Shown: positions 1-64,000 of the stretch, piece by piece
Layout: every line of letters begins with the position of its first letter
Numbering within the stretch: position 1 is the first letter of the stretch
Origin: Rhizophagus irregularis
Lineage: Eukaryota > Glomeromycota > Glomeromycetes > Glomerales > Glomeraceae
DNA length: 64,000 bases
Assembly: GCF_026210795.1 (NCBI RefSeq)
Contig: NC_089432.1
Span: 4,712,001-4,776,000 of the forward strand
Direction: 5' to 3'
The notes under the pieces: generated by a model
Told to the model about the DNA's origin: nothing
The model's input: only the letters and a program-made list of their open reading frames with translations
The model's database searches: none
Made by a program: the position numbers and the translations under genes

Positions 1-2314
1 ATTTTTAGTACATATAGATTTATCGGATTTTATATTTAAGAATATTCTATATAAATAAAGATTTAAACATTAATCTGTAATACAGTAAGTGCAAATATTC
101 CGCTCAATGTATCTTTATTCTCGATGATAATTGTTACAAATTCTTAGTGAAATTTCATTTGATTATCATTTTATGGGTAATAAATGGTTAATACTTAAGG
201 TAGTTAGATCAAAATTCATTTTTTTTTTATTTATGTTTATATTTTATACAAAAATGGCTAAATGGAATACATGAAATACTACTTCTGTTTACGCCATAAT
301 CTGCAAAAGAGGACAAATCAAATTTGAAAATTGGATTATATAAGCGGATCATCATCGGCTAAATTTTATAGTTCGGTAGTTCGGTAACAAATTTTCGTGT
401 GAGAGCATCGTTTTAACATACTGTATCTTAAAATTTTATGATAGATAGGCTTTTTAATATAGATAGATGTACGATACCAACAAAAGTTCAAAAAATAAAT
501 TAAATAGTTTATTATTTTAATTGTTAAAATTTTTCATAACTTAAAATCAAAATAATTCGTTAGAAAAGAAATAAATTCAATAACATGAATTTATTGTGTA
601 AATTAATAATTCAGGTATATTTTTTTCGCTAAACCGGATGGTTATGTAATACCAAAATAGAATTTTTGGTCAGAAATGACATATCATTACAAGAAAAATT
701 TTTTTATGGTTCGAACAAATAATTATTAAAAGAATAAAAACACCATCTTAATATAAAGATAAATTTATTTAATTAAATTCACTTAAAACTGAAATTTTTT
801 TCCAATATTTTTTATTTTTTTTTCGGATTTTTTTTTTCACCATTTTTTTTTACTAATATAGTTTTTTTTTTAAAACTAATTTTTTTTAAATTTTTTTTTA
901 GTTTTTTTTAAAAAACTGATTTTTTTTTAATTTTTTCGTTTTTTTCAGTTGATTTTTTCTAAAACCAAAAAAAAATTTTCGATTTGGTTTTTTTGTAAAC
1001 TGATTTTTTTTTTCCTTTTATAATATATTAATTTTTTTATTTAGACTTGAATCTAGATCAGAATGACGTTGCAGTATTACAGTAAGCGCCTTTTTTTAAT
1101 AATAATTTTTTTCTAATTATTATTTTGCATATTTTTTTTTCATTCTTTTTCAACTTTTAAGTTTGAATCAGTGATTGAATTGATGATGCGATGCTATATC
1201 AAGTGTCTTTTACTAATTTTTTTTAATAATAATATTTTTTTTTTCTAATTATTTTTTTACTAATTTTTCTTCCTATTTTTTTTTTTTTGTTCTTTTACCT
1301 TTTATGTTTGGATTAAAGTTAAGTGCTGTAATATAATCAAAATATATATACATATATATTATTTAAATAAATTTAGTTAAAATAAATATATTTTTTTACT
1401 TAATAAAAAAGTCTTTAATTCCTATATATTAAGAAATAGTCCGCATTTATTTTGATATTCAGTTCACTAACAGTAACTAATAAGTCGATTTATTTATGAT
1501 AATATAAATTGACTATTTGCAGTACAATTTGTTTTGATTAATTCATTCCTTTAAACTTGTTATCATTAATCTCTGTTAAAGTATACTTCATTATAATATT
1601 CTATCGCGGGTAATAAACGTTGATTTTATATAAATGTAAATATTCGTTCGCCTATAATTAAACAAAAATCAAAAATAATTAATATTTACAATAAAATAGT
1701 ATTTAAACTGTATTAAACTAATTAAAAAATAATTTTATCATTAATTTTATTATTTTAAATAAATTACAAAATATTATTACCTCTTTCATTTAGATTCAAT
1801 AATACTATCTATATTGACAAATCTTATTATTTTTTTTCATTAATACAATGAAATACCTCGATCTCCTAAATCTATCCAATGATTCCGAATATATTAAATA
1901 TATTACGATATCCAAATTTGGAAATAAATTCAAAGTTTTTTACTTAGATAAAAAATAAAAAATAAAAATTTCAATTAAAAAAAAAAGTTATATTTGTAAG
2001 AATCAGCATACAGGAGGCACGTGAAATATAAATGAATAAAAAAAAGTGGTTCAAATAGAAAAAGAATTTCCACCTCGGTTTATAATATAATAAATTAAAA
2101 GGAAAAAAAGCTATAGCGTATACAAATCATTAGACTTATATTTTTTAAATATCTTTTTATTCTTAATAATTTTTAACAAAAATAAATATTAGTTCTATCA
2201 ATATTATACTCTATATATTCTATATATTGATTATTATATGTATATGTATTTACATACGTATATGCATATGATTCTAAGATTTTAAAAATGATAAATTAAA
2301 TATTAATAGTTTTT
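1..2314. other. AT-rich spacer without a convincing gene
   Basis: No coding region can be supported here. Positions 780-1320 are dominated by long T tracts. Inside them lie islands of ordinary composition that begin after AG and end before GT on the plus strand, for example 1045-1081 (followed by GTAAGC) and 1162-1202 (followed by GTGTCT). They could be decayed short exons, but no protein can be recognised. Confidence 0.5.
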
Positions 2315-4139
2315 TTAGTTCTTAAAAATTCTGTTATCCGCAAAGCTATACAAGTTTATCATAGCGTTTATAACCTTCAAAATGCTGTCTCTAATTATAA
2401 TGGCGAAAGGCCCAAGTGGAATAGAAGTCTTAAATGTGGCAGTTCTAGATTTTAATACGTCAGCAGATGTTCGCTTCAACATTTTTTTTCATATTCTTCA
2501 ATAAAAGAAATATTACTGTCCATATATTTAAGTAATGCTTGAGAAAGTTTATCAGCATCTTGAATAGCATTATTTGCTCCTAATCCTAATATAGGACTCA
2601 TATCACCTAATAATACAATTCGATTACTTACCCATGATTTGATAGACATTGGATCAATATCTCGCATCATATGGGCTGATTCAACGCATAAAATGGATTT
2701 GGCCAACATTATTGGATATTTTAAGGGAAATTTGGCTAAAATAATGGTATTTTCGGCCAAAATTACGGCATGTCCAACAGGTGGACAACAGGTTTTTTGA
2801 GGAGACGTAGATGATTATTATTATAACTTTATACTATCTTGCCAAAAATGATAATTTTGTAACTAAAATAAATTTGTTACTCTTTACCATTATTGTTATA
2901 TAAAAAAAAAATACTTCATTGAAATTTTTTAACAAAAATTTTAATAAATAACAAATTTACTACTTAATGCATCAAATCGGCCCATATGCATTCTTCATTG
3001 TACAGGATTATAAGTTTTAAATGGAAACTTTATTGGATCATTTGGAATTGTTTTAGGTGCCAAGTCCCATAATTTTATTAATAAATCAGTCAATTCACAA
3101 TCTGATCTTAATGTTCGAATTAACCGTTTAACATGTTCGATGACTGATGCAGGGTCATTATCAATATCAACGTTATCCAATTCGGAGGGATAAAAATAGA
3201 CTAATGTTACTCTATAATGAGGTTCACTTTTCTCATCATTTTGTTCTTGTTTGATTGGTATTAAGCGTGTCAATATAAGCGTTGAATCTCCTTTTGTTCC
3301 AAGAGTTTTATGGACCAATAAGTTTCCATGGATTTTATTTGCCTTGTCCATAAGATGTTGAGGTATGGTAACATCCGCACTAACATGGGTTATTCCATAA
3401 TCAACGATTTGTAATTCAGGTAATTTTTGTTTTCGTACTAATATAAAAAAAAATGTTTGTTATTTAAGAATAATTTAAATAATAGATATTATTTAAAAAT
3501 ATTTTATAACTACTTAATTGGAGAATTAATTCCATCTGCGCCAACTAAAATATTACAAAATTCTTGTGAACCATCTTCAAAAAATACCCAAACTCCTTCT
3601 TGAGTCTCTACATATTTAATACATTTTTTATTCCATTGAACTGGTACACCTTCTAATAAAACATCTCTAAGTCTATTACGATAAATGACAATTGATGATA
3701 GACCACGAAATATTTTTGCGATTTCATAAACATCTTTAAATGGTTTAGTTGGAGGGGTAAGTAAAACATTTCCTATTTGATCAATGATAGTTATTCCATG
3801 AGTTTCTACATCAGGAATTGGATTTGGTATTGCTTTTGAAAGGTTTGAAGCGATCGAGGATGGAACACAGTTTAAAAGAGATCGAGCTCCATAATTGGAC
3901 AAGCCTATATGATATCCTTGCCATTGATCTAATACGTGACAGTATGAGTGAGTTAATTTTTAAAGTTTCTAACATAATATTTAACTAGAAAATTAGAAAT
4001 TTTTATACCTGTCAGTAGGACTAGTTTCACGTTCAAAGATTTTTACGTTGAATTCTTTTTTGTCCTTGTTTTTTATCAAGGCATGATAGAGAGAAAGTCC
4101 TCCTAGACCTGCACCAACAATAATAATCGTTGGAATTTT
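2315..4139 (-). pseudogene. decayed FAD-dependent monooxygenase
   Basis: Remains of a PHBH-type FAD-dependent monooxygenase, a family that hydroxylates aromatic or other substrates using FAD and NAD(P)H. On the minus strand, 4139-4012 encodes the N-terminal Rossmann motif IIIVGAGLGGLSLYHAL. 3935-3510 encodes the middle part, including QWQGYHIGL and ILVGADGINSP (the DG motif). 3436-2995 encodes the substrate-binding region. 2760-2315 encodes the C-terminal FAD motif (VLLGDMSP, then GANNAIQDADKLSQAL). Several breaks are visible. No ATG is in frame with the first block. The splice between the first two blocks does not restore the frame. The third block ends in TGA after NPVQ. A one-base shift in an A run near 2474 separates EYEKK from a further 58 codons that end at TAA 2315-2317. 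An unusual splicing pattern instead of decay cannot be fully excluded. Confidence 0.7.
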
Positions 4140-6725
4140 TTCTTAATGAAATTATGATTTTATATAAAAATTTAAAAAAGATAAATTGTTATTATGATGT
4201 TTAAAATTGTTTGATTTTTTTAATGTATTTTAATGTAATTTAAAATTTGTTTTGAAAAATCGAGAAACATTTTTCTAGCGGATTTATTTATAAGAAAATA
4301 AGGTCTTTGCCAAAAAATAAACGAAACAAACGTTAACGTACCTTTATCTTTGCGTAATGTGATTGTAAGTATCTTAAAATGTCGATCAAAGCGTAAATTT
4401 TTTGCCAATATTTATCGTTATTTCTGTTTCACAAAAAATTGCTATATGTGTCACATGCCAAGTCAAATGTAACGTCATTAATTATTTTCTAGAAATAAAT
4501 GACATCATTATTTAATAACGAAATTTTAACTTTTCGGAAAATTATTTTACCATAAAATTTTACCAAGGAATTACACGAAATTTCTGTGGTAAATATTATC
4601 AAAGAAAATTTCTTTGATTGTAAATAATGACCTTCATGAATCTTATTATTATTTAATTTGATTATTTACGAAAAATGTAACTATATTTACCAATTTATTA
4701 ATACTTCTTATAATAAATAATACAAAGTAATTAAACAATCATTAAACATTTTTTTCCGAACTAATCTGTTATAATATATTTGAACTAACTCGTTAATGGT
4801 TTTACGATTTCATGAACCACATTCTATAAATTTTTAAACTAGTTCTTGTTTCAACTTTTAATTCTTTTTATAACTTCCTTTCAATCTCGTTTCAATTAAT
4901 CTATACTAATATTTTATCATTTCATCCAATTACATTCACATTATGATCAAATTGAAATAATAAAGATTCGTAGATAAAAGTGATGGCACGAACTCATTCC
5001 TACACTTAACATGACAACTTTTTATGAATGAAGAAAAGATTAAATTATTTATATACAGTGCATGAATTTTAATTTTACAAATTTATAATTAATTATAGCT
5101 TACATCTTTTTACGAATTCAAAAATTTTGAACAAGCTGTTCCTTCAAGAGACTTTACAATAAAGTAAAAAATTAATAATTTTAATAAGAGTAATATTTCG
5201 TAGGATTTACGTAACGGCAAATCTGCAGTAGAGGTACTTCAAACGTAACCATCTGGTTTCGTTACTTTTATTAATTCACCAATAATAAAAGTTCATTGAT
5301 CTAAAGTACTATAACGTGGTTCAATATTTAAATAAGTCAAATCAAAATGATTTTCTTCCTTACAATATATCAGCATGGTTAAAATTTAATTGATGCGAAA
5401 AATAATATTTTCTTATCAATGACGAAAAATCCCAAAAGTGAATATTCATTTGATAACTCTAAGAGAAATGTTCCAGCTCCAGTGTGTATATATATATACA
5501 CATAGTACAATAGTACATCTAAAATTTTAGCATCATTCTTCAAAGAATCTCCATGGAGAAGGAACAGATTTATTTAAATAATTTATATGTTCTTTGTTGA
5601 AGTTGATGCTATTTATGCTATTTCTTGTTTTCAAATTTTTTTTAAATAAAATCTGATCTATTCCAAGATAATTTTCAACGCGTCTATTTTTATTAAAATT
5701 AGAAACTGATTTAATAATCTATAGAAAAGATTCGATAATCGTTTCCAATCAATACGTCGAGGTCGAGCAACCATGTGGGTAACAAAACATCGAAGATTTT
5801 GGTAGAAGTATTATGAAACAATTTTATATGAAGTATTAAATAACTTTAAATTGTGTATACAAAAGTAAACAATAATAATTATTATCATTATCATTTCATA
5901 TAATTTTAATGTAATGAGTTTATAACACTAAAGTCACGTAATAATAAATTTGACCGAAGATCGAACGAGATCGAACGGTATCAAATTTATTTTTTCTATA
6001 GTTAAATGAAATTAATTTTGCCAAGTTTCAGATTCATTCTCTGACAAAACTCTCAGGTTTTGTTCACAACATTGATTTATTGTATTTTCTATAGTTCCTA
6101 TTTATTTAATGAATAAAAACAAAACAATCATATTTATAAATCTATAAAATAAGAATGTTTTCTTTAAAAAAATAAATTTCGCTAAAAAATTTTAATCATA
6201 ACTGTAGAATCTGAGCTAAGTACACGTCTTGTCAAAAGAAATGGACTTTTAAGTTTTTTTCTTGAAACAGCTTAATCTTAAGCTTAAATTGAAGCTGTTT
6301 GAGCAAATTGAAGTTTCTACTTTTATGTTATAAAAAAGAATTTTGATGCATCAAGTAATTTACAATAAAAATTTTTTATTAATTATTATGAGAAATATGT
6401 ATTTTATTATATTATGTAATATATAATAAATTTTATAGAATTAACAAGAGGTTATTGTAAAAAATTTGACAATCTAAACTATTTATTAGTACAAATAAAA
6501 ATAATTTTTTTTAATATAGAACGTGTGCACATTATTTATGTCGCTTCTTGTCATATTTTCATGAGGTTAAAAATTATTCTTTCAACTTGTTTTAATAAAT
6601 TCATGTATAACGAATGGAATAATCTGTTATGATTTTACAATGTTTATGACATGAATTTACGTTAAGAAACTTAATTTTCGCCTAAATTAGTAAATACATT
6701 TAATAATTTGATTGAATTTATTAAA
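4140..6725. other. AT-rich spacer
   Basis: No gene can be supported. A 62-codon reading frame at 4220-4408 (minus) just upstream of the monooxygenase relic shows no family features. Its A+T-rich lysine/phenylalanine composition is what random sequence here would give. Confidence 0.5.
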
Positions 6726-6802
6726 ATTATTTAAATTACAAACTAAGAATTTTGTAAAACATTTACTACTCTAGTAGTCTTAGTGTTTAAATAATCTCCA
6801 AG
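6726..6802. repeat. ~75-bp palindromic interspersed repeat, copy A
   Basis: An imperfect palindrome of the form TTATTTAAATTACAAACTAA ... TTAGTGTTTAAATAAT around an asymmetric core (GTAAAA.ATTTACTACTCTAGT). It begins about 60 bp beyond the stop codon of the kinase gene at 6865-9289, so it lies in or just after its 3' UTR. Three further copies lie at 27677-27750, 31351-31422 and 31487-31560. It could fold into a long hairpin in RNA and act in 3'-end formation, or it could be a miniature transposon; the sequence does not decide. Confidence 0.7.
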
Positions 6803-6864
6803 ATAAAATAAATAAATAAATAAATGATAATAATTTAAAATATAAAAAAAAAATTGTTAAATGA

Positions 6865-9289
6865 TTATTCATATCCATCTAAAGTTAAAAAATAACAAAT
6901 TATAAATTAATTATTTGCTTTATAAAGAAATCTCATTTATTTAAGAACTTACCATCAGGAATTTCCAGTTCATCTTGTTCTTTCGAATGAAGATTTGGAT
7001 TATTATATACTTCGTCTTCATCTGTAAGAAATAAATAATTAAATTAAAAAATAATATAAAAATTAAATAAAAAATTCGCATAATTCGCATACCATCAATA
7101 TCACCAATATTTTGTCTTTTCATTTTTTGTTGAATTATTTCTTTTTCATCATCTAAATTTTTAAATTAAAGCTTAGTACATTTAAATAAATATATTGACA
7201 AAATAATTTTTACTTTTTTTTGCTTACCATCAATATCAATATCTTTCCTTTTCATTTGTTGTTGAATTATTTCTTTTTCTTCATATTGTTTTTAAAATAA
7301 AAGTCACGTTATTTAATAAATAAAACTGTTACAATGAATATTATTCACTTATTTACTTACTATTTGAATTTTGCAAATTTATAAATTCTTTGGGTAATTT
7401 TTCACTATCACCTAAAATTAAGAACATAGAAATAGATTTTAATATTTAATTTATTATTTCAAACAAATCACCTTTAAAAATATTTATTAATTATACCTGA
7501 TAATTTCTTACTATACTGCTCATTTGATTTATTAAAGTCGTTAACTAAAATAAAAATTAATTATTAGATATCATTACATGATAATTCAACGTTATAATGT
7601 TATTAAATACTTACTATTGTTAGGAATGTTAAAATCATACAATTTACTATGAAACACTATTAATAGTAAAATAAAGTATTTAAAACTAATTAATTATAGT
7701 TACCAAAAATGGTAGAAATTATTATTTATATGGTTATACCTTCTTGTTCTTCTATTATAATAAAAAGATAACATTAATAATGTATTTTAAATAAATACAT
7801 CCATTAATAAAATATTATACACTTATACCTTCTGTTGCGTTTTTTGGTTCAGGTAGGTTTCCAAAGTTGTGAATTTTACTTGTAAATAATCTGCTACTCG
7901 TATAATTTTCTTCTACTTTATTCACTTCTAAATTATCCATTTCTGATTTGAATAATTCATCTGACATATTTTGATAATATAAATTAAGTTTTATCACTTT
8001 AATCGCAAGTGCATAAGCGTCAGGTCTTTTTAATGGATCAGCATCCCAACATTCTTTCATTAAATTTTTATATTCTAACGGAGTTCCTGGCACAATTTTT
8101 GGTCTTATACCATCAATAATATTATATACAAGAATATGTTCATCTTCATAATCCATAAATGGTGGTTGTCCAAATGAAATTTCCCACATAAGCATTGCAA
8201 TACTATAAATATCAGATGCAAAAGTATATCCTCTTCCAACAATAACTTCGGGTGCTATGTAAGGAAGATTTCCATATATACTTGTTGAAGATTTATCAGC
8301 AGGTCCACAAAATCCAAGATCACTAATATACCAGTAATCATTATATTGTGAATATAATATATTTCCAGAATGTAAATCTCTATGAATTACTTTCTCTTTA
8401 TGAATACGATAAAGTGAAAGAATTATTTCATAAGTAATATTAATTCTCTTTTTCCATGTAAGTTGATTATGATTTTGTTGTAAATATTTTCTTAAATCTA
8501 TATCCATTTCCATCATTACGAGAAAATAATTTCCATTTGATGGATTTTGTGTTAAACCAAAACATCGAACAACAACTGCCCATTTATTATTTATAGTTAA
8601 ATGTGATTTAGCCTAAAAGACAATAATTTGTAAAAATACTAGTGTTAATACAAAAAATTACAACAATTTTATGAAATATAGAATACAATAATACAAACCT
8701 CTTCAAACCAACTTTGATTTGCACTTTCAACATTTTCTAATTTTTTTAATACTACTTCGCCATATCCAAATCTTTTTAATTGTTTTTTTTCAAAATCCCA
8801 TTCTTCATAATTTCCATTAATCCAATCTGCTGTATAAATTTCTGAGAATCCACCTTTTGTTAAATATTTAATATTTTCTAAATTACTATATGGGATCCAT
8901 TCAACTACCATATCTGGCGCCAATGTTTCCATTTGACATTCCTGTATTAAATTATCAATATCATCATTCCCGGATGTCCAATTTGGAAAATTTTCTTGTA
9001 AATAATTTCGGACACAATATTCACAATATAATGTAGCTAAGCATTCTTGGTTACAATTTTCACAAATTCTTCTTGTTCCTGAATTATAATAAATTTTATC
9101 TCGATCATAATTGTCAATTAAATATCTTATTGCTTCAATTTTTTCATCATCTGTAAGAATTTTATCAGCAAGGACTGTTTGTTTTTGAAATTCAAATTGT
9201 TTGTGTATATCATTGTAAATATTAGTATCTGTTAATGTTGATACTCTATTAACTGTTGCATTAATTAACTCATATCGAAGAGTGGACAT
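6865..9289 (-). CDS. TKL-like protein kinase, ten exons
   Basis: A predicted serine/threonine or tyrosine-kinase-like protein kinase of 573 aa. Exons by splice signals and frame: 9289-8699, 8612-7829, 7751-7740 (12 nt), 7656-7615, 7544-7497, 7411-7361, 7278-7228, 7152-7093, 7021-6953 and 6878-6865. The first exon carries a Cys-rich segment (CENCNQECLATLYCEYC) that may bind zinc. It also carries the glycine loop KGGFSEIY and the beta-3 lysine in VVLKKLE. The second exon has the catalytic loop HRDLHSGNIL, SDLGF in place of DFG, and IAPEV (APE). All key residues are present, so it should be active. The remaining exons encode a charged, probably disordered tail. All introns after exon 2 are phase 1. 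Exons 7 and 8 are duplicates (KEIIQQxMKR, then IDID). The start is the ATG at 9289 with no upstream in-frame extension. The substrate is unknown; this family is greatly expanded in Glomeromycotina. Confidence 0.88.
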
Positions 9290-12200
9290 AATGCAATCAA
9301 TAAGAAAGAAAGAAATAATTATTTTAAGTTCATTACTTCGTTACTCCGAGATAAATTAGTAAAATGCAAATTGTTGATCAAACTTCATGTTGTGCCCACA
9401 TAAATTTTGTAACCTTGAGGCGTAGTATTTTACGCCTCATAACCAAAAAAAGAAAACCATTTATTACTGTACTTTCTATACTTAGTATGATAATTTAAAA
9501 TTAAAAATTTCTTTTTTTTATTTTTTTTGCGTCACTCATCGCTTCCCCTCTGTTCGCTTTTTTCAGCGAATACAATTTATGTTTAACTAGTTGATTGTCA
9601 TATTAATGAATAAATATATAGTATCCTTGATTATTGATTAATTTGATAAACAAAATCAATGATTGTTATTCAATAGGTTATTAATTCGTTGTCATTTTTA
9701 AATCTTATTTAAAAAAAAATCTATAAAAACATGATTGATGAAAAGTCAATTTAGTTATTTTCACTTGAATTTATTTTAAATAAACAACGTGGCGAATAAT
9801 AAACATGAAAGATTATAAGAAACCATTCAATTTATTATTTCTACTAAAAAAGTCATATCTAAGAGAAAGAATTTCTGTAGAATTATTATTATTATTTTTT
9901 TTTTTTTAAGATGTACGCAAATATAGGTTTAAATAAAAATATATGGTTTAATAAAAAAAATAAGTTTGAATGAAAGAATGATTACGTAACTATTTAGTTT
10001 AATAATAAATAAGGAATAGATCAGGCGCAAGTATATCACGGGTTTTCATATTATGACACGGGTTTCATGTTACACAATTCAAATTATTTATATGGAGACT
10101 ATTCGTCTATTCTAAACGGCAGACAAAATTTTTTTAGTTATATAGATTAGAAAAATTTTCATTCACCAACTAAATGAATATTAATTAAAAAGGGAGATAA
10201 CTGATTTTATGGCCAATAAATGTAAAATTTTTATGATTTGTGGCATGAATAATAATTTTTTTTTAATTTTTGAACAAGGTTTCGAACAAAGATATTTTAA
10301 TTGTGTGAAGAATATAATTTAATTGACGAATGACAACAGTAAATGAAGTCATTTTTAAATAATTCGTAATAACAATATTGCATCAAATTATTATCATCAA
10401 CGCCATCTTTATTATGATAATCAAAACTATGAAAGACATTTTTAATTCTGCTAAATTGATAAAATTTGAAATTGTTTAAATTGGCAAATCAATACAATTA
10501 AAAAGTTCAAGAATTCTTTAAAGAATTTGAGGATGTTTGATAATTTTCTTTTTGAAAAAATTCACCATCTGTCTGAAGCGTATAAATGTGAGAATATTTG
10601 TACTTGTATTATCATTATAATTTCAGACAGACATGAATCTGAGAGATCACTAATAAATAAATTATTACATTATCAAAACTCAATACGTTTTAATTTGTGT
10701 CGGAATAATTCCTCAGAACAAAAAATAATACTAATCGTTAATATTCACCAATTACCTTTGAAGAATATAGTAATATAAAATATAATTAAATTAAATTTCA
10801 TTGTTTTTGTTATAATAAAAGAAATCATCAAATTTTATTTATGAGATTAAAAGAGAATTTTTTATTTCTTGTCAAACATTTAATTGTCGATCTTCCAGGA
10901 ATTTCAATCGGTATCTAATATCTATTAATAATGATTCTTCAGTTATTTACTGCAAAATATTTCAAGATTTCTTTAAGTAATGCAATCTTTGAAAGTGCAC
11001 TTGATTTTTCTTTAAAAATGTGAAAAAATGAAAATTTATTTATTTTTACGATGTAATTTATCAAATTATATTGTATTGATCGGATTATATTTTTTTTAAT
11101 ACCCAGTATTTAATTTATAATCGGCATAAATTATACTTTACATCACCTAACTGTATTTTGGAATGTAAGACTCTTAATATTTAAATATTAACCGATTAAA
11201 AAATATTATCAGATATTGATTTATCATAAAATTTTTTGTAGTATGTATTTCTTAAATGTACGCTTATATCTGCAGTGTAAAATTTTTTTTTTTTAAAAAA
11301 AAAGGATAATAAGCCAACAATAAAAAGAACAGCATAAAAGATCATTATTCATTGAAGTTGTCCAGTGTACAGATATATTTGACATGTCAATGTCAATAAA
11401 TCGTGTTGTCAGTTTGTTATGGTTAGTCTAAATTGATAGAAATATTACAAAATATATATACATACTGTCAATAATTATTTAAATTTGCTAAATCACTACC
11501 TTTATAACTTTTTATTTACTGTGAATTTGTGATAGCACTTTGATTGTCGTTTTTCAATTTGTAATTCATTTATTAACATTATTATCAATAGATATTTCTT
11601 TAAAAAGTCTTATGCATTAATTAAATATTTATGATACGTTGATAGATTTACTAAAACCAAAATTAGACAATTAAAATTCTAATCATCGGATATTAATAAA
11701 ATAATATATTTCAAAAAAAAAATTCTAATTCTAAAACTATTCTCAAACTATACTAAGTTCTAAAACCAAACTGTTATAACCTTTCCTAATTGACTATTCT
11801 AATAAACCATTAATTAAAATAATTAATGTGACACCTTTTCATCTTAAGAAAAAGGCAAAAAGAATCAAATGTTAAAATTATAAGGTTTAATTATTAATAC
11901 TAAAATCTAAAATGATAAAAGCTATGTGGTTATAAAATCGTATTTATACTTTCTAAGGTGATACTATTTTCCTCGAATGAATCCCACATATAATCCAATA
12001 AAACCAATTATTCTATGAATATCCCCATTAATAAAGATCAATCGCCATTTTTATGTCCCGTAGATCTATTAATAACCAGCATAGTTTAACGTCATCGCTG
12101 ACGCAGTACATTTAAGACACTTCAACTTTTTATACACTTAAACTAAATATAATATCGCGCCCAAAATTAATAATTTTACTGTAAAAGTTTTGAGGTAAAT

Positions 12201-12650
12201 CTTAAAAACTGATGAGTAATAATTTTCTTACGGTGCAATACAATTTTTGCTACTGCTTCACCCGGCGTTCTGTAGTAAATCAAAAGCATTAAAAAAAATC
12301 TTAATTAAATTTTTCCCGTAAGAAAAATTTGTTAAAATTCAAAGAAACTTGGAAAATTCTAAAAAAAAAACTTAACCTTCTTCCTCCCTAATCCTGCGGA
12401 TATTTATTAACGTATGGGACAATCAACTTGTACGACGAACAATTTGTTAAGCCCGATAGACTTACCTCATCAATCAGCTAACAGTAAATGTAGAATAAAT
12501 CTAAGAGCTACCTAATAAAATATAATACAGTAATATAATACAATAATATAAAAAAAACTCAATTAAGTCACTGAAAAAAAAATTTTTTTCCAAGATAACA
12601 TTCAGCTTCTGTTTGAGTAGAAACATTTTTATTAACCATTTTTTTAAATA
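9290..12650. other. AT-rich spacer upstream of kinase gene
   Basis: Nothing coding can be supported. 9417-9438 forms a perfect 8-bp stem (GAGGCGTA/TACGCCTC) with a 6-nt loop about 130 bp upstream of the kinase start codon, in its presumed promoter. An 83-codon reading frame at 10527-10778 (plus) has no recognisable motif and is probably chance. Confidence 0.4.
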
Positions 12651-13165
12651 ATGAATTATTTATGGGTTTGTAAAGAATGTAAACAAGAAACCACTGATTA
12701 TAATGGTGTAAAACATGTAATGCAAAACAATTTTTAATAAAATTTTAAAAATTGGAATAGTGGAAATAATAATATTAACAAATTTATTCAAGAAACTCAA
12801 CTATCAGTAATTGGTCATTATAATATATTAGAATGGATACCTTACAATAGATTTTATGATATTGAATATATTACACAAGGTGATTTTGAAAAGTATGTAG
12901 GGCAAAATGGATCGACGGGTTTATTATGGAATTGGATAAATAAAAATCAAAATTGGAATGATTTTGTTCTAATAAGTTCGTAGCTCTGAAAAATTTAGAT
13001 AAATCAAAAGATGTTACATCTTAAGGTACATTTTTAAATGCAATTTTTTAATAACGAATTTTTTGAATATATAAATCATAAATTAAGTTGGAAAACTACT
13101 ATGAAGATTTATCTTATATTGCATTAGAATTCATGAAAAAGAAATAATTACATATCAGCAATATA
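12651..13165 (+). pseudogene. relic of TKL-like protein kinase
   Basis: A decayed member of the same kinase family as the gene at 6865-9289. The Cys-rich start (WVCKECKQET) is followed by a frameshifted stretch, then a continuous part with NWNSGNNNINKFIQETQL, LEWIPYNRF and IEYITQGDFEKY (degenerate glycine loop). After another break comes KFVALKNLDKS, with the beta-3 lysine. Near 13085-13150 are traces of the helix preceding the catalytic loop (IHEKEII). Several stops and frame changes are present, and the catalytic loop and everything after it are missing. The homology is clear from order and wording of these blocks; the gene is dead. Confidence 0.75.
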
Positions 13166-13444
13166 CTTCTTTCATAGTTGATCCTGATGTAATCCTATGG
13201 TTATATTTTTATTATTTTAGCCATTTGTCGCCTAAAATATCAATGATTGGAATCTATATCTAAAACAAATCCCCACCTATTTTCATAATATATTCATCTA
13301 TTATTCATCGGTAAAAAAAAATAGAACTAAAACACTTACTAGTGTACAAAATATATAAATCCAATAAATCTACAATTAAATTTAATAATTTTATTTGGTT
13401 TCAACGTAAAATAAGTGTTATCTAGATTTGTCATACGCCTGACT

Positions 13445-13700
13445 TTAAGAATGAATAGTTTTTTCTCCAATATTTTTAGCTATTACTCCTGTTGGTGCTA
13501 TAATTCTGTTGTGTTTGTTTAGAAGTTCAATAATGTAAATAATTTCCCAGTACCTCAGACTCATTCCTTGATTTAATTGAAGTTCTTGTTAAAAATACCA
13601 ATCAAGTTCTTCATTTATTATTAATCTGTCATTTATAAAATGTTCTGTAATTAAGGATATTTTATTTAATATGTAAAATTACTTTTTTTTTTTAATCATA
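13445..13700 (-). pseudogene. unidentified coding fragment with one stop
   Basis: A minus-strand frame of about 85 codons is open except for one TAA near 13590. It reads ITEHFINDRLIINEELDWYF before the stop and GMSLRYWEIIYIIELLNKHN after it. The composition looks protein-like rather than random AT, and the frame resumes directly after the stop. I do not recognise the family; a transposon or multigene-family remnant is possible. Confidence 0.3.
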
Positions 13701-13919
13701 ATTAAAGTTTTTGATTGCTCATAATAATAATCTAATTATTATATAAATTAGTAAATAATTAATAAATACTTTGAAAAAAAAACTGAAAAATCTCATTTTT
13801 ATAAAAAAAAAAGATTTACGATAAAGAACTTTATCTGTTATAAAAAAAACTGAACCAAATTAAAAAAGTAATATCGTCTCCCATTATTTTTTATTACATC
13901 TTTTCATTTTCCATTATCT

Positions 13920-14180
13920 CTTTTTCTCTCCTGTTTACTTCCCATCATTTCTTTTTGTCTCTCATCATTCCTTTTAGTCTCCCATCGCTTCTCTTCATCT
14001 TCCCATCAATTTTTTTCGTCTCCCATCACTCCTCTTCATTTTCCCATCACTCCTCTTCATCTACTCATCATTCCTTTTCATTTTTTTCGTCTCCCATCAC
14101 TCCTCTTCATCTCCCATCATGTCCTATTTCTCTTTTTGTTTCCTATCACTTCTCACTACTCTTTTTTACTCCCTTTCATC
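13920..14180 (+). repeat. pyrimidine-rich degenerate tandem repeat
   Basis: About ten imperfect copies of a 17-27-nt phrase related to CTCCCATCACTCCTCTTCAT. The plus strand is almost purely pyrimidine apart from CATCA. The reading frames through it (Ser/Phe/Leu/His-rich) are products of the repeat and are not called as genes. Confidence 0.7.
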
Positions 14181-14319
14181 TTCTATTACTTTCCATTACT
14201 CCATTGTTATTTCATTTTTTTTTATTAGCATCTTTCTCCTAGATCCTTGTAATTTACTTGTCTTTTTATTTATTGTTATTGTTTCTTTTATTTGTATCAC
14301 TTCATTAAAAATATGGTGA

Positions 14320-14960
14320 GTTTTTTCTTTAAAATCGTAAATGTGTGATTTAATTTTTAATATTTGCAAATAAAATTTCATTAGATAAGATTATTTTGAA
14401 TAAATATGGCTGCAAAAAAAATTTTTTTTAAAATATCTTAAATATCTTTTACGATAAAACTTTAAGTTTAGCCGATCAAACATTAGCTAAGTTAAAAAAA
14501 TCCAGCAGTCAGCCGATTAATAAATTTACTCTATATATTGTACATCATGTGATATATTTGAAAAAAACCCAGGTGACAAATTGACAATCACCTAGGTGAC
14601 GTTTAGCAATTCCCTTAAATTTTTACTATTTTACTTTAACTTATAATAAACCAAAATCTTGCCATTTCTCTATACTTAATTTACTCATTATAAATAGAAA
14701 ACACCATTTGTTCATTCATTTTATTTAAAAAAAAAACTAGATTTAAAAAATTTATTTATTTTAACAAAGCTTGTTTATAAGAGATCAAACAATTTGACAT
14801 TATATATATACAGATCACACTATATAGTTAATGATATCAGGTGCTCTTCATTTTAATAGTGATAATTTTTGCAATTGGTTGCTATGCTTAATTGTGTTAT
14901 CCTGGAAAAGAAGAAGAAAATTACTAATTCGGTTAGCATTTATGTGCTAAGTATAAGGTA
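14320..14960. other. spacer
   Basis: No gene is visible. 14570-14605 holds two CCAGGTGAC/CCTAGGTGAC phrases separated by a short palindromic spacer; their meaning is unknown. Confidence 0.4.
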
Positions 14961-14964
14961 CGTT

Positions 14965-15065
14965 TTTTATATATTTATATTTATATTGATATTGATATTG
15001 ATATTGAGTCAATATTGATATTGAGTTTAATATTGATATCAGATTGATATTGAGTCAATATCGTA
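14965..15065 (+). repeat. short tandem repeat (ATTGATATTG family)
   Basis: A run of TATTGATATTGATATTGAG units with the variant GAGTCAATATTG. It is a simple-sequence repeat with 6-nt and 10-nt periodicity, and no coding frame runs through it. Confidence 0.7.
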
Positions 15066-15349
15066 TGAACAGCGGTCATTTATATAGAGGAAAAAAAGAT
15101 TAAGAAAATTTTTATTGTTTATATATTTTTAAAGGCTTTTGTGTTCTATTAAAATAGAAAAATAATCCATCGTACCAAGACCAAATAACTGAAAAAATTT
15201 TTCTGTTCAGTATTTTAATTAATTGAAATTGTATATAAATATAATTGAAGAAAAAAAATAGTTTACCGGAAATGTTGTGTCCAGGGAGACCGAAATAACC
15301 ATCTAAAAAAGAATTTTGGATTTTTTTTGTAGGTGATTTTAACTTTTTT

Positions 15350-15560
15350 TTAAACAGAAGAGGGGAAGGATGAAAAAGAGGAAAGAACGAATTTGAAGAA
15401 GAAAAAGAATGAAGGAAATGGAAATGGAGAGAATAAAAAAAAAGAACGAAAAAAAGAGAACGAAGGGAAGGAAAATGGGAAAAGGAAATGTAATGTAAAT
15501 CCCGATAGATAAGCTTATAAGAAATTCGGTGAAGGAAAAATGGAAAAGGTGAAACTTCGT
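15350..15560 (-). repeat. purine-rich tract
   Basis: The plus strand is almost only A and G (AAGAGGAAAGAACGAA and variants), so the minus strand is a long polypyrimidine tract. Similar tracts lie at 19380-19620 and 21050-21880. At the downstream (minus-strand) side of this one, 15302-15267 is a 36-nt island bounded by AG and GTAAAC. Confidence 0.6.
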
Positions 15561-15639
15561 TGAAAAAAAATTTGTAAAAAAAAAAAAATTATCAATTTGA
15601 TAATCTATATCATGTGATGTTCGTCACTAGTTTTAGGAA

Positions 15640-16070
15640 TTAGGACATTTTTCCTTCAGATCGGGTCAACTGGCTAACCTTGACCTGAAACTTTTTCCAT
15701 TTTATCAACTCATTTATACATAATTTATAGGTATAATAGAAATATGAAATCGGAATCAAAATAATTGGAAACCTCACGATTTGCAATGATAATTTACCTA
15801 ATTAAATAGCAAAATATAAAATTTTATTTTATATATCATAAATGATTTCTATAGTTTTTTTATTTAGTAATAAAATACAATATAAAATATAATAACAGGT
15901 CACATATCAGGTCAAAAAAAAAAACAATTTTTTTTAATAAAAATCAGGTCAGGTTGGATCGGGTCGGGTCAAGTTATTTTTATATTCGGGTTGACACTAA
16001 CCCGATCTGAAAAAAATAAGACAGGTCAGGTTAAGTCAATTACCTGACCCTACCTGACCCATTTGGAGCT
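15640..16070. repeat. GGGTCAGGT-rich interspersed repeat
   Basis: Contains many copies of a GGTCAGGT/GGGTCGGGT phrase in direct orientation (15895-15975) and of its complement (ACCTGACC, ACCCGATC) at 15995-16060, giving inverted symmetry. It looks like the end of a dispersed repeat or small transposon. Exact borders and a target duplication were not found. Confidence 0.5.
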
Positions 16071-16359
16071 CTATTTAAAACACTAAAAGATTTGTTGGTT
16101 GCCGATCGTACTAAAATAGAAAAGCTTGATTTGAAATGTATTTATATAATCAGCAAATCAATACCAAAGATGGGGGATCAGCATCTTAAAATGGAAATCA
16201 CTCAAAAACTAATCTTATGTTAACGTTAAGTTAACGTTAACCTATCATGACATGTCAATCATTTCAAGTCATAACAATAACGTGACGCGCCACCCTCCCA
16301 CCCATAGGGTGATATTGCACTTATATAGAATGATCTTTCTTGCTTAATAATTATGGGAT

Positions 16360-17880
16360 AAAATTTTTAGCAAATCATGTGAAAACTAAATAATTTTTTT
16401 GTTAGCCAAAAATGATCAACAACCGGATGACAAATTTTAATATTATGTAAATAAACAATTTGTTTGTATTATTACTTATTTAAATATAGATACATTTTTT
16501 TTTATTTTGAACAAAAAAATAAACAATAATCAAATGGTAAATTTTCATTATCGTCGTCATTACATTATCGTTATAATTAAAGTTGCCTGCCGAAATTAGG
16601 GAGTTTCGGCATGTCAAAATTGTCAAAACTATTTTGACATGTCAAAATTGTCGAAACCTAAAAATATTACATTTCACGTAATAACTCAACGTCCAATGAT
16701 CGTAGAAAGATGCACCATAGCTCGTTGGAATCGTCTCATAACGACGAGTCGAATGGTAGTTAAATCGTCTTCCTACGATCACTGGATGCCGAGATAATAG
16801 ACGAAACGTCAAACGGCGCAGTAGCGCAAAATACAAAATGCCGATTTTTGACGTTTCGCTTAATATCTCGGCATCCAATAATCGTAGAAAGATGCACCAT
16901 AGCTCGTTGGAATCGTCTCATAACGACAAGTCAAATGGTGGTTAGATCGTCTTTCTACGATCACTGGATGCCGAGATATTGAGCGAAACGTCAAAAATCG
17001 GCATTTTGTATTTTGCGCTACTGCGCCGTTTGACGTTTCGTCTATTATCTCGGCATCCAATGATCGTAGAAAGATGATTTAACCACCATTCGACTCGTCG
17101 TTATGAGACGATTCCAACGAGCTATGGTGCATCTTTCTACGATCATTGGATGCCGAGTTATTACGTGAAACGTAATATGTTTAGGTTTCGACAATTTTGA
17201 CATGTCGAAACTATTTCGGCATTTCGGCATTTCTACAGGTTTTAGTTTCGACATTTCGACAATAGCCTGTAGAGTTTTGGCAGGCAACTTTAGTTATAAT
17301 GCTATCATGAAAATTTTTTCAGGGTAGTAATTCTAAAAATGATTAACAATCAGATAATAAAATTGTTGTTTATTATAATGTTATCATAAAATTTTTTTTT
17401 TCTCAACAATTGGATGATAAAATTAAATAAATGTTATATCAAGTAATTTTTTATTTTGAAACAAAACAATAAACAACAACTAAATGGTAAAATTTCATTA
17501 TCATTGTCTTATTATTATGATATTCAGTTATCATAATTTTCCAGAACTAAAAATGATCAGCAATCGGATAGTAGAATTGTTTTATTACAATATAATCGTG
17601 AAAAATTTTTTTCCAGAGCCGTAATTCCAAAAATGATGATAGTAAATATTAAATAAATGCTTTATCAAGTAATAAACAATCTTTCTGTATTGTTATTTAA
17701 AGTTAATCACATATTCTGATATATATATTTTTTTATTTTTAAACCAAAAAATAAACAACAATCAAGATAATTAACCTTAAAATGATTAACAAGTGAAATA
17801 ACTAAGCCAAAAATGATTAACAAGCAAAATAAACCGAAAATGATCATCCTTTACCAAATGAGAAAAAAATTATGTTAATA
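16360..17880. repeat. cluster of degenerate ~200-bp direct repeats
   Basis: Imperfect direct repeats marked by AAAAATGATCAACAACCGGA-like phrases occur at about 16410, 17335, 17550, 17630 and 17780. Each is followed downstream by TTTTATTTTGAA and AAACAACAA..CAAATGGTAA. The foldback element at 16574-17296 sits between two units and so appears to have inserted into the array. No coding potential is seen. Confidence 0.55.
16574..17296. mobile_element. 723-bp foldback/MITE-like element with nested palindromes
   Basis: The ends are inverted copies: TAATTAAAGTTGCCTGCC at the left and its near-perfect complement (one mismatch) at the right. Inside are three ~106-bp units starting TCCAATGATCGTAGAAAGATG and ending in the complement of that phrase. 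Units at about 16690 and 16871 are direct; the one at 17052-17156 is inverted. Between them lies a ~60-bp arm (16801-16860, containing GGCGCAGTAGCGC) whose inverse complement is at 16985-17045. The whole can fold into a cruciform. Its G+C content is clearly above that of the surroundings. It encodes nothing; reading frames across it are palindrome artefacts. The flanks are TA-rich, so a TA target duplication (Tc1/mariner style) is possible but not provable. Confidence 0.8.
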
Positions 17881-17899
17881 GCTAGTTAAGAGTAATTTC

Positions 17900-18570
17900 T
17901 CATTTTTTTTTATAGATATGTTAAATATAATCAAAAATTTTGCAAATAAAGTGAAAGTTATGGTTTGGCTAGAAAAGCCCGGCGAGCGAAGCGAGCCAAA
18001 TGAAATTGCATCATCATAATAAATCACATGAATATTTAATACACAATCACATGATCTACCAGTAATTTTTCCACCAGTTAAAATTTAGAAATTCTCTTTA
18101 AATCTTAAAAACTATTTATCATAATTATAATCCTGTATGGTAGTATAAACCAACTTAATTAAAAAAAAGTCAGAATTATTACAGTTCTAATTATACTATG
18201 ACTATAGCTCCCTGCCATGTTTAATGTTAACTTGTTTGGTGGTACCATTAGTTTGAATTATATTTTAATGTTTTAAAAAAATTCTTTTTTGTAATTACTA
18301 ATCATTTTTTCCTTTTTTTTTTAAAGTTTGGTACCTTTTTTTAGGTCTAATGATTCTTTGGATATTTTTTTAGGTTTGTCTGGCTTCCTAATGAACCACT
18401 ATAACTATTATAATTACTATTATGATAAAAAATGAATTGCATATTATTTATATTTTATTATTATTTTATTTTGTCAATGTAATGTAAAATCACTTGCTAT
18501 ACACAGCCTATGATTTCCCATTTACTACAAAATTCCAAATTAATGCTAATAACCATTCTAGACTTTATAT
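17900..18570. other. repeat-rich spacer
   Basis: No gene is visible. It contains a G+C-rich phrase at 17975-18000 (CCCGGCGAGCGAAGCGAGCC) that looks like part of a dispersed repeat, and T-rich stretches at 18260-18380. Confidence 0.4.
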
Positions 18571-18572
18571 AA

Positions 18573-20026
18573 CAGCCCAGTAAAAAGTTTATGTTGATTT
18601 TTTGTATAAAAAATGTAAGTTACAAATTTAATACGATTATGAGCATCCATTTGTACAGTATTTGTAAACAATTTGTAGTAAACTTGTAATGTTTTATATA
18701 GAATTCAAAGTAAATTCGTCACAAACTTGCAATGTTTTTATGTAACATTCAAAATAAATTTGTATATTATTTTTACATGTTTGATTTATTATTCGTATAT
18801 GAATTACTGTGTATATATGCATTTCATCATAATAAATAAACTAAGACGAAAAAAAAACTTACCATAACGGCATCCAAAGAGATTTGAAGAAATATCTATA
18901 AAAAAAAGAACTATTGATATCTGTTTGTTAATATTAAAGGAAAAATTTGAAAATTTGCGAAATGTCAACATCCAGGAGACCAAAAAGCCGCCTAAAAAAG
19001 AAAAAGAAATAAGTAACCACTATACTCCCACTAAAGTCCCGTCCATAGAGCTGAAGAACTGTCTAAAAGAAGAAAAATCAAAGTGTTAGAAAACATTTTG
19101 TTAAATAAACGTTTTATCAAAGAATAATTCAAAAAAAACCTCTACCCTACCAAATTGTTACGCCAAAATTCCACGTCCAAAAAGACCGTAAGAAGCATCT
19201 AAAAAAAAAGAAAAATTTGTTAAAATAGATAATTAAGATTTAAGAAAAAAAATTTCCTACCATTATTCCCACACGTCCAAATACTCGAAGTCTAAAAAAA
19301 AAGTAAGAAAAACAACTATTAGAATTGTTCATTAAAATTAAACAATTAAAAAAAAGATGAACTTACCGGAAATTTGCACCAAAGGAGAGAAATGCTTAAG
19401 ATTTCTTCAACAAAAAGTGCGAGAAAAGCGGGAAAAAAAAGAGAAGGAAATGTAAAAGTGAAGGGAAAAGGGAGGAAAGGAAAAGGAAAGAACAAGGGAG
19501 AGACGAAGGAAGGTACAAAGGGAAGTGAAAGGGCGAACGAACTGAAGGAAAAGGGAAGAATGTGAAAAAAAAGCAAAAAAAAAAGTTTAAAAAGAAAAAA
19601 AAAAGTTTAAAAGAAAAAAGTTTATCGAAGTCATCGAACTGCGGATTATATCATCACATACTGACATACACGTGATACATATTTTTATAACGCGAAAATC
19701 ATTACAAAAGTAGTCTGAAGATCAATATAATTATTTTTTAACTACACAAAAGTTAACAAAAAGTAAAATAATGGTGAAAGCGATGAAAAAATTGTACGAA
19801 TTTTGTTTAAATGAATATAATAAATAATAGTTACAAATTTAAAATATAAAAATTGTACAATTTCTGTTTATTAAATGTAATAAATCTTACAATAATTGTA
19901 CATTTAAATTTTACAAAAAAATAAAATTTGATTCAACTATACGAATACTGAATGAAAATTGGACAATAATTACAAAAACTAAACGAAAATTGTACAATTT
20001 CCATATGATGACTTTTTACTGGGCAG
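18573..20026. mobile_element. non-autonomous TIR element (GCCCAGTAAAAAGT ends)
   Basis: The left end reads CAGCCCAGTAAAAAGT and the right end reads ACTTTTTACTGGGCAG, so the two are inverted copies with one mismatch. The element is about 1.45 kb. Subterminal DNA is rich in TTACAA/TTGTAA phrases on both sides. The interior is A/G-rich on the plus strand and has a run of short splice-bounded islands on the minus strand (18863-19400). No transposase can be seen, and no clear target duplication was found, so the superfamily is not assigned. Confidence 0.6.
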
Positions 20027-20586
20027 CTTAGCAGAAAGGTATCTAATTTTCATAATTTAATTAGCCAGGCCCATGTGAAACACAGGCATCCAGCTAGTAT
20101 AAATATAATTTAATAAAATTACAATTTGAAAAAAAAAGATAATAAATATTAAAAGGAATTTGTTTTTTATTCTGAAATGCTATAATTTATTTAAAAACAA
20201 TATAACAAAATAATACAATAAAAACAATATACTAATTAATGTTATATAAAAATGAAAGATAATCATTTCATTGGTGCTTAATAATGTTATAGCCAGTTCT
20301 TTAGTGTTTACAAACGTAAACAAATGGAAAAGGGTAAGCAGAAGGTATATAGGTAGGCGGGTATAATCAATAAATAAACTATATGTATAAACACTTAATA
20401 AACAATCCAATCAGACATGTAGTATAGCACTGTACGTCAGCATATACTCCCAACACGAATAAAGGATAACAAATTTATATTTCATTAAATTCAAACAACA
20501 GTTTATTTAATATAATCATTAGAACCATTTTTATTAAGAAAACTCTTCTACTGAACTTGAACTTCATTCAACTCCATTTCGTGTTG
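20027..20586. other. spacer
   Basis: No gene is supported. The 76-codon minus-strand frame at 20180-20410 is hydrophobic and A+T-driven, with no recognisable motif. Confidence 0.4.
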
Positions 20587-20594
20587 CTACAAAT

Positions 20595-22254
20595 TAGGGA
20601 TTGGAAAAGATTTGATTAAAATCGTATCTATCGAAAATCGACAAGAATCGATTTTAAATCGATTATCGAATAAAAATCGAATCTATTTATTGTGGCGCAG
20701 TATCGTTAATAAATGTTTATTAATGACACAAGTTAGCATTTTGCAGTATTAAACAAGGAAGTATTACATCATTACGTGATGAAGCAGACGAACTCTTTGT
20801 TAGAATAATATGTATTACATCATTTGTAATCAAAATATCAAAAATTTTTTTTAAAGTAACTTTTAAAATGTAATGAAATTTTTATTTGCAAACTAAATAC
20901 TTACACGTTTATAATGATAATAATAATAATTTATTAATTAAAGATACGTTTTATTGATTAAAAATATAAATATTAACAATTTTTATTTATTTATTTATTT
21001 ATGGAAATAACAGAAATAATGAAAATAAAACGAAGAGAATGTGCAATAACAAAAAGAAGAGTAAGAAACAAAATATAATGAAAAAAATAATGAATGAAGA
21101 TCAACAAAAGAAGTGAAGGGAAGAACAAAATAAATGAAGAGGAATAAAAAGTAATGAAAGAAACAAAGGTGGAGTAAAAAAAATGAAAGAAGCAAAAGAG
21201 AGGTGAAAAAGGGATGAAAAAAACGAAGGGGATAAAAAGGAACGAAAAAAATGAAGGAGTGAAAAGGAATGAAAAAAACGAAGGGAAGCGAAAGGAACAA
21301 AAGAAAATGAAGGCCTTTATAACATATTTTCAGCCCACTTAAAGACAGAAAAAAATTTGCCAACTTCTCTGTCAATTTCTAATCATTTGCATACGCGATA
21401 TAAAACACGGGGAGTGAAAAGGAGTGAAAGAAACGAGGGACAAGCGAAAAGGAACGAAAAAAAATGAAGTGGAGTGAAAAAGAAATGAAAAATTAAGGAA
21501 ATAAAAGTAACAATGGAAACAAAAGATAAAAAAATAGTAGGGAATAAAAAAATGAAGGAAACCAACCGACCAAATAAAAACCATAAAATAAACGAAATAT
21601 GATAGACAAAATAAAAAAAATAATAAAAAAAAATAAAAGAAAGAACACACCGGGAAGAACTAAGGACCTAAAAGAAAACAAAATAAAGTTAGAAAGGAAA
21701 TGTAAGGAACAAAATATAAGAAACGAAGTGTAAGAGACAAAATAAAAAAAAAACAAAAACTTCAAAAAATCGTGACTATGTAATACTAAACACACCTTAA
21801 TTGCAAAGAGCAAAAGACTGAAAGGAGTAAGAACTTAAAGAGAATAAAATAAAGTTAGCAAGAAATAAAATATAAAAACAATAAAAGAAAAAAAAGAAAA
21901 ACATACCAGCTGAGCGAAGGGTTTAAAGTTGGGAAAGTACTAGAAATAATAAACAAATAAACATTTATTGATGATGACGTAATCGCGTAACCAATCAAAA
22001 ACGTGGGTGTGATCGGTGAATTTGACATTCTCAAATTATATTACTTTTAAAAAAATTCTATTATTATAAATAATCTTTTAAGTATAATTATAAATTTGCA
22101 CCGTAATTTGTATTTTTTGTGAAATATAAATTCGATTAGTTTCGATTATCAAAAATCGAAAATTGAATCTTAAAATTGATATTTGCGAAACGATTAATCG
22201 CGATTAATCGATTTTAAAATCGATTCCAATAATGGGAATCGATTCCAATCCCTA
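20595..22254. mobile_element. non-autonomous hAT-like transposon with 8-bp TSD
   Basis: The element begins TAGGGATTGGAA and ends TTCCAATCCCTA. It is flanked on both sides by the identical 8-mer CTACAAAT (20587-20594 and 22255-22262). An 8-bp duplication with TAGGG-type termini is the signature of the hAT superfamily. Subterminal regions carry many ATCGATT/AATCGAT phrases (20610-20690 and 22140-22240), which are plausible transposase-binding sites. The 1.66-kb interior is purine-rich on the plus strand and encodes no transposase; its hydrophobic minus-strand frames are polypyrimidine artefacts. The intact duplication suggests a fairly recent insertion. Confidence 0.85.
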
Positions 22255-22262
22255 CTACAAAT

Positions 22263-22673
22263 GCTCCACTATTTATAATTATTTTACTCTAATTAATTAA
22301 TGTTAAATATATTTAACATATTGCATATATTAAACATATTTAATACGTTGCATATGATAAATATGTTAAACATATCAAACATTTGTAACATTTGTAACAT
22401 TTGAAACATTGATCGTTATCTTGTGATTAAGTTGAATTTTGGTCACGTGATTGATCGATCGCTACAATAATTACTGCGATTTTGTAATAATTGATCTACA
22501 TTCCAGTTTGTTTGTCATATATGGTCATATATGCAATGATGCAATGTGATCAACGCTTTTGCACATAATGTATTTTGCATAAATATTATTACCATATTTA
22601 TATATACTAATAAAAAAAGAAAAGAAAAAAATATTTACTTTATCTTTTCCAGTTGGAGAACTTTGATATAGTA
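22263..22673. other. presumed promoter region of the second kinase gene
   Basis: Contains runs of ACATTTGTAACATTTG phrases (22380-22410) and paired TGATCGATCG. Just before the proposed start codon is a pyrimidine-rich stretch ending in CAG (22651-22652), so a 5'-UTR intron is possible. No distinct promoter element can be assigned. Confidence 0.3.
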
Positions 22674-25600
22674 ATGGACCAACGTATTAAAGGTACATCA
22701 AACAAGCTGAAATATTTTTTTATTTTATTATAAACAATCCATGTTTAATATTTTACATAATTCAACTAACTACATTCTTAATTTAAATAACTAGATTGTA
22801 AGTAATATATATATAATGTACAGTAAATAATTTTATATTATCTTTATATTTAACTAATTAATAATTGATAATACTACAGGGTGTAAGTTATATGATATCA
22901 TTTGTATTATTTATAATTTAAGCTAACTAATTTCTTTAAAAAAATTATTAAATAATATAGGGTGTAAGTTATTTATTTAATTCTACTATTACTTATTGTT
23001 ATTATATTTACATATAATTTAAACTATTTAATTTCTTTATTTAAAAAATTATTAAATAATATAGGGGGTAAGTTATTTATTTAATTCTATTATTATTGTT
23101 ATAATATTTACATATAATTTAAACTATTTAATTTCTTTATTTAAAAATTATTAAATAATATAGGGTGTAAGTTATTTATTTAATTCTATTATTACTTATT
23201 GTTATAATATTTACATATAATTTTAACTATCTAATTTCTTTATTTAAAAAATTATTAAATAATATAGGGGGTAAGTTATTTATTTAATTCTATTATTACT
23301 TGTTGTTATAATATTTACATATAATTTAAACTATCTAATTTCTTTATTTAAAAAATTATTTCGTAGATGGTAAGTTATTTATTTAATTCTATTATTACTT
23401 GTTGTTATAATATTTACATATAATATAAACTATCTAATTTCTTTATTTAAAAAATTATTAAATAATATAGAAAGTAAGTTATTTATTTAATTCTATTATA
23501 ACTTATTGTTATAATATTTGCATATAATTTTAACTATCTAATTTCTTTATTTATTTAATAGATTGTAAGTTATAAGTTATTTATTTAATTCTATTATTAC
23601 TTATTGTTATGATATTTACATATAATTTAAACTATCTAATTTCTTTATTAATTTAACAGATTGTAAGTTATAAGTTATTTATTTAATTCTATTATTACTT
23701 ATTGTTATAATGCTTACATATAATTTAAACTATTTAATTTCTTTATTTAAAAAATTATTAAATAATATAGGTAGTAAGTTATTTATTTAATTCTATTATT
23801 ACTTATTGTTATAATATTTACATATAATTTAAACTATCTAATTTCTTTATTTATTTAATAGATTGTAAGTTATAAGTTATTTATTTAATTCTATTATTAC
23901 TTATTGTTACATATAATTTAAACTATTTAATTTCTTTATTTAAAAAATTATTAAATAATATAGGAGTAAGTTATTTATTTAATTCTATTATTACTTATTA
24001 TTATAATATTTACATATAATTTAAACTATCTAATTTCTTTATTTAAAAAATTATTTCATAGATGGTAAGTTATTTATTTAATTCTATTATTACTTATTGT
24101 TATAATATTTACATATAATTTTAACTATCTAATTTCTTTATTTAAAAATTATTTCGTAGATGGTAAGTTATTTATTTAATTCTATTATTACTTATTGTTA
24201 TGATATTTACATATAATTTAAACTATCTAATTTCTTTATTAATTTAACAGATTGTAAGTTATAAGTTATTTATTTAATTCTATTATTACTTATTGTTATA
24301 ATGCTTACATATAATTTAAACTATTTAATTTCTTTATTTAAAAAATTATTAAATAATATAGGTAAGTTATTTATTTAATTCTATTATTACTTATTGTTAT
24401 AATATTTACATATAATTTAAACTATCTAATTTCTTTATTTATTTAATAGATTGTAAGTTATAAGTTATTTATTTAATTCTATTATTACTATTGTTACATA
24501 TAATTTAAACTATTTAATTTCTTTATTTAAAAAATTATTAAATAATATAGGAGTAAGTTATTTATTTAATTCTATTACATTAATATTATAATATTTACAT
24601 ATAATTTAAACTATCTAATTTCTTTATTTAAAAATTATTTTACAGATGGTAAGTTATTTATTTAATTTATTATTACTATTGTTATAATATTTACATATAA
24701 TTTTAACTATCTAATTTCTTTATTTAAAAATTATTTTGTAGATGGTAAGTTATTTATTTAATTCTATTATGTTTATTGTTATGATATTTACATATAATTT
24801 AAACTATCTAATTTCTTTATTAATTTAACAGATTGTAAGTTATAAGTTATTTATTTAATTCTATTATTACTTATTGTTATAATGCTTACATATAATTTAA
24901 ACTATTTAATTTCTTTATTTAAAAAATTATTAAATAATATAGGTAGTAAGTTATTTATTTAATTCTATTATTACTTATTGTTATAATATTTACATATAAT
25001 TTAAACTATCTAATTTCTTTATTTATTTAATAGATTGTAAGTTATAAGTTATTTATTTAATTCTATTATTACTTATTGTTACATATAATTTAAACTATTT
25101 AATTTCTTTATTTAAAAAATTATTAAATAATATAGGGAGTAAGTTATTTATTTAATTCTATTATTACTTATTATTATAATATTTACATATAATTTAAACT
25201 ATCTAATTTCTTTATTTAAAAAATTATTTCATAGATGGTAAGTTATTTATTTAATTCTATTATTACTTATTGTTATAATATTTACATATAATTTTAACTA
25301 TCTAATTTCTTTATTTAAAAATTATTTCGTAGATGGTAAGTTATTTATTTAATTCTATTATTACTTATTGTTATAATATTTACATATAATTTTAACTATC
25401 TAATTTCTTTATTTAAAAATTATTTCGTAGATGGTAAGTTATTTATTTAATTCTATTATTACTTTTGTTATAATATTTACATATAATTTTAACTATCTAA
25501 TTTCTTTATTTAAAAAATTATTTAATAGATTGTAAGTTATAAGTTATTTATTTAATTTTATTATTACTTATTGTTATAATATTTACATATAACTTTAACT

Positions 25601-27579
25601 TTCTAATTTCTTTATTTAAAAAATTATTAAATAATATAGGGGGTAAGTTATTTATTTATTACTTTTTGTTATAATATTTACATATAATTTAAACTATCTA
25701 ATTTCTTTATTTAAAAAATTATTTTGTAATTTATTTTAGTTGGTAAGTCATAAGTTATTTATTTAATTCTATTATTACTTATTATTATATAATTTAAACT
25801 ATCTAATTTCTTTATTTAAAAAATTATTAAATAATATATAGGGGGTAAGTTATTTATTTAATTCTATTATTACTTATTGTTATAATATTTACATATAATT
25901 TAAACTATCTAATTTCTTTATTTAAAAAATCATTTCGTAGATGGTAAGTTATTTATTTAATTCTATTATTACTTATTGTTATAATATTTACATATAATTT
26001 AAACTATCTAATTTCTTTATTTAAAAAATTATTATGATCTAGCTTGTAAGTATCTCTATTGTTATATATTATATAATATTTATTTGTTAATTGAATTCTT
26101 TTATTTAAAAATTATCTGTTACTTTAGTTGGTAAGTTGTAAATTATAGGTTATTATATGTATTTATCCAAAAACTAAGACTTACATTACATTACATTAAA
26201 TTCCTATTTAAATTTTAGAGTAAGTAATAATTTATTTTAGTGTAAATTATAATACAATCTATAATATAATTTTAATTATTTAAATTTATAGATTTGGAAA
26301 AAGTGGAAATACAATTATAGATGATTTTATTCTTGAAAACAAATTAAGATGGATTCCTTATAACAAATTTAAAAATGTTGAATATCTTAATGAAGGAGGA
26401 TTTGGTACTATATACAAAGCTATTTGGTTAAAGAATAATGAAGATGAAAAAGAAGTAATTCTTAAATGTCACAAGAATTTAAATGAAAATTTAAGTGAAT
26501 TTTTAAAAGAAGTATGATAGATTGATAGTATATTATTTTTTATTTTCATAATTTATATTAATAAATTTTTATTAATTTTGTAGTGGGACTATTATAAGAA
26601 TTGTTTAAATTCATCATATGAAATTGTAAATTTTTATGGATTTACAGAAGATCCAAATATTTTAAAATATATAGTAGTAATGCTTTATGCAAATAATGGT
26701 AATTTAAGAGAAAATTTAACAAGAATAGTCGAAAATAATTGGAATGAAAAATTATGTATGTTGTACAGAATTATTTCTGGACTTAATAAGATACATGGAG
26801 AAAATCTTATTCATTGTGATTTTCATGATGGTAATATTTTAAATCATAATTTTTATGAAACTTATATTAGTGATTTAGGATTATGTCAACCTGTAAAATC
26901 ATTTTTGAAAAAGCATGATATTTATGGTGTTATACCATTTATGGCTCCTGAAGTTTTAAGAGGCAAATCTTATACTCTAGCTAGTGATATATACAGTCTT
27001 TCTATGATTATGTGGGAATTTACATCTGGAATACCACCATTTAATAATAGAGCACATGACATTCAACTTAGTTTAAGTATTTGTAGAGGTGAACGTCCTG
27101 AAATTCTTGAAAATACTCCACAATGTTATGTAGATTTAATGAAAAAATGTTGGAATGAAGATCCATTAAAAAGACCATCTGCTAAAAAAGTATTAAAAAT
27201 TATTGAGAATTGGCTTATCCATTCTGATTATGATGAAGTTAATGAAGAATTAAAAAGCAACATTATGGAATTTATAAGTGCACCAATTGGGCAGCATAAC
27301 AATCTTGTTACTAAATCTCATCCTAAAGCATGTTATACAAGTCGTTTACTTGATTTTACTAGTAAAGAATTGAATGAAATTCTCAAAATTGAAGATTCAC
27401 AAGCTAGTATAAAAGCAAATGAAATGCTAGTAAGTGAAGATTTGAATGATTGTATAATTAAGGATTTGGGGTCATTAGGTATGTATTATGATATATAAAA
27501 GAATTAATCTTGCAAATTATTTATGTAAAATTAATTTTATTTAATATTTAATTTAGATATTAAAACAGATGAAAATTAA
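22674..27579 (+). CDS. TKL-like protein kinase, non-RD, with intron-array 5' region
   Basis: The catalytic part is certain. Exons are 26292-26511, 26584-27478 and 27557-27579, the last ending at TAA. They encode LRWIPYNKF, the glycine loop EGGFGTIYKAIW, the beta-3 lysine in VILKCHKN, HCDFHDGNIL, SDLGLC and MAPEV. The catalytic-loop Arg before Asp is Cys, so this is a non-RD kinase; other key residues are present. A read-through of the last intron would instead end at 27498. The 5' part is inferred: an ATG at 22674 opens a 19-nt exon (MDQRIK) ending in AAAG before GTACAT at 22693. Between this and 26292 lies only the tandem intron-like array (separate entry). Unlike the kinase at 6865-9289 there is no Cys-rich N-terminal block; the exon starting at 26292 begins FGKSGNTIIDDF, matching the segment just after that block. 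Whether the 5' exon joins in frame depends on which array junctions are used. Confidence 0.75.
22795..26290 (+). repeat. tandem array of ~36 intron-like units
   Basis: About 35 head-to-tail units of ~70-120 bp, most near 100 bp. A typical unit reads GTAAGTTATTTATTTAATTC, then ATTATTACTTATTGTTATAA, a segment with TTTACATATAATTTAAAC, TATCTAATTTCTTTATTT, and an end in TATAG, CGTAG or ACAG. That is a canonical 5' splice site, a CTAAT branch-point match, a pyrimidine tract and a 3' splice site. Between AG and the next GTAAG there are 3 nt in 32 of the 36 junctions I counted (ATG, ATT, GGG, GGT, GTA, AAA, GGA, TTG, CTT). There are 2 nt (GA) in two, at about 23963 and 24551. There is none at 24361, and 1 nt at about 26220. 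The array lies wholly between the proposed first exon and the first catalytic exon of the kinase gene. It is either an intron amplified together with a codon-sized exon, or a minisatellite derived from an intron. Confidence 0.9.
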
Positions 27580-27676
27580 CTAATCATTGTTTGTTTTTAA
27601 AAAAAATTTATAGTTTTTTTTAAGTGATATTTGATATTATACATTTAAAAGAAATTGTTCTTTATTTATTCTTTTT

Positions 27677-27750
27677 AGATTTATTTAAACACTAAGACTA
27701 GAGTAGTAAAATATTTTACAAGTTTCTTAGTTTGTAATTTAAATAAATCT
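27677..27750. repeat. ~75-bp palindromic interspersed repeat, copy B
   Basis: Reads AGATTTATTTAAACACTAAG ... TAATTTAAATAAATCT, the near-perfect palindrome also seen at 6726-6802, here about 100 bp after the stop codon of the second kinase gene. It is in the opposite orientation to copies C and D. The position behind both kinase genes suggests it is part of, or attracted to, their 3' ends. Confidence 0.75.
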
Positions 27751-28433
27751 TTTTTTTTTAACTTTTCCAATTATGAGATATAAATTATCAAAAATAATAA
27801 TATAAAACCATTTCCAATGATAATGTATAGGCCAACAGCCTAACACTAGCCATTTGATCTGTTTGATCACATGTTCATACATAGCTCTGCATAATTCTGG
27901 CCAAACCTGTCTGGAAAATGTCCTTCTATAAATTTTGTTTTACAAACAGTTCTATGAAAATGGCAGTGATTTGTGTATATATTGATAAACAAATTACAAT
28001 GATAAATTATCACGTATGTGACAATAAAGAGCCAACTATACAGTATTAAGAGTTTTGCAGGTAAACTTTTATTTTCACTAATTTAATGTAACTTATATAT
28101 ATTATAATATCCGAATGGAAGTTATTTGTTATTTGAATATCAAGAAATTGATGTTCAATAAATTAAAATTATTATTCCCCTTAGCCGATCATGACGGCCA
28201 TTGAGTAGTAATATCTCTCGAGTTTAACGTTATAAATTATAAAATACTTCCTGATTTAACAATAACATATAAAGGGTAGAGTGGGATCCTAAAATATACG
28301 AAGAATGAACAAAGATTGTATGTTTCTTGTTTGTTAAATAACGGCCTTAAATAGCTTTGATTCACTCATTAAGAATATTATTTTATTTTTCATTGTTTTA
28401 TCTATACGAAGGGAGGGAATTTCTTTATTACGA
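27751..28433. other. spacer
   Basis: No coding region is recognised here. The sequence is A+T-rich with no obvious repeats apart from scattered short palindromes. Confidence 0.4.
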
Positions 28434-28667
28434 ATGAGAAATTTTTTGTTTAGAAAATTTTATTATTCAATGGATTTTTTAATGAATGATTTTCCTTGGC
28501 GAAGCGAAGGACAATACAGTCAAACTCTGATATACCAATATTTCTGGATCTATGAAAGAATAGTTATATCAAATTATATCGATATTTATGAAAAAATAAA
28601 TAATATATCATATAGTTTATCTAGATTTTATCACGAATTAAGCTATAAAGCTATTTTTAAGATGTAG
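28434..28667 (+). CDS. hypothetical 77-codon reading frame
   Basis: Begins MRNFLFRKFYYSMDFLMNDF and is rich in Tyr, Ile and Phe. No domain, signal peptide or zinc motif is recognised, and no good splice signals extend it. It lies in a stretch (28434-29670) with several protein-like pieces, so it may be one exon of a decayed gene. The chance of it being non-coding is considerable. Confidence 0.2.
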   Translation: MRNFLFRKFYYSMDFLMNDFPWRSEGQYSQTLIYQYFWIYERIVISNYIDIYEKINNISYSLSRFYHELSYKAIFKM

Positions 28668-29577
28668 CAGATTAAAAAATGTTCCCAAACTATTTAAAAC
28701 TATTTACTGTTAGAAATAAACAATAAAAATTCTATTGATTCAGATTTTCTTGGTCTAATGTATGATTGTGATTTAACGAATATTAAAGATAGTAAAAATT
28801 ATACACTTCATCCCTAATCTCTTATGACTGTACAACTTAATTCTGAGTACAAACAAGAAAATATGTATAGAGATTTTTTCTATACAAAATATTTATTTTG
28901 TTAACATATGGTAAATCATCAGATGATTAAGCTATTCGGTTACGTCGGATCTTTTATTATTATCTTTTTTTATAGTAAAGAGACTCTTCTCTATTATTAA
29001 ATTTTATTTACTTATGCATTATTTATTGATTTATTGATTCATTTTCATGTTTTTTTTATGTAGTTTTAAATTAACGTTTCTATTAGATAAATAGAATATT
29101 TTTCAATTTTTATATTTTATGAAAAATAAATAATGTTTAATTTGTTTTATATAGAGACTTTTAAAAAGGAAATATTCTTAGTTATATAGTATACAATGGT
29201 GTTCTTTATTGACATCTCCATATATAAGACGTGATGGATCTTCAAGACGGTTGGTTAATAACATTTTGTAATCAAGTCAATAGAATGCAAATTCAAAAGT
29301 AAAAAATTTCTTTTAACTTACGCAACTCCATAATGAAGTGTGGGATAATTACGACTGTATTTCCAATATTATTTTATACCAAATTGTAAATGACCAAAGT
29401 TATGATATAAACGCCATTAATATCACATACTTGACGTTCAAATTGAAATTTGAACCATTACCCAATGAGGGGAGCTATACACCAAAATAGATTATGAATT
29501 AACCCATAATAATTTTACGAATAAAATTGTAATACAATTTCTTAGGTTTGACGTTAGTTTGTATCCGTAATTAGAGC

Positions 29578-29672
29578 CACTGAAATTAGATAATTGTGAA
29601 AATGTTGTACACAACACTTTTGAGTTGATTTCCTTGTTACCTACTTTAAGAGATTTTGCACTATTTATTCTT
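29578..29672 (+). pseudogene. possible LRR/F-box gene relic
   Basis: A short plus-strand frame reads PLKLDNCENVVHNTFELISL, then LPTLRDFALF. This is reminiscent of a leucine-rich repeat from the large F-box/LRR families of these fungi. Upstream, 28750-28830 has a protein-like piece (CDLTNIKDSKNYTLHP) ended by a stop. Frames are broken in between. Assignment rests on composition and spacing only. Confidence 0.25.
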
Positions 29673-29977
29673 TAAAATGATGATATAATATTCCTCATAT
29701 TGTCGTATATAAAATTGCTCGTCAATAAGTCGAACCAATCTCCTTAAACTGCATATTTGATAATTTTATAATTTTTTTAGTATTCAAATTGAAAAAATCG
29801 CACGGTTTTACAACTACTGATGTTAGCTGTGCAACTTTATTTAATAATTTTAATATAATTTAGTATTGTTATTACATTATTACTAATATTAATAATACAT
29901 CATGTATGGATAATAAAAAAATCATATTGAAAATTTTGAGGTTAATAATCTAATTTAATAAATCATGAAAATGAAAG

Positions 29978-30238
29978 TTTACTTACACCAATCATGAATA
30001 AACTCATAATCCAGTTTCGTTACTCCCATAAATTTTTCTGAAACAGAATAAACAGGATAGTTATACTTTTCTCCACAAATTATCCTTTCGAGATTATCAA
30101 TTCGATTATTTAATATAAGAATCTTGTTTCTAAGATCACTTATGTCTTCTTGTAAGACTTCATTCTTTCTAATTAGCTTACGAATGATGTAACTTAATTC
30201 TTCATTAGACTCATAAGTAATTATATACGGGGTTAGGC
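29978..30238 (-). pseudogene. fragment of a coiled-coil protein
   Basis: A minus-strand frame of about 80 codons ends at TAA 29978-29980 (FIHDWCK at its end). It contains a heptad-like stretch (LSYIIRKLIRKNEVLQEDIS, then LRNKILILNNRIDNLE) typical of a short coiled coil. At the upstream side the frame runs on without an ATG. A separate ATG at 30263-30265 (MAKKSSQINA) is in another frame and stops after ten codons. It is therefore either a truncated gene or an exon whose start I cannot place. The family is not recognised. Confidence 0.4.
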
Positions 30239-30265
30239 ATTGATTTGTGAAGATTTTTTAGCCAT

Positions 30266-31350
30266 GGACGGATTATTAAAATACGCATATTTTTAGTAGT
30301 TTATCTGATTATATATATACTTTATAGTTTATATATACATAAGAATAATTAAAATAAGTATAATCAACTATTTAACCTATTTAACACGTAATACTTATGC
30401 TGATCTAACAATTTGTAAAAACTAAAAAACTATTTTAATATATTTTTTACGCGATAAATGTGCAAATCACATAATGATCAGAGGCTAAAAAATTAATTTG
30501 CGTATTTTTTCTGATTTTCTGAAATAAGGCAATTTTGCGTACTAAACTTATATAAAAACCCCATGACGAATAAATTTGAAAGTCACCTTACCTCTTTATA
30601 TATCAACCGTTTTATATAATTTCTTTTGTTTATTTTCATTTTTACAACCCATTTTATAATCTTTGTTAAATTTTTTTTTTTTTTTTACGTTAAAGATTTT
30701 TAAAGATTTTTTTTTAAACATACATTTAGTTATTCATAATATAATATGGTCAACTATAATAAGCTTACTATATTTATATTTTTTAGTCACAATGCTGGAA
30801 AAATTCATACCGTCATGAGTGTTACATTATTTTAAAATGTCAAATCTTAGGATCCAGCATGAACTTTTCAGGGCCGGAATCATGATAATGTTGGCTAGTA
30901 TTTAAAAAGGCAATGAAACTCTAGCCGGCACTATCTAAAAAGGAAAGATCTACATGAATTTTTTGGCTGCTAAACTCAAATCTATGTATTTTTCAGGGTT
31001 CTAGACCTATAAATTATTAATCAAGATTCCTGTCACTATTAATAATTGATTAATTGGCTATATTTAATCAAATATTATTACAAATTCATTAAGTATTTCT
31101 CCTGTAATTAAAATTTATGGGTTTTTATTTATTAGTTTACCTTTATTTAATCAAGTAATCTGCATTTATAAAATGTGAATCAAACATCTGTTATTAAATT
31201 TTAATTACTTTCTCTTGAAATGAATATAAAAACTTTATATCATGTCATTCATTTTAATTATTTTATAGTACATTTGTAATTGTTTTATTTATATAATTAT
31301 ATTATTATTTTGATAATTATATCTAATAATTGGAAAATTTATAAAAAAAA
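30266..31350. other. AT-rich spacer
   Basis: No gene, RNA or defined repeat can be supported in this stretch. Confidence 0.4.
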
Positions 31351-31422
31351 AGATTTATTTAGATTACAAACTAAGAAACTTGCAAAAATATTTACTACTT
31401 TAGTCTTAGTGTTTAAATAATT
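31351..31422. repeat. ~75-bp palindromic interspersed repeat, copy C
   Basis: Reads AGATTTATTTAGATTACAAA, then CTAAGAAACTTGC, a TTTACTACTTTAGTC core and TTAGTGTTTAAATAATTCT. It is the same palindrome as at 6726, 27677 and 31487, and it lies only 65 bp from copy D in the same orientation. Confidence 0.7.
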
Positions 31423-31486
31423 CTAAGTAAAATAAAAAGGAGAATATAAATATTTAATACTTGGATAAACTATAAAAAAAAAAAGG

Positions 31487-31670
31487 AATTATTTAAATTA
31501 CAAACTAAGAATCTTGTAAAATTATTTTTACTACTCTAGCCTTAGTGTTTAAATAAATCTAAGCAACAATTTCTGTTAGATGCATCATGACATCAAATAT
31601 CATTTAAAAAAAACTATAAATTCTTATAAAAATACAAATAATTAGTTATTTTTTATGGTATCAACATATC
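31487..31670 (-). pseudogene. footprint of a kinase-gene 3' end
   Basis: On the minus strand this segment resembles the stretch following the last exon of the kinase gene at 22674-27579, in the same order. First comes AATAACTAATTATTTGT (compare AATTAACTAATCATTGTTTG), then AATTTATAGTTTTTTTTAA, then GATATTTGAT, then AGAAATTGTT, then the ~75-bp palindrome (copy D, 31487-31560). The coding part upstream is not recognisable. It marks a third, otherwise lost, kinase copy or a duplicated 3' UTR. Confidence 0.6.
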
Positions 31671-32713
31671 AACAAGGTCTTCAATATAAATAGAGGCGAA
31701 TAATAGCAAAATAGCAATATAATAGACTGATGTCCACAAGTGTACTAATCAAACTAAGTTATATTAATTTAATATTTTAATGGACCTACCACCCTAAGAG
31801 TCTAAGACAATAAATTATCACGTCATTTTAATATATTAATTCACATTACTGTTTATATTAAGATTAGAATAAAATAAATTTCATTAATTTTAACAATGCA
31901 TGGTGATTTAACATTATTATGATGTAATAAAATGATCATGATAAAGAAAATGTGTCTTCGCGGTACAGTAATTACAGTAATTATAGCCGATTACAAGTTT
32001 TGAACTACCATTTATTCTCTTATCAATCCGAATTTTCCTGTAATCATATCAATAATCAAATTATCTGATAAATTTCCGAATTTCTTTCTAGGTAGTTTTC
32101 ATTTATTATATCATTTGTATGATTCTTTGCCGAAGCCTAGATTCTGGGAAAAAAATACCAATAACATCTTCCTCCGGCCTGCTTTTCTCTCATGGAAGTA
32201 CGCCTCCAGCACTTGTACCTTCATATTTTTAATCTCATTGCGCAGTTGCAGATTAGCCATAATTTTAAGACGTTAAGCTTACTTTTAACCCGATGATTGA
32301 TCTCCTCTTCATGATTGCAAATAGAAGAAGAATATCAGAAGTAATTGCTTTGTAGTCGGTATCAGATTCCTGAAAAGAAACAGAATCTTGTGTCTGTGTC
32401 TCTTTACCAGTAACATATACGCCGGGGATTTGTAAAAATTTTCCGTTATCCTAAGCATCTGATCACTATACTAAATTACTTGTGCAAGAAAAAAAAAAGA
32501 TCAGTAATGCATACTGCAATTAAAACTTCGCACATGCGTTTAAAAATTCGAAATAAAGCTTTTTATTATATTTTTGTAAGATAATACATGATAAATAAGC
32601 TGGTTTGAAATGTTGATATCTGTTATTCAATCTTTAAACTTTATATTGAGGATCAAGCATCAAATACTATAAAATTTCTTCTTGGGAATTTAAAATAAAA
32701 TGAATTAAAAGAA
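31671..32713. other. spacer with one short reading frame
   Basis: Mostly non-coding. A 48-codon minus-strand frame at 32112-32258 begins MANLQLRNEIKNMKVQVLEA and has a higher G+C content than its surroundings. It may be a remnant of a host or transposon gene but is too short to assign. Confidence 0.3.
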
Positions 32714-32889
32714 CTATTCAACGAAATGGTCTAGATTGTTTGCAATTTCTACTGTGCTTTGTTCTTGGTTTATCAATCTTACAACTACTTGGTTGTTAAA
32801 AGTGATTTCGTAATTTGTAGGATAATTGATGATAAAGTCCCCGAACGGATTATTATGGAGAAATACTGGCGCCACTGGTCTATTTCTGG
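32714..32889 (-). pseudogene. 3' half of a small host ORF split by the retrotransposon
   Basis: The minus-strand frame reads RNRPVAPVFLHNNPFGDFII and on through QVVVRLINQEQSTVEIANNL to a TAG at 32714-32716. Its 5' half lies 10.9 kb away at 43784-43986. When the 4-bp target duplication CTGG is counted once, the frame crosses the junction without a shift (..DVT then RNRP..). The uninterrupted protein would be about 120 aa. I do not recognise its family. Confidence 0.7.
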
Positions 32890-33492
32890 TGTAATGCCGT
32901 AGTATATCTAGTAAATTTATTAATTGTGAGGCGCAGTATTATATTTAGTCTTAGTGTATAAAATTTTAACTTATTTTTATTTTTATTTTAATTGGACCGA
33001 GAAGTCGTTAAACTAATAATCACATGGATTAAGGTAATTGGTCCGTGATGACCTTAAACTATTAGTCACGAGATTTAAGGATAAATGAAGATCCGAAAGA
33101 TACTAAATTGAATGAAATCAAGTGATCTGAGATGTCAAGTGAGTAATTTGTTGATCACTACGTTAATATTATAAATCATAATTCAGGAGTTTATGATGAT
33201 CAAATGGATACAAAATTAAGATAATGGAAATACTTTAAAACAATGGAAATACTTTAATAATTTAAATCCATGAATTGAAATTATGAATTTAGTTACACAA
33301 GAACAAACATAAAAGGGCGTGAAGATCACCTTTTGAGAGAAAAGGAGACGAATTTTGTTATGAATTATTTATTTTATCATTTAATGTTATTAAACCAAGC
33401 ATATTATTGTATTTATTTATATTATTAATAAAGAGTCATTTTGTTAATACCTGAGGTGGCAAACATAATTCTCTATGGGCTCAGGTGTTACA
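32890..33492 (+). repeat. 5' LTR
   Basis: Starts TGTAATGCCGTAG and ends GGGCTCAGGTGTTACA (TG...CA). An AATAAA polyadenylation-type signal lies near 33430. It matches the 3' LTR base for base as far as I could compare by eye. Confidence 0.95.
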
Positions 33493-33494
33493 AG

Positions 33495-33512
33495 TGGTGC
33501 ATGCTCCGAGAA
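33495..33512 (+). other. primer-binding site
   Basis: Three bases after the LTR end begins TGGTGCATGCTCCGAG. Its complement, CTCGGAGCATGCACCA, has the form of a tRNA 3' end: T-stem CTCGG, acceptor strand AGCATGC, discriminator A, CCA. This predicts a primer tRNA starting GCATGCT. A related tRNA-Gly-like sequence starting GCATGTT lies near the element's 3' end. Confidence 0.7.
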
Positions 33513-34343
33513 AGGAAAAGTGATCATCCTCACATGATCACTGCAGGTTATAAGTACAGGATCTCTGAGAAAAGAAAATGATCACCCCACGTGATCATTA
33601 GAAGTTACAAATAAAGGATCGACGAAGTTAAGGAATTATAAAATTAAAAGTTCTAAGTCTTGGTTGGAAAGAATTTAAGGTGTATTGATGTTAAATTTTA
33701 ATAAAATAAAGTCAAATATTTTAAAGGATACGTGAAAATAATGGTTACCAATGTAAAAAGTATTAATTTGGGTAAGTATGACCATAAATGTATGAAGAAA
33801 TAATGTTAAAAACTAAATTTTTGATCTAACTTGACCACCGGCTGATAAGTCAATGAAAAATTATTATTATAATAATTTTCATACATATGAACCAAATATG
33901 TATGGTAGTAATTGATTATCAAGGGAAATGCGAGGCTAATCAAGTTAGAAGGGGTTTAATAAAATATTGTAAATAAGTTCCATGAATTAAGGATTAAAAA
34001 TAATTTTTATAAATAATTGAGGTTAAGTTAAGGATAAAAAAAAGTGTACCCAAAAACCGACACTATAAATACGATGGTAGGGTAATTCTGTGTGAACTCA
34101 ATTGAGGTTTTCTGTGTGATCAATTGAGAATAGTTCTGTGTGAGCTTTTTCTGTGTGAACTCAATTGAGGTATTCTGTGTGATCAATTGAGAATAGTTCT
34201 GTGTGAACTTCCAAAAACAATTCTGTGAGGGTACCCAAGAAGAATCATGATTAACGTTAACGAAAATAAAAATAATATTTGCTGGACAAATATATTCAAG
34301 GAAAGTTATAAAAAGGTGAGGAATTCGATCTCTCACCCATAAA
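33513..34343 (+). other. retrotransposon leader with internal direct repeat
   Basis: Untranslated region between the primer-binding site and the first ORF. It holds two 63-bp direct copies at 34086-34148 and 34149-34211 (phrases TCTGTGTGAACTCAATTGAG and TGTGATCAATTGAGAATAGT). Nearer the primer-binding site are related phrases around GTGATCATCCTCACATGATC. These could be packaging or dimerisation signals; this is inference from position. Confidence 0.6.
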
Positions 34344-35027
34344 ATGGAATACAAAATCAATTTAACAAAAGAGGATTCAGAAAAATATTTGTGTAAAGGA
34401 AAAGGAATTAAATTAAAAATTTATAATGAAGATAATAAGGCCATCAGTCTAAAGACCATCTATGATGTTAGACCACCCAAAAAGAAAAAAAAGAGATGTT
34501 TGACCTGTGATGATAGAGAACATGTGAAAAGGACCAAAAGTGAGAATAAAGTGGAAAGATTTATAAATGAATTGTTGACACCGGTAAATGTGGAAGACCT
34601 ATTGATACCAGAAATACAAAATGTAGAAATTCATGATGTTGAAAAATTAGTAGAAAGATACATCAGTCTTGGAAATACAAATGGTAAAAACATCTTAATA
34701 TGGTACAATATTGGACAAATTTTTGAACGAGAAATTAAAGCAAGAATAAATCAAACAAAGCCAGACCAGACAGCTAGAGAAGAATTATATGATGAAATGA
34801 TGGAATTTATAGTTAATGAAAGTACTGATGAAAAACAAAAGAAGAAGGAAGCATTAAGGAAAAGGATGCAAGGAGCTATAAAAATATATAAACTTTTTAC
34901 TGAAATTGGTCAAGATAAGATATATAGAGTAAAGGAAACATTTGTAACGACTATTATAAAATTGACAAATCCGGAAATACAACAAATAATCGGACAAATC
35001 AAATATGGATTCACACTCCAACCTTAG
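34344..35027 (+). CDS. retrotransposon accessory ORF (227 aa)
   Basis: Starts MEYKINLTKEDSEKYLCKGK. It carries a lysine-rich patch (RPPKKKKKRCLTC) that could be a nuclear-localisation or nucleic-acid-binding element with a CLTCDDREH half zinc motif. It is followed by a helical, charged domain. It lies between leader and gag, in a frame different from gag, 166 bp upstream. Ty3-type elements normally have no such ORF. I recognise no family; it may be a captured gene or a split-off part of gag. Confidence 0.7.
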   Translation: MEYKINLTKEDSEKYLCKGKGIKLKIYNEDNKAISLKTIYDVRPPKKKKKRCLTCDDREHVKRTKSENKVERFINELLTPVNVEDLLIPEIQNVEIHDVEKLVERYISLGNTNGKNILIWYNIGQIFEREIKARINQTKPDQTAREELYDEMMEFIVNESTDEKQKKKEALRKRMQGAIKIYKLFTEIGQDKIYRVKETFVTTIIKLTNPEIQQIIGQIKYGFTLQP

Positions 35028-35193
35028 GTTGGGAATTTTAAGGAAAAATATAAATTTATTTGTACAAACCTGTAAACTACCATACTCAGTAATGAACAAA
35101 TGAGGTAAAGGCAAGCCCAGTATAGGTCAAATAAAATATAAAAGAAGGATAAAAAGTAAAAGACGTGAAAATTTTTAGAGAATTTTATTAAAA

Positions 35194-38100
35194 ATGGAAT
35201 GGTACCATGTTTGGAACGCTGGATATATAAACCATAAACAAGAACATGACCTAGGAGTGATAGAGCCAGAGGAATGTTTAGCATGTGAAATATGTAATCC
35301 AATAGAAAGAGAAGTATCAGCAGCATTCAAGAAATTTTGGGATGCTTTATTTAAATTCGAGGATACAATACTAATGTACAATAATGTGACACATAAAGAA
35401 TTATTGAATTTATTAAGTATGGACAATAGAGAAAGGGAGGATACAATACATAAAGGAAAATGTAGGAATATAGTAGATAGAATAATTGAATCAATAAGGT
35501 ACAGACAACAACCAAAAATGAAGGAAAAAGGATTGAGAATAATAATTGTAGTAATTGTAAGGGATTGTATTGAAGGAAACTTGGAAAATGAAGTATTTGA
35601 TCGATTGATAGGATGTCCAGAAATAATGAAACATGGATACATTTTAGAAGATTGGGATGTTGAAAATAGATTTCAAAAATTTTGGGATTGGTATAACACG
35701 ATATTGGAAAATGAAATGAAAGCAATACATGTTAAGAAGTTAGCAATAAAGTTATTCAGGGATTTATTATATGAAGAAACAGAAGATCTGTTGAGGAGTG
35801 AAAAGGTAGTTGAATTAATACTCCAGATAGAACATCAGAATAGATGTGAGGTAGACACTCAAGAAGGAAAGGATGCATGGAAGAGATTGATGCAGAAAGT
35901 AGGACAAAGATTTATTGACACCAAACAATTTACAAGGGAACCTGAGGACCCAGAAAGTGATAGTCCTGAAAGTTATGAATTAGAGGACAGTGATGGTAGT
36001 ATACATTATGAAATAAAAATAGAGGATGATGTCGAATGGACAGTAGAATCATTAAAAAGAAAAATTGAAGAAATGGGTGGAAGGTTCACTGACAAAGATA
36101 TACAAAGGATGTGGGACCTAAGGATAAGGATAGAATTGATATTAACAGAGGACTTTTTAGGTACATTTTTCGAATTAATGAGACTAAGTGATGAAAAATT
36201 AAAAGATGAAATAAATGAATGGTTAACAAAAGAAACATTAATATGTGGAAATTGTAGGAATAGAAAGTTACCTGATATGATAGCAGACATTGGACAATGT
36301 AAAAATTGTGAACAAAAAGAATTATTAGAATTAAAGGATGACTTAGAAAAACTAGGATACGAATTAAATGTGTCAGAAATAGAGAGAATAAGAAAATTCA
36401 GGATAAGCAATAGTATAATATTAACAACGGAATTTATGGAAAAATATTTTCAGGAAATTGATACGAATGACAAAGAATTAAGGACAAAATTATATGAATG
36501 GATAAATGAAAATACCACATTTTGTGATGAATGTGGAATAAGATGGATGAACAATAAATTTGACGAAGGAAAAACCAAGTGTAGGGATTGTGAAAATGAT
36601 GAAAATGAAATTGATATCAGGGTCAAAAGATTAAAACAAATATGTGATGATAATAAAATAGAAATAACTAATGGAGAGCTATTGAGGTTAATCAGTATGG
36701 GATATACTGATGGAGAAATACTGGATCAAGAATTTATTGAAATATTTCAAGGAAATAAAAATGATTTGGAGAAAAATTTAAGGCGGATATTAGATAAATT
36801 TCTAAAACAGCAAGCTGGAATTGAGGATAGTGAAAGTAGTGGAAATGAATCTGATAATGAAAAATCGGATGGATTTGAAAAAGAATCAGATGGATCTGAA
36901 AAAAATGGAGAAATTTTAAATCCAAATGATACCGATAGCAATGAAAATTTTGAAGAACCTTATGAAGAAAACATTATAAATAGACCTGGTTTTGACTCAA
37001 GTGAAAGTTCAGAATCAAACTCTGAAGATAAAAGTGAAATATCTGATTATAATATAGAAAATTTATTTGAAACATCTTTAACACCACCGATACCACCAAT
37101 CCTACCAATAGTACCAATAATTATGGGAGCAACAAGAGCTGAAGTAAGGGAAGATTTTAGAGCGGCTTTACTAGCAGCAACAGGACATGACATAGGAGGT
37201 AATTGGGCAGGATTAGTCGCAGCCAACCCATTAGCAAATGCAATTGAGGATGCAGGAAATGTAGCTGGAGGAATAATTAGTATGCCACAATTTTATGGAA
37301 GGGAAGAAGAAGACATAAACGATTGGGTAAGACAATTTGAAACAGCATTTACTGCCATAGGAAAAGCAGCAGGAGCAAATGGAGCTAGACAAGCAGCAAT
37401 GGCAGCTACCTGTTTGAAAGGTGCAGCAGCACAATGGTATAATGAAAAGAAGGAAGCAAACAATGGTCATTTGGTAAATTGGCAAGATAACGATAATGAT
37501 AATGATTTAAAACATAGGATTAAACAAAGATTTACCAGGGAAGATGTTAGAAAAAGGAAAATGTTAGAATTAAGGAAAATAACACAAGGAGTAAATGAAA
37601 ATGTTGAGGCATATACGATAAGGTTTAGACAAATATTAAGGATAGCTACCAGAGGCCATGCATTAGATGATGAATTACAAGTGGATAATTATATCGAAGG
37701 ATTAACACCAACATTGGGATATCAAGTCAGAAGACAAAACCCAGCAAATTTAAATGATGCAGTGAATACAGCAAGAAGAGAGGAGGAAGCTACTAATGAA
37801 TTAATAAGAAAGACACATGGTATATCAGTTAGTACCCAAAGAAAAGGAATCGATATACAAGATGACAAACCAAAGAATATATTTGAAAAACCATTGGAGA
37901 AAAATTATGAGGATGACCTTGCCGACATGTTTAAAAAATTAGAGGTAAAACTAGTAAATCAACTTGGAGGGCAAAAGAGACCACCAAACAATAATAATAG
38001 ACAAGGACCACCACCTCGAGCATGTTATAATTGTAAACAACCAGGACATTATGCAAATGAATGTAGGGTAAATAATGGTCAAAGAAACTATGGAAGACCA

Positions 38101-38781
38101 AATAATCAAAATTATAATAGAAGATCAAATAACTATAATGGAAGACCAAACAACTATAACAGACCACCAAACCACCAAAACAATAATCGAGGATTCAATG
38201 TAGTGGAATATGATAATTATAATGACCAATATGACCAATATGATTATGATAGTCAGGATTATCAGGATAATTATGACCAAGGATATAGTTATGACGACCC
38301 GTATTATCAAGATAATGATGTAACATTTAACCATGTTGATCAAGATTTTTATATTGGTGAAAGACAAACGAGAAGTAACATAAAAAATAGGTCAAGTAAT
38401 CGAGATGTAGATATGGAAATTGACCAAGAACAAGCACGAAGAAGGAATAATAAATATGCAAGCCAAGAGGAAAGGGCAGCAGCATTACCAAAAAGAGGAT
38501 TCACTGATGAAAGTCTGAAAAAAGCACAAGAAGCAAGGAGAAATAATAATACATGTGGAAATTGTGGACAAAGAGGTCACTATGCAAAACAATGTAAAAA
38601 TGAACGTGTTGAAGGTATTCATAGGACAAGCGCATTTCAAAGAAATATACCAAAATATAACGTATTAGAGGATATGAAAAGTACCAGAGCAAATGCAACT
38701 TTTTCACAAATTATAGATATGAGCCCAGAACAAAGAAAAATATATTATGATGGTATGAGAAGGTATCCACAAACAGATTGA
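35194..38781 (+). CDS. Gag polyprotein, 1195 aa, with long N-terminal extension
   Basis: The structural protein of the element. The canonical gag domain is at about residues 640-900: GGIISMPQFYGREEEDINDW, VRQFETAF, WYNEKKE, then ENVEAYTIRFRQIL. It is followed by two CCHC knuckles, CYNCKQPGHYANEC and CGNCGQRGHYAKQC, separated by an Asn/Tyr-rich linker. The first ~640 residues are unusual for gag. They contain CEICNP near the start, paired-Cys motifs CGNCRNRKL..CKNCEQ and CDECGIRW..CRDCEN that look like small C4 zinc ribbons, and an acidic Ser-rich stretch. Ordinary Ty3 gags are a few hundred residues long. The ORF ends with TGA followed directly by CTA and an in-frame continuation into protease. 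Confidence 0.9.
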   Translation: MEWYHVWNAGYINHKQEHDLGVIEPEECLACEICNPIEREVSAAFKKFWDALFKFEDTILMYNNVTHKELLNLLSMDNREREDTIHKGKCRNIVDRIIESIRYRQQPKMKEKGLRIIIVVIVRDCIEGNLENEVFDRLIGCPEIMKHGYILEDWDVENRFQKFWDWYNTILENEMKAIHVKKLAIKLFRDLLYEETEDLLRSEKVVELILQIEHQNRCEVDTQEGKDAWKRLMQKVGQRFIDTKQFTREPEDPESDSPESYELEDSDGSIHYEIKIEDDVEWTVESLKRKIEEMGGRFTDKDIQRMWDLRIRIELILTEDFLGTFFELMRLSDEKLKDEINEWLTKETLICGNCRNRKLPDMIADIGQCKNCEQKELLELKDDLEKLGYELNVSEIERIRKFRISNSIILTTEFMEKYFQEIDTNDKELRTKLYEWINENTTFCDECGIRWMNNKFDEGKTKCRDCENDENEIDIRVKRLKQICDDNKIEITNGELLRLISMGYTDGEILDQEFIEIFQGNKNDLEKNLRRILDKFLKQQAGIEDSESSGNESDNEKSDGFEKESDGSEKNGEILNPNDTDSNENFEEPYEENIINRPGFDSSESSESNSEDKSEISDYNIENLFETSLTPPIPPILPIVPIIMGATRAEVREDFRAALLAATGHDIGGNWAGLVAANPLANAIEDAGNVAGGIISMPQFYGREEEDINDWVRQFETAFTAIGKAAGANGARQAAMAATCLKGAAAQWYNEKKEANNGHLVNWQDNDNDNDLKHRIKQRFTREDVRKRKMLELRKITQGVNENVEAYTIRFRQILRIATRGHALDDELQVDNYIEGLTPTLGYQVRRQNPANLNDAVNTARREEEATNELIRKTHGISVSTQRKGIDIQDDKPKNIFEKPLEKNYEDDLADMFKKLEVKLVNQLGGQKRPPNNNNRQGPPPRACYNCKQPGHYANECRVNNGQRNYGRPNNQNYNRRSNNYNGRPNNYNRPPNHQNNNRGFNVVEYDNYNDQYDQYDYDSQDYQDNYDQGYSYDDPYYQDNDVTFNHVDQDFYIGERQTRSNIKNRSSNRDVDMEIDQEQARRRNNKYASQEERAAALPKRGFTDESLKKAQEARRNNNTCGNCGQRGHYAKQCKNERVEGIHRTSAFQRNIPKYNVLEDMKSTRANATFSQIIDMSPEQRKIYYDGMRRYPQTD

Positions 38782-38793
38782 CTACAAGAATCA

Positions 38794-39321
38794 ATGAACA
38801 ACATTGAAGCAGAACATTTAACTGCATTAAGAGGTAAATTAATAATAAACCAAGAATTAAAGGACGTAATGTTTGATACAGGAGCAGCAGTAAATGTAAT
38901 AACTAGTCAGATAATGGATGAAATGGACCTAAAAATTGAGGAACCAAGTACAGTAAGATGTGTGATGATAAATGAGGATAAATTAGCATCTAGGGGTACC
39001 ACGACAATATACATACAATTTGGGGATAAGGAGATACCCATTAAGGTTGAAGTAATTGATTCAGGAAAAAACGAAATTGTGTTAGGAAATGGAGTATTAG
39101 ATATGTTTAAGGCGAATATAGATTACACGGATAAAACAATAATAATTAGAATGAATGATGAAACTATGGATATACCAGTAAAATACACACAAAGGACCAT
39201 TAAAGGGTTTGAAGAAACATTTGATGAAGAGGAAATATTGGAGGAATTATACCAGGATGAATTGTATAACATATATGAAGATGACCATGAAGGTCAGGAA
39301 GATGAAAATTTTAAAGTATAA
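38794..39321 (+). CDS. retropepsin-like aspartic protease
   Basis: The active-site motif is MFDTGAAVNVIT (DTGA), followed by a beta-rich domain with IVLGNGVLDMF matching the second retropepsin hallmark. It cleaves the element's polyproteins. It is in the same frame as gag. Gag stops at TGA 38779-38781, and the first ATG here is only 12 bp further, so stop-codon readthrough could fuse them. It ends at TAA 39319-39321; the pol frame is a different one. Confidence 0.88.
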   Translation: MNNIEAEHLTALRGKLIINQELKDVMFDTGAAVNVITSQIMDEMDLKIEEPSTVRCVMINEDKLASRGTTTIYIQFGDKEIPIKVEVIDSGKNEIVLGNGVLDMFKANIDYTDKTIIIRMNDETMDIPVKYTQRTIKGFEETFDEEEILEELYQDELYNIYEDDHEGQEDENFKV

Positions 39322-40796
39322 GTCTTGGTCAGAATGATACTGAAGAGACGATAAAGAAGCACAAAAGTGACCATGAAAAATTTACTGAAAAATTTAAAGT
39401 AGGGGACATAACCAATGAACAAAAAGGTAAATTAAAGGTATTAGTAGAAAAATATAAGGACATATTTGAGTACGATGGTGAAAAATATAACAGGACAAAC
39501 TTAGTAAAACATGAAATCAGATTAAAAGGGGGTACTGAACCAATAGCCCAAAAGAGGTACAAAGAAAATGATGAAAAAGGTAAATTCATCAGAAAAGAGG
39601 TTGAAGAAATGTTAAAAATGGGAAAAATTAGAGAATCTAGAAGTCCATGGTCTTCACCAGTGACTCTAGCAGGGAAAAAGTCGGGAAATTATAGATTTTG
39701 CATCGACTATAGAAAATTAAATAAAGTTACAATAACAGATGCATATCCATTACCGAGGATTGATGAACAATTAGAAAGGATAAGTTCAGGAAAATGGTTT
39801 ACCAGTCTAGATTTAGCATCAGGGTTTAATCAGATAGAAATGGCTGAGGAAGATATTGAGAAAACAGCATTCATATGCTCAGCAGGATTATATGAATATA
39901 ATGTCATGCCATTTGGGTTAACAAATGCACCTGCAAGTTTTCAAAGGTTAATGGATAAAGTATTAAAGGAATACCTAAATGAATTTGTGATAGTATACAT
40001 TGATGATATAATGATATATTCGAAAAATTTTGAAGACCACCTAAAACACATAAAGTTAGTGTTAGAAAAATTAAAGGAAGCCAGTTTAATACTAAAGTTA
40101 AAGAAATGTATATTTGGAAAAACAGAAATAGAATTTTTAGGACATGTAGTCGGTAAAAATGGATTAAAACCAAGTCCAGGAAAGGTTGAAAAGATACAAA
40201 AATTAACAGCACCTATAAATATAAAAGGTGTAAGGTCAATATTGGGGTTATGTACGTATTATAGAAAATTTATTAAAGATTTTTCAAAAATAGTAAAACC
40301 AATAACATCTTTATTGAGAAAAGATGAAAAGTTTGAATGGGGCATCAAACAACATGAAGCATTAGAAATATTAAAAAGGAAATTAACCGAAGAACCGGTG
40401 TTAAGACAACCAGATTGGTTAAGGAAATTTATATTAATTACAGATGCTTCAGGAATAGGATTAGGGGCAGTGTTAGCTCAAAAAGATGATAAAGGTCAAG
40501 AATATGTAATAGAATATGCCAGTAAAAGTTTAAACAGGACAGAACAAAGATGGCCAATAACCGAACAAGAATGTTATGCAATTGTATGGGGAATACAACA
40601 TTTCCATAAATACTTGATCAATAGAAAATTTGAGGTAGTAACAGACCATGCAGCTTTGAAGGGATTAATGACTGCAAAAGTACCAAAAGGAAAGAGATCA
40701 AGATGGGTCATGGAATTGGAACAGTATGATTTTGAAATAACCCATAGACCAGGAAAAGAAAATAAAAATGCAGATGCCTTATCAAGAATAATATAA
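39317..40796 (+). CDS. reverse transcriptase - RNase H
   Basis: The frame is open from 39317, with the first ATG at 39609. The region before it already reads as pol (LVEKYKDIFEYDGEKY, KHEIRLKGGTEPIAQKRYK), so translation should begin upstream by frameshift, splicing or a non-ATG start. RT blocks: SPWSSPVTLAGKKSG, YRFCIDYRKLNKVT, PLPRIDEQLE, WFTSLDLASGFNQIEM, MPFGLTNAPASFQRLM and the catalytic YIDDIMIYS. The connection domain follows, then RNase H with LITDASGIGLGAVLAQ, YAIVWGIQHF and VVTDHAALKGLM. All catalytic aspartates are present. It ends ADALSRII. Confidence 0.95.
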
Positions 40797-40832
40797 ATAG
40801 ATGGGTAAAAGAGTCACTTTTCAAAAATAAAA

Positions 40833-41096
40833 ATGGAACAAGTGGTAAGAAATACAAATCATAAAATAAAGGATATAATCGAAAATTTAGAAGGTATAAC
40901 AAAGGAATTAAACAGGATAAATTATAACTATAAATTCAAAGCCAAAAATTTTGAAGATAGTGAAGAAAGACCATTAATATTGGAAACTCAAGAGGAAATA
41001 TTACAAATAGAGGTGATATTAAGTAAAGTAAACAAGCTAAAATTATCAGAATTATGTAAAAATGGGACCCAAAATAATAATCATATGTGGAGTTGA
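40833..41096 (+). CDS. small coiled-coil ORF between RNase H and integrase (87 aa)
   Basis: Begins MEQVVRNTNHKIKDIIENLE and is helical and charged. It is in the RT frame but separated from it by two stop codons. It overlaps the start of the kinase-integrase ORF by 35 bp in another frame, an arrangement compatible with coupled translation. Function unknown. Confidence 0.45.
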   Translation: MEQVVRNTNHKIKDIIENLEGITKELNRINYNYKFKAKNFEDSEERPLILETQEEILQIEVILSKVNKLKLSELCKNGTQNNNHMWS

Positions 41097-42843
41097 TGGT
41101 ACTGGAAAAACATTCATTGTAAATAAACTTATAAAAGAATTTGAAAAAGTAGGACAAAGTGTGAGGTTTAACACCTTTAAAAGGAGAAGAGAGGACAATG
41201 ATAAGTATAAAATACCAAAGAAAGGTATAGAATGGGAATTCAGGAAGGAAGTTGTCGAACAAATCAACAGGAGAATGGAAGAACATGATAATGAGGATTG
41301 GTTAATATTAGATAAAAGTCCCTATAGTGAGTACTTTTATCAACAAACACCATCATTCGACAGAGGATACATAACAAGATATGAGAACCACCTATTAGAA
41401 AAGGAAGTATTTAGGAACAAAAGGATAATTGATGAATCAATAGTGATATTTTTAGAAAATGAAAAATGTTGGGAAAATTACAAAGGTAGAGAATATTCGA
41501 AAAAGGATCAAGGACATAAAACATCATATCCATTATTAGATGAAGAAAGATATATGGAGATGGTGAAATCATTTAAAGAATGTCAAGATATTTACGAAGG
41601 AGAAAAATATGCTAATATTAAAATATCAAATAATGACACAGATTGGGAAAGAGTATATAATAAAATAATAGAATTAGATGGAGATAAACCACCAATAGAG
41701 GTTAAAAATGTTGAGATTAAGGATAACATCAGAGTAACTGATGGTAAAAAGCATATTGAGAAAAATGGTAAAAACATCAGAATAATAGAAGACTTTGAAA
41801 AGATGGGAGCACTATATTTAGCTCACAGTCATGAATTATCGGCACATATGGGAATCAAAAGTACTTATGATAATTTAAAAGATAAATATTATTGGGAAAA
41901 CATGCTGAATGATGTTGAAAGATATGTAAGGACATGTGATGAATGTCAAAGAAGAGGAAAACCACAAGGGAAAAATGAATTACACCCAATTAAAGTAGTA
42001 GAACCATGGTATCAAATCGGGATTGACTTTGTTGGACCATTGAACACAACAACAAATGGTAATAAATACATCATAGTAGCAATGGATTATTTTACAAAAT
42101 GGCCAGAAGCCAAAGCAGTAAAAGAAGCAACTGCCAAAGAAGTATCAAAATTTATTTATGAAGACATCATTTGTAGACATGGATGTCCAATGAAAATATT
42201 GAGTGATAGAGGAAGTCATTTCAATAATGAAATGATTAAGGAATTAATGGAAAAATTCAAAATTAAATGGAATTTTTCTACAAGTTATCATCCAGAGACA
42301 AACGGACTTGTTGAAAGATTCAACCGAACATTAGGTCAAGCATTAGCAAAATTATCAACCAAAGATGATTGGGATCAAAGGATAGCACCCATATTATTTG
42401 CTTACCGAAATAAAAAGCATAGTTCAACAAGAATTCGACCATTTTATTTAACATACGGAAGAAATGTACGGACAATAATGGATGAAAATATCAAAGAAAT
42501 TAACCTAAGTGATAGAATAGTTGGATTATTAGAGGAACTACCAAGAATCCGACATGAAGCCAAAGAACAAATACTGAAATCTCAAACAAAACAAAAAGAG
42601 TATCATGACAGAAAAATAATCAAAGAACACACCTTTGGAATTGGAGATAAAATACTACTCTATGATAAAGCCAAAGCACAACAACTATCGGGAAAATTAG
42701 AATCAAAATGGTTGGGACCATTTTACATTCATGAAATACTACCGAATGGAGCTTATAGAATTAAAAATATTAAAGGTGTCATCAAGAAGATACCTGTAAA
42801 TGGAGAATTATTAAAGACTTACCATACACCGATGAGTAAATGA
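41062..42843 (+). CDS. thymidylate-kinase-like domain fused to integrase (593 aa)
   Basis: The first ~210 residues look like a P-loop nucleoside/nucleotide kinase. KIIIICGVDGTGKTFIVNKL is a Walker A of the thymidylate-kinase type. LILDKSPYSEYFYQ resembles the substrate-binding DRY...S..AYQ segment of dTMP kinases, and GREYSKKDQGHKT may be the lid. A linker follows, then a retroviral-type integrase. Its zinc-binding part is HSHELSAHMG...CDECQRR, and the DDE core has GIDFVGP, LSDRGSHF and NGLVERFN. A GPF-type module (WLGPFYI...NGAYRIK) closes it. Integrase inserts the cDNA; the kinase domain could raise dNTP supply during reverse transcription (inference). The kinase is not a normal part of Ty3 pol and lies exactly between RNase H and integrase. 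The start is the ATG at 41062, just before the P-loop. Confidence 0.88.
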   Translation: MGPKIIIICGVDGTGKTFIVNKLIKEFEKVGQSVRFNTFKRRREDNDKYKIPKKGIEWEFRKEVVEQINRRMEEHDNEDWLILDKSPYSEYFYQQTPSFDRGYITRYENHLLEKEVFRNKRIIDESIVIFLENEKCWENYKGREYSKKDQGHKTSYPLLDEERYMEMVKSFKECQDIYEGEKYANIKISNNDTDWERVYNKIIELDGDKPPIEVKNVEIKDNIRVTDGKKHIEKNGKNIRIIEDFEKMGALYLAHSHELSAHMGIKSTYDNLKDKYYWENMLNDVERYVRTCDECQRRGKPQGKNELHPIKVVEPWYQIGIDFVGPLNTTTNGNKYIIVAMDYFTKWPEAKAVKEATAKEVSKFIYEDIICRHGCPMKILSDRGSHFNNEMIKELMEKFKIKWNFSTSYHPETNGLVERFNRTLGQALAKLSTKDDWDQRIAPILFAYRNKKHSSTRIRPFYLTYGRNVRTIMDENIKEINLSDRIVGLLEELPRIRHEAKEQILKSQTKQKEYHDRKIIKEHTFGIGDKILLYDKAKAQQLSGKLESKWLGPFYIHEILPNGAYRIKNIKGVIKKIPVNGELLKTYHTPMSK

Positions 42844-43075
42844 TAACTATCATCAATGGACTTAGAAAAATAAAGATAATTTATAATCATGTGAAATAAA
42901 ATCACATGACATAAAAATAATTTTCGAAAATAGGAAAAACTAATGAAAATTTCCTAAGAAAGACCGAAGTGAAATCCGGTACAGGAAAACCGTAGACTTA
43001 ACAAACACATGATAAACCGCAGATGTAGACGCAGCAAAAAGGAATATTTAAAACGCAGCTGAGTCAAGTGACAAT

Positions 43076-43147
43076 GCATGTTTGATTTAGTGGTATAATT
43101 CGCACCTACCACTTCGAGACACGAGTTCGATTCTTAGAATAAATTTA
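43076..43147 (+). other. decayed tRNA-Gly-like sequence in the retrotransposon
   Basis: GCATGTTTGATTTAGTGGTA leads into ATAATTCGCACCTACCACTT, then GAGACACGAGTTCGATTCTT. Order and spacing match a eukaryotic tRNA-Gly: acceptor strand GCATGTT, an A-box-like TTTAGTGGTATAATTC, an anticodon-loop-like CTACCAC and a B-box-like GAGTTCGATTC. The 3' acceptor strand and the anticodon stem no longer pair well, so it is probably not a working tRNA. It lies ~105 bp before the 3' LTR. Confidence 0.6.
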
Positions 43148-43169
43148 ATGTGGGCATTAAATTTTTATG

Positions 43170-43180
43170 CGGGGGATAGT
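43170..43180 (+). other. polypurine tract
   Basis: GCGGGGGATAG immediately precedes the 3' LTR (one T between). This is the usual position and composition of the plus-strand primer, and the only G run in the neighbourhood. Confidence 0.75.
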
Positions 43181-43783
43181 TGTAATGCCGTAGTATATCT
43201 AGTAAATTTATTAATTGTGAGGCGCAGTATTATATTTAGTCTTAGTGTATAAAATTTTAACTTATTTTTATTTTTATTTTAATTGGACCGAGAAGTCGTT
43301 AAACTAATAATCACATGGATTAAGGTAATTGGTCCGTGATGACCTTAAACTATTAGTCACGAGATTTAAGGATAAATGAAGATCCGAAAGATACTAAATT
43401 GAATGAAATCAAGTGATCTGAGATGTCAAGTGAGTAATTTGTTGATCACTACGTTAATATTATAAATCATAATTCAGGAGTTTATGATGATCAAATGGAT
43501 ACAAAATTAAGATAATGGAAATACTTTAAAACAATGGAAATACTTTAATAATTTAAATCCATGAATTGAAATTATGAATTTAGTTACACAAGAACAAACA
43601 TAAAAGGGCGTGAAGATCACCTTTTGAGAGAAAAGGAGACGAATTTTGTTATGAATTATTTATTTTATCATTTAATGTTATTAAACCAAGCATATTATTG
43701 TATTTATTTATATTATTAATAAAGAGTCATTTTGTTAATACCTGAGGTGGCAAACATAATTCTCTATGGGCTCAGGTGTTACA
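43181..43783 (+). repeat. 3' LTR
   Basis: 603 bp, from TGTAATGCCG to GTGTTACA. It looks the same as the 5' LTR throughout, and is followed directly by the duplicated CTGG. Confidence 0.95.
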
Positions 43784-43986
43784 CTGGTGACATCTGTTAC
43801 GGTAATCCCGGCTGGGATCCGGATGTCATTTGGTGGATTTGCGTTGTCCGTAAAGTATATTCTTCCGTTTGGAGACCCAAGAGAGCCTATTCTTAAAACG
43901 ACGTTTCCACCGAGGTCAACACAACATGTGTTGGTATTTATATACGAGAACAAACCGGCGAATCTCATTGTAATATCTGTTTTCAT
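43784..43986 (-). pseudogene. 5' half of a small host ORF split by the retrotransposon
   Basis: The minus-strand frame starts MKTDITMRFAGLFSYINTNT and runs through VDLGGNVVLRIGSLGSPNGR to PAGITVTDVT, where the insertion cuts it. It continues in frame in the segment 32889-32714. G+C content and codon use are more gene-like than the spacer around it. There is no recognised domain; Gly/Ile/Val alternation suggests a beta-rich protein. The gene may have further exons. Confidence 0.7.
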
Positions 43987-44616
43987 TTTGGTATAAAGTA
44001 GACAGATAACGTGTGAAAGTTAAGTATTTTTTTTTTCGCTATAATTATGTAGATCACAAAGAACAATTAACTGACTGTTCGCCATCGTCCGTCACTTGAA
44101 TACTACGATCAAAGAGTTAGTTCTTACCGTGTTTTTTTCTTGGTAACAAGTTAATGAAATATTTCAACGAAAAATAAAGTAAAGAAGAACAGCGTTGGTA
44201 ATAATTGTTTGTTGAAACTTTTTTTTTTTTTTTTAAAAAAAAAACTGTAACGCATCTTTATTAGGATTTATTTATAAAATATATGGTCCTAGCTATAAGA
44301 TACTTAGAGCCAAACGTGCCAAACACGTTAACCCTATAACAGAGTTTACTGTTTGTTGAAACTTTAAAGGTATCTAAGTATGTATATAAATGATTTAATA
44401 ATTATGAGATTATAGTGATGTAAAGCGGAACCTAAAAAGGAAATAAAATTCCGGTAGAAATGATACATATATATTTCTGGTAATAAAATTCTTAATGTTC
44501 AGGACTTGTAACAATAGAAAAAAAAAATTAAAAAATTTACGCACTTTTCCAAGAAAAATTTTTATTAATACATGCGAAAATAAATACAGGATCCGGGACG
44601 TAGCCCGCAATACATA
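43987..44616. other. spacer
   Basis: Upstream region of the split ORF on its minus-strand side. No further gene is visible, and there is a T/A homopolymer tract at 44218-44245. Confidence 0.4.
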
Positions 44617-45205
44617 TTACTTTTTGGTAATTTTTTTGATCCTAGCCCTCTTACTATCAGGAGAACTATCTACACTAACTCTGTCTTTTAACAACCCTAC
44701 AATGATGCCAATTACCCTTTTCACATTACTACGAAGTAATTCAGGACTATCTTTGATGGCGGATTTCGTGAGGTTAATCTGGTACTCACTACCGCTTGTA
44801 CAGTAAATACCATCCGGAGTGTATATAATAAAGTGCCACTCCGTCCCCGTGGTCACAATGCCATAGAGATAATCAAAATAATCTTCATTGAACACTTGGT
44901 CTGCGCTTCGTTTCTTATTTGTCTGGAACGTGCTCTCAAGTTGCGCCAGATTCTGAGAATAAAATGTGTTAACATTGAATCTTCTATCAATTTATAAAAT
45001 TGTATGGTAGACTTGACATTGCGCGGTTTCCCCTCGGTGATACAAATGAGGTCTTCTAGACTTTTGATTGCGTAGTCTACTCGGCCTGTTGCACGCTATG
45101 TAAATATCTTGAGAGGTAGTTGCTGGTCCCCTTTCATACCATATTGTTTAAGTTTTTCTTCTGTTAACTCAAGGAAGTCAAGACCAGCTATTTTCTCTCT
45201 GCGTA
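44617..45205 (-). pseudogene. decayed Crinkler-like gene (SAM-like + PD-(D/E)XK-like)
   Basis: Reading the minus strand from 45205: IAGLDFLELTEEKLKQYGMK looks like the end of a SAM-type helical domain. After GDQQLPLKIFT comes a TAG. Then GRVDYAIKSLEDLICITEGK resembles the core of a PD-(D/E)XK nuclease, with the E.K pair in ITEGK. A frame change near 44990 leads to NVNTFYSQNLAQLESTFQT, and the C-terminal part YGIVTTGTEWHFIIYTPDGI continues to ARIKKITKK and a stop at 44617. This order is known from Crinkler-type and related proteins abundant in Glomeromycotina. The TAG and the shift make it a pseudogene, and the N-terminus is absent. The family name is from memory of this architecture, the decay from the sequence. 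Confidence 0.6.
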
Positions 45206-46335
45206 GGTATTAAATTACTCGAATCAAATTAAGAAATTTAGGATTTTTTACTGGGAAGAATGTCCCAAATATCCCAATTCACGGTAATTAAAGAATTACT
45301 ATACAGGTTTACCCAATGAGATATACACAAATGAGATTATAGAATTAAAAAAAAAGTAGGATCTCATGATGTGAAAGATATTTCCAATTAATTTGTTCGA
45401 AACTAGGAACAAACAAGGTTTTAAATATCGTAAACATAAGAATGTGAAATTTTATGAAATTTTCGCGTACTATCACATAATAATTCAACTTTTGCACCAT
45501 AAAGCTTATTTGTACGTTCGGACGTACGTCCTTATATTTGAATTTTGAGTACGTACGTTTAAAATCTAATACTAAAATTTGAAATATTTTCGTACTACTT
45601 TAAATTTCGTAACAACTTTGAACTTTCGTACCACATCACCCTCAACTTTTAGTTATGCAGAAGTTATTTCTTCCGTGAGGAATTATTTTTGAAGACTTTA
45701 TAAAAGCAGGAGAGGAAGCCGAAGCAAAGTTCCTAGAGTGTTAGGATTATTTAAGGGATAACAAAATTAATGAAGAATGAAGAAAATATATTATCCTCCA
45801 ATCTAGCGCAACTCCAAGAAAGGAAAGAGAAAATATTCATAGCATATTATTCATTCTCGCAAATTCGATAATTCGATCAATGTAAAATTATTAGTACGGA
45901 AAATCAGTTTATTTTTAAAGATCCGCTGAGTACGGAAAATTGAAATTCTTTTTTTTTAGCGTCCGGACTCCGGACTAATTTGTATTATCACTCCCTTCTG
46001 TACATGAATTTTTTATTTTTGATTTCGTTATTATGGAACTTATAAAGTTAAAAACGTTGTACAGTACTGATAAATCTAACCAACTTTGCAATAGCTTCTC
46101 TTGGTATATGATCTGACCTAGAATATTAAGAAAACAAATATAGGGTTTGTCTTTTCGTATACTCAACAACATTATAACAAAGAATTCATGGTTTCTCGAA
46201 TTGAAACATAGTTAAAAGCCAAGATTTTAATATTTATATATAATTGTAAAAAAACTAATTTTTTGTGATATGGTCTAAAACTACTACTATACTACTATAA
46301 ATTTTTTTTTAAAAAAAAGTAATAAATAAGGATTT
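45206..46335. other. spacer
   Basis: Non-coding as far as can be seen. 45515-45560 carries several GTACG/CGTAC palindromes (TACGTTCGGACGTACGTCC), a local hairpin potential without known role. Confidence 0.4.
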
Positions 46336-49300
46336 CTACATGTTGTCAATAAATTCATCAGGCTTTCTTCTGCCAGGTTTTGCCTGTTTAGCCGGTTTAG
46401 CCTGCTTAGCCTTGGCCTGTTTGGCCTGCTGTTTGGTCCTCGTTTTCTAAAATTTGAAGTATATTCATTAATTGAAACTAAAAAAAAAGTTATATAATTA
46501 TTAAATTTTCTTACCTTAATAATGAATGTATAAGCTTCATATGTATTAGCCACTAACAAATTTTTCGGAAATAATTTGTTAATAAGTTCTTCTGGAATTG
46601 TAGACGGCCAAAAATTTAATGTATTATTATCTCGTAAATAATGATATAACGGTTCCTTTTCTTTTTGATTTTCTAAAGTTAAATATCGTAACATGAATCG
46701 TTTTAAAGCTAAAGCGAACGCTTCTGCTGGTATGGCTTTTTTCATTGTAGTTTGCTGTTCAAAATCTACGGAATTCGTTATTGCCATCTTCATATCTGCT
46801 GAAAGTTCTTCCTTATATTTTTCATGAATATATTTAATTTTAACATCGGCAACTTGTTCTTCGACGAGTTCGTATAAAGAAACTAAATGTTTAAGTCGTA
46901 AATCCACTTTTAACATTTTAGAAAATCTTTCATGTTCATTTAATGATGATAATTTCATCCACTGTGAAACATAATTTTTAATTGATTTTTCTCCATCTCC
47001 AACTGCAGTACGTTTGACGAAACATAAAAGAATCTCCAATGATGATAAAATTTCTGACGCGTTATCTAGAGCTGGTTCCAATGCAGGTTGCAATCCAGAA
47101 TTTTTAGAAAAACCTAATAAATCCACCTTTTCAATTGGAATTGGTTCCTGATTTATTAAATCCTTAATATCACTTAGAATTCTCATATGTCCTTGGAATA
47201 ACTCCAAATGATATGGGAAAACTTCTAGATATAATTGTGAACCTGGTTGAGTTTCTATATAAACTTTTTCAAATACTAAAATACTTGCCAATTCCATCTC
47301 AATTTTTGTCAAATCATAAACAATATCTTCTCCTCTAGCAATTGCTAAATTTCTTTGACTATATGCAAGAATTCTATCATTCCACTTAAAATTTATGATA
47401 TTAACGGAACGAACTTGATCAAGATACATCGATTGAAGGCAATATCCATTGGGTGTTTCCGGTTTTGTTTTTGATATTGACGATCCAAAACCAAATGAAG
47501 GTTCATCTAAAAATTTGAGAGATTTACAAGTTCCAGGTGGAATTTCAATGACTTCTTGTAAGAATTTATTTTGTATATTAACTAAATGGTATAAAATTGC
47601 GCATAAGTAAATTCCTGAATCTTTTTGTTCCACTAAACCAAGAACAACTGGTGAATCATCTTTAATGGTTGGCTTATTATCGGGAAGTTGATACCGATCT
47701 ACGAGAGATATTACTGTATTCCAACCAAGTTTAAAGTCGTCAAAAGCTGTTTTCAAGCTATTGAAAATTTCTTTATTACCACCACTATTTAATTCTATAA
47801 ATTTCCTGAAAGTCATTTCTCCTGCAGTTTGTCTTGCTAACTGATATCCAAGTTTGGAATGCAAAATTTGAACAAACTTTACTATAGGTAAAAGATGTTC
47901 GAGTAATTCTAATTCTTGAGTATATTTCAAAAATACTGAGAGGAATGGATAATCGTTATTTCTTGTCGTATCGCTCATATAATAAGCGCGGAAACTGTTG
48001 AAACTAATCATTCCAATCGTTCTCCACAAGTTTGGTAAATTTTCACTTCGATATCGTTGATCCATAACTAAAGTTTGATTGATTTCACTTTCAATTAAGT
48101 TACCTTTTTGATTTTTGTTTCGAGATTCGCTTAATTTTTCACGATAATTAGTTGCCGTTTCATTTATATTTTTAATTTGCGGTGTGATATAATCATTGAA
48201 TTCTGTTTCCCACTTTTCACGCTCGGCAGATGTTGTTACTCGTTGATTCGATAATGGTTTTTCCATCATCGAAGAAATTAATGAATGGAACATTAACGCC
48301 AAATTCTGATTAGAATTAAAAATTGACTATTAGTTTATAATCTACTTTAATAAGATAAAAAATATATATATAATATAAATATAAAATATACCTCATCTGA
48401 GCAATTAAGAAGGGTTTTCAGCATTTCCCAATCATTTCGAATATGGTCCATACAATAATTTTCAGAATCTGTGGCAGTTTGATCATTTTTTTGAAGGAAG
48501 GCAAGGGCAGTTTGAGGTGCAGAGGCTCCAATAAGAGCATGAACAATTAAATGTAAAACACGATATGATGTAGGCGTCATATATCTGACAGAGTGATACA
48601 AATTTTGATTAGCTAGTTCTCCAATGTATCCTGTTTGATCGTTTGCTGATTGAGCAATTGGTTTATTATCGAGTATAGTGTTTCCTTCTGCTGGTTTATG
48701 ACCCACTCCGCTGATAGTATTTCCACACTCCGGACATTTACTAGTAATAACAGTTCCACCACAATTTGCGATGAAATATTTATATCCGCACTTACAAACA
48801 TATCTTGTAAGTTTGTTTGTATTTGTTTTTCCAGCAACGGCGTTTAACACCGTTGATTTTACGTCAGACATGCATGATAAAATAAACGAGTTCTGACAAT
48901 CTAGTAATTTGTGTAAATACATTGCTAATTGAGATGAATTCGGTTCAACCGATGCGTGAAATATGATGATATGAGCAATAACGGATTTTATAAGCAATTC
49001 AGTATTATTAATTTCCGGGCTATCAATTTTAAGGAGAGGTTGTTTATTCGACAAGATATTTGTTGCAATTGGTTTAAGTAAATCTGGAAGATTTATTCCA
49101 TCGAGTTCTTGTGTCAAGAATTTTTCTGATCGCTCTTCTGAATGTTGCCATTCTCTTGAAGCTCTCAAAGCATGAAGACGTACAAAGAAAAGCCCCGTTA
49201 AAGATAATTTTGCCGTTAAAGTCATATTTTGATTCATGTTTTGGACAAATTTTTGAAAAGGTGCCTTATTTCCTACACTATAGAAATCCATAATACTATT

Positions 49301-52300
49301 TTCAGCTACATTATATTCAGGTAAATAACAATATGGATTAAATGACAATCGATTTTCTTTAATCTCATCCCAATTGAAAGATCCAAGCCACGGTAAAAGA
49401 TGTTTCTGAGCGTCACAAAATCTTCTAATATCATCCATTGAAAAATCTCTTCGACATAAATCTCTTAAAAAGTAAATTTTGAAAGAATCAATCAAAGGAT
49501 GAACGAATGTCAAAATATTGTTAATTTGACCAATTAATTCATTAGTAACAAAATCGTTATCAAGATCGTTATCAAAATCGTCTTCCTCCATTTGGTCAGG
49601 ATCATTATTATCTTTCCTAATAAAACTGTCCCAGAATCGACGAACGAATTCTTTAAGTAAAGCAATAGAAGTTATTTTTTGTAATGATGGTATTCCTTTT
49701 TTATATAAAGCTTCAAGAGCCGGTCCAATATAAGCCCCTAAACTTTCTAATTCTTCATTCATGAAGAAGGTCTGTTCAATGGTATCACAACACAAAGTAG
49801 CCATATTTGTATCTAAATCTCCTAAACATTTATTGATAATATTTAATCGAGGAGATTGTATTAAAGCTTCTTCGAAATCTGTAATTACTAAAAAGAACAT
49901 ATCTCTGTCTTCTTTAAGAAAGATTCTTTCGATGATTGCACCCATTAATGGAAAAGGTTCTTTCGAGAATAATTTCTCATATAAACTTAGTCGGACTTCT
50001 GATTCTATTGGAATCAATGCAAGGCATCTCATGATGAATGATCTTCTTGGAATTATATTCTTCTCATTTTGTTCTAATTTATCTAGCTTATTAAGTACGG
50101 TGCTGACAAATTTCTCTGAGAGAACTCCTTGTTCATCCGAACTTAACACAAGTTGAACAATTTCTCTAATACTATCTAAAGGAATGGATTTTGTCGCAAC
50201 TAAATCGTTTACAATACGTAACAATTGAAGATCTGGTAAATTCTTTGCTCGCGTCACCTTACTAACAAGAGATAATATTTTTGTGACGTCATGTTGCCAT
50301 TTATCAATCGAATGAGAATTTCCTGCGCCTTCGAAATTTCCACGAATTTGCTCCAACATCAATTTTATCAATTCTTTGACAAGATGGTTTTCAAAATTTC
50401 CTCCAGCAGTAACATTTCCTTGAATTTCGATATTTTCAATTATCATTGGAGACATTTGAGCCAATTGTAATTGAGCTAAAACTTCGTTGCCATTTTCCCA
50501 CCAATATGCATGAAGCAAAATTGGTTTGCGTGTTTTATCACCGATGAGTAACTTCAAGATTGACGCTAACATTTTTTTATTCTTTGTTTCACCATCTTTT
50601 GACGCAATAATAGTAACAAAGTCATTGAAATATAGTTCAGAAGCCCATTCCCATTCGAATGGAGAATCTTTTTCTTTTAATAGCGGTATTGACGTAAGAA
50701 TATTATCTTTGAATTCTTTCAAATGATCCTCAATCACGTAATCGTATAGTTCATTGGTTTCTTCATCAATTCTCTCATTATCTTCTTGTAATTTAGCTAT
50801 TTCTTCTTCGTAAATTCTTTTAAAACTATTAATTTGGTTCATAAAATATAATGAAAAAGGGAATTCAAGATCAAGTAAACTTCCTGCCGGCATATTATAT
50901 CCATCAAGTTCTGGATTTTGCGTATTTTCAATTTTGACAATTTTCTTATCCATATAAACCTGTTCCCAAAACTTAAGTAATTTCACATAGTTTCCTTTTG
51001 ATCTTGCTCGTTCATTAATATAGAAAAATGTTTTTGTTGCTGATAATCTTTCCAAAGCACATAAAATTTGAGCTATCGGCTTCTTAAACAGTGTTCTAAT
51101 GTGAGTTTGTAGTGCTGCAGAAAATGAAGGGTATGGGTATAAATTTTGTTTATTTGATGCGACTTTATATTGCCAATCATTTGTAGGTTGTTGTTTGATC
51201 CATTCAAGAATTCTTACTTTCAAACATTTAATAAAGTCTTGGCACTTTAGGATTTTTTCGTTTATTGTTCTAAAGAAAAAAGGTTAACAAAAAAATTTTT
51301 TAAAAAAATTATACATTTATGAAGGACAAAAAATCATTACTTTACGCGTTACTTACTTTATATGATTGATTGACTTATCGTTCGATGGATATTTCATACA
51401 TGATAGACACCATAATAGTTCTTGTTGTAAAATTTTTTCAAATGGATAAGTAGAATCAACAATACGAGATAAAGACCCATCCAAGAGACCTGATGTAGGA
51501 ACGTTACTTCCTGATAATGTTTCAATAGTTATTTGTTTCCAGCCGCACATGAAATTAAAAGACGAAAAGGTGGATTCCTGCTCTCGATGAATATGAAGAA
51601 TGATACACGCATGCTTCATAGGTACAATATGCTCCATTTGATCTTTCTTTGCTATAAAGTCTTTTCGGAATTGTTCGATGATTAATTTAGCTAGTTTAAT
51701 ACAACCAGTACTAACAGTAGTTATATCGCATTGGAGGATTAGCATTTGATCATTTGATTCTTCAGACCAAAAGTGTTTTACCTACAATACAGAGTTGTAT
51801 AAGTAACAAGAAAACATGCATTAACTTAATAAATCACCGCTTTTGACTTACCCGATTCGAAAGTTGAGCTTCAGTCTTAAAAATCGACAATTTATCTACT
51901 TGACAACTAAATTTTCGTAAACAAAACATAACATCCGTATTGATATTGGAGAAGGTGTTTATAATTAATAAATGCCCATTAGGAACCGATGATGTTCCTT
52001 GATTATCAAAGTAATCATAAAGACTATCATGATGCTGTTGATTGAAATAAACATGCTTCCATTTTTCAAATTCATCTCGCTCTAAAGCTGATAACTCGGC
52101 TCTCACAACACCATCAGAAGTCGCCGTTGCAATCAAACATTCTTTGCATTTTTCTAATATTTCTTCTTCATCTGCTTCGGGATTATTCTTCATAATGTCG
52201 ATAATTAAACTTTGTAAGGTTTCATTTTTATCAAATCCAATGAATAGATCTTTCTGGGTAAACTTATTACGTGATTGAGTTGCTTGATTATTGTCGATCA

Positions 52301-55300
52301 AAGTTGAGAATTTTCTTGCCCAATCATTTAAATTTTCATAAAATAACTTTTGGTTATTGTCAAGTATGTCATTAATCGACATTTTTTGTTTTTCAAATCG
52401 ATTAAGAAGTGGAGGATCAGCCAAAGCCAATTTATTCTCATCCATAACAAGAATACATTTAAAATTCGGCGAAACATAACTAAAAATTTATTATTATTTA
52501 AAAATTTTTGTAATAATAAAATATGAATGATAAATTTCAACAAATTCACTTACAGCATAGGATTGGCATACGCTCCAAGTGCAACTCTCGTAAAGTATTT
52601 GACATTATCTTTACTTCCTACCACAATATAATTTTGATTCCATAAATCGTAAAGACTCCCTATTGAAATAGGAAAAAAAAATTTTTTTATTTACTTGATT
52701 ATTTATAACTATGATAGTAAATGAAATAATTACCATAAATTATTTCTAAATCTGTTAAAATCAATGGTCTGCCTGCTTCAACGCACATCTAAAATGACAG
52801 AATGATTTTTAATATAAATAAGCATATTAAACTAGAAAAAAAAATCTCTTTGAGTTGAAAATTAAATTATTAACCATAATTTTTCTCAAAACACTATAAT
52901 AATAATCCTCTTGATCATCAGGAAATTGTGATCCTAGAATTACAACAGGATCTCTCTTTCTTAGCTGATAAGTCAGCAAATTTACAATTGAATCACTTTT
53001 ACCAATAACCATTAAATGTCGTGCATCAGGATCTTTTAAGTTTGTATCAATTAATTGTTCGACTGGAGCTTGTTTATATGTCCATGGGTTATGGTTATTA
53101 TACATTTTTAGAACATTTCCAAAATATTGATCGCATAATTTGACATGATTATCTGTTCCTCCAAAATTACGGGCTAATGCCATTTGAATATTCTCTGGAG
53201 TCATTTCGTTTAATGAAAGACGTTTAACCAATGCATAATAATCACGAAGACCATGGAAGTTAGACGAAGATTGGCCATGTTTTTCAAAATTTGAATATGC
53301 CTTAGCTAAAGGACTTAAGGCGCCTCTCTGACCAGATGCAATAGCTCTTTTATTTAATAAACGTTCAGCAGTATCAACTAAATCATTCAAATTAAATTGT
53401 GGTCTGTAGAGAGGATATTAAAAAATTGTAAATAAGACAAAATTGTGAAATTATATAAATGTATGTTATTTAATTTTTTGAAAAAAAAATCGTACCTTTG
53501 AACAAGTAATGCACGACTACTTTTACTGTTGTCTAAGCGCCAGTTAGATATCCCTATCACTGAAACAGTTGGCTCTGTAGCTGGATAGCTTGGTTCAAGT
53601 AAAGAGTGAAGTACTTTTAATGGATTGAAAGGACTTGTTTCAGCCAAACCAACTATAAAAAGAATAATAAATGATGTGAACAACTTAATAATGTAAAAGG
53701 ACCATAAGAAAAAATAAAATTACCTTCATCAAGTAAAACAACACTAGCAACAGGAAATTGTTTGGAAGTTGTCTCCTGAAATTTATTTGCCTTCTCAAAA
53801 ACTTTTATAATACCTTCAGAAGTTGAAGATGAAGAGCCTTGATGTGGAATTAAGTAAACTTGTGCTAAGTTTCTAAAGTACTTATCACTTGAATCTGGAC
53901 CACGTAAATTTGAGCTTATAAGACGAACTGCTAAAGATTTTGAAGAACCCGGCGCTCCTATAAGGAACAGAGGGATTTTTGTCAAAATGCATACGATCAT
54001 GACTAAAACATTTTCTAATAAAGCTTCGTTATATGCTGTATTAGGTGGACATTGCATCCTATTAATATAATCTTCCTGTTCTTCACGAATAATTTTAGCA
54101 AACATATTTTCTCCTACATAAGTATTATGTTTGTGTAATATTTGTTCCATTTCATGACGATATTGTTTACGTAAATCTTGTTCATACAACCGAGAATGAT
54201 AACAAAGACTAAGTGCCAGAACATAAGATCTGATCCTTACTGTTAGTTTACCAGGTGGTGGATATGTATGTCCTTCCCTCCAAAACGGACGATTTTGAAG
54301 AGAATTATGAAAGAATTTCACTAAACTTATAGCTCGTTTAACATCACGTAAGCTCACACTATATCGTTCCTCAACCTTACGAATGAATTCTTGAGAAGCA
54401 AATAGAAGTTCTGTAAATTCAGGATGGAATAAAGTTTTTGATTCTTTTCCAACCATAATTTGAATATATCTGTGTTCATCTTTTGATTTCAGAATACCGT
54501 AGTCCCAAACATAATCTAAAATTTGATCAGGAAGTGGTTTGACTTGATAAACAAGTTTACTTTGTTCGAAGTTTTTAACTCTATTTGTCAAACCGGCTTG
54601 GCTTTGAGCTTTCGTACGAAGACGGTATGGATTGCAAGCAGCGAATAAACGGATATTTGGGTGTATTGGTTTCCCATTAAGCATTCGATGGGATATTAAA
54701 TCAGCGAGTAAACCTATATAATTGCAAGTATTGATTTCATCAAAGAATAACCAAATCTCGCCTTTTTCTGCTTTTTCTAAAGAATCATTCATGAACCTCA
54801 TAATAGTTTTTTCATCGATTCCGGCGTGAAGGTTAAGTGGCCGGAATTGAACTTCAACCATCAAGGCCAGATAAGCGATCAAACTTGTCTATAAAAGAAA
54901 CGAGAATTTAATAAATATTTTTTTTTTTGGAAAAAAAAACATCGATAATGAAATAACATATTAAATCACCTTGCCACATCCTGCTTCACCACAAACTATC
55001 ACTGGAATATTCGCACGTGCTCTTAAAAGAATTAAGGCCATCTTTATTAAGTTATCACCAGATAAAGCATATTCGGGAAGATCTAATTTTTCTGTTGAAC
55101 TTCGTGCCAAACACTCTAATTTTAAGAAAAGATCTTCTGGAGTCATCGAATTGTAATCATCTAACACCCATTTCGTTCGATCTTCAATTACTTGACTTTT
55201 TAATAAAATCTCTACATTTTCATCAACTTTATTTCTGTCACGATATAAAGCTGATATTGAATCGGGAGTTTGAGAATTGAAAAATACTATAAGATGATTT

Positions 55301-58300
55301 GAGTCGTCCCATTGAACTATTGTACCAAGACGAGCGTTTTCATCATCAGCATCTATAGCGTTTGTAGATTCTAACTGTGCCTCTTTTGTTTTAATAGATC
55401 TGGTTGCAAAATCTTTTGAAACATATATTAAGGTTCCTAATATAAGTTTCCTAATGTTAGTTTCTTCTACCATTAATTTGAGATTATCTACAGTAAAAAA
55501 TTGACTTGAAGAAAATCGAACTAATTGATCTGAGAGTACATTAATAAATATTTCAAAAAATCTAAAAGAAGAAATATCTTTGCTGCCTTTATTAAAGAAA
55601 TATTTTTCAATAAGATTTTGACAGCGTTCTACTGATAGTGGATCTTTAATTGCTTTATCTGTCCGGAAGAGGATCTCTTTTGAATCTATATCATTACGAT
55701 CCAATAAATTCAAATAATGACAAGTAACCTGAATTGGACTATTAATTACTTGAGAAGCTTTCAAACTTTTAATATTCCAAGATATATGATTGAATAATAA
55801 ATATCCTGTCATAGGAAGAGAATTAAGTAGATACTGTTCTGTAGTTGAAGCTATTTCGATAAATATATGTGTAGGTGTTTCTGATGAAGGCAGACAAGCT
55901 ATATCAACATTCGTAGAAACCATACCCAAAGTTAATAATTCAAATAAAAACATGTTGACGTCTCCCGGATAGTTAGCTGATACTACATTGATGTGTAAAC
56001 TTTCTACAGGTCGGAGTTTACATTCTTTTAATTGACTTACAAGCCTGCTAAACTCCATATCATCGCATATTAAAAAGCTACGTGGAATTTTCTTTTTTTT
56101 GAAACTATCTTCTTTAATCCATTCAGTTTTGCCCTGTCCTGATAAATCAGAAGAAACACGTATGACATTCTGACACAATTCCCTATAAATTCTTCTCATG
56201 GAATCATTATTTAATCCATTAGTTGCCTTAACATCTGAAGAGAATTGATCTAAAATATGATGATGGATTCCATTCTCTCTGCAACAAATGAGTGCTAAAA
56301 GATAGCCCTCTTGTTCTTGCATTGACCTAATTTGATTAACTAAATCATATTGTAATTCAAAGTCCAATAATTCTAAATTTGCAATACAAAATAAGTGGTC
56401 TTCATAGCCATTGTCTGACGCAAAATAACTTCTTTTTATGAAGATTGTTAGTTCTTCCATCGTAGTTGAAGAAGTACATATTAGGAGTTGCCACAGTTCC
56501 GGATAATATCCATGATTAGCATATAATGACATAATAATGTTTGGGACTAGTATATTGTCAGCACAAGCAGCAATAAATAATTTCCCTCTTTTAACTACAT
56601 CCGATGCTACGCGTTTTCCAGCAGCCTTAAGTCTACGCGGTTGTTTTTGAATATTTCTGAAAATCTTCTCTAATTCATTTCCAATTTCACAAAGAATTTT
56701 AAAATAATCCTTAGATCCACGTGAGATTCCTTTAATATCCTTACGAGGTGGTAATTGAGCTTTGCTGTTCACAACTCTAATTAATGTTTTGCATTCTTCT
56801 TCGTTTTCTTCATCTAATTTTTCTGACGTGAAATAATCATAGAATGCCAAAATATGACGGGCAGGGAAGAAAGTTAAATAATAACACCGTTCTTGTGCAC
56901 GATCTACTATAGTTTGCCTATAAATTGTAAATTCATCAGTCTTTATTGCAAGCGAGAAAAATGAATGAAATGAATATAAAGATAATCATTTACCAATTTT
57001 TGAGCTCGCCCCTTAAGAATTTCAAATACTCTTTCATACTATCTATTTTATTTATTCCTATTAATTCTTTTTCAAATTTTCTGTAATCAAAATGCCCCAA
57101 CTGAATTAACAAGGACAGCACATCAATTATTTCTTGTGCTAAATCAACCTGAACAACAAAATCGTCCATAATATTTTTTGATATTTCCTCGTCTTTTTCA
57201 CTAATTACATCATTTTCGCTTATCTTAGGTTTTGCAATCAAAAGAGCCCGCCCACGTAAATCCAAGATTTCATTCATATTATAAGTCATTATCATTTCTG
57301 ATTTAGAAGTCCTAGAAGTATATTTTAATGAAACAAAACACTGGTCTTCTTTTTCATCCCGTCCAAAAGTGTAAGATCCATTTTGTACAGCATTCTTAAT
57401 TTTTTCTTTAGTAGCTTCACCACGATTTTCAATGCTCTGATACATATTTCGTAATGCCATATTGCAACTGTTACATAAGGCAATCTTTTCCCCTAAAGTA
57501 GGATTCTCGTTTATAACATCTGATAACGAATCTAAAAAGCTTTTAATAGTTTCCTTTTTATTATTATTCATAAAAGGTAATAAAAATCGCTGTACTTCAA
57601 TAAGCGATGAAACAGTACCCTCTTGAATCAATCTTTCATCCGAGTGATCATCCACACCATTAATCAAATTTTTAATATCATGCTCGGCAATCTCCTTTAA
57701 AAAGCTTATAAAATCATCTGCATTTGATAACTCTTTTATTAATTTCCAACATTCATTATTAACATTGGAAAGATTTTTACCAAGTTTAGCGAAAAAACTA
57801 TTTATTTGACTAAGTTTCATAGAATTGTTTTTTAAAGGGTCGCCTTTTAAAGAATCGCCTCTTAAAGAATCAATCGATTCTTTTAGCCAATCATCTTTAT
57901 TACTCGCTATATTAAAAAGTTGTAAAACTGTTTCTAACTCTTCGAGTCGTTCAATCCAGTGAGGAATACTTGAAATATGCTTTAGGGTTTGTATGAATTT
58001 GTGATTCTTATGTCCATCTATTAAATCAAGTTCCGCATTAATATTTGTAACATTTTCACAAAACAAAGCCATATCTGAAATTTTAAGTTTTTCCCATTCC
58101 CTAAATTGTTTACAAATAGCGTTATATCTTTCAAAAACAGCCGGTATCAATCTTTGCGCTATGTATTCCACTTTTGTGGCAGCAGTATCTTCCCGGATAC
58201 AAACTTCAAAGATATTTCGAAAAGATCGAGATTGATTATATTTGTAGCAACGCTCTGCACTCTCCAAAGTTTTTCCATGAAATGCCCAATAATCTGGCGA

Positions 58301-61300
58301 TATTGCCTCTTTCAACATCACTTTATTTGAATTTGGCATATGTTGTTTTACATCTTGGATGTAATCATCCACATCTTCTACTTGGGAAGCTGGACAAAAC
58401 TCGGTATAAAACTTAAAAAGGACATCAAGTTTAACTTGAAACTCGTTACAAAGCTTTCTAAGTTTCTCGATTTCGTCTCGCGAAACAATCACATCACCTA
58501 TATCTTTCTTTTGGGAGACAGCTGCATCAAAATGTTGAAATAATTTTTCATTTTTACATTCCAAGAGCTGTTGCAATAATTGTACGTCAACTGTCTTTTC
58601 ACGGAGTAATCCACCGAGTTCATTGATGGATGCTTTAACACGTTTAACAAGTGGATTGGAAAGAAGTTTCGTAACATCTCCAGTAGCGCATAATATAATT
58701 TTCCAAAGTTCACCAGCTCCTAGAATATTTAAATGAAGTTCCGAAGGATTTGATGCAGTAAATTGACTTTGCAATCTATTCATAATATGACACAAAATTT
58801 CTTCGCTTATCCTAATAAATTATTTAATAGAAAAATAAAAATAGTTAATTAAATAAATGTTTTTTTTTCGACAAAGAAGGATCTACATCAAATAAACTTA
58901 CGAGTTTAGGACCATCAAAACCTTTGGTTTGCAATCGCATATTATATATATTTTATTTATTAGTTGATCGTTAATTTGTTGAACAGACTTATTTAGCATT
59001 TCTTTAACCATATCTATAAACAATGTTTTGATTTCTTGTTGTTTTGTCCGAATTAAAAATTTTGTTGCGGCAAATATTAGAGATTCTGAGCACAATTTAA
59101 CCCTTTCTATAGCAATGTTTGTCAAACTTTGCCAAACATTTTTTCGATGACTAAGTAAGGGGTACATGCGTTCTAATCGTAAAAATACTAAAAATACAAT
59201 GTTGTTATCTTTTTTATTGCTTGTGCTTGTACCTGTGTCAAGTTTGAGTAAAAGATTTCTAAACCAAGTTACACAGATTTTTGGTATCTTCTTCTCCTTA
59301 TCAAAAAAATCATTACGGAACCACTCATCTAAAATTTCTGGAAATATGTCTAATAATTCTAAAGTTCTAGACTGAGATACCAAATCTAATGATAAAATAA
59401 CATCCTCTCTAGTCCAATATATATCATCATGAAGAAGGGCTGTAATAGCAGTGATATTTTCCTTTGTCCAATTTCCGTTCAAACCTTCAAATAAAAACAA
59501 AGCACGAGATCGGAAAACTTCAGACACGTCAAATCGATAATCAGCCGGAACTCTCTTAAAATGATGTTCTAAGTCAACAGCATCATCATGAGAGATAAAT
59601 TCTCGAAGTTTGTCATTAAAACTCTTAAAAATAATTTTATCAATTTTGTTATTATGGAAAAGAATATCATTCCAAAGCGGAAAAAGGTAATCCATATCAT
59701 TACATAATTGAATTAACCACTATAAAAGATATTAAAAAAATTAATTTTAATTGTAAATTTTCGAAAACAAAAATTATATTTAAATTTACCTTGGCAAGTT
59801 TATTATAAATTTCGGGTTCAATGCCATCCATGTAAGGTTTGACCATTTTTAATCCTTGAATAAATTTCGATAAATCCTCATCAGTATACTTTAAAAATTT
59901 CAACTGATCAATGAAAGAAAATTTAGGATCAACTTCAGACGCAATTGTAAAAATAGTGAGCCAATCAAACTGCATCAGAGCAGCATTATGCTGGATTAAG
60001 ATCATAATGCCACTATACATTTGGTCTTTGGTATTTGAAGGTAAAGTTCCTTCTTTATAGTCATAAAGTGCTTCAAGTAACACTCCAGATGGGAATGTAT
60101 TTTTTAGTTCATGGAAATGACATTGCATCTTTAAAGTGTAGTATCCTAAAAGAAGACATAAGAAAAGTAGTTTGTCTCTATTTAATCCATCATCAATACG
60201 ATTAGCAATGCGGTTGTAATTTGATGAGGTGATCGTATAATCATAGTGAAATTTTAATAAATGTTGATATTCCATAACTTTATCCTTAAGGTTATTATCT
60301 CTGATGGAATTAAAAATATAGTCCACAAAAGCAAAGTCGCGTATATTTTTTAATTTATAATGATTATTACTCTTAAATATGTCAAATTGATCATTTCTCT
60401 CGATATTCAACGTGCGATTGTCTCGACTACCATTTCCTTCGAATATTATTTCTCCATTACCATAATATCTAGTATTCACACAAATAGCATATTTATATAG
60501 AATTTCATTACTTTCAACTTCAGATAGAGATATAATAACTGTTTCGGATCGCCAATACGTTTGATTTATTTTACGAAATTTGATGGTAGGAGTTTTCCAA
60601 TGACCTAGTTCTTTTATATTTCCAAGAACAACAGGTTTTCCAAAAACATTATCAATATCCTCCGGACAATGAACATGGAAGATAACTTTAATCTCATTCG
60701 AACCCTTACTACTAATCAATCCTTTAAACACGTTGGACACGTTAGAGATCCAATTTTTCTTTCCTTTGTTATTACTGTCTCTATGATCACTTCGACCGTT
60801 GTGGTTTTCTGGATAATGAGTGGTATCATCCCTGGGTCCTCCGTAAGACTCAGATTCATCAGACTCTTTTCGCTTATTACGATTATGTTCTGATGATTGA
60901 AAGACATCTTGCTGGGAGTCGCTGATATTATCATCATAACTCTCATCCTGAAAGTCAGTCACATTATCTAATTTCTTTTTCGTAGACCGATTTTTATTGT
61001 TTTTATGTCGAGTGGTTTCATTTATTGATTCTTCGGTATCAGTCCCAACATCATCTTTATTGATACGAGAGTAACTTTCTTCATGATCTTCATTATCGTC
61101 CTGAGAGTCACTTGTATTAACTAATTTTATAGGCATATTTTGGTTATTTTTATCTTTTGAATGTTCCTCATAATAAGACTCGGCATCTTTTTTATTGAAA
61201 TGGCTTGAAGATGAAGAGTCATCTCCCTCATAATCTTCATTCTCATCCTGAGAGTCACTCTCACTATCCAATTTTTTCAGATTTTGATTATTTTTATTTT

Positions 61301-62936
61301 TCGTATATGGAGTTTCTACCTGTTTTTTATTGATACGCCTTAAAGATGAAATGTCACCTTCTTCATTACTACCGTAATCAACGTTATCGTCATTATCACT
61401 TTCTTGTTTTCTCACAATATTACGAGACTTTGAAATTGGGTTTTCAGCTTCTTCATCTGATAAATCACCATGTAAAGACTGACTTTGACTATCTTGATTT
61501 TTTGGACGATGAGTGATTTCATCGCTTTTTCCTCTATGGGGAGGATCAAACCTTTCTTTCTTAATATTTTTTCCCGTTGGAGATGGAGAGTCATCTTTTT
61601 TGTTCGGGAATTCGCCGATATCATCATCATAATCAACATCATAGTCGTAGTTTACGGTCGTATCTGATTTCTTTGATTTCTTACTTCTTGTATCATGGTC
61701 AGACTTTGGACGATTATATCCCGCTGAAGATAAAAAGTTGTCTTTCTTGTCCGGGAATTCGCTGATATCATCATCATAGTTCTTTGATTTCTTTTTACTT
61801 TTTGTATCATGGTCAGATTTTGAACCGCTTTCAAATTCGCTCGCTGATCCCTTTGTATTAAATAATTTAGATGCATGCCTATTATTATCATAATCTAAAG
61901 TATGTTGGATATGTCGAGATTTAGGAGAAGAGTCAGATTTTGAACCGCTTTCAAATTCGCTCGCTGATCCCTTTGTATTAAATAATTTAGATGCATGCCT
62001 ATTATTATCATAATCTAAAGTATGTTGGATATGTCGAGATTTAGGAGAAGACGTCTGAACGGTCACAGTTTGATTGATTGAATCATCATCTTCAAAAAGT
62101 TCGAGTAACTCTTTTCGATTTTCAACATTGTCCGTCTCTTGATCAGAATTTTCTTGACCAGCTAAGACTTTTTGATCAGCTGCTGGTGGTACATTGAAAT
62201 GACTAGAACTTTCTCGTTTAAGAGTTTCAACATTCTCCGCTTTTTTAACATTCGCACTAGGGTTATGATCTTCATCATCGTCTTTATCAGAAACACCGAC
62301 TGAAACATAATCTCCAGTATTTGTAGAATTATTTTTTATATCATCGGACTCAATGATGATTTTATCGTTATCAATGGAAATATCAGTTTCTTCTTTATTG
62401 TGTTCTTTATCATCCGAACCCCCTGTATTAGAAGTATGAGTTTGCTTATTATAATCTAAAGTATCTTCTCGTTGTTGTTCAGTATATTGAGATTTTGGAA
62501 GAGAAGTTTGAATGGTCTCACTAGATACATCATCATCATCATTTATATCTTTTCGGTCTTCAATAATTTCCGTTTTTTTGTCTGATTCTTCTTGGTCAAT
62601 TAAAACTTTTTGATATAAGTTCTCATCAATACGACTTGTACTAGTATGTTCATAATCATCATCTGATGATGGGAACACTTCTTGTTTACCCGTCTCAATA
62701 TTTTCGATTTCTTTTTCGACTTGGTTATAAATTAAATTGGAGGTAATATTTTGTTCCTCGTTACTGGAAATGCCGACTGATAAATTATCATGAACATCAT
62801 CAATTGACTCATCGGACTTATCGATTATTTTATCGTTACCAACAACATTTTCTGTTGTATCAGAACTCGAAGCTTGCTCTTCCTCATTATTTGATGTGGA
62901 ATCATTCTCATTTTCAATATTTGTATCTTGTCCCAT
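46336..62936 (-). CDS. RNF213/mysterin-like giant AAA+ E3 ligase, 14 exons
   Basis: About 5190 aa, close to human RNF213. RNF213 proteins are dynein-like AAA+ ATPases that act as E3 ubiquitin ligases in the cytosol and on lipid droplets or intracellular pathogens. Exons: 62936-59790, 59719-58902, 58811-56994, 56917-54970, 54888-53724, 53652-53496, 53403-52875, 52788-52734, 52659-52555, 52479-51852, 51781-51357, 51269-48392, 48305-46515 and 46446-46336. Phases agree at every junction except the ninth exon, where one base is needed. Domains: an acidic, disordered N-terminus; CBM20 at ~745-850 (FHVHCPEDID, VVLGNIKELGHW); a helical arm; AAA with GEAGCGKTS (~2573) and WLFFDEINTC; AAA with GAPGSSKS (~2887) and VVLLDE; ETSPFNPLKVLHSLLE and VIGISNWRLD as in the family; MDENKLALADPPLLNRFEKQ; and an RZ-type zinc finger (~4420, CKCGYKYFIANCGG..CPECG). 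No RING was found. The C-terminus is a basic KQAK-type tail. Confidence 0.92.
61812..62051 (-). repeat. exact 120-bp tandem duplication inside the RNF213-like gene
   Basis: 61812-61931 and 61932-62051 are identical 120-bp units, each 40 codons, within the first exon. The duplication keeps the frame and adds a second copy of a disordered segment (SPKSRHIQHTLDYDNNRHAS and following). Identity of the two copies suggests a very recent event, or an assembly duplication. Confidence 0.9.
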
Positions 62937-63855
62937 GCTAAAAAATTTAATTTGTCAGTAATAAATAAAAAGAAAAAAAAATATAATAATAAAATAAAAT
63001 AAAAATCGTTAATAAAGAAAAAAAGCTATTAAAAAAAAATCGTCAGTTAAAAAAAAATATTTCTTTTTGACATAAAATTAGAAAAGAAAAGACTAGCAAA
63101 AACAAGTAAAAAAAAAATGATTTTTTTTTTTTTGAGAAATAAAACAGAGTATAAACCAAAAATGAGTTTTTAAAGAAAGAATAGAAAGAATAGTGCAGCT
63201 TGTGTAACCGGAATTCCGGAAAAACTACCTGATTGAATTAATCATCACAATACAGCGGTATCAGCAAATCAATCCTAGAGATATAAAGAATATAAATGAA
63301 AAAAAAAGAAAAATCCCTAATACCAGGAATAAACTAAAACTTTACCCTATTATTACGAAATTGAAATACGGTAATAAAAACTATAATAATAATAATAATA
63401 ATGATGAATGTGTAAATGTGAATAAAACAATAATTATAAATTATTAAATTTTCCACTTTTAACGTTATTGACATACAAAACTTTCGATACAATGTCTGAA
63501 AACTTTATTTTTTTCTTCCTTTTTTTGCTCCTTTTTTTTATCTTTTTTTACAATAAACGAGAAAACGAAAAGAATACGAATACCTATCAAAATATATGAC
63601 AAATCTTAAAAGTATTATTATTTTTTCTTTGAAGGATTGTATGGAATATTCGATTATACCCGATTAAATTATCAAATTATGAAAATTTCTACCATTTTCC
63701 GTTATTGTAAATGTAAAATGCATAAATTCTTTTAAAATGTTTTGCCTAGAAAAAAAATATTTTTTTATATAATTGTTTATGCAATAAAGCAAATTATGCA
63801 AGTTTGTACATTATCATTAATACAATATGTTATATAAAACCCACAACAAATGAAC
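62937..63855. other. upstream region of the RNF213-like gene
   Basis: Very A+T-rich, with A runs at 62970-63120 and a TAA/TAATAA repeat at 63385-63400. It is probably a shared promoter region between the RNF213-like gene (minus) and the plus-strand frame at the window edge. No specific element can be assigned. Confidence 0.4.
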
Positions 63856-64000
63856 GGTTATAAAGGGTAAATCAGTACGAGAAGATAATAGAACGGAAAT
63901 TGACGAACTATGGAAGAAGCACAGGAAAATAAACATCAATCGAGATAATGAACTAGTCCGTCGGCGAGTTGCACAGATTGCTGCTCTTGATTTGATAATA
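63856..64000 (+). CDS. partial reading frame at window edge
   Basis: The plus-strand frame is open from an in-frame stop near 63850 to the end. It reads KGKSVREDNRTEIDELWKKH, then RKININRDNELVRRRVAQIA. The composition is protein-like and G+C is higher than before it. There is no ATG, so this should be an internal or second exon starting after an AG near 63860. No family is recognisable from this piece. Confidence 0.4.

Follow-up and report, generated by a model that had tools for sequence, protein, structure and literature searches.

Runs of three-nucleotide microexons predicted to encode the N-terminal peptide of a kinase family in Rhizophagus irregularis

Results

The window analyzed here is a 64,000-nucleotide stretch of Rhizophagus irregularis DNA, and all features described lie on its forward (+) strand. 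Exon 1 (22674..22692) reads ATG GAC CAA CGT ATT AAA G, encoding MDQRIK and, with its final G, opening a split codon. The exon ends at AAAG/GTACAT, with the 5' splice site GTACAT at 22693. Intron 1, as delimited from the sequence, occupies 22693..22794 with ACTAG at its 3' end and is followed by the first microexon, ATT (22795..22797); arrays of the MDQRIK class usually begin with ATT GGT. The microexon array extends over 22795..26130 and consists of 32 units of 3 nt, two of 2 nt and one of 0 nt, with introns of about 80-111 nt. Between 22798 and 26220 we counted 36 GTAAG sites. The distance to the nearest upstream AG was 3 nt for 32 of them, 2 nt for two, 0 nt for one and 1 nt for one, the last being the final GTAAG site of the array (A at 26219). 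This recount reproduces the 32 of 36 junctions with exactly 3 nt reported in the initial annotation, and the three nucleotides do vary between units as it described. Tandem Repeats Finder delineated a repeat at 22912-26034 with a period of 98, 31.4 copies and 84% matches. The pattern AG-N3-GTAAG (AGNNNGTAAG) matched the window 33 times, 32 of them inside the array; 100 dinucleotide-preserving shuffles of the window gave a mean of 3.17 and a largest value of 9.

Three internal units depart from the 3-nt length. The 2-nt unit GA at 23964..23965 breaks the frame unless it is skipped. The second GA, at 24551..24552, does so too, and was probably copied along with the first by a segmental duplication of the array. 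In the zero-length unit at 24361..24362 the AG directly abuts GTAAGT (AG/GT at 24361/24362), which is the form of a recursive splice site. Toward the 3' end, the microexons CTT (26043..26045), whose downstream intron has a different sequence, and TTG (26128..26130) are kept in most paralogues, the latter as TCG, TCA or TTA in some. The array is closed by a 1-nt exon, A (26219..26219), with the 5' splice site GTAAGT at 26220. Between the final G of TTG and the opening base of the kinase exon, this single base completes GAA (Glu).

The first kinase exon (26292..26511) is open from 26292 and reads ...E-FGKSGNTIIDDFILENKLRWIPYNKF...EFLKE. The second (26584..27498) runs for 304 codons up to a stop. 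Pfam PF07714 scored 107.8 bits on the second kinase exon of the window and 143.7 bits on the gene model of paralogue L014, against a gathering cut-off of 23.1. The 3' end of public relatives differs in that a splice near 27482 leads to a short last exon, read by eye at about 27557-27579. The array had been described as lying between a start-codon exon and the first catalytic exon, and both the ATG at 22674 and the open kinase frame at 26292 are indeed in place.

Microexon arrays were found in all 32 other R. irregularis loci that were read, comprising 20 of 20 chosen by DNA similarity to the array and 12 of 12 chosen by kinase similarity. Each locus carries 22-59 consecutive detected microexons, nearly all of 3 nt, with nearly identical introns of about 100 nt. 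Across the paralogous loci 722 of 734 internal exons are 3 nt long, and exons of 6 nt are present in the diverged loci L048, L050 and L052. The closing 1-nt exon is A in 30 of 33 loci. Its exact pattern occurs at 81 places in the genome (reversed control, 0), and 78 of these have a listed kinase exon match no more than 700 bp away. Some paralogous arrays contain odd units. Apparent 1-nt exons within arrays are mostly 3-nt exons that start with AG, as in TAG/AGA/GTAAG, and one odd unit each in L011 and L013 can alternatively be read as a 3-nt exon followed by the weak site GTAGTA. A genome search for joined retrocopies gave 5 matches with one pattern (control, 10) and 38 with another (control, 8); none of the 4 and 8 matches inspected, respectively, leads into kinase sequence. 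Neither these searches nor the loci inspected revealed an intronless copy spanning the array region.

The repeat units carry the marks of spliceosomal introns, namely a GT or GC start, an AG end and a branch-site motif. When introns were located by anchors, without use of splice signals, 710 of 725 kept AG-N3-GT/GC, and the branch-site sequence CTAAY was found in 622 of 669 units. Between the branch-site match and the 3' splice site, AG was observed twice against 57.5 expected. This scarcity is in part general, since AG is also low in the intron body (138 vs 298 expected) and GA falls below expectation in the intron tail (34 vs 57.5). The 5' splice site is conserved no more highly than the remainder of the uniform intron. 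Under a last-AG rule, junctions of zero length accounted for 3 of 734 internal junctions, and the arrays do not have the make-up of serial recursive splice sites. The length and phase of the microexons preserve the reading frame.

Exon 1 was found in 23 of the 26 loci searched, the exceptions being L021, L026 and L045, and it ends one base into a codon of an open frame. In the 11 paralogues of the MDQRIK class, the window included, this split-codon frame (frame A), read backwards, stays open over 16-46 codons, whereas the whole-codon frame (frame B) runs into a stop after 6. L018 is an exception, with frame A open for just 12 codons vs 17 for frame B. The kinase exon requires two bases ahead of its start to stay in frame. 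In frame A, 3n + 1 array bases fit exon 1 to the kinase exon, and a direct join does not. This frame, which exon 1 and the kinase exon each set on their own, requires the 1-nt exon A at 26219. Every codon is then split 1 nt + 2 nt over each junction. Among 19 modelled loci, 15 are open from the array through the kinase, 13 of these with 3-nt exons plus the final base alone and over as many as 59 exons. In the window copy, L010 and L011 the frame is open only when the odd-sized units are omitted, and L022 has one stop in the modelled frame. Intact loci with many distinct exons include L020, L024, L025 and L028.

These frame relations bear on a reading in which the whole array is removed, as one long intron or by recursive splicing, leaving no array bases in the mRNA. 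The AG/GTAAGT unit of the window resembles a recursive splice site, and some public models (P0026, P0046) skip the array. However, joining 22692 directly to 26292 puts the kinase out of frame, the 1-nt exon would still be required, and the stop avoidance between neighbors and the hypervariable exons described below would be left without a cause. Because of the frame and the stop avoidance we rate whole-array removal as very unlikely.

Codons that straddle junctions avoid stops. In frame A, 1 stop was found in 868 junction codons vs 19.1 in shuffled exon order, and 0 of 2000 shuffles were as low, although array counts are not independent because the units are copies of one another. Units whose 5' splice site is lost were left out of the exon strings, so that a few neighbor pairs span a broken unit. 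Five loci added later gave, on their own, 0 stops in 177 against 3.8 expected (p 0.007). The stop rate was 0.14% for adjacent exons in forward order, 1.2% for next-but-one exons, 2.0-2.7% for exons further apart and 3.3% for reversed neighbors. Stratification by the first two bases of the preceding exon left 1 stop vs 19.0 expected (chi2 26), and by distinct pair types the count was 1/30 vs 55/193 (p 0.001). The deficit of stops is thus confined to neighboring exons taken in the forward direction.

Frame B was weighed seriously because public models use the whole-codon reading. In that reading the microexons are spliced and translated as whole codons, the last exon is AGTAA, the kinase join reads L-S-K-F-G-K and the peptide is rich in Gly, Leu, Ile, Met and Arg. 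Array-like whole-codon strings occur in 7 of 85 public relatives (P0003, P0005, P0009, P0022, P0031, P0033 and P0040). Phase 0 is also stop-poor, with 2 stops in 911 exons, and exon position 2, the least variable of the three, would be the second codon base. Yet frame B offers no reason for the avoidance of stops over adjacent junctions, and in the MDQRIK class its exon 1 has, besides the stop 6 codons back, no ATG within the exon. By eye, the 5' site that follows the single A remains GTGAGT or GTAAGC, whereas the one that follows AGTAA has degenerated in L042 (GTGTTA) and L051 (GCATTT), and L048 would acquire a stop. On the adjacency test, the exon-1 frame and the splice site of the last exon, the whole-codon reading was ranked second and we regard it as improbable.

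For the entropy and unit-pair comparisons we used 669 units chosen for their intact core motifs. Among pairs of units whose introns differ by 0.6%, exon positions are mismatched in 19-57%, so the exon differences are 30-90 times the intron rate. Exons far more variable than the introns around them reverse the usual pattern, which points to diversifying selection acting via splicing. Could the array instead be a minisatellite that arose from a single intron and is left untranslated, the genes being either silent or translated from a start downstream of it? The units are recent copies, as their 84% matches indicate, the kinase is lost in L027, odd units occur in some loci and many public models begin beside the kinase exon. 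Copying alone, however, does not account for such an excess of exon differences or a directional avoidance of stops, nor does it explain the 6-nt exons of diverged loci or a frame open through up to 59 exons. We give this explanation little credence, about as little as whole-array removal. The copies do fit the joint amplification of an intron and a codon-sized exon, as first proposed. It had also been cautioned, correctly, that selection is not proven by the spacing alone; further tests come from the paralogues, in the adjacent-only stop avoidance, the scarcity of AG before the 3' site, the hypervariable exons within near-identical introns and the 6-nt exons.

Discussion

The observed anatomy, reading frame, stop avoidance, maintained splice signals and hypervariability lead us to consider it likely that the N-terminal peptide of this kinase family is encoded by 22-59 consecutive, mostly 3-nt microexons that are spliced in and closed by a 1-nt exon. 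From the genomic sequence we conclude that the unit of about 100 bp is in all likelihood an intron and that the 3-nt pieces would be joined serially. Frame and stop avoidance together argue for inclusion of the microexons in mature mRNA, and the arrays are predicted to be both spliced and translated. Of the three options in the initial annotation, 3-nt microexons giving an N-terminus of variable length is thus the best supported, with the amendment that the exons are not whole codons, each codon being divided between neighbors.

In the mechanism that we propose, all introns would be in phase 1. Exon 1 would stop one base into a codon, each microexon would contribute two bases to complete the prior codon and one to open the next, and the Glu codon would be completed by the final A and the opening base of the kinase exon. 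Splicing would most likely proceed by intron definition with the introns removed successively, because simultaneous occupancy of splice sites 3 nt apart is hardly possible. Every step would place a new 5' splice site beside the newly added bases. Recombination between near-identical introns may expand and contract the array, and it would keep the frame because every intron shares one phase. Since codons straddle junctions, a new neighboring exon would mean a new amino acid. Uniform introns combined with diversifying exon bases would thereby produce a hypervariable peptide fused to a protein kinase, for which a sensor or recognition role may be envisaged.

Recursive splicing is a process in which a splice event makes a new 5' splice site at the junction, to be used in the next step. 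The arrays would likewise renew the 5' site at the junction, but their intervening bases are predicted to be kept, and AG adjoining GT in the recursive manner occurs in just one window unit. Schistosome micro-exon genes contain many successive short exons in multiples of three, thought to generate protein variation. They resemble the R. irregularis arrays in architecture, in having runs of short exons of multiple-of-three length. Their exons are longer and are not tandem copies of an intron plus a codon, and their host, proteins and sequences are unrelated.

Single tiny exons are known elsewhere. A 1-nt exon is present in Arabidopsis APC11, for which a one-after-another splicing model was proposed (PMC4674806), and another in Fusarium CYP621A (PMC12940212). 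Common to these genes and the arrays are exons of one to a few bases between ordinary introns and a frame that depends on their inclusion. Whereas APC11 and CYP621A have a single such exon per gene, shown by RNA, R. irregularis has 22-59 in a row in many paralogues, hypervariable and known from genomic sequence. The repeat domains of fungal NLRs (Podospora het-d, het-e) are kept uniform by concerted evolution yet have hypervariable sites (PMC12222747). There the repeat is a WD40 protein domain, whereas in the arrays the uniform part is the intron and only 3 nt per unit are potentially coding; the sequences are unrelated and a common role would be a guess. In the open PMC literature, judged by titles and the starts of abstracts, we recognised no description of tandem 3-nt exons or of microexons in R. 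irregularis. The term 'microexon' has no occurrence in the consulted part of PMC10234402, a paper that describes both short- and long-read RNA data of R. irregularis DAOM197198. Most of the public relatives without array-like strings start at or near the kinase exon. With public models mostly beginning there or using another frame, work on a large kinase family has left its variable part out.

More tentatively, and with less than even confidence, we suggest that dozens of kinase genes carry a hypervariable recognition peptide assembled at about one residue per intron, with the introns serving as recombination cassettes. Every exchange would keep the frame, and split codons would make each new neighbor a new amino acid, giving a repertoire system of three-base exons, perhaps for partner or nonself recognition. 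Exons of one to three bases have so far been reported as isolated oddities. Faithful splicing of dozens of them in succession, if it occurs, would call for a revision of the minimum exon size and of the way splice-site pairing is modelled, and R. irregularis would be a natural system in which to test sequential intron definition. Should RNA confirm the arrays, they would represent a new kind of gene design in a root-symbiotic fungus.

Results

Between 22795 and 26130 of the window, predicted introns of about 100 bp alternate with predicted exons, nearly all of 3 nt (microexons), and the kinase exons follow. There are 36 GTAAG sites between 22798 and 26220, and AGNNNGTAAG has 33 matches in the window versus 3.17 expected. 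The initial annotation had reported a 3-nt spacing at 32 of 36 junctions, and this count was exact; upon recount, the previous AG lay 3 nt from GTAAG in 32 cases and 2 nt from it in two, one site had no intervening base, and the last had a single one. Elsewhere in the window, a 136-bp repeat lies at 31319-31563, and by eye its consensus, taken in reverse complement, resembles the 3' flank of the kinase near 27680-27760. A repeat of 46-bp period with an identical printed consensus occurs at 32989-33080 and at 43280-43371, about 10 kb apart, and 61812-62051 holds a tandem pair of 120-bp copies with 100% matches.

In the genome to which the window belongs (146.7 Mb, 32 contigs), a 1-kb piece of the array gave 217 matches. 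Those listed were grouped into at least 39 stretches outside the window, 20 of which were read. All 20 contain an array of like kind, and 19 have a kinase exon after it. The exception, L027, is a truncated array cut short with no kinase exon after it, and lies next to the L026 array on contig C7. To these were added five loci with a kinase match and no listed array match, and seven more diverged loci, with 55-73% identity to the query in the first kinase exon; 3-nt exons stand upstream of the kinase exon in all 12. The array closes with a 1-base exon A in 30 of 33 loci, the window counted; L012 has a T, L048 has a G with a weak 5' site, and L027 is truncated. Genome-wide, 81 sites exactly match a 19-nt pattern spanning the 1-nt exon (reversed control, 0), and 78 of them are no more than 700 bp from one of the listed kinase exon matches; a 17-nt pattern spanning the TTG exon matches at 73 sites (control, 1). 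As a lower estimate, these exact matches suggest some 80 genes of this array-kinase type.

Segmentation at 734 internal junctions in the window and 20 loci gave 722 exons of 3 nt, four of 2 nt, three of 0 nt, three of 4 nt, one of 6 nt and one unclear. Apparent 1-nt exons within arrays were mostly 3-nt exons beginning with AG. The diverged kinase loci L048, L050 and L052 carry 6-nt exons among the 3-nt ones, so exon lengths there keep to multiples of three and reflect more than a copied spacing. Exon sequences in the diverged loci (e.g. AAC, ACCGCC) are unlike those of the close family.

When introns were enumerated by an internal anchor independent of the splice signals (n = 725), 685 had AG-N3-G[TC]RAG, 25 more had AG-N3-GT with a weaker site, eight had other spacing and seven had none by the rule used. 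GCAAGT 5' sites numbered nine in the window and 20 loci; L019 has one, and in L010 GC-AG introns after TTG exons (TTG/GCAAGT) are copied along the array. A CTAAY branch-site match was present in 622 of 669 units. Between this match and the 3' splice site of the 622 units, AG occurred twice versus 57.5 expected from composition, and the mirror dinucleotide GA 34 times; AG is scarce in the intron body too (138 versus 298 expected). Conservation of the 5' splice site is not above that of the remaining intron. Insertions of unrelated DNA in L019, L024, L025, L026 and L028 all lie inside array introns, the one in L026 with ends that by eye are apparently inverted.

Exon 1, located in 23 of 26 loci, takes two forms, MDQRIK (11 loci) and an acidic EEFE...KESK (12 loci), and its last base is the first of a codon. 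In the acidic class (e.g. L009, L015), EEFEGSGT-like acidic repeats lie upstream of the array. Some public models of the acidic exon 1 begin with MGQ, which is reminiscent of an N-myristoylation signal. The kinase exon starts A/TTT GGA and requires two preceding bases. The frame from exon 1 to the kinase is kept by 3-nt exons in any number together with the 1-nt A, and is not kept by a direct join. In this frame (frame A), codons are split 1 nt + 2 nt across every junction, and the residues D, R, W, Y, N, F and G are abundant in the predicted peptide. Frame A was modelled in 19 of 26 whole-array loci (L013, L027 and L041-L045 being left out) and was open from array to kinase in 15. Thirteen of the 15 consist purely of 3-nt exons and the final base, with up to 59 exons in a locus, and L012 and L023 have odd-sized units that happen to preserve the frame. 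Not open were the window, L010 and L011, with odd-sized units, and L022, with one stop. With the odd-sized units omitted, the window, L010, L011 and L023 are all open; therefore, either these units are skipped or these copies have recently been damaged.

The rival reading, frame B, takes each 3-nt exon as one whole codon and AGTAA as the last exon, with an end such as ...LSKFGKSGN. Whole-codon-like exon strings with AGTAA as the last exon do occur in 7 of 85 public relatives, phase 0 stops are few (2/911), and the low variation of exon position 2, the least variable, would suit it. However, the frame of exon 1, the junction stop test described below and the last exon speak against frame B, and we regard it as improbable. 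By eye, the 5' site after AGTAA turns into GTGTTA in L042 and into GCATTT in L051, and a stop would arise in L048. Most loci, also by eye, have GTAAGT as the 5' site after the single A; L042 has GTGAGT there and L051 GTAAGC, and in L048 GTTAGT follows the G. Three public relatives (P0006, P0016 and P0017) end in LEFGKSGN or LEFGKSEN, like frame A, and seem to reach this end via read-through of the last intron. P0025, annotated as partial and starting exactly at FGKSGN, matches the window kinase throughout the 68 residues shown. The conserved end exons vary as TTG/TCG, TTA/TCA and CTT/CAT, a variation on the wobble base of frame A.

In frame A, the last base of an exon opens the junction codon and the following exon's first two bases complete it. 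The 868 junctions of 26 loci contained one stop, versus a mean of 19.1 when exon order was shuffled within runs, and none of 2000 shuffles had as few; the third phase contained 143. Five loci added after the first test gave 0/177 versus 3.8 (p 0.007). In the first 21 loci, the stop rate was 1/690 (0.14%) from exon i to i+1, 8/659 (1.2%) from i to i+2, 2.0-2.7% from i+3 to i+12, and 23/690 (3.3%) with neighbours reversed. In these loci, stop avoidance is confined to neighbours in forward order. When junctions were stratified by the preceding exon's first two bases, 1 stop was observed versus 19.0 (chi2 26). Because units are related by copying, distinct pair types were also tested, with 1/30 versus 55/193 (p 0.001). 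The seven diverged loci provided nine further exons starting with AG, AA or GA, none of them after T. Ordered joining of the exons, followed by translation, predicts this pattern, and we know of no other cause.

The entropies of exon positions 1, 2 and 3 are 1.84, 1.12 and 1.96 bits. Intron columns are nearly uniform (median 0.16 bits, mean 0.23), with higher values, up to 1.26 bits, in some columns near the branch site and 3' end, where unit types differ. In 2783 unit pairs with gap-free intron alignment and less than 1% difference (0.64% per site), exon positions 1, 2 and 3 differed in 57, 19 and 54%, and the difference was no higher with more diverged introns (40, 21 and 41% at intron divergence of 6% or more). 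Thus, exon identity is uncoupled from intron descent. This is most simply read as the result either of homogenisation from which the exons are exempt or of strong diversifying selection acting on the exons. Exon positions 1 and 3 are the amino-acid-changing positions in frame A.

Discussion

From the genomic sequence, we infer that the microexons of this R. irregularis kinase family are spliced. Simultaneous binding of splice sites with only 3 nt between them would be difficult, and for this reason we would expect splicing by intron definition, with introns removed one after another. Such stepwise removal is proposed in a report on an Arabidopsis 1-nt exon (PMC4674806). According to a 2026 paper (PMC12940212), only one 1-nt exon was known before that of Fusarium CYP621A, which is the first from a fungal gene. 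Searches of the open PMC literature brought up no account of 3-nt exons arrayed in tandem. For annotation, the authors of the R. irregularis assembly drew on long-read RNA, and the word "microexon" is absent from the passages of their paper that were consulted (PMC10234402).

If near-identical phase-1 introns recombine, exons would be gained, lost or exchanged with the frame kept, and the split codons would yield new residues at every new junction. Our guess is that the array peptide may be a sensor or recognition part of the kinase, by analogy with the repeats described for fungal NLRs, in which uniform units carry hypervariable sites (PMC12222747).
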